Positions 1-39,684 of a DNA stretch of 39,684 nt are shown here, in pieces (the first letter of the stretch is position 1; each line of letters opens with the position of its first letter). Under the pieces are notes generated by a model. That model searched no databases. It was not told the origin of the DNA and was given only the letters and a program-made list of their open reading frames with translations. Origin of the DNA: a virus. The translations under genes and the position numbers were made by a program. Where the stretch lies: the IMG/VR virus record IMGVR_UViG_3300020392_000032, positions 1 to 39,684 of that record, one strand, 5' to 3'.

Positions 1-5
1 CTTTT

Positions 6-458
6 TTAGGAGACTTCTTGCCCATTAAAGTTATCAGAGTTATTACTATTTAGTATTCCATCTTTTAACATCTTTGATAATTCGCTTGTGGAACCAACAA
101 ATAATGCATTATTTGTGACAGTATTTTGTTTTTTAGGATTATCTTCTTCAATCTCTTTTACTTTCTTTTGCAAATCCATTAATTTATCAGTACTATCTGC
201 GACACTTTTGATTAATTGACCTGCGACTTCATATGCTCTTGGACTTGCAGTTTCACCAGCAACTTCCATGATTCCATTGATTGCCTCTTGACCTTTTTCA
301 ATTAATGAATATAAATTACCTCTTGTATAATCATAATCTTTACTCACATCATCAGTAAGTTTTTGAATTTGATTTTTTCTTTTTTGCTCTTTAACAATAT
401 CAGTTTCAACAGAATCAGTGTTGAAAGTATCATTTAATGAATCATAAGAGTTTTTCAT
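6..458 (-). CDS. 16: Terminase small subunit, T4 gp16-like
   Basis: This 150-aa protein is the probable small terminase subunit, which recognises concatemeric DNA and regulates the large terminase gp17 during packaging. T4 gp16 is 164 aa and shares the layout: an acidic N-terminus, a central helical core and a C-terminal segment ending in a short conserved block. Here the core has DYDYTRGNLYSLIEKG (about residues 41-56), then SPRAYEVAGQLIKS (about 72-85). The conserved tail NNALFVGSTSELSKML lies near residues 116-131, against 'NATVFMGSPTEL' in T4. It lies 2 nt downstream of gp15, in the T4 order 13-14-15-16. The large terminase would be expected just beyond the left edge of the window. The identification rests on motif memory plus synteny and is fairly secure. 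Confidence 0.88.
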   Translation of the reverse strand: MKNSYDSLNDTFNTDSVETDIVKEQKRKNQIQKLTDDVSKDYDYTRGNLYSLIEKGQEAINGIMEVAGETASPRAYEVAGQLIKSVADSTDKLMDLQKKVKEIEEDNPKKQNTVTNNALFVGSTSELSKMLKDGILNSNNSDNFNGQEVS

Positions 459-460
459 GA

Positions 461-1312
461 TTAGATATCTACTTTTCTTGTGGGACTAAAATCTTTAGAA
501 TCACCAAAGAATGATCTCTCTTCAGTAAATCCAAAGTCATCACCAGGTTCGATGAATGGTTCATCTGCAGTATCTATAACATTATCCTCATTATAATCTT
601 TTTTCGCCTTTGGAACAACAGTATATCTTTGAACTCTCTTTGCAGTCCTTGTATTTGTATCGGTATAGTAATCCAATTGAACTTTGCGAATAAGTCCTTC
701 TGGTGTTTTTGCGATATGACCAAACATGAAGGTTTTTGCAGTAAATGATAATGTGTATATTAATGCCCTTCTTGTTGAAAAATCTCCCTCATAGTCATCC
801 TGTTGAGATATACTATTCAATATCATTGGCACATCCCTTTTTTCACCGATTGATTTAACTAGATCAATTGATAATGTAAATCCTGGTTGAAAGAAAGGTA
901 ATATTTGTTCTAATATTTGCAAACCATCATCTTGCAATTTAACTAAAATATTTAATTCAAATCCCAAATTATAAGGAACAGGCATGAAAACTTTTTTTAA
1001 TTTATTACCATCTTCTTTATCTGGTGCCTTAAATGTTTGTGTAATACCTGCTTTTCGAGTTGAATCATATGATATTGATGATATCTCAAAGGACATTCTT
1101 GGTAAAGTAATCTGTGTTGCCTTATTAAGATCAGGTTGTTGTTGTATTCTTGCTAGAAATTTTTGTCTAGGTCCATAAGCGACTGGTACTTTAATATCAG
1201 ATAATTCGTTTCCTGCCTGATCTTCGTGACGAACATGTATATCATTAAACAGTGTACCGAATGCAATAACTGTCTTTCTTATAATTTCGTGATAAAAATA
1301 ATTTCCTAACAT
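461..1312 (-). CDS. 15: Tail sheath stabiliser / tail completion protein, T4 gp15-like
   Basis: This 283-aa protein matches the length of T4 gp15 (272 aa), which forms a hexameric ring capping the tail and joins it to the neck. The N-terminus MLGNYFYHEIIRKTVIAFGT is the signature start of this family in cyanomyoviruses. It is followed by a VPVAYGPRQKFLARI stretch (about residues 42-56) and a SMSFEISSISYD-like strand region. The C-terminus is polar and acidic, as expected for a variable tail. Its ATG shares one base with the last base of the gp14 stop codon, and gp16 follows after 2 nt, so the three are probably translated from one late transcript. No missing residues or frame problems are seen. 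Confidence 0.9.
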   Translation of the reverse strand: MLGNYFYHEIIRKTVIAFGTLFNDIHVRHEDQAGNELSDIKVPVAYGPRQKFLARIQQQPDLNKATQITLPRMSFEISSISYDSTRKAGITQTFKAPDKEDGNKLKKVFMPVPYNLGFELNILVKLQDDGLQILEQILPFFQPGFTLSIDLVKSIGEKRDVPMILNSISQQDDYEGDFSTRRALIYTLSFTAKTFMFGHIAKTPEGLIRKVQLDYYTDTNTRTAKRVQRYTVVPKAKKDYNEDNVIDTADEPFIEPGDDFGFTEERSFFGDSKDFSPTRKVDI

Positions 1313-2721
1313 TAGTAATCACCAAATGGATTTGATTCTGTGAAATCTAAAATAGAATCTGCTTCTGTCTCAAATATATCACCCTCATTATATTTATCGG
1401 TACTATCATCAGTATTAAAGGATGATACACTGAATAAAGCACCTGAAGTAAGTCCTTTGATATCTTCACCAGCAAAGAAACCAGAAATTGTACCACCAAT
1501 AGAAATATTGGAAATTGATAAAACACCTGTATCTTTATCCCAATTTTTAACTCTCGCTTGTGCTCCTGAACGCATTCCCTGAACAATCTCATTAAAGATA
1601 TAAGTTCCAATACCACTAATTGTCTCTGGATTAGATATAGTTATTGTTGGATTAGTTGTATATCCTCTACCTGCATTTTGAACGAAGATAGAATTTAATT
1701 GATTAAATCCACCTGATGGACCTATTGATGCGATTCCCACTGCTCTGTCAGCAGCAGTTCCAGCAGCAGGATTTGAAATTGTTACAGTTGGAGCAGTTCC
1801 AAATCCTATTCCATTATCTGTTATAATAAATTTAACAATACCTTGAGTAGACGTTTCAATTGAACATGTAGCTGCTGCACCAGTTCCTCCACCACCAGAG
1901 AATGTAATTATTGGTGGGGTGGTATAATTTGCACCAGCATTTGTCATTAATATTTTTTCTATTGATCTTACTCCTGCCCTTTCAGTAGTAAATGCAACTG
2001 CAGTCGCATTATCACCAATTGAACCACTAGGTGATGTACTAATTGATACTACTGGTGCTGATGTAAATCCTGAACCATCATTATTTAAGAAAATTTCACG
2101 AATATAACCTGTATTTCTTGATGCTATCGCTGTTGCAGTTCTTCCTAATCCAACTAATTTGAGAGTAGCGATATATCCTTCTTCTTGAACTTGAGTATCA
2201 ATAACATCAAGAGAAGTATCAATAATTTCATCCTCATATTCAAATAATTCACATTTGAGTTTATAAACGTAATTCTTTCCTAATTGATAAAATGGATCTT
2301 CGTGTTCTACAAATTTAATCTCAAATAACCTTTGCCCTAATGGGAAAAATACTAAATCACCCTCTCTAGGTCTGGAACCAAGTTCAATATCCTCTGATGA
2401 TACCATAAATGGTGCTATAAATTCCTCAAATCTTTCTTTTGATACAGTGAGTTCAACCTCATCTCTCAAACTCATACCAAATTTTGTTAATACATCTCCA
2501 GCACCTGAATAACCATCATATGAATTAACATACATTTCAACTGAAAAATTATCATCAAACTTTGATGCTGTTACTTCTTCAATAATTGTTGCTTTATTTA
2601 CAAATTTTCTAGGAATATATGTTACTTCTATACCATAAAGTCTCAGATGTTCATTTATAAGATCTTGTACTAATCTCTGTTCACCTTGCGATCCTTGTTG
2701 AAAATACGGATTTAATGCCAT
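1312..2721 (-). CDS. 14: Neck protein gp14-like, enlarged by tandem GSGY repeats
   Basis: Residues 1 to about 180 match the T4-like neck protein family. They begin MALNPYFQQGSQGEQRLVQD and contain GDLVFFPLGQRLFEIKFVEH, a typical gp14 core strand region. T4 gp14 is only 256 aa, whereas this protein is 469 aa. The extra length is mostly residues about 190-372, which hold four imperfect repeats of about 45 aa, each centred on an N-x-G-x-G-[YF] motif followed by a proline and a beta strand. A short C-terminal part (NEGDIFETEADSILDFTESN) resumes the conserved family. In T4, gp13 and gp14 form the neck complex that seals the packaged head before tail attachment. The gene lies 6 nt after gp13 and overlaps gp15 by one base. 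Confidence 0.88.
   Translation of the reverse strand: MALNPYFQQGSQGEQRLVQDLINEHLRLYGIEVTYIPRKFVNKATIIEEVTASKFDDNFSVEMYVNSYDGYSGAGDVLTKFGMSLRDEVELTVSKERFEEFIAPFMVSSEDIELGSRPREGDLVFFPLGQRLFEIKFVEHEDPFYQLGKNYVYKLKCELFEYEDEIIDTSLDVIDTQVQEEGYIATLKLVGLGRTATAIASRNTGYIREIFLNNDGSGFTSAPVVSISTSPSGSIGDNATAVAFTTERAGVRSIEKILMTNAGANYTTPPIITFSGGGGTGAAATCSIETSTQGIVKFIITDNGIGFGTAPTVTISNPAAGTAADRAVGIASIGPSGGFNQLNSIFVQNAGRGYTTNPTITISNPETISGIGTYIFNEIVQGMRSGAQARVKNWDKDTGVLSISNISIGGTISGFFAGEDIKGLTSGALFSVSSFNTDDSTDKYNEGDIFETEADSILDFTESNPFGDY
1610..2150 (-). repeat. Four tandem ~45-aa GSGY-type repeats inside gp14
   Basis: The encoded repeats start near NNDGSGFTSAPVVSIS, TNAGANYTTPPIITFSG, TDNGIGFGTAPTVTISN and QNAGRGYTTNPTITISN. 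The shared pattern is N-x-G-x-G-[YF]-x-x-x-P-x-[VI]-x-[IF]-S, followed by a Gly/Ala-rich loop such as GTGAAA or GTAADRAVG. The alternation of strand and Gly turn suggests a stacked beta fold. The same pattern occurs in three other virion proteins of this window. Confidence 0.8.
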
Positions 2722-2727
2722 TATTCA

Positions 2728-3549
2728 TCACCCAATAAAATCAAGAGGAGGCATTTCATAATCCATTGCTGATCTATCTCTTAACGCTTGCAATTCTTTT
2801 ACCCCTTCATCATAAATTTCTCTCCCATTTAATTCAATACCACCTGGTAATTTAGTTCCTCTAAATTTAAGCAAATTCTGACCCCATTGTTTTTTTATTA
2901 ATGCAGTAAAATATCTTTTAACAAAAGGTGCATTATATATTTGTTCTGTATCTATAGCACGGAAACAATCAATAACAATAAAATCACCCTCATCTTGTGC
3001 TCCCCAATCAATATCTAGATATAGTCTATCTTGTCTTTGATTAAATCTTATCTGTTTTTCAGTGGTCAACAAATGATCAATATCTTCAAGGTAAGTTTTT
3101 GTCATTGCATACTGTAATAAATTAACTGAGTTAAAATAATACAAATCATTTAAAAATAATTGATACTTTATACTAAACATTCCACCTGAAATAGAACTTG
3201 TATCAAACTTAAAAATTCTATTTACTCCTAATACATTCTCTGGAACTGCTAAAAAATTAGAAGTTTCATAAAAATTACTTTCAACTGTTACATTTGAAGT
3301 TGTTATACCAGTTGTAGTTACTATTCCAACTCCATCAGTCCCCTTTGCTGAACCTCTATCAATATCACCTTGAGTAATTTTATATTTCAAATACATTCTC
3401 TCAATACCATTATAATGACGTTCTTGATATATTTGAACAGTATCATTTACTGCATCATGAAGTTGTTCATCATCAATATTGATCTCTAGAACAGGTGCTC
3501 CTAATTGACGCAATCCGTAGTTTATAAGTTGTCCTCTATTTGATAGCAT
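2728..3549 (-). CDS. 13: Neck protein gp13-like (head completion)
   Basis: This 273-aa protein resembles T4 gp13 (309 aa), a neck component that works with gp14 on the filled head. The N-terminus MLSNRGQLINYGLRQLGAPV, followed by DDEQLHDAVNDTVQIYQERH (about residues 26-45), is the characteristic helical opening of this family in cyanophages. The C-terminus has a conserved block around KKQWGQNLLKFRGTKLPGG and a DRSAMDYEMPPLDFIG ending. It starts 2 nt after the stop of a 58-aa coiled-coil gene and precedes gp14, in the order expected for T4-like viruses. The protein seems intact and of normal size. Confidence 0.9.
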   Translation of the reverse strand: MLSNRGQLINYGLRQLGAPVLEINIDDEQLHDAVNDTVQIYQERHYNGIERMYLKYKITQGDIDRGSAKGTDGVGIVTTTGITTSNVTVESNFYETSNFLAVPENVLGVNRIFKFDTSSISGGMFSIKYQLFLNDLYYFNSVNLLQYAMTKTYLEDIDHLLTTEKQIRFNQRQDRLYLDIDWGAQDEGDFIVIDCFRAIDTEQIYNAPFVKRYFTALIKKQWGQNLLKFRGTKLPGGIELNGREIYDEGVKELQALRDRSAMDYEMPPLDFIG

Positions 3550-3551
3550 AT

Positions 3552-3728
3552 TTAATCACCTTTTAGATTTGCGATTTCTTCTAGAAGTTCTTGTTTTTCT
3601 CTCTCAAAATCATTTTTTAAAGTTTGTAATTTTGCCTCTAATAAAACATTTTGATTTAATGCTGCTGATAATCTAGAATTATATAAGTTAACAAGTACGT
3701 TAACATCCACTTCACTGTTTTGTTGCAT
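3552..3728 (-). CDS. 58-aa coiled-coil mini-protein between fibre and neck genes
   Basis: This short gene is read from ATG at 3728 to TAA at 3552 and encodes 58 aa. It starts MQQNSEVDVNVLVNLYNSRL. The rest is a heptad-like helix (LLEAKLQTLKNDFEREKQEL, about residues 29-48) ending in NLKGD, which predicts a coiled coil. The ATG overlaps the stop of the upstream fibre gene (TGATG). It is preceded by a strong ribosome-binding site, GGAGG, 9 nt upstream, and it ends 2 nt before gp13. I recall small proteins of this type at this position in other T4-like cyanophages, but the function is unknown. A fibre trimerisation or chaperone-like role is only a guess from the coiled coil and the neighbours. 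Confidence 0.8.
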   Translation of the reverse strand: MQQNSEVDVNVLVNLYNSRLSAALNQNVLLEAKLQTLKNDFEREKQELLEEIANLKGD

Positions 3729-5443
3729 CAAAAGGTTCCTCCGTCTAGGGTTGAAGTCCAGTGTGGTTTATTAACATATGTAGTCGCTACACTAGATGGT
3801 GCTGCAAGGTTTGCAGTTCCACCACTCTGTCCTTCTCTAATCAGTGTATTAGAGTTATTGAATGTTCCCTCAACACCAACGAGAGGGACAGATGTTGCTG
3901 CATTAACAGCACTCTCAACGACACCAAAAGCATTTGTGCTTGCTTGTTTTACAATATCACCTTGGGCAAGTGTTACATTACCTGGCATTGTCAGTACAAC
4001 TTTGGTAACAGCAGTTAATACTTGTTTTGATGTAATAGTTGGGGATGCAGGAGCATTTGTAGATCTCTGTAATCCCTCACTATCAAACCATACAACACCA
4101 CCTGAACTGAAGTTACCTGACTGGTAATAGATACCTTTAACATCTAAGAAACCTTTTGTACCAGTTACAACACTTGCTGAGATAGTTGCATCGGGAACAT
4201 AAGTCCATCTACGACTATTATCACCATGTGTTCCGTGATTACCTGTTCCAGCAGTGCTAGATGCGATTGAACTGTCATCTAGTCCAAAGAAACCCTCACT
4301 TGTATTTGCTGTTCCAATTCCAGTATTATATTTAAAACTTAAACCACGGTCAGTATTAGTGTCTGTTGCGTGTACAACTGTGATTGAAGTTTGTGTGCTA
4401 ATTCCAGCAGTGGTTGTACCTTGGAAGGTAAGCATTTTTGCACCACTGTTAATCGCTGTAACTGTTGTAATACCACTTGCAGAGAAGTTTGCATGTAAAA
4501 GAGTGTCATTAACAGCAATACCTGTCACTTGATCAACTATGACAGTGGAAACACCAGATTGAACTGTCACCATTACAGTTCTACTACTTGTAACATCACC
4601 GACTGTCAATATAGGATCATTTACAGTTGATTGAGTGGAGTTAACTGTGGTAGTTGTACCGTCAACTTGTAAGTTACCTTTAATAATAACATTACCTTCA
4701 TTACTTAAACCATCTGGATATGGATCAATGAAAATAGTATTATCAGCACCTGCGAGTGAAGCAATAATATTATTTTCAATTCTTATATTACCAAATTTTG
4801 CATTACCACCACTAACAATGATATCTCCACCTACAACGACATTTTTTGCTACCCCAATACCACCAGCAAAAGATACAGATCCATCAGTGTTTGTGGTTGC
4901 TTGAGTTGCATTTGTAAATACTACTCTACCTTTTGTATCATCATCTGATCCTATTTCGAGTTTATCTTGACCTGTTTCATCATATCTTATAAAAGCATCA
5001 GGATCAGCAGTTCCATTAACTCCACCACCAAAACTTAGTTTTGTATCATCGGGTATTACAACGTCACCTGAACCATTTGGATTGACAATTATATCACCAT
5101 CAGTATTTGTGGATGAAAATTGATTACCATCTAATCTTAAATTATCTACATTCCATAAATCTATCTTTCGATCACTATCAAGAATTGCTACAATACCACC
5201 ATCACTATTTCTTGTATTGGTAACACCTGCAAGAGTACCTGCAGTGTGTTCCATCATAGATGTATAAAAGTGTCCCGCAACTGGATTACAGTTCGATCCA
5301 TCATCTCCTAAAAATACTCTATCCTTATATTGATTAGTACCACCGAAGCTACCGATACCAGTAACATACGCTAATTCACCCCAATTCAAACTAGCAGGTT
5401 TGGCTGTTCCCGATGATCGTTTGATTCTAATTATACTAGCCAT
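3728..5443 (-). CDS. Tail/neck fibre-like virion protein
   Basis: This 571-aa protein is rich in Gly, Thr, Ser, Val and Asn with a beta-repetitive look, typical of phage fibres. The N-terminus MASIIRIKRSSGTAKPASLN with LNWGELAYV is a recurring opening in cyanophage fibre-like proteins. A later block, VIIKGNLQVDGTTTTVNST (about residues 249-267), with DPILTVGD following, is also familiar from them. Its position between the gp10-like gene and gp13 corresponds to T4 gp12/wac, so it may act as a short fibre or whisker. This is inference from synteny, not sequence similarity to T4. A GGAGG ribosome-binding site lies 11 nt before the ATG, inside the end of the upstream 76-aa gene. The receptor or partner is unknown. 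Confidence 0.75.
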   Translation of the reverse strand: MASIIRIKRSSGTAKPASLNWGELAYVTGIGSFGGTNQYKDRVFLGDDGSNCNPVAGHFYTSMMEHTAGTLAGVTNTRNSDGGIVAILDSDRKIDLWNVDNLRLDGNQFSSTNTDGDIIVNPNGSGDVVIPDDTKLSFGGGVNGTADPDAFIRYDETGQDKLEIGSDDDTKGRVVFTNATQATTNTDGSVSFAGGIGVAKNVVVGGDIIVSGGNAKFGNIRIENNIIASLAGADNTIFIDPYPDGLSNEGNVIIKGNLQVDGTTTTVNSTQSTVNDPILTVGDVTSSRTVMVTVQSGVSTVIVDQVTGIAVNDTLLHANFSASGITTVTAINSGAKMLTFQGTTTAGISTQTSITVVHATDTNTDRGLSFKYNTGIGTANTSEGFFGLDDSSIASSTAGTGNHGTHGDNSRRWTYVPDATISASVVTGTKGFLDVKGIYYQSGNFSSGGVVWFDSEGLQRSTNAPASPTITSKQVLTAVTKVVLTMPGNVTLAQGDIVKQASTNAFGVVESAVNAATSVPLVGVEGTFNNSNTLIREGQSGGTANLAAPSSVATTYVNKPHWTSTLDGGTF

Positions 5444-5444
5444 T

Positions 5445-5675
5445 TCAGAAATTTCCTCCGTTGATGTCTAAATTCTGTGTTGCACCTGGCGTTAATTCTA
5501 AGGTTGCATCAAATTTTTGTGTAGTACTATTAAAAACTAGAACCATACCATTTTGTAAGGTTCCAACTACATTCACATCACTTAACTCTGCTAATGATAA
5601 GGTTTGGGCACCTGCCAGAGATGAAATAACCCTCGTGGCATTCTGTTGTCCAACTCTGACTTTTATATCTGCCAT
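5445..5675 (-). CDS. 76-aa conserved phage structural protein
   Basis: This 76-aa protein begins MADIKVRVGQQNATRVISSL and carries a SLAELSDVNVVGTLQNGMVL block followed by FNSTTQKFDATLEL. I recognise this kind of short protein next to fibre genes in T4-like cyanophages. The 'L-x-D-V-x ... NG-x-V-L-x-[FY]-N-x-x-x-x-x-[FW]' pattern is also common as a repeated unit in phage fibre N-termini. It ends NGGNF, and the Gly-Gly codons form the GGAGG ribosome-binding site of the fibre gene 1 nt downstream. It is the first gene after a T4-type late promoter. It probably forms part of the fibre attachment structure, but the exact role is unknown. Confidence 0.75.
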   Translation of the reverse strand: MADIKVRVGQQNATRVISSLAGAQTLSLAELSDVNVVGTLQNGMVLVFNSTTQKFDATLELTPGATQNLDINGGNF

Positions 5676-5701
5676 CTATGTAAGCAATTCAGATCTGGAA
5701 G

Positions 5702-5709
5702 TATTTATA
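5702..5709 (-). promoter_or_regulatory. T4-type late promoter (TATAAATA)
   Basis: The minus strand reads TATAAATA, an exact match to the T4 late -10 consensus recognised by gp55-programmed RNA polymerase. It sits in the only gap of this region, between the stop at 5714 and the ATG at 5675, 26 nt before that ATG. It would drive the 76-aa gene, fibre, coiled-coil, gp13, gp14, gp15 and gp16 unit. Confidence 0.75.
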
Positions 5710-5713
5710 TTTA

Positions 5714-5926
5714 CTATGAGTTTATCTTTGAAGCAAGGTCATTTAGCAGTGATTTTAATTCTTCAATCTCATTTTTCATCTTATCCATCTGCTCTTCCTT
5801 TTCTTTATTTTTTCTTCGAGTCGCTATGTAATTTTCATATGACATTTGGTCTCTATTAACTATTGCACCTGAATTCATATCACGATATAAGTTACTATGA
5901 CCTTCTACTGGGATCATTTTACTCAT
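5714..5926 (-). CDS. 70-aa conserved phage protein with C-terminal coiled coil
   Basis: This small protein starts MSKMIPVEGHSNLYRDMNSG and continues AIVNRDQMSYENYIATRRKN, a compact conserved motif (EGHSNLYRD...GAIVN) found in small proteins of many T4-like phages. Residues about 41-68 form a charged heptad-like helix (EQMDKMKNEIEELKSLLNDL), predicting a coiled coil. Its ATG overlaps the stop of the upstream 172-aa gene by four bases (ATGA). A second in-frame ATG (codon 4) is an alternative start. It is the last gene of its late unit, just before the next late promoter. The function is not known to me. The fixed place among baseplate genes suggests an assembly or minor virion role. Confidence 0.75.
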   Translation of the reverse strand: MSKMIPVEGHSNLYRDMNSGAIVNRDQMSYENYIATRRKNKEKEEQMDKMKNEIEELKSLLNDLASKINS

Positions 5927-6441
5927 TTTCCTAATTTGTCATCAATTTCTTTATTTGCTTTTCTCTTTGCTTTCATATTCTCTTTTTGTCTACTCAATAA
6001 TTCTTTAACGTAGTCTGCTGGACTCTTACCTTTCATTTCAGGAGTTCTATATTTTTTTCCTTTTACATCTTCTGGTTTAACAGATAGACCTTCTTTATAT
6101 TTTTTAAATCCTTTTTGGAACTCTTGTTTAATAATATCTCTTTTTCTTATTTTTGGTAATGGTTCACCTGGTGTTTTACCTAATGCTTTACCAACTTCCT
6201 CTTCTTCCGCTCTTTTTCTTTGTTTAATTTCCTCTTCACCCTTATCTTGATTACTTGTTTTTGATTGAAGCACGTTTGCAATCCCAAGTCCTACTGGGAT
6301 TGCTGTGCCAAACTTTAAAGCACCTGAAGCAAATTTTGCAATTTTAGGTAATTTTGATGCAACACTTACAATTTTAGGTAAGGCAGTTACTAATGCAGCT
6401 GCCTCATTTACTTCTTTATTAAATTGCTTAAAGGTTTTCAT
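5923..6441 (-). CDS. Basic virion-associated protein with capsid-targeting-like N-terminus
   Basis: This 172-aa protein has three visible parts. Residues 1-11, MKTFKQFNKEV, closely resemble the T4 capsid-targeting sequence of internal protein III (MKTYQEFIAEA), which the prohead protease removes. Residues about 14-60 are hydrophobic with Lys spacing (LPKIVSVASKLPKIAKFASG, then GTAIPVGLGIANVL), like an amphipathic or membrane-active helix pair. The rest is very basic and helical, with no recognised domain. The gene overlaps both neighbours at its ends: its ATG shares a base with the gp10-like stop codon, and its TGA overlaps the next ATG. The targeting idea is inference. It could equally be an ordinary baseplate-associated protein, since this N-terminus occurs on several phage proteins. 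Confidence 0.65.
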   Translation of the reverse strand: MKTFKQFNKEVNEAAALVTALPKIVSVASKLPKIAKFASGALKFGTAIPVGLGIANVLQSKTSNQDKGEEEIKQRKRAEEEEVGKALGKTPGEPLPKIRKRDIIKQEFQKGFKKYKEGLSVKPEDVKGKKYRTPEMKGKSPADYVKELLSRQKENMKAKRKANKEIDDKLGK

Positions 6442-9400
6442 TATGCTAATGCAATTGCTCTAAAGTCTTTTAATCTAACATTTACACATTCATTCGTTGA
6501 TATCATAACTATCTTGATTGCAAAACCATCAAATGGTTCTAAATCATCAATTGAGAATTGATATTCACTAAACTCATTCACAGAATTTTTTCTAACAAAT
6601 GAATCTGCCCTTCCGTCATTTTGAGCAGGATCGATAATTTTATCTCCAAAACCATCACCATCTAAATCATCCATATTTTTGAAACCAGGAAATGCCCTAT
6701 AAGTTTGAGATACTTCACTAGAATCAAAACTGAATAGTCTATAAAATACTCTGAAATCTGATTCTGGTAATACACTTGCTCCAACTAAAACCTTAAGAGA
6801 AGTAGCAGGATTCTCTAATGTTACTGGTCGTGATACAAATATAGAACTATGAGGATCACCTGATAACTGGAATGTTCTACCATCAGTTGCATAATCATTC
6901 ACCCCAATTGGATTATCAATTTTATTCCTTCCAAGAATAAAGGTTGCATTTTTTACATCTAATACAGGTGAAAGGTTTGAATCAGTTGATGACATATTGA
7001 TATTCAATGTTAATGATTTATTTTTAGGAATATCAGTTAGATATTCTGCTTCATTAATTTTAGATGCCACTAATCGAGGTGAATCAAAAAATGTTGTTTC
7101 GTTAAGAGTAGTTGCATCAAATCCTTTATCAACAAATGATGCCTCATTACCACCTGCACTTTGACCACTGACTGTTCTTATGCTACTTTGAACTCTCGTT
7201 GACTTACCTGGTGTAATCACATTAAATTGTGGACTCAATGAACAGTATTGTTGGTTTTGAGAGATAGCACTATTACTACCACCAAATGCTTTTTCATTTG
7301 TAAAACATAATAATTGATCTTCAACTCTATTAGAATCAACATTTGCCATGTTAACACTTAAATTATAAGTATCAAATGTATCATCAAATGATGAAACGAT
7401 AAAGTCAGTATTGATTCCAACTAATGAAACTCCACTTGCTTCATATACTTGTATATCAGAACCGATTTGATGAGAAACTATTGTTGTATCAAATAAACCT
7501 CTGGTCAACGTTAGTTTACCGCTACCTATTTCATAACTCACTATTTCACTACCTATTATGGCAATGCCACTTTCAGTTGTAATACCATTAAATGATTTAA
7601 ATGGTGCAAGATCAGGTACATCAACTGATGTTGACTCAGGTGTAATTAATGATGTTGTTTGAACTTTAACTGTATCTGGTTTAATATTAGTAACTCTAAC
7701 TTTATTATTGTTACTATGATGTGCATGATTAAATTGTGTCACCTCAAATACATTACCAGTAAATTTAGGACTTGTGACAGTAGAGTCACCACTTAATGAT
7801 GCATTAGATTTTTTAGCAGGTGTATCATTATTAGATCCATATTCAACTAATCTGCGATTTGTTGATTGGACAAATTTTTCACCCTGAACATCAGTAAGGT
7901 AAAGATGAGTAAATGGACTCACAATACTAGTAACAATTGCTCTTACACCAGATCCTTTTGTATAAGTATTATCAGTTGGATCAATATCAATAATATCACC
8001 CACAACATAACCACTTCCAGCACTTCCAGAAGTAACTGATAAACTTTCAATTTTACCAGATCCTGTCGCACCAGTGGTTGAATCAGATGTCAAAGTTACA
8101 TCAACTTGAAGTCCTTCACCTAGTCCAGTTTTTGATATTGTCTGCATGTTATTAAGATTTGCTCCAGAGTTGTTAACAAAAAGATAATCAGATCCTTTTG
8201 CAATAACTTCAATTCCTGAAACTGCTCCACCTTGTGCTTCTACGATACCTGTAATTGCCACATTTTGATCAGCAACTAAAGTTCCACTTGTATCAGTTTG
8301 TGATACTTTTCTTCCTATTGGGAAATTACCATCAGTGCAGTCTGCACCAGTAACTGGAACTCTTAATTTTCTTGGTAATGAACGCAATGGATTTTGTGGT
8401 AATTGACGAGTATTACCATTTCCTGGTTTAATTGGTGTATTATAGAAAGTTACAGTTCCTGACTCAACAAATGATGCTTTACGTAATTTAAATGTCAAAT
8501 CTTCGTACTGACTTGCAGTCCAAATTGTACCATTTTGAGATTTAAATAAACTACCTCCAATATATTGTTTTCCAATTTGAACATCGTCAACATTTGGTAG
8601 TACAGTTGTTTTTACTGATTTTTCACCCATTCTCGCACACCACATTTCATATAAATCTGAACTTGGTGATAAGAATACTAAGGCATACTCACGATTTGGT
8701 TCAAGATATATTGGTGATGGGAATTTAATAGTTGTCGCAACTGATGCATCATTTGAAACATTAATTTGATCTGGATTCAAAGATACTTGTGCAAAATCTT
8801 GTACAAGTAAGTTTGTTGGTGTACCAAGTTCAACAGTTCTTAATTCAACAAATAATTTCTTATTAGGATCTTTTGCACCAAAGAAAACATCAAATGATGT
8901 TAAAAATGCACCAGTTTCATCTGTTGTGAAAGTTTGTGCTAGTGGATCTCTTCTTGGTGCCTCAATGAACTGTGTATCAGTATCTTTCTTGGTATTGATA
9001 ATAGTTGTTATTTCATTTGGTCTTTGAGGGGGTGGGGGTGGATTTCTTACACCAACGGTGTTGGTTGTTTGTGTAATAATAACACCACTTCCTGTAAATG
9101 TACCAGTTGCATCACTAGCGAGAGCAGTAGAACCAGGTAAAGGTATAGTTCCCTCAGATGCAGCAGTTATTCTAAATGTTTTAGTTCCAGTGCGGAAAAC
9201 ATTTGGTGGTTTTGGTTTTGCATTTGCATTTCTAAAGAAGAATGAACCAAGTAGATCTCCCCAATTATCAGATATTAAATCAATATTTGTAACTGTTGCT
9301 TGAGCACCACTCTTCTCACCCGTAATGATCGCACCTTTAACAACATATCCAAAATAATCTTCATTATTGGCGAGTGATGTTACGTCTATATTTAAAAGTC

Positions 9401-12400
9401 TTGATGTTGCAGAATAAGAATCTGATGGAGCAGGTCTTGATCTATCATAAGGATCAACTTGATATTTTTCTTCAGTTAAGTTAGGTGATCCTAAACCAGC
9501 ACCAACTTCAGGACGACCACTATCTCCAAATTTATGATTAGGTGCTTGAATTCTTACATATCCAATCTGCGGATCTTCACTATTTGTTATCAATTCAATT
9601 TTTGCATTTTCAAAAATAGAGAAGGAACCTGAAATCATTTCAATCTCAACAAGTTTGGGTATAATATCAATAGTTTGACTATCAAGATAATGGAAATGTC
9701 TAGTATCTGCCTTCAAACCATTTGCAGCAAACATAACATTTCTTGATCTCATAAATGGATCTGCTTCACTATCAATCTTGACACTTTCAACATAATCATA
9801 TTCTTTTGAAGGTCCAGTCAATACATTTGTAAAACTCTTCTCTATTTTTTGAGTTGTTGTAGTAGTTGTAGTTGTTCTTCTTTCTCTATGATTATATTCA
9901 AATTCACATAAATCTGTTTCTAATTCTATTTCACTTACACTAACATCCACATCAACCGATGTTTTATCTGATACTATATTAGTCTGCTCAATCCATTTAG
10001 CACCTGTTGATTCAACTCTAAAATTATCAATGTAAATTGTTCTTGACCAGTTATCAGAGGGTGGATCAAGTATAATTGCACCTGCAAACGCTACAACTTC
10101 AAATACATTAACATTTTCTACAAATGACGCTTGAGGTTGTTCAATCCAATCAATCTCTTCATAATCAAGTGTTATCAAATCACCTGTTTTTTTACAATTT
10201 GGATCAAGTAATTTTAAGTTTGAATTTAAATCTGCTGCATCTACATCAATTGCAGGGTCAACTCCCAATTCAGCATTTATTGACCAAAAATCAACAGCAC
10301 TTACAAGTTCACGGTTTACAATATCAACTTCACATCTTGATCCTCTTTCTGGATGAAAATTGATAAATGATCTATCTTTAAAATTATTAACAACAAAACC
10401 TGTCTTAAATCGATTCAATCCATCTTTATCTTTTACTTGGAAAGTTTTTGTATCTAATTCCAATGCACTTAATGAAGTCATTGTCTCAAGATTCTCAATT
10501 CTTTTTTCAAGTGCAGCAATGTCTCTCATGGTAAATCTGCGATTATCAAACATTCTTATGTTTGGTTGCTTGACAACATCATACAGATAAGGAGGCAGAG
10601 AAATTTGTGCAATCTCCATTGAGTTTCCAATTTCAACTGGTGGGGCAGGATTATCTGATGATTCACCTTTGACTAGTTTTACTTGTTCAAATTCATTAAT
10701 GACTAACTTATCGATACGTGGTAGATAATAATTATATCCTAATATAGAACTTTCATCTTGGGTTACAACGAAAGGATTAGTATCTTCAAAAGTTCTATTA
10801 TTGAATGAGAATGGAGAACCATTTGTACTTGTATTAAATTCAGCGACCCTTGGTCTAAAATCTAAAACATCAGTTGATCTTACTCTTGATATAAAAGGTA
10901 TATCTTTTGAAAATCTATCAGTAGTGTATGAATTTACACTGAATAAATCTCCTTTATTTGCTGCAGGTACTTTATATGAATCAAAAATTATAAGTAATCT
11001 TTTTGATGGAATGGCAGAATTTTTCTTTCTCTCTATTCTTGAATAATCACAATATTGTTGTTTATGTCCCTTATTCAATTCATAATTTTGAGTTCTATCA
11101 ACAAAATTACCATTTACTTTTTCTTGTAATACTGTTTCTATTGATGATTCTTTGAAAATAACATCCTCACCTTCAATAAATGTATTTGCATTTAAATTAA
11201 CAACTTTAACTTCTGCTGTACTTCTCTCAACAATTTGTGCTACAGCTCTACTATTTTTGCCTAATATTTGTTCACCAATAATACTGTTTGTATCTAATGA
11301 TAAACCTGATACAAATTTTAGAGTATCTAAAACTGGTTTAACAGCGTTTTTAGATTCATAAATTGCAATTATTTTATTAACATCTGGCACGTTAAGTGAA
11401 ATTTCTTGATCTTCTACTCTAGTTCCATAGGATGAATTTTGAGTTAATGCACCATTTGTTGATACACCTACAGTGCGTGTTATTTCAAGTTGATTACTTC
11501 TAGTATAATTTTTTGCTTTGCTGGTAATTCCTAATTTTTTTAAAGTTACATTTAAAGTTAGAGTGGAATTTCTTGTTAATCCATCAATTTTTAAATTAGC
11601 ACCACCATTAGTGATAGAAACTTGATCTGATGTTAAAGGTTCAATTGCTCCATTATTATAATGAATTGAATATTTTTCAGCATCAAATGGTTCAAAAAAT
11701 GCAGTTGTAACACCAGATTCACGACTAAGTGCTTTTTCTGTTATAATCTCTATCGATCCATTAGAGGAACTTTCTCCAGTAACTTGAGTACTGATAATAA
11801 GATTTGAATTAGATGTGTTTAAACTTGCGATATTGCGATGAGGAAGTCTTGTAAATAATCCAGAGTCTCTTAAATTTCTTACTTTTGGTACTCTCACTCT
11901 AAATGGACCTGTTGCTTTTCCTGATGCTAAAATAGTACCTTCACTAAAGTTGGGTACATCTGTAGTTGAAGTAACTTCAATATTTGTACCACCAATACCT
12001 ATTGTACTAACACGATGTAAAACTGGAAGTGTATCTCCAGGTGCAGCGTATGCTACAACAGTATCAGTATTAATTCCAGTACCTGCAAAATTACGATTAG
12101 GGATTGTACCTGAATTTAATGATATGCCTCCAGCATCAGCGATTTTATCAAAAGTGATATCATCAGTCGTTGAAAACTTTGATAGAACTGTATCATATAA
12201 TACAGTGTCGGCACTGAAGTCACTTACTAATCCAGAACCACCTGCTGCTTGAAATATGGATTTTATATCATTGATTTTATAATTTATAACTTCTTTAATA
12301 CTTGAAAGAGTTGCAGTTGATTTTTCATCGTAAATTATCTGCTCATTTTTTAGAAAAAGACCTGTAGTCTCAGATAATGCATACTCTCCAACACCAGTTC

Positions 12401-13925
12401 CTGCTGGATCTTCAGCAAGATAACCAATTGCACCGCTTGATAAACCTCTAATTCTTGTTCCCTTGACTAGTGTTGAATCAAAATTAGTAACTTTTAAGAT
12501 TGTATATGTTTGTATATCATAAAGATATAAGTCATATTGAGTTGATGCATTAACATAAGATGCATCTGATATATTAAAATTATAAACCCTTGCTTGACCT
12601 ACTTTAGCACCTTTAGCAGCGTTAGTTCCTTCCTTTCTTCTACTAAACAAATTAACAACATTAGTGATATCACCACCAATATTAATAAACGGAGTTCCCT
12701 GAACATTATTTACTTTAACTAAACTACCTATGTTGAAAGGAACAGATGCTGCAGAAACAGATTTTGTATCTCTTGGTTTTTCTATATCTAATACTGTGGT
12801 TGCAGGTAAATTAACATCAAATCCTTTAACGTACGCCCTTCCAGATGAGAGTTTAACACACATTAAATCTTCAGATGGTGTATTTCCTTGATCTGTTAAT
12901 CTATCCTCTGTGTAGAGTCCCTCAGAGTCCACTTCATCATTTAATGAATTTTGAAGATTTACAATGAAAGGTTCAACTGAGTAGTTTCCTGACTCATCAA
13001 ATGTTCTTTTTGCAAAATATTTCTTTAACTCAGAGTAAACAGTTTCATTTTGTAATTTCTTTGTCGTACCATCATCAACTCTGAATAATTCAACAAAATT
13101 AGTATCATTGAAATCATCAAGTGCTTTTTTTGCTAATCTAACACTAATTTTAAATCTATCAGCACCTGGTGCAGCAAAGTTTGTAAATCCTTTTGCATTA
13201 TCATATAATGAAGAATCTTCATTTGCATTTACAATCTCTTCAACTATATCTAAACCAATACGGAAAGATGGAGTATTATTATATGGATCTAAAACAATAA
13301 GTGATGTAGGAACATCTACGAATGTACCACGAATAAAATATACACCCTCAGATATACCAAATGCAGAACCAACAGCAGCAGCATTTTCAAGTGTAAGTGT
13401 TGCTATAGTCTCATTTTGATTGATTGTAGTATTTCCATAAGTTAAATTTTCCTCTAGTATTAAAACTTCACCGTCAGGGAAACCAACACTCTGCTTATCA
13501 TTTCCTGATGAACTATACTTAACAAATAATGTTATTTCTTCTACACCTTCATTCGGTGGTAAAACATAATTTTTTACAGTAGCTAATATACCAGAATTTT
13601 GACCTCTTACTCTAGTTCCTTTTCCATTATTATTATTAATTAATTCATCAAGATATACAGATACATCAATGCCAAGATGTGTTGAATTAATTTTTATAGA
13701 GAAGTAAGATGAATCATATGTAATGCCACCAGGTATGACCATCGAACCTTCTTTAAAAATATGTTTTCCAAAGGATTCAACTTGATTCTGTAAAATTGAT
13801 TGTAATCCAGATAATTCTCTTGCTTGAACAGGAGCACCTGGTTTAAATAAAATTTTATAAAAGTTTTTCGCCTTATCGAAGTCATCATAATAAGGACTTA
13901 TATTTAAATTTGTCTTTTGTGGCAT
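6441..13925 (-). CDS. Giant DUF4815-type baseplate/tail structural protein (gp9/gp10 position)
   Basis: This 2494-aa protein belongs to the family of very large cyanophage virion proteins carrying a DUF4815-like N-terminus. The signature FYKILFKPGAPVQARELSGL is at about residues 22-41, followed by LQNQVESFGKHIFKEGSMVI. It sits directly after gp8, where T4 encodes gp9 and gp10 (gp10 is 602 aa), so it is probably a baseplate-rim or fibre-anchoring protein. Visible features include a run of eight threonines near residue 1345, a proline run (PPPPP) near 1628, a GSGY-type module near 1900-1980, and a SEIVSYEIGSG...LTRGLFDT module near 2110-2175. The C-terminus has a conserved FPGFKNMDDLDGDGFGDKII block. 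The ATG follows the gp8 stop by 1 nt. The exact structural role is inferred. Confidence 0.82.
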   Translation of the reverse strand: MPQKTNLNISPYYDDFDKAKNFYKILFKPGAPVQARELSGLQSILQNQVESFGKHIFKEGSMVIPGGITYDSSYFSIKINSTHLGIDVSVYLDELINNNNGKGTRVRGQNSGILATVKNYVLPPNEGVEEITLFVKYSSSGNDKQSVGFPDGEVLILEENLTYGNTTINQNETIATLTLENAAAVGSAFGISEGVYFIRGTFVDVPTSLIVLDPYNNTPSFRIGLDIVEEIVNANEDSSLYDNAKGFTNFAAPGADRFKISVRLAKKALDDFNDTNFVELFRVDDGTTKKLQNETVYSELKKYFAKRTFDESGNYSVEPFIVNLQNSLNDEVDSEGLYTEDRLTDQGNTPSEDLMCVKLSSGRAYVKGFDVNLPATTVLDIEKPRDTKSVSAASVPFNIGSLVKVNNVQGTPFINIGGDITNVVNLFSRRKEGTNAAKGAKVGQARVYNFNISDASYVNASTQYDLYLYDIQTYTILKVTNFDSTLVKGTRIRGLSSGAIGYLAEDPAGTGVGEYALSETTGLFLKNEQIIYDEKSTATLSSIKEVINYKINDIKSIFQAAGGSGLVSDFSADTVLYDTVLSKFSTTDDITFDKIADAGGISLNSGTIPNRNFAGTGINTDTVVAYAAPGDTLPVLHRVSTIGIGGTNIEVTSTTDVPNFSEGTILASGKATGPFRVRVPKVRNLRDSGLFTRLPHRNIASLNTSNSNLIISTQVTGESSSNGSIEIITEKALSRESGVTTAFFEPFDAEKYSIHYNNGAIEPLTSDQVSITNGGANLKIDGLTRNSTLTLNVTLKKLGITSKAKNYTRSNQLEITRTVGVSTNGALTQNSSYGTRVEDQEISLNVPDVNKIIAIYESKNAVKPVLDTLKFVSGLSLDTNSIIGEQILGKNSRAVAQIVERSTAEVKVVNLNANTFIEGEDVIFKESSIETVLQEKVNGNFVDRTQNYELNKGHKQQYCDYSRIERKKNSAIPSKRLLIIFDSYKVPAANKGDLFSVNSYTTDRFSKDIPFISRVRSTDVLDFRPRVAEFNTSTNGSPFSFNNRTFEDTNPFVVTQDESSILGYNYYLPRIDKLVINEFEQVKLVKGESSDNPAPPVEIGNSMEIAQISLPPYLYDVVKQPNIRMFDNRRFTMRDIAALEKRIENLETMTSLSALELDTKTFQVKDKDGLNRFKTGFVVNNFKDRSFINFHPERGSRCEVDIVNRELVSAVDFWSINAELGVDPAIDVDAADLNSNLKLLDPNCKKTGDLITLDYEEIDWIEQPQASFVENVNVFEVVAFAGAIILDPPSDNWSRTIYIDNFRVESTGAKWIEQTNIVSDKTSVDVDVSVSEIELETDLCEFEYNHRERRTTTTTTTTQKIEKSFTNVLTGPSKEYDYVESVKIDSEADPFMRSRNVMFAANGLKADTRHFHYLDSQTIDIIPKLVEIEMISGSFSIFENAKIELITNSEDPQIGYVRIQAPNHKFGDSGRPEVGAGLGSPNLTEEKYQVDPYDRSRPAPSDSYSATSRLLNIDVTSLANNEDYFGYVVKGAIITGEKSGAQATVTNIDLISDNWGDLLGSFFFRNANAKPKPPNVFRTGTKTFRITAASEGTIPLPGSTALASDATGTFTGSGVIITQTTNTVGVRNPPPPPQRPNEITTIINTKKDTDTQFIEAPRRDPLAQTFTTDETGAFLTSFDVFFGAKDPNKKLFVELRTVELGTPTNLLVQDFAQVSLNPDQINVSNDASVATTIKFPSPIYLEPNREYALVFLSPSSDLYEMWCARMGEKSVKTTVLPNVDDVQIGKQYIGGSLFKSQNGTIWTASQYEDLTFKLRKASFVESGTVTFYNTPIKPGNGNTRQLPQNPLRSLPRKLRVPVTGADCTDGNFPIGRKVSQTDTSGTLVADQNVAITGIVEAQGGAVSGIEVIAKGSDYLFVNNSGANLNNMQTISKTGLGEGLQVDVTLTSDSTTGATGSGKIESLSVTSGSAGSGYVVGDIIDIDPTDNTYTKGSGVRAIVTSIVSPFTHLYLTDVQGEKFVQSTNRRLVEYGSNNDTPAKKSNASLSGDSTVTSPKFTGNVFEVTQFNHAHHSNNNKVRVTNIKPDTVKVQTTSLITPESTSVDVPDLAPFKSFNGITTESGIAIIGSEIVSYEIGSGKLTLTRGLFDTTIVSHQIGSDIQVYEASGVSLVGINTDFIVSSFDDTFDTYNLSVNMANVDSNRVEDQLLCFTNEKAFGGSNSAISQNQQYCSLSPQFNVITPGKSTRVQSSIRTVSGQSAGGNEASFVDKGFDATTLNETTFFDSPRLVASKINEAEYLTDIPKNKSLTLNINMSSTDSNLSPVLDVKNATFILGRNKIDNPIGVNDYATDGRTFQLSGDPHSSIFVSRPVTLENPATSLKVLVGASVLPESDFRVFYRLFSFDSSEVSQTYRAFPGFKNMDDLDGDGFGDKIIDPAQNDGRADSFVRKNSVNEFSEYQFSIDDLEPFDGFAIKIVMISTNECVNVRLKDFRAIALA

Positions 13926-13926
13926 T

Positions 13927-15540
13927 TTAGAACTCTAGTATAATTTTGATGTCCTCTTTTTGTCGAGTATTTCTAACAATTTCTGGTCTATTATCTAAGT
14001 AGATAACTTCACCCGACCCTTTATTTATCTCAGAATTGGATAACCCATCTGTAAATCTGGTTCCTAAGTTAATAACTCTAGATCCATCTATATTAGTAGT
14101 GATACCTGAGAAACCTCTACTAATACTTCCAGAAAATTGTGATTTTTTTCCATCTATTGGATTGGGTGTATCACCACTTGCTAATGATGCTGTTTCAAAT
14201 TGGTAAATTCTACCTGCTGTTGATATTCCAATATTATCAGTTTGGTCAAAAGTTGTTCTGTCAAAATTTAAGGTTCTATCCCTAAAATATTTCAAGACTT
14301 TTGTATCTTTATCAAAAGATGCAACATATGCAGTTGAAATTCTACCTTTATTTGGATTACTATTAATTTTAAGTAATTGTGTAATTTCTTCACCAACAAT
14401 AGGTGTACCACTAACTGACTCAAATTTTACTGCTTGTAATGATGAAAATGTGCTTTCAGTATATACTTCTGAGGTGCCTTCTTTAGTTGGATTTTTAACA
14501 ATTCCAACTTGTGCAAATTTAGTATCAGTAGGAAAATCTTTTGTGGTATCATCAAATCGAGCATAAACAATGACTTTATCAGTTCCTAATTCTGTGTAAA
14601 TATCACTTCCATGTCCCAATCCTGGTGGTATGATTGGGATTAATTTTGCTTTTTGTGCAGCAGTTTGATTAATATCATCAATATTTCCCAAATCAACTAA
14701 TCCATAAGAATATCCTTTTCCACCTGCACTTACTCTTACATCTGTTATTTTTCCACCTTGAACATCAACTCTTGCTTTTGCACCAGTTCCATCGCCTACG
14801 ATATCACATTCTTGACCTATACCTTCAGTATAACCCTCTCCTGCCTTTTCAATATATACATGTTTTATTTGATTTGAATTAACGCTTGAATCACCATTTT
14901 CTCTCACTGATCTTATTTGAGCATCTGTTGATGTTAACCAATCATTAGGTACTGTTATAAATTCAGTTGAATCAAATTTTATTATGTCACTAGGTGAAAC
15001 TGTGAATAAGTACTTCCAAATAAATCCATCATCACCTGCCTTTGATGGTTCTAAGTCAGTAAATGTAGGTTCATGCTCAGATGCATTTCCTTTTGGATTA
15101 GAACCTGTTGAACCATTATCAATACAAACATAAACTTTGAAATCTGAGTTCAACACATAATAATTTGCATCATATAATCTATTAGCAGATGTTAATGGAC
15201 TAGGATTTTCTACACTATAATCATCTCTATAAATTTCATATTGATTACCTGAAACCCAATCAACTCTTCTTATTAATCTACGGATATTTGCAGATGATAC
15301 CTTCTTACCATACATCATTGTATCTTGAGTATGTGACCGATATGAAAAACTATCAATTGGTGCAGGGGTGTTGGTATCCCAAGACTCAGATCTACCAAAA
15401 CCAACAAGAGCATTATCTGGTGGTCCTCCAGGATTTGATAAACCTACGAAAACGTAGTATGAATTAGAAGTATTTTCTACCGATTCTACAAAATTATTTG
15501 CATTTAATATTCTAAATTGATCAGTAACAATCGCTGGCAT
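13927..15540 (-). CDS. 8: Baseplate wedge protein gp8-like
   Basis: This 537-aa protein corresponds to the T4 baseplate wedge subunit gp8 (334 aa) by position, between the gp7-position gene and the gp10-like gene. It also matches by the family opening MPAIVTDQFRILNANNFVES with YYVFVGLSNP just after, typical of cyanophage gp8. The conserved core includes DDGFIWKYLFTVSPSDIIKF (about residues 171-190) and a late conserved C-terminus, GEVIYLDNRPEIVRN. The extra length includes a GSGY-type segment (EKAGEGYTEGIG ... VSAGGKGYSYGLVDLG, about residues 233-283), a repeat shared with other virion proteins here. A T4-like late promoter lies 20 nt upstream of the start. It ends 1 nt before the next ATG. 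Confidence 0.87.
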   Translation of the reverse strand: MPAIVTDQFRILNANNFVESVENTSNSYYVFVGLSNPGGPPDNALVGFGRSESWDTNTPAPIDSFSYRSHTQDTMMYGKKVSSANIRRLIRRVDWVSGNQYEIYRDDYSVENPSPLTSANRLYDANYYVLNSDFKVYVCIDNGSTGSNPKGNASEHEPTFTDLEPSKAGDDGFIWKYLFTVSPSDIIKFDSTEFITVPNDWLTSTDAQIRSVRENGDSSVNSNQIKHVYIEKAGEGYTEGIGQECDIVGDGTGAKARVDVQGGKITDVRVSAGGKGYSYGLVDLGNIDDINQTAAQKAKLIPIIPPGLGHGSDIYTELGTDKVIVYARFDDTTKDFPTDTKFAQVGIVKNPTKEGTSEVYTESTFSSLQAVKFESVSGTPIVGEEITQLLKINSNPNKGRISTAYVASFDKDTKVLKYFRDRTLNFDRTTFDQTDNIGISTAGRIYQFETASLASGDTPNPIDGKKSQFSGSISRGFSGITTNIDGSRVINLGTRFTDGLSNSEINKGSGEVIYLDNRPEIVRNTRQKEDIKIILEF

Positions 15541-15560
15541 TGTATCTAAACTTTTCTTTT

Positions 15561-15568
15561 TATTTATA
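15561..15568 (-). promoter_or_regulatory. T4-type late promoter (TATAAATA) upstream of gp8
   Basis: An exact TATAAATA on the minus strand lies in the 40-nt gap between the stop of the giant gene (15581) and the gp8 start (15540), 20 nt from the ATG. It fits a late gp55/gp33-dependent promoter and would start the gp8 to 70-aa-gene unit. Confidence 0.75.
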
Positions 15569-15580
15569 GTGGTTTGCTAA

Positions 15581-18500
15581 TCAAGCTAATTTGGCACTAA
15601 TTGAACCACTTGATCTATGACCTGTATGACCAAAAGCATCATAACTCTTTCTTTGAATAGTTGGGAATGTAGATAAACCAGATGTGCTTAATTCACCTAG
15701 TGTCTTACCCCTTACCTCAAGTGATAAAGGATTAGATCTTGTTAGATTATTACCATATAATCTACCCCAACTTATAGTTCCAAGAGGTATCGCAGTACCG
15801 TTATTACCATCATAGAATCCAGTTGTATCGATTCCACTAATTGATGTATTACTATCTGTATGAATGTTTGCAGTGAATTCACCATTATCACCTGTGTTAT
15901 CCACATTTTTAACTATGTAAATGTTATCAACAAATTGAGTTCCAATTCCAACTTTACCACTTGCATTTGTAGTAACCACAGATGTTGCACCACTACCAAC
16001 ACTAGTGCCAGTCACTAATACAGGATAGTCATTTCTTAAAGTACCTCCACGACCAGTATTTGTTGTCAATTTACCTTCAGCATCACGAAGAACAGCACGG
16101 TAGAAGAATTTAAGTGCTCTACCTCCTCCTCCTCTGCTTACATTCTTAATACCTGTGATAATACCAACAAATCCCTCCACATTTGAAATACGAGTCACTT
16201 TTTCAGTTTCAAATTTGGGTAATTCAATTATCGCACTAGGTGCAACATTATATCCTGAACCACCATCTGTGATATTAAATCCTGATAATTTACCATCAGT
16301 AAACGTTACTGTTGCTGTTGCGGTGCTTGCACCAACGTTGATATCCGTCGTTCCTGCACCTATAGGTTTTGTAATGATCAAAGGCACTGTACCATTTTCA
16401 TAACCAGAACCTTCATTTGTAATTATAATATTATTAACAGAACCTGAATTTATTGATAGACTGACTGTAGCACCCTCTTTTACATCTCCCGATGTAATTA
16501 ATGCATCAACCTCATCTACAGTAAATGAGTTATATCCTGCTCCTCCTTTTGCTGGTTCCTCATAGAAGAATGAAGTTGCATCATCTACAAAAATACCATC
16601 ATTATCACCAGTTCCTGATATGTCTGTGATCGGTAGATTTCCAATAATCTTTGCGGTAGGATAAATTTGAGGTTCAATAATCGATCTTGTTTTTGGAATA
16701 CTCACACCACTTAATTTTAAATCAGTTTTTTGTTTTGACCATTTAACAGGTTTAAAGTTCTTTTCATCTATTCCTCTTCCCCGATAAACATCAGTTTCAA
16801 CTCTATCAGCATTTACAATCTCTTTAACAAATCTTGAAGAAGACTGGGAAGTAGTGATTCCTAATGAATCATTTTTAAATATACGTAATGAGTCTCCTAT
16901 TTTAACAGTTTCCTGAACATCTTGAATATCAACATCTACACCCTCCTGTCCTTTATAGAAGAATATATCAACTTTATCCTCTACATCAGGTGCCTCAGTA
17001 AACGTGAATGTTGAACCACCCTCAAACTGATATGCCTGTTTTGGTGTTTGTAAAACACCATTGACGAAAATTAACAGAACTGCATCTAAATCAATCTGCT
17101 CAGATACGGTGTTATTTGGATCTATTTCAAAACTTAAGAGTTCTCCATTAAAGAATAGTGGGAATCTTAGTCTTGATCCATTTTGAAGTATTTGTATACT
17201 ATCAATATAATCTATTTCTCCAAATTGCCAACCAGAGAACTTATCATTAAATATCTCCAATACTTCTAATTCAAATTCTTGAACTGGTTTAGAGAACCCA
17301 AGAGCAGTTACTAATCCAACAGGTCTAAATTTATCACCTTTTTTAAATGAGTGTCCACTTCTTGCTATATTAAAGTTGTTTATTTCAAATAAAGTTGATC
17401 CAATACCAACAGATGTTTTCGCTGCACTAACTTCAACATTTAATAATAATTGAGTGCCTGTTTCAGTAGTTTCACCAATGCCTAATCTCGATATACCCTC
17501 AACTTTTAAATTTTCATATGTGGGTTCAGGTATGTTAATTTGAGGATTAATATATCCAGTTCCACCTGATACAATATTGAATGCCAATGTTCCACCAGCA
17601 CCAACTGTTGCAGTAATATTTGCACCATTTCCTCCACCTCCACCAGCACCAACATTTACGGTGATTGTATCAGTGGTAACTGCGGTAATTGTTAAAAATA
17701 CATTATTGGCAGGATCTGTAGCACGAGGATATGGATGATTACCAAAATGATTATCTTTATCACATGTAAAGACTAACGAGTTAGTTGCAATTTTTATTTT
17801 ATTACTTGTACTTAATCCATGTGATGCTATTGTTAGTATTAGATTACCAGTCGCAGAATCATAAATTGCATCTGTCGGTGTAAATGTTGAACCACTACCC
17901 TGAACACTTATTGAATTTGATGATGAACTAACAAACTTATGCAAGAAATTAATATCCTCTACATTTATCGCAACTGGATCTCTATATCCAGAACCAAATG
18001 TTAAGTCCTCATAAAATTCAAATGCATTTCCACCACCCTCATATATGTGAGGTATTGTTCCTGGTCCTGCTTGAACTTCAAAACTTCTCTCAGATACAAT
18101 TCCAACTAAGAATAATCCTCTTTCATGATCTTGGAATATGGTAGTAGTTACACCAGCATGTTGAGTTGCACAACTAAATTCGAGATCTTTTAAATGAACA
18201 GTTTTAGGTCTATTTAAAGAGAATCCATGTACTTTATTAGTTGTTACAGTGATTATACCTGATTGATTATCATAAACAGCTGTTTGAATTCCTAAACTTA
18301 CACCAGATGATGTACCGATACCTACAACACTAGTAATAGCACCACTTGAATTGGTAAATGGTTGTACCTTTGCTCCAAGTAATGGTGCATATCCTAAACC
18401 AGTTGTTGATCCAAGAGAAACTATAACACCACCTCTCGGCACTTGATTTTGATTAATGTCAAACTCTGATACAATAGGTTGACCATTTGCCGATGTTATT

Positions 18501-21500
18501 CCTGTAAATTCTATAGTTGAGATACCTGCAATCGTATCAGCGGTAATTTTATAATTATTACCAGCATTATTATTTGTAAAGGGTGTTTGGAATACTCCAT
18601 TGATAAAAACAATACCATTTCCAATCTGTATACCAGATGAAGTATTTGCTCCTCCAACTTTTAAAGAATATGTTTTACCAATCCCTGTAAAATTATCAGA
18701 TATATCATCAAATAACATATTTGTTGTATAATCTTGTCTGGTAAATGTTCTACCACTAAAACTTGCTTTAACAAATGGAAGTTCAGTATCTGTTTTTCTA
18801 TTTCTTGAATTTCCTTTAGGTGGTTCTATAAAATGAACATCACTATCAACAATATTAAATGATCCCCTATGAATCCTTGCCACCGTATTGTTAACATGAG
18901 ATGTTGCAGCAATACCCAGAACACCTCTCTCTACTTTAACTGTAGGGTGTATTGATATACCTAATGATATATTAAGTGAATCATCTATTACTCCAGAACC
19001 ATCACTCGTGCTTGTAAACCCGACTTCTTCAACCTTCATGAATTCATCATCAAGTTTTAATATATCTGTGGTTAGAATCGAACTTATACCAGTTAACACA
19101 AATCTTGTTTTCTTATCATCAATTCCACCAGACATATTTAATGTATGAGTTATTGATGTAAATGTTATAGGTTGTTGAACAACACCATCTAAACCAATAA
19201 TAGTTTTTGTAAGTGGTTTAGTCATTGTTAACTTATGAGCATTTCCAGCACCATTTCCTGTAAATGTGATAGCAGTTCCAGCAGAAATATCACTCTTTCT
19301 TGCAAATAATTGGAATTGATTCTCATCCTTTATTTTTACAAACACTGATGATGGTAATATAGTTGTACTTAATCCTGACGGAAGAGTTTTTTGACCAATA
19401 GAAACTGGAGTTGCAGCAACACCTACAAATGTGGAATCTGGAGTATATGTTAATTCTTCATTCGTGTTAAAGAAGTGATTAGGAATGGTAAAGAAACCAG
19501 TTGATTTCTCTAATCCAACTCCATCTGGGTTGAATGTTTTTGAATAAATTGGTGCACCTTCATGTTTTAGTGCAAATTTTCTCTTATTCGCTCTTTTTCC
19601 TTCTAATGCATCAAAAGTAGATAATACTAAACCTATATTATTTGTGCCATAAGATAAATTAGGTGTATTATTATCAAAATCATTTGCAGTGTTTAATATT
19701 TGATTAAATGATTGAACTTCAATGATTGATGTGAAATTAGAGTCTGGATAGAATTTTAAATCAATATTATCACCATTAAATTCACCTCCAAACGTACCAA
19801 TACCACTTGTTGAACCAGCAGATACAAACGGATACTGAACTGTTAATATATCACTTGCATCACGTATAGTAACTACCTGATGAACTGCAGATGTTTCACC
19901 ACAAGAAACCCTTACCACTGATTTAACAGTGCTATCATTCAATTTATTAATAGTTGAATAAACAATTGGTGAAGAAGTGCCTGAATTATATCCAGATTCA
20001 AGTCTTCCACTTCTCTCTGATCCTGCAGGTTGACCAGATGCTAAAAATCTATGAACACCAGTGCTTGTAGTAGTTGTACCAAGACCAACAATATTAGCGT
20101 TTATATCTAAAATAGAAGATGTATCATTCTGTATTTGTAATTTAATTAAATCATTCTCAAATTTTGCTGTTAAAATACCTACATTATTTGTACTTAAACC
20201 AAATTGTTTATCTACAAATATCTCTGATGTTGTAACATCTGTACCATCAAAATCTAATACTATTTCGTTATAATTTATTTCCTTAGATATACTATCTTGA
20301 ACAAAGATCTTTGCGTATAATGCGTTAAAGTTTGTTTTTGGATATTCTACTATTGTTTTTGTTGCTGAAATATTAACATCGGTGCTAACACCTGTAATAC
20401 TGATATTTCCAATTAAATTAGTTCCTATTCCAAGTATATTATTATTATAATTTGTTTTTAATATTTTTATATCATGATCCTTAGTAAACTCATTAGTAGG
20501 ATCAAATAGTAAATTTCTAACTCCTGCATCAGTCTTTTCACTATCAAATAAACCTAATCTTAAATTTCCATCAATACTATCAAGACCTATACCAGCTGAA
20601 TCAGTTGTTTTTTCTGCTATAAAAATATCATTCTCAGATGTATAAACGATTAGTTCACTTAATTGAGTATCAAAAGTATCAGGATCAACTACTTGTATTA
20701 AGTATGTTTGATATAATGAAGTTATCTCATCGATTATACTGGTATTTGCAGAAAATCCAACACTAGAGAATTGATCACTTATATCATCATGAATTAAAAC
20801 TCTATTTGTTAAACATCTACTGAAATCAGTTAATTTAGTATTTTTGAGAATTAAACTTTTTGTTTTAGATTCAATTCTATCAAAATCAACAACTGTATCA
20901 AAATTATTAATAGCATCTACTCTTTCAGGATCATTTAAAATATCTAACACTATCACTGAATCTGAATTTGCTGTATTAATACCTGATTTGATATTCCTTT
21001 GAATAGATGTGTCAGCAAAGTTCTTTAATCCAGCAGGATGTACAAGACTGTTGACAGTGTTAACAAATTTATCCCAAACAATTGGACTTCTAACAGTATA
21101 TGATAAATTTTGATAATAATTATTATCTGGAAGGACCTGCGTATCTAAATTTAATTTACCTATATCATCAATCCATCCATATTCTTGGCGAGAAGAGTAA
21201 TCTATTTTAAATAAAGCTCTCTTGTCGTTGTATTTGACTATCTCTGCAGATACATTTGTTGTTTTTCCAACAATTCTATCTCCAGTTTTTACTTGAGTAA
21301 CACCGTCTAATTTTATATAATCATCTCTAATCTCAACTATTACTAAATCACTGTTTTCACCATTAACTATTATTTCTTCATTTAATTGGAATTGTCCTCT
21401 TGTTTGTATTGGTATTATGTCTGGATAGTTATTTTTGTTAATTATTGATGCATAACCAGATTGAAAAGTTTTAGCAATACCAGGATTTGTAGTCAACCCT

Positions 21501-24500
21501 GCTAGATTAAATTTAACAATTGCTTGAGTACCAGGTGTATATTCATCAACAGTAAAGAATTGATAATTATAATTATCTGAATTAAAACCATCTCCCTCTA
21601 CCACCGTTGATGTTGAGATACCACTCTGTGTTCCAATACCTGCCTCATTTATTCTTTGGATTCCTTCTACATATACCTCATCACCTACAGAAAAAGGTTG
21701 TGGATCTCTAAAACCATTAAATGGTGTTTCTAAGAAACAAGTAACAATTCCACCAATACTAGTTTGTACCGAATTAATACCAACACCATTAGAATTATCT
21801 ATTGCAATAATTTGATGTTGAACAGAATCCAAACCCTGAATAGGAGCAATTACATCAACACTTGATATTGTTTGATTTGGAATTATTGCCAATAATGTTG
21901 AATCATCAATTACTTTTTGACTTATAGGATTATATAATAATAAATTAGGAGGTGAAGTGTAACCTGAACCACCTGAATTTATTTTAACTGATTCAATTAC
22001 GTCTAAATTATCTACGTCAACAACAGGAGAAATAAATGCTTCGGGTTGAAGTGTTTTATCTGATGAGTATTCAAAACCAATATCAATTATTCTTACATTT
22101 TTAATTTTACCTATTGTTTTACTGGTTGGAATCACATTAGCATTGATTCCATCTTTAGAATTTACTGATTTAAATGTTGGTAATTTTTTGTAGTTATAAC
22201 CTGTTGATACAATATCAAATGATTTTATTCCACCATGTGTGTTTGTTGATTTTGTAGAATATTCAAGTTTATCACATTCATCTGAGATATAATTTAATCT
22301 CTCAGGTAATTTTGGAGAAAAATTAAATGTTTCAGAGGTTACTCCAGAGATTGAATATTCCCCATTATAAGCACTATTAACAAAGACAATTTGTGAGTTG
22401 TTATTAACATCTTTGTCAGTTGTACTAATAAATCCACCTTTTTTGACAGCATAGTATAAAATGTTTGGTGTATTATTTGAGTAAGTAATTGTTAATGCAC
22501 TCCCAACAGTACCTTCTATACCAGTTTTTTGTACATTAAATATATTTGAATCACCTGAACTTAAAAATTCATTTCTTAAATTTTCATCATAAAATATTTT
22601 AAAATTATATCCAAATAATGATGTATTAGATAGATTAAACGATAATTTTGAATTTTTAGCAACAACTATTTTTGGATTTATTGGTGATATTTTTTGATTA
22701 TTTCCTCCAGTATTTGCATTAAAATTAATTAATTTAATAGGATTTGCACTAAGATCATTAAATGTCTCAGTTAATGAAAAACGTCTATCACTAATTTTAT
22801 TTACATAGTATGAACCTGTTGATAATCCTGTGATACCTCCTTCATAAAATACTTTATCACCTGTCCTAAATCCATGATTTTCTAAATCAAACCTATCTGT
22901 TTCTACGTCAGCAGCAACAAATGAAATAGGATTTATTAATAATTTTTCAAACTGTTGATTATATTCAACATTAACTGGATTTGTCGTTCCGATACCGACT
23001 GCTAAATTTGGAATAACTGTTATATTAACAATATCGCCATTTTTTAAACCATGAGTTGTTGTATTTGCTACAGATACATTTGTCGTAACTGTAGATAATA
23101 TTTTATCAACATCTCCCGTAACTTGATTAAATTGTGATTGTAAATTATAGAAATAAGTGTCAATTCCAACAGTACCTGCATTAGTAGCGTTTGATTTAAA
23201 ATACAATCCCTCACTAGTAGCTGCAGTAGAAACTACACCGTCATTATCAATTAATACAGTTGATAATCCAATAAAATCATCACTTTTTTTGATTACAAAT
23301 AATTCTTGCGTATTACCAGATAAAGGAATCGCAAAATTACCATCTGAGTCATTTGGATCATCGGTATATGCTACATTTATCTGTTTATTGGATACATCTG
23401 GAACAGTAAGCAATACTTTTTGCCCTGTTTTAAATGGGTGATTCGGTAGATGAATTTGTCTGTTTGATATAGAAACAAATGATGAAGTTAGACCTACATC
23501 AACTCGTATAGATGTTGCACCACCACTTGTACCTACTCCCACTGAAGTTGGAGGACTAAAATAAACAATATCATTTATTTTTGAATCAAACTTTTCAGTG
23601 TTTACTGGAATTGTAAATGATGTGTTTAATATATCTACATTTGATCCAAAAGTATGTGCAGCACCTGCATTTCTAAAAACTCTCAAAACCCTTGGTGTAG
23701 GGAATATATTTAATACTTGTAAGAATTCACCATTTATTTTGATTGTGCTACCAACAGATAGTGAATTTGGTATTTTATTTAAGAAAATATCTTGCACTGC
23801 TTTTTGCCCGTTAGCAATAGCAGTCATTGATACTGCAAGACCAACGGTATCTGTTCTTACTCCAACATTAAAAGTATCTGTTAAATTTTGAACTGATGTA
23901 CTTAAACCTGATACTTGAATTGCACTTAAGTTTGGTATTTCTATAAAGGGTAAAAATGTTCCTTTTACTTGGTTTTGATTTACATGTGTAAAGACAACAG
24001 ATTCAAATGATTCTAAAGTTGATTCAATAGAAGATACTCCTAAACCTACAATTTCACTTACTTTTGCTGAAAATCCTGAACCACCAGTACCTTCATCATC
24101 AAAAATAGTCGTATCACCGATTCTATATCCACTACCAGAATTCAAAATAGATAAATCTTGTAAACCTCCCTTAACAACTGATTCTACTTTTGATGATTGT
24201 CTTACGATTTCATTTGATTCAAATATAAAATCATTATTTGCAAATTTTTCTGCTACATTATATGGAAAAGTATTTCTTAAGAGAGATGAATTATTAAAAT
24301 CAAAAGATTGAGTTAATAATAAATTTTCATCAATTAATGGTGATCGATATGTATTACCTATGAAATATGGATAAACGCCATCTAATTTACCATTAACATT
24401 CTTTTCAACAGTGGCAAAATAAGCATATATACCGTTAGGAAATTCAGGTGTTTTACAAAAACGACCATTATGAATGTCTAAATCACCAGAATTATTAAAT

Positions 24501-27500
24501 TGATAATCTTCGTTAAAGAATCCATTCGCAAATCCAGATGGTCTATTAGAAACATTAGATATATTCTTGACATATGATGATAGTAATATTTTTGCAGGAG
24601 TATTACTATCATTAGGATCAGTGTATCCAAAAGGACCATATATTGGATTACCATCATACGCCCAACCTATAATAGGTGAGTGTTTTTTAACAGAATCAAA
24701 TTCATTAGAATCTGTTACTGAAAAACTATCTTTTTCAAAATTAGTTGCTATTTTTTGTGAATATGATAATACTACATAATTTAAATCATCAGTTTTAGAA
24801 TTTAAAAACTCGCTTCCAAATCTTTCAACATTATTAACTGTTAAATTTCTTATTCTAGGTAAAAATGCACCATTTTTTCCTCTTGGTTCAACACTTGTAG
24901 TGGTTGTACCAGAACTATATCCAATACCTGTGTTAACCACTATCACTTCTGTTAATTTTTTATTCTCTATCACAGGTCTAAGTATTGCACCTGAACCTTC
25001 ACCAGTTGATATAACCTTTATATCAGGAATTGAACTATATTCTCTTCCCTGATTTGCAATAAGAACACTTTCTATTTTACCATTAACAATAATTGGTTTT
25101 ACAGATGCATCTCTACCAGAGGTTATCTTTACATCAGGTAAATTTACATGATTTAATATTTTTGATCCATAATCAGTTCCATTTTCATAAAGATAACCAC
25201 CTGTAAGTGAACCTGTAACTTTAGGAGTAAAATTAAAAGTTCCAGTTATCGTTGATCCATATACTGCTTCAACATTTACTTTTATCTCAGGATATGTAAA
25301 AGTTTGGTATCCTGTTCCAGTAGATCCTAAACCAACAAACTTACCTCTTGTGAAATTACTTGTTATTGTTGCCCCAATACCAGCATCTGCTAATCTGAAT
25401 GTATTATTATCAACTTTCATCACATAATAAGATGAAGTTGCTGATAATCCATCAATTGTTTTTGGTTGAGTTGTTCCTAAACCGACGGTGGCTGAATATT
25501 CAATGATATCACCATGTTTAAATCCATGATTATCAAAATTGATTGTGTCAAATGATGTAGAAATACCACTTGGTGAAACTCTTAACTTGCGATGTTGATA
25601 ACCAGAACCAGAATTTAATACCTTTACAGAGAGTATAGTATTTTTTGATTCTGTTCTAAATTCATGTATACCACTTGCAGAAAGATCAGTTGATATACCA
25701 ATGGTATTAATACCAGTGTTACCTGTTTTTGCATCACTTTCATTATTAAATAAACGAATGGTGCTAGTATTAATAACTCTTACAAAATATGGTGCACCAT
25801 CTGCTAATGCTCCTTCTATTATTTCAGGGTCATTAGTATCATTGAATGATCCTATACCAACAGACGGGTTTCCATTGTTTTTATAAAATACAATTTGTCC
25901 TGTCTCTAAATTATGTTTCTCTCTGAATGTAATTGTATCGTCATCTATATCGATACCTCCACCAAATTTTATATCTCTACTATCGAAACGAATTGAACGA
26001 AATCTAGCACCTAATATAGCTTCTAATTCACATCCTGTTCCATTACCTCCAGTCAAAGAAATATTTTTAACAGAATTTATATCAAAATCTTGAGGATCTA
26101 CAATTACTTCCTTAACTGATCCAGAAATAATAGGTTCAAGTAATGCATTATCACCTAAACTACTCTCAACAATAACATCAGGTGGATTAATAACATCATA
26201 ATCACTTCCACCATTTGTTAATTCAATACTTTCAATAGGACCGTAAAATATTCTATCCTCAGATACTGGTGAATTTATTTCAACTCCATTTTTTAATATG
26301 CCATTATTGTTAATAGAGAGATCATCATTAGTTGATACAAATAAGTTTTGTGATAGTGGAAATTTCCTTAATATTTTATTAGCTGATAAATCTTTATTTG
26401 AATGTCTTTGTAATGTAAATATCTGTTGATCTTTAACAGATGCAGCTACTCCAACTTGAATAGTGCTTGCTGAACCAATCTGTGATCTAGACAAGTAAAG
26501 TGCCATTTTAGTGATATCATCATTTGGATCTGTTTCTAAAATTGGATCAACATAATATACCTGACCTTCGATTAAACCAGGTGCCACAGATGGAGCACTA
26601 TCATTAATAGAGTTAGGATCTTTTATAACGCTATAAATTATAGCATCTCCTTGTTTGAATTTTAAACTTTGACCAGTTGGATTAAAAAATTTGATGTAAT
26701 TATATTTTGTGCTATCTGTTGCACTCTGTCCCTCTAAACCAAATTCAACTGTTGTTTGTCCAAGACCAGTTGTCTCAGATATTTTATTAATTTCGATAGT
26801 GTAATTTGGTAAAGAATTAGATGCCACATACCCATCTACATCTCCATCCGTATAAACATTTAAAACGTTTGATATAACTGTATTATTACCTTCTTTTATT
26901 CTAACACCATTACTATTTGTTTTTTCGATAACTCTTCTTATATCATATTTTTTAGTTGAAATTGGAATAAAAATATCATCAAGATTTTCGTTCTGTACTT
27001 GTTTTTTTGCTTTATCAACAGTCTTTACATCAAAAATTATTTCAATTGAATTTCCATTTTCATCAGTTAATACATTTTCATTTTGATTCAATATTTCAAA
27101 TTTATCTCCTACCTTTAATGAGGAATCATTTATATTTGTTCCTAAAGTTATATTACCACCACTTCCAAAATCTTCGACTTGAAATCTTGAACTAGTATTA
27201 TATGTCCAAACATTTGCAAAAATTTCTTTATAACTTTCATTATTATTAAGAATTTTATTTCCAACATTTTTTACGTAGATATTCTCACCTTCATTTACAA
27301 GATTAATATTATCGGTATTTGTTAACTCAGATATAACACCACTTACTCTTAATTCAATTTTTTTACTTAGATCACCATCCTCATATCCAAATATGTTTTC
27401 ATTTATTCTAAGATCATCTGCTGTATTGATAGGAGATGTTACACCTGTGCAACCAAAAAATTGATTAACAGATTTTGAAGTGTAATCAATTAAATTATCA

Positions 27501-28546
27501 CCACTAATAATTGTTCCAGTTGCTCCAAAACCTATTGTTGAGTCAACTGATATAACTGAATCATTAATTGCGACTGGATTTAATACTTTTGTGTTTGCAT
27601 TTACAGTAAAAACACCCTGTATCAAATCATTTTCACTATATCCAACAAATAGTGATAACTTGTAATAATTTTTACCACCTCTTTGAAATATTTCCACCTC
27701 TGATATAGAGGCATTTGTTGATAAATCATTTGATTTAAAAATAGTTTGACCCACCAATTTTGAAGGATCACCAGTTTTTGTTATTAAATCTGCAATAATT
27801 ATTTCTCTTCGTATAAATTCAGCATCCGATGGTTTGATTAAATTATTTTCAAGATCAATAATTTTTGATTCAACACCAAATAATACTTTAAATAATATGG
27901 TAATAGACTCCTCTATTCCCTTAGACTGATAAAAACTTCGGGCAAATTTTACAAAATTACCAACATCTAATTTATCAGCTAATTTTATATTTTCAAAACC
28001 AGGTAAAAATGTTCTTTTTAACTTTTTATAAAACTCTTGTAAAAATAATACAGATAAATTCTTTACCTCAGTACCACTTACATGTGAAGCAGCATTTGTA
28101 TTTTCAAATGTAAGAGTTTCTTTATTAACATCTAATAATGAAGATGTTATACCAACATTATAACCTGTGATTCCACTAAACCCACGAATACAACCAGTAA
28201 AAGATGTTGATGTAATACCAGTATATGAAATTATCTCATTATTAATTTTAAGTAAACCATATTCATTTGGAAATCCCTTTGTGCTTGGAACTGAAATGGT
28301 AGTATCAGAGGATGAAACATCCGATGTTATGCTTGTTAGACCAACTATAACCTCTGGAACAAGATTATCAACTTTTTGATACTGATTAAAATTACTGATT
28401 AAATCAGTGGTTCCTCCTTGAAATTCTTGGGAGATGTAATATTGTTTTAAAAAATCAACAGCGTTAGGAAAATCAGCTAGTACAAACTCAGGTAGTTGAT
28501 TTTCAATAATAGTATTAACTTTTATTTTTTTGTCAATTTGTGACAT
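15581..28546 (-). CDS. Giant 4321-aa baseplate wedge-position protein (gp7 locus) with YHYH-like domain
   Basis: A single open frame of nearly 13 kb fills the place of T4 gene 7 (1032 aa), between gp6 and gp8. The N-terminus (residues about 1-60: IENQLPEFVLADFPNAVDFL, KQYYISQEFQGG) is the usual opening of the large cyanophage baseplate protein. Residues about 85-125 carry GLLKINNEIISYTG...GCIRGFSGIT, and a related module recurs near 3144-3230. A YHYH-like domain (HSPIIGWAYDGNPIYGPFGY) begins near residue 1290. About ten GSGY-type units are scattered from residue 780 to 4100. Most of the rest is Ser/Thr/Asn/Gly-rich beta sequence. A GAGG ribosome-binding site at the end of gp6 precedes the ATG. 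The position suggests a baseplate wedge scaffold extended by host-contact modules, but only the location and the N-terminus support a gp7 role. Confidence 0.8.
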   Translation of the reverse strand: MSQIDKKIKVNTIIENQLPEFVLADFPNAVDFLKQYYISQEFQGGTTDLISNFNQYQKVDNLVPEVIVGLTSITSDVSSSDTTISVPSTKGFPNEYGLLKINNEIISYTGITSTSFTGCIRGFSGITGYNVGITSSLLDVNKETLTFENTNAASHVSGTEVKNLSVLFLQEFYKKLKRTFLPGFENIKLADKLDVGNFVKFARSFYQSKGIEESITILFKVLFGVESKIIDLENNLIKPSDAEFIRREIIIADLITKTGDPSKLVGQTIFKSNDLSTNASISEVEIFQRGGKNYYKLSLFVGYSENDLIQGVFTVNANTKVLNPVAINDSVISVDSTIGFGATGTIISGDNLIDYTSKSVNQFFGCTGVTSPINTADDLRINENIFGYEDGDLSKKIELRVSGVISELTNTDNINLVNEGENIYVKNVGNKILNNNESYKEIFANVWTYNTSSRFQVEDFGSGGNITLGTNINDSSLKVGDKFEILNQNENVLTDENGNSIEIIFDVKTVDKAKKQVQNENLDDIFIPISTKKYDIRRVIEKTNSNGVRIKEGNNTVISNVLNVYTDGDVDGYVASNSLPNYTIEINKISETTGLGQTTVEFGLEGQSATDSTKYNYIKFFNPTGQSLKFKQGDAIIYSVIKDPNSINDSAPSVAPGLIEGQVYYVDPILETDPNDDITKMALYLSRSQIGSASTIQVGVAASVKDQQIFTLQRHSNKDLSANKILRKFPLSQNLFVSTNDDLSINNNGILKNGVEINSPVSEDRIFYGPIESIELTNGGSDYDVINPPDVIVESSLGDNALLEPIISGSVKEVIVDPQDFDINSVKNISLTGGNGTGCELEAILGARFRSIRFDSRDIKFGGGIDIDDDTITFREKHNLETGQIVFYKNNGNPSVGIGSFNDTNDPEIIEGALADGAPYFVRVINTSTIRLFNNESDAKTGNTGINTIGISTDLSASGIHEFRTESKNTILSVKVLNSGSGYQHRKLRVSPSGISTSFDTINFDNHGFKHGDIIEYSATVGLGTTQPKTIDGLSATSSYYVMKVDNNTFRLADAGIGATITSNFTRGKFVGLGSTGTGYQTFTYPEIKVNVEAVYGSTITGTFNFTPKVTGSLTGGYLYENGTDYGSKILNHVNLPDVKITSGRDASVKPIIVNGKIESVLIANQGREYSSIPDIKVISTGEGSGAILRPVIENKKLTEVIVVNTGIGYSSGTTTTSVEPRGKNGAFLPRIRNLTVNNVERFGSEFLNSKTDDLNYVVLSYSQKIATNFEKDSFSVTDSNEFDSVKKHSPIIGWAYDGNPIYGPFGYTDPNDSNTPAKILLSSYVKNISNVSNRPSGFANGFFNEDYQFNNSGDLDIHNGRFCKTPEFPNGIYAYFATVEKNVNGKLDGVYPYFIGNTYRSPLIDENLLLTQSFDFNNSSLLRNTFPYNVAEKFANNDFIFESNEIVRQSSKVESVVKGGLQDLSILNSGSGYRIGDTTIFDDEGTGGSGFSAKVSEIVGLGVSSIESTLESFESVVFTHVNQNQVKGTFLPFIEIPNLSAIQVSGLSTSVQNLTDTFNVGVRTDTVGLAVSMTAIANGQKAVQDIFLNKIPNSLSVGSTIKINGEFLQVLNIFPTPRVLRVFRNAGAAHTFGSNVDILNTSFTIPVNTEKFDSKINDIVYFSPPTSVGVGTSGGATSIRVDVGLTSSFVSISNRQIHLPNHPFKTGQKVLLTVPDVSNKQINVAYTDDPNDSDGNFAIPLSGNTQELFVIKKSDDFIGLSTVLIDNDGVVSTAATSEGLYFKSNATNAGTVGIDTYFYNLQSQFNQVTGDVDKILSTVTTNVSVANTTTHGLKNGDIVNITVIPNLAVGIGTTNPVNVEYNQQFEKLLINPISFVAADVETDRFDLENHGFRTGDKVFYEGGITGLSTGSYYVNKISDRRFSLTETFNDLSANPIKLINFNANTGGNNQKISPINPKIVVAKNSKLSFNLSNTSLFGYNFKIFYDENLRNEFLSSGDSNIFNVQKTGIEGTVGSALTITYSNNTPNILYYAVKKGGFISTTDKDVNNNSQIVFVNSAYNGEYSISGVTSETFNFSPKLPERLNYISDECDKLEYSTKSTNTHGGIKSFDIVSTGYNYKKLPTFKSVNSKDGINANVIPTSKTIGKIKNVRIIDIGFEYSSDKTLQPEAFISPVVDVDNLDVIESVKINSGGSGYTSPPNLLLYNPISQKVIDDSTLLAIIPNQTISSVDVIAPIQGLDSVQHQIIAIDNSNGVGINSVQTSIGGIVTCFLETPFNGFRDPQPFSVGDEVYVEGIQRINEAGIGTQSGISTSTVVEGDGFNSDNYNYQFFTVDEYTPGTQAIVKFNLAGLTTNPGIAKTFQSGYASIINKNNYPDIIPIQTRGQFQLNEEIIVNGENSDLVIVEIRDDYIKLDGVTQVKTGDRIVGKTTNVSAEIVKYNDKRALFKIDYSSRQEYGWIDDIGKLNLDTQVLPDNNYYQNLSYTVRSPIVWDKFVNTVNSLVHPAGLKNFADTSIQRNIKSGINTANSDSVIVLDILNDPERVDAINNFDTVVDFDRIESKTKSLILKNTKLTDFSRCLTNRVLIHDDISDQFSSVGFSANTSIIDEITSLYQTYLIQVVDPDTFDTQLSELIVYTSENDIFIAEKTTDSAGIGLDSIDGNLRLGLFDSEKTDAGVRNLLFDPTNEFTKDHDIKILKTNYNNNILGIGTNLIGNISITGVSTDVNISATKTIVEYPKTNFNALYAKIFVQDSISKEINYNEIVLDFDGTDVTTSEIFVDKQFGLSTNNVGILTAKFENDLIKLQIQNDTSSILDINANIVGLGTTTTSTGVHRFLASGQPAGSERSGRLESGYNSGTSSPIVYSTINKLNDSTVKSVVRVSCGETSAVHQVVTIRDASDILTVQYPFVSAGSTSGIGTFGGEFNGDNIDLKFYPDSNFTSIIEVQSFNQILNTANDFDNNTPNLSYGTNNIGLVLSTFDALEGKRANKRKFALKHEGAPIYSKTFNPDGVGLEKSTGFFTIPNHFFNTNEELTYTPDSTFVGVAATPVSIGQKTLPSGLSTTILPSSVFVKIKDENQFQLFARKSDISAGTAITFTGNGAGNAHKLTMTKPLTKTIIGLDGVVQQPITFTSITHTLNMSGGIDDKKTRFVLTGISSILTTDILKLDDEFMKVEEVGFTSTSDGSGVIDDSLNISLGISIHPTVKVERGVLGIAATSHVNNTVARIHRGSFNIVDSDVHFIEPPKGNSRNRKTDTELPFVKASFSGRTFTRQDYTTNMLFDDISDNFTGIGKTYSLKVGGANTSSGIQIGNGIVFINGVFQTPFTNNNAGNNYKITADTIAGISTIEFTGITSANGQPIVSEFDINQNQVPRGGVIVSLGSTTGLGYAPLLGAKVQPFTNSSGAITSVVGIGTSSGVSLGIQTAVYDNQSGIITVTTNKVHGFSLNRPKTVHLKDLEFSCATQHAGVTTTIFQDHERGLFLVGIVSERSFEVQAGPGTIPHIYEGGGNAFEFYEDLTFGSGYRDPVAINVEDINFLHKFVSSSSNSISVQGSGSTFTPTDAIYDSATGNLILTIASHGLSTSNKIKIATNSLVFTCDKDNHFGNHPYPRATDPANNVFLTITAVTTDTITVNVGAGGGGGNGANITATVGAGGTLAFNIVSGGTGYINPQINIPEPTYENLKVEGISRLGIGETTETGTQLLLNVEVSAAKTSVGIGSTLFEINNFNIARSGHSFKKGDKFRPVGLVTALGFSKPVQEFELEVLEIFNDKFSGWQFGEIDYIDSIQILQNGSRLRFPLFFNGELLSFEIDPNNTVSEQIDLDAVLLIFVNGVLQTPKQAYQFEGGSTFTFTEAPDVEDKVDIFFYKGQEGVDVDIQDVQETVKIGDSLRIFKNDSLGITTSQSSSRFVKEIVNADRVETDVYRGRGIDEKNFKPVKWSKQKTDLKLSGVSIPKTRSIIEPQIYPTAKIIGNLPITDISGTGDNDGIFVDDATSFFYEEPAKGGAGYNSFTVDEVDALITSGDVKEGATVSLSINSGSVNNIIITNEGSGYENGTVPLIITKPIGAGTTDINVGASTATATVTFTDGKLSGFNITDGGSGYNVAPSAIIELPKFETEKVTRISNVEGFVGIITGIKNVSRGGGGRALKFFYRAVLRDAEGKLTTNTGRGGTLRNDYPVLVTGTSVGSGATSVVTTNASGKVGIGTQFVDNIYIVKNVDNTGDNGEFTANIHTDSNTSISGIDTTGFYDGNNGTAIPLGTISWGRLYGNNLTRSNPLSLEVRGKTLGELSTSGLSTFPTIQRKSYDAFGHTGHRSSGSISAKLA
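24330..24690 (-). other. YHYH-like domain encoded within the giant protein
   Basis: Residues about 1286-1406 of the giant protein contain GWAYDGNPIYGPFGY, then a PSGFANGFFNEDYQF and GRFCKTPEFPNGIYAYFAT series. This matches the pattern of the YHYH family (often 'G-x-A-x-D-G-x-P-I-Y-G-P', later 'L-D-x-x-N-G-R ... P-x-G-x-Y-x-Y'). Such domains occur in secreted bacterial proteins and some cyanophage structural proteins. The biochemical function is not established. Confidence 0.75.
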
Positions 28547-28549
28547 AAA

Positions 28550-30547
28550 TTATTTCCTCTCTAAAACTCCATTTGAGTAACTAGATGTGTAGTAATCTCT
28601 AGTAAATACGATACCTGAAACATCTTCCCCTGAAGCAATAACATCTTTCAACATATTTATGGAGCTATTTGCAACGTCAAAACTTACAAATAAATCTTTT
28701 AATCCAACAATATCATTGGATTCTGGAAAAGCTTGAATTTCAATCAAATTATTTTCTGCAATTGTTGACGATATATTAATTGTGTTTAGTAATATTTCAC
28801 CTTTTTTATAATCAACACCACCAGCTTCTTTGACTACAACAACTGTTTGACCCTTTTCATTTTTTGTGACTACACTAATTGTCCCTTTCATACTACCATC
28901 TAAATTACCAGATGCATCTTTATTGGGGACATCTGTTAAAAATGCAGTTCCAGTTGCACCTGATATGGTGAAACCAGTGCTTTTAATATTAAAACCAGCA
29001 GGATTGATATGAAAACGATTACCAAAACATAACTCATATTGAGCAAACTGATTGATTAATGCTTTCAAATCTCTTCGTATGGTAATTCTCGTTATATTTG
29101 AAGTGATTCCATCATCTACACGGTCTATTAATTGATTTAATTTACTATATTTAAAACGACCTCCAAATTTGTTAATTTCTACATTTTCACTATAAAGGTT
29201 CAATGCACTAACAATGGATGCCTTTAAATCTAACTCTGATGCAATTTGTGAAGGATTATAATATACATTTGAATCTATCTCAACATATAAAATTTTTAAA
29301 TCAACAATCTCAGAGTTAATACCTGCTACAGCGTATTTTTTAAGACCATTTTTAATTTGTGTTTTATCAAAATCTGAGATAAATGATCCATTTTTTGGTT
29401 TGATGCTTATCTGCACCTTACCAAATTGTGGAGGGTCTAATTCCTCACCTCCTATGACTGAAACTGATTCAGTTTTTGGGAATATTTGTGAAATAATAGC
29501 TTCGTAATCTCGTGGTGTAACTGCCCTGTATTGTGCTGAGTAAAGTCTTGGAGCAAAATACTTAATAGAAGACACATTTTCACTTTCTGCTCCATTTACA
29601 GCATGTGTGAGACCTGTTATTGTTATTGTATCTGATGGGGTAAAGAATGAACCATCATTTTTTGAAAACGTTCCTTGAAAACTAAACTCACTTGGACCAT
29701 TTCCATCTTTACCATCAGTAACGATATAAGTTGCAGTTACTTTTTGATTATTTTCTAATTTTTTACCAAAAAGTCCATCTCCAAACAATATTTCAAATTT
29801 TTCATCCTGAACCTCTTGTCCTAAATATATCTCTGAATTTTTATTTAAATTTAAAATATTATCTACTTGACTATATTTTCGACCTATACTTGTTTCATTC
29901 CTAGCACCAACATAAACTCTTAATGTTGAAGTATCAATGTTGGGACTATCAATGATAAATCTTTGATCTATTGATGCATCCACTCTGTAAACTCTTCTTA
30001 AATATGTTCCTTCATAAATGACAATTTCATTATCAAATTGGGCAAATGAGTGAGGAACAGGATTTCCATCATTACCTGTCTCTATAACATCTCCATTATC
30101 ATCTATACTTTTGCTAACGATTCTTGATGAAACAATATCTTCAGGTATTGAAAATCTAAAAGTTGTATTCTCAGCTGATCCTATACAAACGAGACCAGCA
30201 CGAAGAGTCAAAAAACTAGTGTTAACATCGGTTGTTCTTCCTAAATCTACCTCATTAAGTTTTATTGTGGCAGTTGCTGCTCTTCTGCTTTTAGGAACAT
30301 ATCCAATATTACGTGCAAGAGAAACAACATTCTCTCTTATAATTGCTGAGTCAAGAAATGCCTCATTCGCCACTAAGTTAGCGTTAAATGCATTAATATA
30401 AGTATTGTATGCTAAAGTATCAATTAAAACTGAAAAGTTAGAACCCTCAAAATCAAAATCAGTAAAATTTGTATTTGATCTTAAAAAATCTTTAATTTGT
30501 ACTTTGATATCTTCAAAGTCTAAACTAGTAAATTGAGTAAAAGGCAT
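28550..30547 (-). CDS. 6: Baseplate wedge protein gp6-like
   Basis: This 665-aa protein equals T4 gp6 in length (660 aa). gp6 forms the continuous ring of the baseplate inner wedge and belongs to the wider baseplate J-like family. The N-terminal block DFEGSNFSVLIDTLAYNTYI (about residues 38-57), with NEAFLDSAIIRENVVSLARN (about 66-85) and a following GYVPKSRRAA, is the family hallmark. The middle contains AVTPRDYEAIISQIFPKTES, another J-like signature. It follows gp25 by 1 nt, as expected for proteins that assemble together around the tail tube. Its last codons (GAGAGGAAA before TAA) supply a ribosome-binding site for the giant downstream gene. It appears intact. Confidence 0.92.
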   Translation of the reverse strand: MPFTQFTSLDFEDIKVQIKDFLRSNTNFTDFDFEGSNFSVLIDTLAYNTYINAFNANLVANEAFLDSAIIRENVVSLARNIGYVPKSRRAATATIKLNEVDLGRTTDVNTSFLTLRAGLVCIGSAENTTFRFSIPEDIVSSRIVSKSIDDNGDVIETGNDGNPVPHSFAQFDNEIVIYEGTYLRRVYRVDASIDQRFIIDSPNIDTSTLRVYVGARNETSIGRKYSQVDNILNLNKNSEIYLGQEVQDEKFEILFGDGLFGKKLENNQKVTATYIVTDGKDGNGPSEFSFQGTFSKNDGSFFTPSDTITITGLTHAVNGAESENVSSIKYFAPRLYSAQYRAVTPRDYEAIISQIFPKTESVSVIGGEELDPPQFGKVQISIKPKNGSFISDFDKTQIKNGLKKYAVAGINSEIVDLKILYVEIDSNVYYNPSQIASELDLKASIVSALNLYSENVEINKFGGRFKYSKLNQLIDRVDDGITSNITRITIRRDLKALINQFAQYELCFGNRFHINPAGFNIKSTGFTISGATGTAFLTDVPNKDASGNLDGSMKGTISVVTKNEKGQTVVVVKEAGGVDYKKGEILLNTINISSTIAENNLIEIQAFPESNDIVGLKDLFVSFDVANSSINMLKDVIASGEDVSGIVFTRDYYTSSYSNGVLERK

Positions 30548-30548
30548 A

Positions 30549-30950
30549 TTATCTCGTTGGTTCTAATATAAAAGTAAAAAATTGTTGAGGTACATCTAAC
30601 CCCTTGATATCAAAAAGTACTTTTACATCTAAATTGTTATCATCTGGTCTTGCAATGACTTCAACACCAATTTGATCTACTCTTGGTTCATATATACGAA
30701 CTGTTTCCCTAATTTGATCCTCAATAATAGTAACTTGTGTTCTAGTAAAGTTTTCAAAAAGGGTATCACGAACATCTGTACCTAAATTTGGGTCAAAAAA
30801 CCTCTCTGTTGGTATGGTTTCTACTAAATTTCTTACAGATCGAATAATCGCACGTTCATTTATCAATACAGGTAAGTCTTTTGTCACGGGATGAGGTGAG
30901 AAAGACAAACTTATATCTTTAAATGCTCTTGATTTGCGTTGTATCGCCAT
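30549..30950 (-). CDS. 25: Baseplate wedge protein gp25-like
   Basis: This 133-aa protein matches T4 gp25 (132 aa), the small baseplate wedge component related to the type VI secretion protein TssE and to the gp25/lysozyme-like family. Key features are NLVETIPTERFFDPNLGTDV (about residues 42-61), DTLFENFTRTQVTIIEDQIR, and the conserved YEPRV (about residues 88-92), whose EPR motif is the hallmark of the family. gp25 binds gp6 and helps nucleate sheath assembly. It is the first gene of the largest late unit, 19 nt after a TATAAATA promoter and 1 nt before gp6. Despite the historical name there is no sign of lytic activity here. Confidence 0.93.
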   Translation of the reverse strand: MAIQRKSRAFKDISLSFSPHPVTKDLPVLINERAIIRSVRNLVETIPTERFFDPNLGTDVRDTLFENFTRTQVTIIEDQIRETVRIYEPRVDQIGVEVIARPDDNNLDVKVLFDIKGLDVPQQFFTFILEPTR

Positions 30951-30969
30951 TAAGTAGTACTTTTAGATT

Positions 30970-30977
30970 TATTTATA
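30970..30977 (-). promoter_or_regulatory. T4-type late promoter (TATAAATA) upstream of gp25
   Basis: The minus strand reads GGTATAAATAAATC in the 35-nt gap between the speD stop and the gp25 ATG. TATAAATA is an exact late consensus, 19 nt before the start codon. It marks the boundary between the metabolic genes upstream and the structural block downstream. Confidence 0.78.
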
Positions 30978-30985
30978 CCTAATAG

Positions 30986-31327
30986 TCAACGATTCAATAA
31001 TCGAATTCGATGTTTTTTTGATTTTAACCCTTCTATTACAGAATCTGCAATAATTTTTGGATCTTTATCACCACAAGTGTAAAAATCAGCAGATAAACAA
31101 CCTCTTTCTGGCCACGTATGAATAGAAACATGACTCTCTGCTAGTGCAAAGATGATTGTACACCCATGTGGTTCAAATTTATGTATTAAAGTGTTTAATA
31201 TTTTACTTTTTGAATTCATAATACCGTTAAAGAGTAAATCTTTAAGAAAAATATGATCATTTAGAGCATCAAACTCTACATCATATACCTCAAGAAGTAA
31301 ATGTTTCCCCATTTCTTGATTTTTCAT
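30986..31327 (-). CDS. speD: S-adenosylmethionine decarboxylase proenzyme, phage SpeD
   Basis: This 113-aa protein is a class 1 prokaryotic AdoMet decarboxylase proenzyme. The enzyme makes decarboxylated AdoMet, the aminopropyl donor for spermidine synthesis. It cleaves itself between Glu64 and Ser65 in LAESHVSIHTWPERG, and the serine becomes the pyruvoyl cofactor. The family residues His70 and Cys84 (FYTCGD) are in place. The first Met gives MKNQEMGKHLLLEVYDV, and the internal Met6 (MGKHLLLEV) is also a typical SpeD start. The ATG overlaps the upstream stop (ATGA). speD is a recurrent auxiliary gene of cyanomyoviruses and may raise polyamines for DNA packaging or host metabolism. No speE is present here, so host spermidine synthase would be needed. 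Confidence 0.95.
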   Translation of the reverse strand: MKNQEMGKHLLLEVYDVEFDALNDHIFLKDLLFNGIMNSKSKILNTLIHKFEPHGCTIIFALAESHVSIHTWPERGCLSADFYTCGDKDPKIIADSVIEGLKSKKHRIRLLNR

Positions 31328-31800
31328 TCTAATTCAGGTGAGATATGAATTTCCACGACTTTATAATCCTCCTCTAATACTTCTTCAAGGTAATTTTTAT
31401 CCCAATAATCATAATAATTTGTTTTTGCAAGTTTTTTTCTTGCTTCTGTTAATTCCTGACGAGGTTGACAGAGCACAAGATTGTATTTTCCGTTGCTTGT
31501 CAGCACTCCATTAATTTTTGTTTGAGATTTTCGATGATCTGCGATAAATTTAAACTTTTGATACGTTCGATTATAATCATCTACCATTGCATAAAGAAAA
31601 TCTGCATCATGTTCATCTTCGACAACGTAAATTACGACATCCCAACCAATTCTTGGACGAACTTTTCGTAATTTTTCATCCAATATAATAAAATTTGATG
31701 TTGATGCATAAGGACAAACAGCAAAATTACCTAATTCTGGTCGAATTTCAGATAATTTACGAATCCAATCTAAAATATGCTTATTTTTCTTTTCGTTCAT
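31324..31800 (-). CDS. Conserved phage hypothetical, weakly DUF1415-like
   Basis: This protein of about 158 aa starts at ATG 31800 (MNEKKNKHILDWIRKLSEIR). An upstream ATG at 31824, preceded by GGGAG, would add 8 residues but would deepen the overlap with the preceding gene from 20 to 44 nt, so I prefer the shorter form. The segment LGNFAVCPYASTSNFIIL resembles the 'N-x-C-P-[FY]-A' core of DUF1415 proteins. The resemblance is weak and the function is unknown. The C-terminus is charged and helical, with LVLCQPRQELTEARKKLAKT and an acidic tail. It overlaps speD at its stop, so it is likely part of the same operon. A link to polyamine metabolism cannot be claimed from position alone. Confidence 0.72.
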   Translation of the reverse strand: MNEKKNKHILDWIRKLSEIRPELGNFAVCPYASTSNFIILDEKLRKVRPRIGWDVVIYVVEDEHDADFLYAMVDDYNRTYQKFKFIADHRKSQTKINGVLTSNGKYNLVLCQPRQELTEARKKLAKTNYYDYWDKNYLEEVLEEDYKVVEIHISPELE

Positions 31801-32437
31801 CAGGTGTAGTCCAGAAGTAATCATCACAATCTCCCAATCTACCCCAATTTACGTCATTTTCAACTTCAAAGATTCTGGTTGATACTTTAAAATCAGGAGT
31901 TTTGACTGGATCAGGTGTCATTGAGGTATCAAAAATGCGACAACGATTATTTGGATAGAGACAATACTGTCCGTTGCGAAGTTCAATCAAATTAAATGAC
32001 TTATGTTCATCAGGCATTTCACTTGTTGAGGCATCTATTTGGTCAAAATCACCGTGATAGTTATCTAAAGTACAAATGTACTGCCCTTTTTGATTGCCAA
32101 AATGCCTTGTACGACACTCCCATTCCATTGGTGCAACAAATTGCTTGACAATCACTGTAAAATCATAGTCCATACAGTTCCAAAACTGTAAATTTACCAA
32201 GTCCATATCTGGATCTGGTTTTTTAGGGGACGATGTAAATGCTGAGATTGGTAGTTTATCATACATTGCACCATACTCAGGCAAATAAGTCTCAAAATAG
32301 AAGGCACGACCTTGTATGGATTTGGCACATACCCAAATACCTTCCACAAACTCACCTTCTCCTGATTGAAAATCAGTCAAGTATTCCTTTCTTACCCATA
32401 CTTTCTTGGTTGGTAAGTTACCAATTAGTTTTGCCAT
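31781..32437 (-). CDS. Conserved phage hypothetical protein (218 aa)
   Basis: I do not recognise a domain in this 218-aa protein. It begins MAKLIGNLPTKKVWVRKEYL and is rich in aromatic and acidic residues. It has a WVCAKSIQGRAFYFETYLPE stretch (about residues 35-54), a QFWNCMDYDFTVIVKQFVAP stretch and a YICTLDNYHGDFD segment. It ends with a NWGRLGDCDDYFWTTPDERK tail. The composition is soluble, with no signal peptide or membrane segment. Its start overlaps the end of the GNAT-like gene by 13 nt and its end overlaps the next gene, so it lies inside the operon. Similar long hypotheticals occur beside metabolic genes in T4-like cyanophages, as far as I recall. Confidence 0.75.
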   Translation of the reverse strand: MAKLIGNLPTKKVWVRKEYLTDFQSGEGEFVEGIWVCAKSIQGRAFYFETYLPEYGAMYDKLPISAFTSSPKKPDPDMDLVNLQFWNCMDYDFTVIVKQFVAPMEWECRTRHFGNQKGQYICTLDNYHGDFDQIDASTSEMPDEHKSFNLIELRNGQYCLYPNNRCRIFDTSMTPDPVKTPDFKVSTRIFEVENDVNWGRLGDCDDYFWTTPDERKEK

Positions 32438-32865
32438 TCGTCAAAGAAGTTTGAAATTTCGTATCCATCTAATTTTGATTTATAATCTGATGACTCACCC
32501 AGATAATAGTAATCATAACCTAATCTTTTATATAATGCTATCTCATTTTTATTTGCAATATGTCCTAAACTTAATTTTTTATTCTTATAATTCCAAGCAA
32601 ATTGATCTGCCCAGACACTATTAACACTCTTAAACTTGTAAGCGATTGTAAATGCTGCTAATTCATTTCCATCGTAGTATCCAATAATATCAGAATGAGG
32701 TATTTCAAACTCCTCTTTGAAAATTGGTACAGTATCTTCAAATTTTTTATAGCGAATATAATCTTTATAGATCTTTAAACAAGATTCAAAAGCAGAACTA
32801 CCAAGAATACGATAGTTATGATATTCCTGATAGTTTGTTTCTTTCAGTCGAATACGACAATACAT
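32425..32865 (-). CDS. GNAT-fold protein resembling the C-terminal domain of arginyl/leucyl-tRNA-protein transferases
   Basis: This 146-aa protein has a pattern close to the C-terminal half of ATE/Bpt aminoacyl-tRNA-protein transferases. KKLSLG (about residues 96-101) is followed by a helix ending in RLGYDYYYLG (about 114-123), then DYKSKLDGYE (127-136). In Bpt/ATE this region reads SLG ... G-L-x-Y-Y-Y-L-G-Y-Y-I ... K-M-x-Y-K. An upstream strand (GYYDGNELAAFTIAYKF) fits the acyltransferase fold. The N-terminal Cys-rich ATE domain is absent and the protein is about half the normal length. It may therefore be a general GNAT-fold N-acyltransferase rather than a true tRNA-protein transferase. Its ATG shares one base with the upstream TAA (TAATG). 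Confidence 0.6.
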   Translation of the reverse strand: MYCRIRLKETNYQEYHNYRILGSSAFESCLKIYKDYIRYKKFEDTVPIFKEEFEIPHSDIIGYYDGNELAAFTIAYKFKSVNSVWADQFAWNYKNKKLSLGHIANKNEIALYKRLGYDYYYLGESSDYKSKLDGYEISNFFDEWQN

Positions 32866-33008
32866 TATTTGTGTTTTAAGTAAATAGAAGAACGATAGTC
32901 AGTAATTAAATATCGACAATATTCATTACCATTATGATAGAAATCATCTGACATATCAACGGGTATCATACCACGTTTTCCGTTCTTATCGATTCTTTGA
33001 GGTCTCAT
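32865..33008 (-). CDS. 47-aa small phage protein
   Basis: Read from ATG at 33008 to TAA at 32865, this encodes 47 aa. It starts MRPQRIDKNGKRGMIPVDMS and then DDFYHNGNEYCRYLITDYRS, with a KHK end. The gene overlaps its neighbours on both sides: the ATG overlaps the upstream stop (ATGA) and its TAA shares a base with the next ATG (TAATG). This precise stitching, with no other gene in the gap, argues that it is real. There is no recognised domain. The mix of basic N-terminus and aromatic C-terminus suggests a small binding protein. The function is unknown. Confidence 0.7.
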   Translation of the reverse strand: MRPQRIDKNGKRGMIPVDMSDDFYHNGNEYCRYLITDYRSSIYLKHK

Positions 33009-33148
33009 TTTCCTTGTCCACGGTATCTCTTGCGAGCACCGTTACGAGAGGTTGCTGAATATTTAGAATGTTTTCCTCTTCCTTGTCTTGATTTCTTTGG
33101 TCTTGCATCCATATTATAAGATGAACCACTTAACATTCCCTTTGCCAT
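33005..33148 (-). CDS. 47-aa highly basic small phage protein
   Basis: Read from ATG at 33148 to TGA at 33005. The product begins MAKGMLSGSSYNMDARPKKS and is strongly basic (RQGRGKHSKYSATSRNGARK, RYRGQGK end), with 13 Arg or Lys residues in 47. It has no hydrophobic core, so it is likely disordered or nucleic-acid-binding. I recall proteins with this start in several T4-like cyanophages, but no assigned function. The ATG abuts the HAD gene's TAA directly, and its stop overlaps the next ATG. A DNA/RNA-binding or ribosomal-protein-like role is a composition-based guess. Confidence 0.75.
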   Translation of the reverse strand: MAKGMLSGSSYNMDARPKKSRQGRGKHSKYSATSRNGARKRYRGQGK

Positions 33149-33523
33149 TTAAATACCTAAAAATTGATTAATAATTTTATTGTTTATATTTACAGAATTT
33201 AATGCTTTATCATCTATTAAAAGATCATAATGCGTTTTTCCCATAATCAACTCATGAAAATTTACATTCCACGATTTAAGTTGAGTTATAGTTTTATTAT
33301 ACAACATATCATAAATTTTTTCAACATTACCTTCAAACTGACTCATACCACGAGAAGTATATATTTTGATGTAATTATTTTTATATAGTTCGTTTATTAA
33401 ACTGATTGTAGATTGATTTGGTTTACAATAATCATATTTGTCTGGTCCTAAATGCTCATATCCATCTGGACGATAGCATATAACATCATCTAAATCAAAC
33501 GCAATAATTTTTTGTTTGTTCAT
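33149..33523 (-). CDS. Small HAD-family phosphatase of capsule/sugar type
   Basis: This 124-aa protein has the HAD phosphatase motifs in order. Motif I is FDLDDVI, with the nucleophile Asp10 and acid/base Asp12. Motif II is IYTSRGM (Thr56/Ser57). A Lys is at about 96 (MGKTHYD), and motif III is LLIDDKA (Asp104, Asp105). There is essentially no cap domain. The 'Y-T-[SA]-R-G-M ... G-K ... D-L-x-I-D-D-K-A' pattern is the one seen in small HAD phosphatases of bacterial capsule and sugar-nucleotide clusters. It probably removes phosphate from a small sugar or polyol phosphate, but the substrate cannot be read from sequence. The gene overlaps the aldolase gene by 29 nt and directly abuts the next gene, so it is part of the cassette. 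Confidence 0.82.
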   Translation of the reverse strand: MNKQKIIAFDLDDVICYRPDGYEHLGPDKYDYCKPNQSTISLINELYKNNYIKIYTSRGMSQFEGNVEKIYDMLYNKTITQLKSWNVNFHELIMGKTHYDLLIDDKALNSVNINNKIINQFLGI

Positions 33524-34493
33524 ATAATAATTTAAGTTGTGATTTAATTCTCTTCTTTATTATTTTATCTGCATTTGGAAAATGAGTTTTGATATTTTGT
33601 AGAAATTTTTTATTTGAAAGTACATAATGACATGAAGTCATAATTAATTGTTCCTTTGAGATACGATTAACATCTTGAACCCATTTTTTCCACTTTCCAG
33701 AATTATAACATATTTGATACAGAGTTTCAAACAAGTCATTATTATTACGACATCTTTCCAGATAATACTCTGATTCTATTTGACCAAATTCAGGAGCGAT
33801 ATTAATTGCATCTAAACCTGTTTCAAATCTCATCTCTACATCAAAAGAGTCAATCAAGTAGTCTCCATTATGTTCTTTACTCATCAATCCATAATTTTTA
33901 ACCACCTTAATAAACTTATTTAATCTTTTGCGACTAAAATTACCAATGTTGGTTCTAGTCGATAAATCAAGACCTGTTCCTGATTGAACCACTGCATATT
34001 TAATTTGTTTAAATTGTTTCTTAGATAGTGAGTTAGACAGAGTATCTAAGAAATGATTCAATTCATTTGGTTCGTATTTAAATATTGCCTCTTCAGTACC
34101 TACCTCATACATAATATCTGGATTTTCTCTTGAAAGATTTTGAATAATTTTTATTGTTTGTAAAGCAGCATCCTTCATGCTCTTACAAACACGAAAAGGA
34201 TCAATATGAATCAAATCAAAATATTTTATATCACTCAAAAATGAATCATATCCATCATCTTTTTCTGCACCCTGCAATTCACCACCATGATCTCTACAAA
34301 TAATTGCCTTTGATTTCTTACTTCTCACGTACTTCATAAAAGTTGCAGTATTCCAATGATTTACGTAACCGCCAGAAAAATCAATTTGTCTTCTTGAGGG
34401 TATGAATCCAATCAAATGTTTATGACTATGTTTAATTACAGAGTCAACAACATTCTTACTCATTGGTCCAATATAATATTTTGGAAATTTCAT
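33495..34493 (-). CDS. TIM-barrel aldolase-like protein of the KbaZ/GatZ (tagatose-bisphosphate aldolase) family
   Basis: This 332-aa protein aligns by eye with E. coli KbaZ/GatZ, class II tagatose-bisphosphate aldolase subunits. IDFSGGYVNHWNTATFMKYV (about residues 37-56) matches 'Q-V-D-Q-F-G-G-Y-T-G ... D-F'. AIICRDHGGE matches 'L-I-L-G-G-D-H-L-G-P', FDLIHIDPFRVC matches 'K-K-I-H-L-D-C-S-M-S-C', and YEVGTEEA matches 'Y-V-I-G-T-E-V'. VVQSGTGLD and KEHNGDYL match the later 'V-V-Q-P-G-V' and 'E-A-H-S-T-D-Y'. The His of DHGG and other residues may bind a metal or phosphate. It probably performs an aldol reaction on a sugar phosphate in the cytoplasm. KbaZ itself supports a KbaY catalytic subunit, which is absent here. 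The ATG overlaps the upstream stop (ATGA). Confidence 0.72.
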   Translation of the reverse strand: MKFPKYYIGPMSKNVVDSVIKHSHKHLIGFIPSRRQIDFSGGYVNHWNTATFMKYVRSKKSKAIICRDHGGELQGAEKDDGYDSFLSDIKYFDLIHIDPFRVCKSMKDAALQTIKIIQNLSRENPDIMYEVGTEEAIFKYEPNELNHFLDTLSNSLSKKQFKQIKYAVVQSGTGLDLSTRTNIGNFSRKRLNKFIKVVKNYGLMSKEHNGDYLIDSFDVEMRFETGLDAINIAPEFGQIESEYYLERCRNNNDLFETLYQICYNSGKWKKWVQDVNRISKEQLIMTSCHYVLSNKKFLQNIKTHFPNADKIIKKRIKSQLKLLYEQTKNYCV

Positions 34494-36037
34494 TGAAGAC
34501 TCAAGAACAAATTATACTTACCAAAGTAGTATAAAAACATATCAAGTGGATATTCATGTAATGGTGACATGTTTAACCAGATAATTGAGGTTAATATTTC
34601 AATTTTATTATAATCAATATTATTTTGATAGCAAAATTTGATTAATTGATTTTTACAATCTAATAATGTCTTCTTAACAAGAACATCACACTGAATATCA
34701 GTTCCCTTTTTAATTGTAAACTGATTATTTGATAATACTTGATGATTTAAAATTAAATTATGGTTTAATTTTGCAAGATCATAGTGCATATCACCTGCAT
34801 CAATACTGCCATTGAAGTCTTGTCTCCAATCAATAAGTATAAATTTGCCATTTTGATATAAAATATTGTCTAAAATAAAATCTCCATGAAATCCAGTCGG
34901 TTTTTGACCAATTATAGAGTCAAAATCAATTGAACTTAACATTGAATTGACCGAGGGTATCATAATTCCATTGATTTTTTCACTTTGATCACTTAAATTG
35001 TACTTGTCAAGAAATTGATTTACTCTTAAATGAGTTTTTTTCTGATAAAATGACAATGCATTCGTTTGAAATGAAGAATCTGTCTTACTTACCCATAAAT
35101 TTTGACATGACCAGTCTAATAAATTACTAAATTGGTCTAAATTAACTCCATCAGCGAGTAAATCTGCTTGAATGAAACGATATTTGTAAAAATTTTCCGT
35201 GCTCTCAACAATTTGAGGAACTAAACCATTTAAATTTTGTGTTCTTGCGATTCGATCAGAGCAAATCTTCTTATTTGCAAAAAATTTGATGACATAATCG
35301 TTAACTATGAAGATATTTTCATTATCTTTGTCTAAAACATGGATCGTTCCTTTCAAAATTGACCTTGTTCTCTTCAGAGAATCCATATTTCCCATGTCAT
35401 ACCATTCTTTTTCAACAAAAACTTTAAAATTATTCATTCGTCGAATGATATGACAGTCACTTAAGTCACTACTTCGATTTGAAGATAGAATTTCATGACA
35501 ATATTGCCAAAAAGTTTGATAATCATGAATACCAGATACACCCACATAGATGTAATCGAAGTTCTGCTCACCCTTTTCATTAAATGAGATGATCTCATCA
35601 TTTACACAATTAATTGTACGGTATGACTGACTGTAACCGCCTGTACCACCGATAGACCAGTTCGTAGTAAAATCAATGTCATCAACATAATTGTCTCTTA
35701 GAATCGTGTCACAGGCATGGAAGATAAAAGGACACTGTAATTCCTGTTCACAATGAGAGATTGAATATAATAAACTACTTCCTTCACCCATATAATTGTC
35801 AACTTCAACATAAGTAATTGTTCTTTCAGGATGTGCCAGATTTAAATATTGTCTAACATGAGATCCATAATGACCCAGAGTTACAACGAACTCAACATTC
35901 TCATCATATGAATCAATAATATATGATATCGCTGGTTTATCTCCAATTCTAACCAGACTTTTATTTGTAAACTTAGTCAGATTACCAAGTCTGGAACCAA
36001 GACCACTGGTTGTGAGTAATACTTTATATTCTGCCAT
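34490..36037 (-). CDS. Bifunctional nucleotidyltransferase-kinase (NTP_transferase + choline/aminoglycoside-kinase-like)
   Basis: This is a fusion of two enzyme domains (about 515 aa from ATG 36037; a TTG further upstream is less likely as a start). Residues about 4-230 form a sugar-phosphate or choline-phosphate nucleotidyltransferase. The pyrophosphorylase loop is SGLGSRLGNLTKFTNKSLVR then IGDKP, and the metal-site region is IFHACDTIL. Residues about 240-515 form a kinase of the choline/aminoglycoside phosphotransferase type, with the Brenner motif HGDFILDNIL (His384-Asp386) and FILIDWRQDF, the metal-binding IDW. One protein can thus phosphorylate a small sugar or alcohol and load it on CTP, GTP or UTP. 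The overlaps with neighbours fit coupled translation. The substrate is unknown; LicA/LicC-like choline activation is an alternative. Confidence 0.82.
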   Translation of the reverse strand: MAEYKVLLTTSGLGSRLGNLTKFTNKSLVRIGDKPAISYIIDSYDENVEFVVTLGHYGSHVRQYLNLAHPERTITYVEVDNYMGEGSSLLYSISHCEQELQCPFIFHACDTILRDNYVDDIDFTTNWSIGGTGGYSQSYRTINCVNDEIISFNEKGEQNFDYIYVGVSGIHDYQTFWQYCHEILSSNRSSDLSDCHIIRRMNNFKVFVEKEWYDMGNMDSLKRTRSILKGTIHVLDKDNENIFIVNDYVIKFFANKKICSDRIARTQNLNGLVPQIVESTENFYKYRFIQADLLADGVNLDQFSNLLDWSCQNLWVSKTDSSFQTNALSFYQKKTHLRVNQFLDKYNLSDQSEKINGIMIPSVNSMLSSIDFDSIIGQKPTGFHGDFILDNILYQNGKFILIDWRQDFNGSIDAGDMHYDLAKLNHNLILNHQVLSNNQFTIKKGTDIQCDVLVKKTLLDCKNQLIKFCYQNNIDYNKIEILTSIIWLNMSPLHEYPLDMFLYYFGKYNLFLSLQ

Positions 36038-37022
36038 ACTTATCTTCAAGTCTTACAATATCATCTTCGCCAAAATATGTACCTAACTGCACTTCAATAA
36101 AGACTGCATCCACATCACCGTTATTAATTGGTTGATGTTTGGATAATCGAGGTATCTGTATCGCATCACCAACACCATAAGTCTTATAGATGTCATTTAA
36201 ACGAACTGTTAAAGTGCCTTGAATGATTACCCAGACTTCACGACGTTGATAATGATACTGATATGATGGTGACTCACCAGGACGTATTACAATCTTCTTG
36301 ACTTTTGTATAGTCTTCATCAACTAAGTTGAGATATGAACCCCATGGTTTACTGACTTCTTCGATTGATGAAGTTAAATTTTTTGATAGTTCCAATAATT
36401 GTTCGCTTTTCAAATACTTACACATTGTAAAAATTGACTGACCCAAGTTTGAATTATGAATAAAGGTTGAATTATCATAATCCTGCATATAGTGAATTGG
36501 TACATTTCTCTCCTCTAAACGATGATTGATGGCATGAGTGATTCCTCCTGTTCTTTGTAGAATCAAAGCAGCATCAATAAATTCATTTAAATACTGACTT
36601 GGAAAAACAAAGAGATTATCATCACAGTTTCCAGAATCATGGCGAATTGGTATATTAAATGATTTCTTATCAATATTAACCTCATCAAATCTCTTCAACC
36701 ATCTTAAATCAGGACGAGTAATTATCACTAAATCATATGTTTTGTCTTGTTGAAGAATTTGCTTTGCAAGACTTTGATGATGTTCGAGTTGAGCGTTCCA
36801 AGTCGAGGAGTTGCGATGTGAATCGTCAATATAAGAATAAGATCGAATCTCTAGTTGACTTCGATAAAACTCCTCAATCTCACTTTCTCCCTCATAGGTG
36901 CTAAAAAAGAAATCAATGTCATCAAAACAATCATAAAGCATTGAACGATGATTCTCAAATGTATTCTTGACGAGCCACAGCGGATGATTAAAAGTTCCTT
37001 TATAACAAATGGCAACTTTCAT
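36024..37022 (-). CDS. Fusion: glycan-type N-terminal domain + mannose-6-phosphate-isomerase-like cupin
   Basis: The C-terminal residues about 224-332 are a type II phosphomannose-isomerase cupin. They contain SKPWGSYLNL, KKIVIRPGESPSYQYHYQRR, VWVIIQGTLTV, DAIQIPRLSKHQPINNGDVD and FIEVQLGTYFGEDDIVRLED. The last block (IEVQ-x-G-x-Y-x-GEDDI-[VI]-R) is diagnostic. Among metal ligands, Gln255, His257, Glu262 and His296 are present, but the usual second His of the H-x-H pair is Gln259. Residues about 1-220 contain VAICYKGTFNH, DIDFFFSTYE and LVIITRPDLRW, then DDNLFVFPSQYL, a pattern found in uncharacterised glycan-cluster proteins. Whether this half transfers sugar is uncertain. The gene overlaps neighbours at both ends. 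Confidence 0.78.
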   Translation of the reverse strand: MKVAICYKGTFNHPLWLVKNTFENHRSMLYDCFDDIDFFFSTYEGESEIEEFYRSQLEIRSYSYIDDSHRNSSTWNAQLEHHQSLAKQILQQDKTYDLVIITRPDLRWLKRFDEVNIDKKSFNIPIRHDSGNCDDNLFVFPSQYLNEFIDAALILQRTGGITHAINHRLEERNVPIHYMQDYDNSTFIHNSNLGQSIFTMCKYLKSEQLLELSKNLTSSIEEVSKPWGSYLNLVDEDYTKVKKIVIRPGESPSYQYHYQRREVWVIIQGTLTVRLNDIYKTYGVGDAIQIPRLSKHQPINNGDVDAVFIEVQLGTYFGEDDIVRLEDKYGRI

Positions 37023-37183
37023 TCTTCCTCCTCTTTGACTGGTTCATAAGTAATTTGATTTGCAATATTTTCTCCTGTGACATATTGTTCAACAGCATAG
37101 TCTTCAAGTCTGTCAAAGAGTTCTGACTCAGTGACATTCCAGAAAACTACTTTACCACTTCTTAATATGTTATATCGTGTCAT
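37019..37183 (-). CDS. 54-aa small conserved phage protein
   Basis: Read from ATG at 37183 to TGA at 37019, this encodes 54 aa. It begins MTRYNILRSGKVVFWNVTES and continues ELFDRLEDYAVEQYVTGENI, with an acidic KEEEE end. The ATG overlaps the TAA of the glycosyltransferase (TAATG), and its stop overlaps the next ATG (ATGA), so it fills an otherwise unexplained 160-nt gap exactly. I recall small proteins of this kind ('...E-L-F-D-x-[LM]-E-D-x-A-x-x-[FY]-Y-x-T-G') in other T4-like cyanophages. There is no known function or catalytic motif. Confidence 0.78.
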   Translation of the reverse strand: MTRYNILRSGKVVFWNVTESELFDRLEDYAVEQYVTGENIANQITYEPVKEEEE

Positions 37184-38076
37184 TAAATTATGCGTGTCTT
37201 CTCATGACCGACTCTGATACGAGGATCACACCAGATTTCAAATCCTGCCTCTTTTGCATCTAGACAGAAAGATACGTCCTCACCGCACATATCCTGAACC
37301 TCTCCTGATTCAAATATCTGCATCTTTGGTGCAAACCATGGATATGTCATCTGTTCATTTTCAAAGACTCCATTTTTAATGAGTAACCAACCAAAACCTG
37401 TATAGTCAACAGTGAAAGGTTTCTTTCTCTTACTGATACTATCAATTGTTTCATGATTCATCACACCACCATTGGTACGAAAATCTTCTTCATCTAACCA
37501 GTGAGCGACTGACGTTGTTTTTCCATCTTCGGTGCAGTACCAACCTGCAACAATTGAACGTTCCTTTGTAGTATCAATCTTTAAACGATGTCCAACAAAC
37601 TTAGTTGCATCTGATCCATCTTCATTCTTAACAACTTCTCCCTTATCATTCTTCATGACTTCTGTGACTGCTTCCTTTTCAACTGCGTCTGCTGGAATTG
37701 CATTCAGTATTAACTGATAGAACTTCTCTGTATTGAATACAATATCTGAGTCAATCCAGACCTGATAATCATATTTGAGTTTACCATCCCATGGTAACTG
37801 ATTTGGTCCACGAAGCACGTTTGCTCCTAAACATTTGCATCTTGCAAAGTTGACCATTGATGAATAATCTTGTGAGATTTGAATCGCTGCTCCTGATTGA
37901 ACTAAGTCAAATGAGAGTGATACAAAACTTTTTAGAAAATTATAAGATACTCCTCGACCAGGTAGACAGAAAACAAACGTCCTGCCTCTTACTAATTGTC
38001 TCGCTAATTCATAATCCCATTCAGGTGCTTTTTTTGCTACAGGAGACTTTGCTTTTACTGTAAATCCTTTCGCCAT
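37183..38076 (-). CDS. GT-A-type glycosyltransferase-like protein
   Basis: This 297-aa protein has the features of a GT-A-fold glycosyltransferase. It has an N-terminal strand with FVFCLPGRGVSYNFLKSFVS (about residues 35-54), an ARCKCLGANV helix, and the nucleotide-sugar/metal site YQVWIDSDIVF (Asp109-Ser-Asp111, a DxD motif). A late GEDVSFCLDAKEAGFEIW acceptor/ED block follows, then RVGHEK. Proteins like this are frequent in T4-like cyanophages and are usually listed as glycosyltransferases or hypotheticals. A sugar made by the downstream cassette could be its donor, but that is inference. A consensus sigma70-type promoter lies just upstream, overlapping the end of the AbrB-like gene. There is no signal peptide. 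Possible acceptors are virion proteins, DNA or host surface glycans. Confidence 0.78.
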   Translation of the reverse strand: MAKGFTVKAKSPVAKKAPEWDYELARQLVRGRTFVFCLPGRGVSYNFLKSFVSLSFDLVQSGAAIQISQDYSSMVNFARCKCLGANVLRGPNQLPWDGKLKYDYQVWIDSDIVFNTEKFYQLILNAIPADAVEKEAVTEVMKNDKGEVVKNEDGSDATKFVGHRLKIDTTKERSIVAGWYCTEDGKTTSVAHWLDEEDFRTNGGVMNHETIDSISKRKKPFTVDYTGFGWLLIKNGVFENEQMTYPWFAPKMQIFESGEVQDMCGEDVSFCLDAKEAGFEIWCDPRIRVGHEKTRII

Positions 38077-38098
38077 AATGTGTTGTAATTACATTCAT

Positions 38099-38127
38099 AT
38101 CATACTGTAATTTATACAACTTGTCAA
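38099..38127 (-). promoter_or_regulatory. Sigma70-type promoter TTGACA-17-TATGAT with embedded late-like element
   Basis: On the minus strand, TTGACA (38127-38122) is followed by exactly 17 nt and then TATGAT (38104-38099). This is close to the bacterial consensus and 22 nt before the glycosyltransferase ATG. Inside the spacer is TATAAATT (38116-38109), one base from the T4 late consensus. The -35 overlaps the TGA of the AbrB-like gene. The site probably drives the sugar cassette early. Confidence 0.72.
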
Positions 38128-38303
38128 TCTCTTATTTCTTGAATATGAATCCCACCATCATCTACGTGCCAAACTAATTCTGTGTCTTCATACCAATCAA
38201 ATTCATTAACCACCCATTCTGGTACAGTGATCTTAAACTCGTTTGTGACTGGATCTGTATTCAATGATACTTTAGAATCTTCGTACTTCTTCATAAGGGT
38301 CAT
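38124..38303 (-). CDS. AbrB/SpoVT-like swapped-hairpin protein
   Basis: This small protein of about 59 aa (ATG at 38303; a GTG at 38312 and an ATG at 38294 are alternatives) has the SpoVT/AbrB pattern. NEFKITVPEWVVNEFDWYED (about residues 21-40) matches 'ITIPKEVREALGLKPGD', followed by TELVWHVDDGGIHIQEI (about 41-57), matching 'K-V-E-x-x-V-x-D-G-G-I-x-I-x-P'. This fold forms dimeric DNA-binding swapped hairpins in transition-state regulators and antitoxins. No toxin gene is adjacent, so it may be a phage transcription regulator or a derived structural protein. A sigma70-like promoter precedes it, and its stop overlaps the next promoter's -35. The regulatory role is inferred from the fold only. 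Confidence 0.68.
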   Translation of the reverse strand: MTLMKKYEDSKVSLNTDPVTNEFKITVPEWVVNEFDWYEDTELVWHVDDGGIHIQEIRD

Positions 38304-38318
38304 ATTTTTCACTTTTCC

Positions 38319-38347
38319 AGTATATAGTACTTACGTATTCTTTGCAA
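38319..38347 (-). promoter_or_regulatory. Putative sigma70-type promoter of the AbrB-like gene
   Basis: On the minus strand, TTGCAA (38347-38342) is followed by 17 nt and TATACT (38324-38319). The -35 matches 4 of 6 consensus bases and the -10 matches 5 of 6. It is 15 nt from the ATG at 38303, which leaves a very short leader. The spacing is ideal but the call is by eye. Confidence 0.5.
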
Positions 38348-38352
38348 ATCCT

Positions 38353-38400
38353 GTGTGGGCATTTTTACACACGAAAAAAATTCTGTACCCCCTGTGTAAA
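38353..38400. other. Two overlapping inverted repeats (possible alternative hairpins)
   Basis: GTGTG at 38353-38357 can pair with CACAC at 38368-38372. TTTACACA at 38364-38371 can instead pair with TGTGTAAA at 38393-38400 (8 bp, loop about 21 nt). The two hairpins share the central ACACA and cannot form together. This is the shape of a switch or attenuator, though none is proven. It lies in the non-coding stretch just upstream of the AbrB-like promoter. Confidence 0.45.
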
Positions 38401-38439
38401 TCCATTGCGTTTTCGATAGGGAGGTCGATCTGGGTCGTT

Positions 38440-38454
38440 TATAGCTTAATGGTA
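38440..38454 (+). other. tRNA-like fragment (5' part / D-arm of tRNA-Gly type)
   Basis: TATAGCTTAATGGTA matches the position 8 to D-loop part of cyanophage and bacterial tRNA-Gly(UCC)-type genes. The following bases do not complete a D-stem, anticodon arm or T-arm, so no functional tRNA can be folded here. It may be a tRNA remnant or a recombination scar, or chance. It lies in the G+C-richer non-coding stretch 38346-38517, where no gene is seen. Confidence 0.35.
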
Positions 38455-38473
38455 CCTTGCAATTTTATATAAG

Positions 38474-38492
38474 GGGGGGCGGTTAACCCCCC
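38474..38492 (-). terminator. G6/C6 hairpin downstream of the 66-aa gene
   Basis: Six G (38474-38479) and six C (38487-38492) form a strong hairpin with a 7-nt loop. Read on the minus strand it is followed by TTATATAAAATTG, a weak U-rich tail. It lies 26 nt beyond the stop of the 66-aa gene, so it is a plausible intrinsic terminator, weaker than a classical one because the T-run is broken. Confidence 0.55.
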
Positions 38493-38512
38493 ACTGCTGC
38501 ATCACGCACGAA

Positions 38513-38530
38513 GAGGGTTAGAAGACCCTC
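38513..38530 (-). other. Short stem-loop overlapping the end of the 66-aa gene
   Basis: GAGGGT (38513-38518) and ACCCTC (38525-38530) form a 6-bp stem with a 6-nt loop over the last codons and stop of the 66-aa gene. No T-run follows. It may protect the transcript 3' end or act together with the G6/C6 hairpin. Confidence 0.4.
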
Positions 38531-38718
38531 TGTCCAAGTGCTGCGGGTCTGTCGCCATACTCACCAGCGTGGCGACCCCATGCGTCTAAGGTTTCAGCGT
38601 ATCCGTAAAGCATGGAAAGGTCTAAGCAGATTTCGGTTGCTGACCAACTGTCAGTCTGTATATCTGTTTCTTGTGCTTCGCCAAGTGTGTTATAAGCGGT
38701 AGTTGTAAAAGTGTTCAT
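38518..38718 (-). CDS. 66-aa conserved phage hypothetical protein
   Basis: This encodes a 66-aa protein starting MNTFTTTAYNTLGEAQETDI. A conserved-looking SWSATEICLDLSMLYGYAET follows (about residues 24-43), with LDAWGRHAGEYGDRPAALGQ at the end. I recall near-identical small proteins in many T4-like cyanophages with no assigned function. It is soluble, with no signal or membrane segment. It stands alone, with about 80 nt of non-coding DNA upstream and a hairpin terminator downstream. It is therefore probably monocistronic and expressed early. The base composition is clearly higher in G+C than the structural genes. Confidence 0.8.
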   Translation of the reverse strand: MNTFTTTAYNTLGEAQETDIQTDSWSATEICLDLSMLYGYAETLDAWGRHAGEYGDRPAALGQRVF

Positions 38719-38729
38719 AAGAGGAATTT

Positions 38730-38748
38730 AATTTATATACTTAGTATA
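38730..38748 (-). promoter_or_regulatory. Putative promoter of the 66-aa gene (TATACT and TATAAATT)
   Basis: On the minus strand, TATACT (38748-38743) is followed closely by TATAAATT (38737-38730), before the ATG at 38718. No good -35 lies 17 nt upstream of TATACT. TATAAATT differs by one base from the T4 late consensus, and the same octamer occurs upstream of the glycosyltransferase. The exact start site is uncertain. Confidence 0.4.
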
Positions 38749-38750
38749 AC

Positions 38751-38780
38751 GGATATTTTCAGTCCGTAGGGTAAATATCC
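38751..38780 (-). terminator. Perfect 8-bp hairpin between the GIY-YIG-like gene and the 66-aa gene
   Basis: GGATATTT (38751-38758) pairs perfectly with AAATATCC (38773-38780) across a 14-nt loop, 18 nt beyond the stop of the GIY-YIG-like gene. There is no clear T-run after it on the minus strand, so it is either a weak terminator or a transcript-processing or operator structure near the 66-aa gene promoter. Confidence 0.4.
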
Positions 38781-38798
38781 ACGAACTGAAACAAAACT

Positions 38799-39365
38799 TT
38801 ACTCAACTCCTGAGTTATCACTAAGGGGTGGAAAGTGTCCTGTTAACTGTTGGTACTTGTCGCAAAGTGAAGATTCGTACTTGTAAAATGTCTTTGCGTT
38901 ATATTTGATTTCATCACCCCAAGGAAGGTTTATTGTCTGTTCTGCAAGAGGTACATCAAAGACGAACCACTCAACCTTTTTACCTTCTAAGATTGCGTTG
39001 TACTGTGTTTCAGTGATGTTGAAGTTGGTAACGGAACAAGTACCCTTGTTACGTGCTTTACGTGTTCCGCAGTTGTAGGAACTGTGTCTACCTTTCATTC
39101 CTACATATGTTCCCCCGATTTTAACAATTTTTCCGTCGATCACTATCGCATAAATTAACTCTCTGTATGAGTTGTACTTGTCTTCTAATCCCTTAACGAC
39201 GTTGTACTGGATAGGATTGACTTCTGGATTTTTGATAAATCTCTCTTCAGGTTTTAGAGAAACATCAGCAATCTTGTAAAATCCATATTGTAGGAATGAT
39301 TCAATTGGTAACTCACCAGAAAAGTCTTTTGTGTATTCTGGAAGTTTTGTTGGTAGGTAGTTCAT
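38799..39365 (-). CDS. GIY-YIG/T5orf172-like nuclease domain protein
   Basis: I take the start at ATG 39365 (MNYLPTKLPEYTKDFSGELP), giving 188 aa. A longer reading from 39524 would run through the upstream hairpin and lacks a coding look. The core ELIYAIVIDGKIVKIGGTYV (about residues 89-108), with GRHSSYNCGTRKARNKGTCS next, resembles the GIY-YIG/T5orf172 fold: Y-A-[IV]...K-I-G-x-T, then a conserved Arg and Tyr. A C-terminal Glu (YKYESSLCDKYQQLTGHFPP) could be the catalytic Glu. Such genes in cyanophages are annotated as nuclease-like, and activity is unproven. Possible roles are homing, recombination or DNA repair. Its promoter may be TACAAT at about 39422-39427, just after the upstream terminator. 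Confidence 0.7.
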   Translation of the reverse strand: MNYLPTKLPEYTKDFSGELPIESFLQYGFYKIADVSLKPEERFIKNPEVNPIQYNVVKGLEDKYNSYRELIYAIVIDGKIVKIGGTYVGMKGRHSSYNCGTRKARNKGTCSVTNFNITETQYNAILEGKKVEWFVFDVPLAEQTINLPWGDEIKYNAKTFYKYESSLCDKYQQLTGHFPPLSDNSGVE

Positions 39366-39427
39366 TTTAAGATTTGATCGTATGGAAGAAGTCGAAGTGC
39401 GTCTCCCTGTATGTTCTAATTGTAGCA

Positions 39428-39459
39428 AAGATTTGGGAGTTTTGACTCTCCCAAATCTT
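39428..39459 (-). terminator. 12-bp perfect hairpin, probable terminator
   Basis: AAGATTTGGGAG (39428-39439) pairs perfectly with CTCCCAAATCTT (39448-39459) across an 8-nt loop. It starts 9 nt after the stop of the gene at the right edge. On the minus strand it is followed by TGCTACAATTAG, so the T-run is short (the stem ends in CTT). The strength of the stem makes it the best terminator candidate of the window. It may work in both directions. Confidence 0.7.
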
Positions 39460-39468
39460 AAATTTTCC

Positions 39469-39684
39469 TTAAAAGTATTTACTGCAAGGATGAGGATTTG
39501 AAGGGGTGCAACCAAAGGAAGCAAAGAAATTGTCTAATGCGTCTAAGTCTAATTCTGGGTTAGGAAGAAACCCTGCTCCGTAGAGGTCAACACCTCCAAT
39601 GTGGTCTACACCCCATTCGTTGATTTCATCGCAGAAAGTTTGGAAGTCTTCGCAAAGGTGGGCAATATCCAAGAATGATTCCTT
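39469..39684 (-). CDS. Partial conserved phage hypothetical (5' end beyond the window)
   Basis: An open minus-strand frame runs off the right edge: the codons before the first TTG read KESF and remain open. The visible 71 codons include LDIAHLCEDFQTFCDEINEW, a GVDHIGGVDLYGAGFLPNPE stretch and the end DNFFASFGCTPSNPHPCSKY then F. The acidic, aromatic composition and the GGVDLYGAGF motif look like a small cyanophage hypothetical. I cannot assign a function. The stop is followed by a strong hairpin terminator. The start, total length and first domain cannot be seen here. Confidence 0.7.
   Translation of the reverse strand, partial: KESFLDIAHLCEDFQTFCDEINEWGVDHIGGVDLYGAGFLPNPELDLDALDNFFASFGCTPSNPHPCSKYF

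Follow-up and report, generated by a model that had tools for sequence, protein, structure and literature searches.

In the GDP/ADP-heptose pathway, an isomerase (GmhA), an anomeric kinase (HddA/HldE), a distal phosphatase (GmhB), and a nucleotidyltransferase (HddC) are combined, and in the AmgK-MurU and LicA-LicC systems an APH-type kinase is paired with an NTP_transferase-type enzyme. APH-family kinases can also phosphorylate non-anomeric hydroxyls (LicA-like). In cyanophages, an overlapping row of genes for a nucleotidyltransferase, a kinase, an EcbF-like HAD, and a cupin is present as the T4-GC 304-307 module (P-SSM2 309-312, S-CAM3, S-SM2), which Sullivan et al. 2010 counted among the 'LPS genes', and one cluster of S-SM2 combines HADs with a nucleotidyltransferase and a class II aldolase/adducin gene of the AraD type. 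Stand-alone MPI genes are also found in cyanophages, and the enzyme of S-SCSM1 is monofunctional (PMC9602691). Although annotated for a long time as chaperones of aldolases, GatZ and KbaZ have been reported as C4 epimerases converting fructose-6-phosphate to tagatose-6-phosphate. In GatZ, the metal (Zn) ligands are H88, E171, and H257 and the base is D87, with E44 and K279 as further residues, whereas class II aldolases use three histidines as metal ligands (PMC11907403). A nucleotide-sugar pathway that includes an enzyme of the GatZ/KbaZ family was not encountered in the open-access literature, and the literature searches also gave no CDP-fructose, talose, or tagatose pathway of a phage.

The window analyzed in this study, i.e., the whole stretch of 39,684 nucleotides of the IMG/VR record IMGVR_UViG_3300020392_000032, was assigned as a fragment of a T4-like cyanophage (Kyanoviridae-type) because its gp6 is 63% identical to gp6 of P-SSM2 and because speD and further cyanophage cargo are also present. 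Between positions 33149 and 38076, an initial annotation had placed six ORFs on the minus strand and had read them as one operon for building and attaching a nucleotide-activated small sugar. All six ORF positions were confirmed. Four of the ORFs, termed CUP, NTK, ALD, and HAD, are the cassette proper, which is adjoined by gp25 and gp6. The region comprises the following features:

33149..33523, minus strand: HAD phosphatase, EcbF/BcbF-like, 124 aa, with DLDD motif, YTSRG, and LIDDKA present.
33495..34493, minus strand: ALD, 332 aa, TIM-barrel enzyme of the GatZ/KbaZ-like type, predicted to act on ketose phosphates as a metal-dependent C4 epimerase or aldolase.
34490..36037, minus strand: NTK, 515 aa from ATG 36037, N-terminal sugar-1-phosphate/LicC-type nucleotidyltransferase and C-terminal APH/choline-kinase-type kinase.
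36049-34490, minus strand: whole NTP-transferase/kinase ORF, opening at TTG 36049.
36024..36380, minus strand: cupin domain of the type-II phosphomannose isomerase kind, ORF residues about 215-332.
36408..37022, minus strand: GT-A-fold (glycosyltransferase-like) N-terminal domain of the cupin ORF, from AlphaFold2 and Foldseek.
37022-36024, minus strand: whole cupin ORF (CUP) with two domains.
37019..37183, minus strand: 54-aa gene of the cyanophage backbone, phrog_3252, position as T4-GC 103, bordering the cargo site on its 5' side.
37183..38076, minus strand: GT-A-type glycosyltransferase (GT) of the cyanophage backbone, phrog_1574/T4-GC 102, with DSD motif.
38099..38127, minus strand: sigma70-like promoter box TTGACA-N17-TATGAT, 11/12 matches, 5' of the backbone GT.

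We consider it likely that the cassette is a phage-borne nucleotide-sugar module following a route from a ketose phosphate to an NDP-sugar. The route would start from a host ketose phosphate, with fructose-6-phosphate as leading candidate, which the KbaZ-like enzyme would convert to tagatose-6-phosphate by C4 epimerisation. Isomerisation of this ketose phosphate by the cupin would yield an aldose phosphate, namely talose-6-phosphate provided that C2 retains its mannose-like geometry. Then, the APH-type kinase half of NTK may add the anomeric phosphate, the distal one may be removed by HAD, and the NDP-sugar may be formed by the nucleotidyltransferase half of NTK. Transfer to a virion or host-surface glycan would be carried out by a GT-A enzyme, either the fused N-terminal domain of CUP and/or the backbone GT. 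None of the cassette enzymes has a characterised close homologue, and ALD is too remote for its sequence to match the named families; the enzyme families, the intact catalytic motifs, the linkage, and the purifying selection are shown in the following, while the order of steps, the substrate, the nucleotide, the product, and the acceptor are inferred.

Also the overlaps between the ORFs were as claimed before. The GT and the 54-aa gene share 1 base, the 54-aa gene and the cupin ORF 4 bases, NTK and ALD 4 bases, and ALD and HAD 29 bases, while the overlap of the cupin ORF and NTK amounts to 26 bases from TTG 36049 or 14 bases from ATG 36037, the likely true start codon supported by relatives. 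Since the 14/4/29-base pattern is kept in nearly all related viral loci with all four genes, the overlaps are not due to chance. The operon had further been credited with its own sigma70-like promoter. The respective box is present at 38127-38099 and ranks within the top three of 59 promoter-like matches, but as a promoter it is only suggestive, as shuffled sequence gave 42.8 ± 6.2 such matches.

The GT and the 54-aa gene had been counted to the same functional set, which could not be maintained. Both belong to the cyanophage backbone and flank the cassette without travelling with it: the GT (E 1.5e-110 against phrog_1574) is present in 103 phage records, almost all of them (~100) from cyanophages, whereas the cassette is present in one phage record only. 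In P-SSM2, P-TIM68, and S-SM2, the GT and a small gene precede unrelated cargo (2OG-Fe(II) oxygenase; CP12; ferredoxin), behind which gp25 is located, and the gp46-gp25 region was listed as a hot spot by Sullivan et al. 2010 (PMC3037559). Therefore, the GT and the 54-aa gene delimit a cargo site on its left, and insertion of the cassette in the hot spot for cargo that lies between T4-GC 102/103 and gp25 is the best explanation of the arrangement. The backbone GT is only a possible user of the cassette product.

Direct searches of Pfam, NCBIfam, and PDB with the ALD sequence matched no family. The KbaZ-like assignment was obtained via its relatives: PF08013 (GatZ_KbaZ-like) was matched by 12 of the 28 ALD relatives (best 5.6e-19) but not by the window protein itself, and the ALD profile matched the GatZ-family structure 2fiq (1.2e-6), the numbering of which agrees with the published GatZ residues. 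Using the AlphaFold2 model of ALD (pLDDT 90.6), class II aldolases (1gvf, 2.5e-10) and UxaE/tagatose epimerases were found by Foldseek. D68, H69, E134, and H208 of ALD correspond to D87, H88, E171, and H257 of GatZ and are invariant in 28 sequences. According to the alignment, E44 and K279 of GatZ are replaced by I31 and N231, so that the substrate may differ from that of GatZ. The homologues in Firmicutes adjoin PTS EIIA/EIIC genes, in the scanned Enterococcus locus also a HAD gene, and their position in PTS operons supports a sugar-phosphate substrate. A genome-collection scan with the invariant motifs revealed no ALD relative above about 50% identity and no cyanobacterial sequence among the best 80 of 160; a cyanobacterial host as the obvious source of ALD was rejected on these grounds.

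In view of the epimerase activity reported for GatZ/KbaZ proteins, ALD may equally well be an epimerase or an aldolase, and the 'aldol reaction' named initially, correct with regard to the family, should read 'C4 epimerase or aldolase' (PMC11907403). We prefer the epimerase because this activity has been reported for GatZ and KbaZ. A route with ALD as a true aldolase, which would assemble a longer or branched C5-C8 sugar from DHAP-like and aldehyde parts with no ketose being epimerised, appears somewhat unlikely: class II aldolases are the best solved folds (see 1gvf above) and the loss of the E44/K279 equivalents suggests another substrate, but the metal ligands are of the GatZ-type His/Glu/His instead of the three histidines of class II enzymes (PMC11907403), and no second catalytic KbaY/GatY subunit is encoded nearby.

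For NTK, APH (3.9e-4) and NTP_transferase (6.6e-3) were found in Pfam, both below the cut-off with APH just under it, and Arch_glmU (6e-11) was found in NCBIfam. The GxGxR motif, the Lys, and the metal Asp of the nucleotidyltransferase (G12, G14, R16, K26, D110, D214) as well as the HGDxxxxN motif and metal Asp of the kinase (H384-G385-D386, N391, D403) are invariant, both sets down to about 30% identity. The nearest solved sequences of the nucleotidyltransferase domain are Glc-1-P thymidylyltransferase and LicC (1jyk), which score equally well. A kinase acting on a non-anomeric hydroxyl would break the hexose-1-phosphate logic of the proposed pathway. LicA-like phosphorylation of this kind, together with a LicC-like domain, would lead to a CDP-linked open-chain sugar or polyol, with CDP-6-D-fructose/CDP-6-glucitol of Campylobacter HS:5 capsules as a precedent (PMC10918830). 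We regard such a CDP-polyol/CDP-ketose route as improbable. LicC indeed ranks with the top PDB matches of the domain and a distant variant of the locus has a shikimate-dehydrogenase-like gene, possibly a reductase, between NTK and ALD, but Glc-1-P thymidylyltransferase matches the domain as well as LicC, no reductase is present within the window or its close relatives, and the obligate phosphomannose-isomerase-type cupin fits an aldose product better.

The description of CUP as isomerase-like cupin proved correct for the C-terminal third of the ORF, the only part matching MannoseP_isomer PF01050 (2.6e-24; 86.1 bits, cut-off 23.6), i.e., a type-II phosphomannose-isomerase domain. The cupin motif G(X)5QxH(X)4E(X)6G and a later H are conserved across relatives in the alignment. 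The residues QxH...E...H, which we take to be the metal ligands following the motif assignment of AlgA/ManC, are all kept in CUP. The N-terminal GT-A-fold domain had been overlooked. Its AlphaFold2 model (pLDDT 83.4) matches GT6/GT8 folds in Foldseek (6.7e-6), while nothing useful was found with this domain in a PDB profile search. Because the domain is a separate gene of 206-210 aa in related phages (loci L003-L011), the window shows a GT-A/cupin fusion.

HAD reached 31.5 bits (1.4e-7) with TIGR01689 (EcbF-BcbF), the curated cut-off of which is 162, and by this score is related to the EcbF/BcbF capsule phosphatases without being a member. It also matched phrog_1238 (3.3e-24) and the 'capsule biosynthesis protein' PDB 9iqw (3e-7). 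The gene is located directly 3' of ALD in less than half of the baited loci, chiefly those of the window's clade, and is lacking in the majority of the distant loci, so that this step may come from elsewhere or be unnecessary. Overall, the profile searches agree with the enzyme families named in the initial annotation.

Linkage of CUP, NTK, and ALD is almost universal in the viral contigs examined. With the NTK and ALD profiles as independent baits, 389 NTK-type and 196 KbaZ-type viral loci were detected, of which the best 80 each were kept, the two sets having contigs in common and being phylogenetically non-independent. ALD was found downstream in 75 of 77 newly fetched NTK loci (75/75 with room, the other two ending too early), and NTK upstream in 74 of 77 ALD loci (74/74 with room, the other three ending too early). 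CUP was upstream of or fused to NTK save in three loci at contig edges and a fourth with CUP at a distance of 1.65 kb; in 15 ALD loci, CUP and NTK form a single polypeptide, and in most of these NTK and ALD are separated by a shikimate-dehydrogenase-like gene. The block was found together in well over 100 virus sequences. The genes are thus far from never co-occurring elsewhere, which supports the earlier claim of one pathway.

Close viral relatives have the order CUP-NTK-ALD-HAD wherever the contig is long enough, with a TylF-type gene inserted in some. Two settings were observed, the gp25 site (L003-L011, L034, L035) and long glycan gene clusters (L012-L028, L036) with genes for nucleotide-sugar epimerases, GDP-mannose dehydratase, GT2/6/10/11/25/47/61, FkbM, and methyltransferases as neighbours. 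The possibility that the glycan-cluster contigs are mislabelled host DNA was rejected, as two of the larger ones (98.6 and 215 kb) carry T4-like gp23 with 82% and 84% identity to cyanophage gp23. Listeria 'phage' matches were unverified wastewater assembly contigs and were left out of the cassette evidence. NTK in cells is rare within the groups sampled (8/380 and 1/395 genomes). The order is as in phages in the cellular loci L053 and L055, but NTK-ALD-CUP in L290/L291 and ALD-cupin-NTK in L079, and L048 and L052 have cupin-NT-kinase fusions. These reordered loci and fusions argue for functional coupling. It is very unlikely that each gene acts alone in central carbon metabolism, with the cupin as mannose-6-phosphate isomerase, ALD diverting fructose-6-phosphate, and no nucleotide sugar being made: stand-alone MPI genes of cyanophages were discussed alongside carbon metabolism (PMC9602691), but here the kinase-nucleotidyltransferase fusion is obligately linked and the contexts are glycan clusters.

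The distance matrices of the four genes correlate (Mantel r 0.46-0.78, p 0.0005), which may partly reflect shared phage ancestry. All four cassette genes are under purifying selection, with pairwise dN/dS values mostly of 0.05-0.18 and a highest value of 0.34 (HAD). Given this selection, the conserved overlaps and catalytic residues, and the near-universal linkage, it is hardly credible that the cassette is non-functional or packaging 'stuffer' DNA, a caveat that Sullivan et al. 2010 put forward for the LPS clusters of cyanophages (PMC3037559) and one in keeping with the position in a cargo hot spot.

The product of the cassette is most likely an activated unusual sugar that decorates the virus or host surface. 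With the route from a ketose phosphate to an NDP-sugar, a so far hypothetical cargo block of cyanophages would become a defined nucleotide-sugar pathway of three to four enzymes present in many aquatic phage contigs. Thereby, the GatZ/KbaZ family, until now known from sugar catabolism, would gain a likely biosynthetic role, and a concrete route would be provided to the long-open question of what cyanophage 'LPS' clusters make, be it virion or host-surface decoration. Only tentatively, we suggest that a GatZ/KbaZ epimerase has been recruited for an NDP-activated rare hexose (NDP-D-talose or another tagatose-derived sugar) in a pathway which is widespread in phages and present in few of the cellular genomes here; if true, phages gain a glycan which their hosts lack.

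In the literature searched, the earlier statement holds that no phage pathway with this exact set has been described; however, the analogous T4-GC 304-307 module exists in the same phage group. Its HAD is homologous to that of the window (36% identity), and its cupin, a Cupin_2 protein, is homologous but only about 25% like the window's. T4-GC 304/305 are CTP_transf_like/PfkB proteins and non-homologous to the NTP_transferase/APH domains of NTK, a KbaZ-like enzyme is absent from the module, and its genomic site is another one. The heptose pathway has the same logic as the cassette but differs in families, as no match to a SIS isomerase (GmhA) or to a GHMP or PfkB kinase was found for the window cassette in Pfam or NCBIfam. 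In contrast to AmgK-MurU and LicA-LicC, NTK is a single polypeptide in the order nucleotidyltransferase-kinase and obligately linked to a phosphomannose-isomerase cupin and a KbaZ-like enzyme. With the type II phosphomannose isomerases (ManC/AlgA C-terminal domain), CUP has in common a PF01050 match over the cut-off and the full set of cupin ligands, but here a GT-A domain is fused to the cupin, and the nucleotidyltransferase with which it is paired does not resemble GDP-mannose pyrophosphorylase; the MPI of S-SCSM1 is only 35% identical to the window cupin. Finally, ALD has the fold, the H/E/H metal ligands, and the base D in common with GatZ/KbaZ (PF08013). It is shorter, scores below the family models, is devoid of E44/K279 equivalents, and is linked to nucleotide-sugar genes instead of catabolic ones.

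Two variants of the cassette were found among related loci. In the first, the cupin and the nucleotidyltransferase-kinase form a single protein, both in viral loci from the search baited with the KbaZ-like gene (L232, L239, L242-L244, L248, L258, L268, L269, L271, L277, L279-L281, and L283) and in the cellular loci L048 and L052. Here, the KbaZ-like gene is mostly preceded by a shikimate-dehydrogenase-N-domain-like gene, possibly providing a reductase step. In the second, a TylF-type methyltransferase gene separates the nucleotidyltransferase-kinase gene from the KbaZ-like gene (L013, L016-L018, L023, and others), and a HAD-nucleotidyltransferase fusion (456 aa) often lies downstream of the HAD gene.

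In cells, marine Flavobacteriia (L039-L051) carry a solitary KbaZ-like gene with 45-50% identity to that of the window and without the nucleotidyltransferase-kinase. It occupies a conserved chromosomal site in many genomes, where it adjoins one gene of the beta-lactamase family and one iron-sulfur (2Fe-2S/4Fe-4S) gene. Another branch of the family (L056-L118, mostly Firmicutes; ~425 aa) lies within PTS operons with EIIA/EIIC, in L061 additionally with a HAD gene; its function appears to be undescribed.

Downstream of the HAD gene, the following features were identified in the window:

33005-33148, minus strand: small ORF, about 47 aa, strongly basic, K/R-rich
32425-32865, minus strand: arginyl-tRNA-protein transferase C-terminal-domain-like protein, 146 aa (PF04377)
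30986-31327 and 31781-32437, minus strand: speD and phrog_3704 'ferredoxin' gene

Since the HAD stop codon immediately precedes the ATG of the small ORF, the transcription unit probably extends beyond the cassette. The 146-aa protein matched PF04377 at 1.1e-4, slightly under the cut-off, and had no match in the phage collection searched. The cassette, speD, and the phrog_3704 gene share one cargo site, between the T4-GC 102/103 backbone genes and gp25.

The cultured cyanophage S-SM2 carries a cluster of its own:

L129 40-5652: double nucleotidyltransferase, GT61, AraD-type class II aldolase, two HADs, cupin

Both HADs are annotated as 'phosphoheptose isomerase' and the cupin as 'cysteine dioxygenase', names which look like misannotations. 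At the position equivalent to the phrog_3704 gene of the window, S-SM2 likewise has a gene named ferredoxin.
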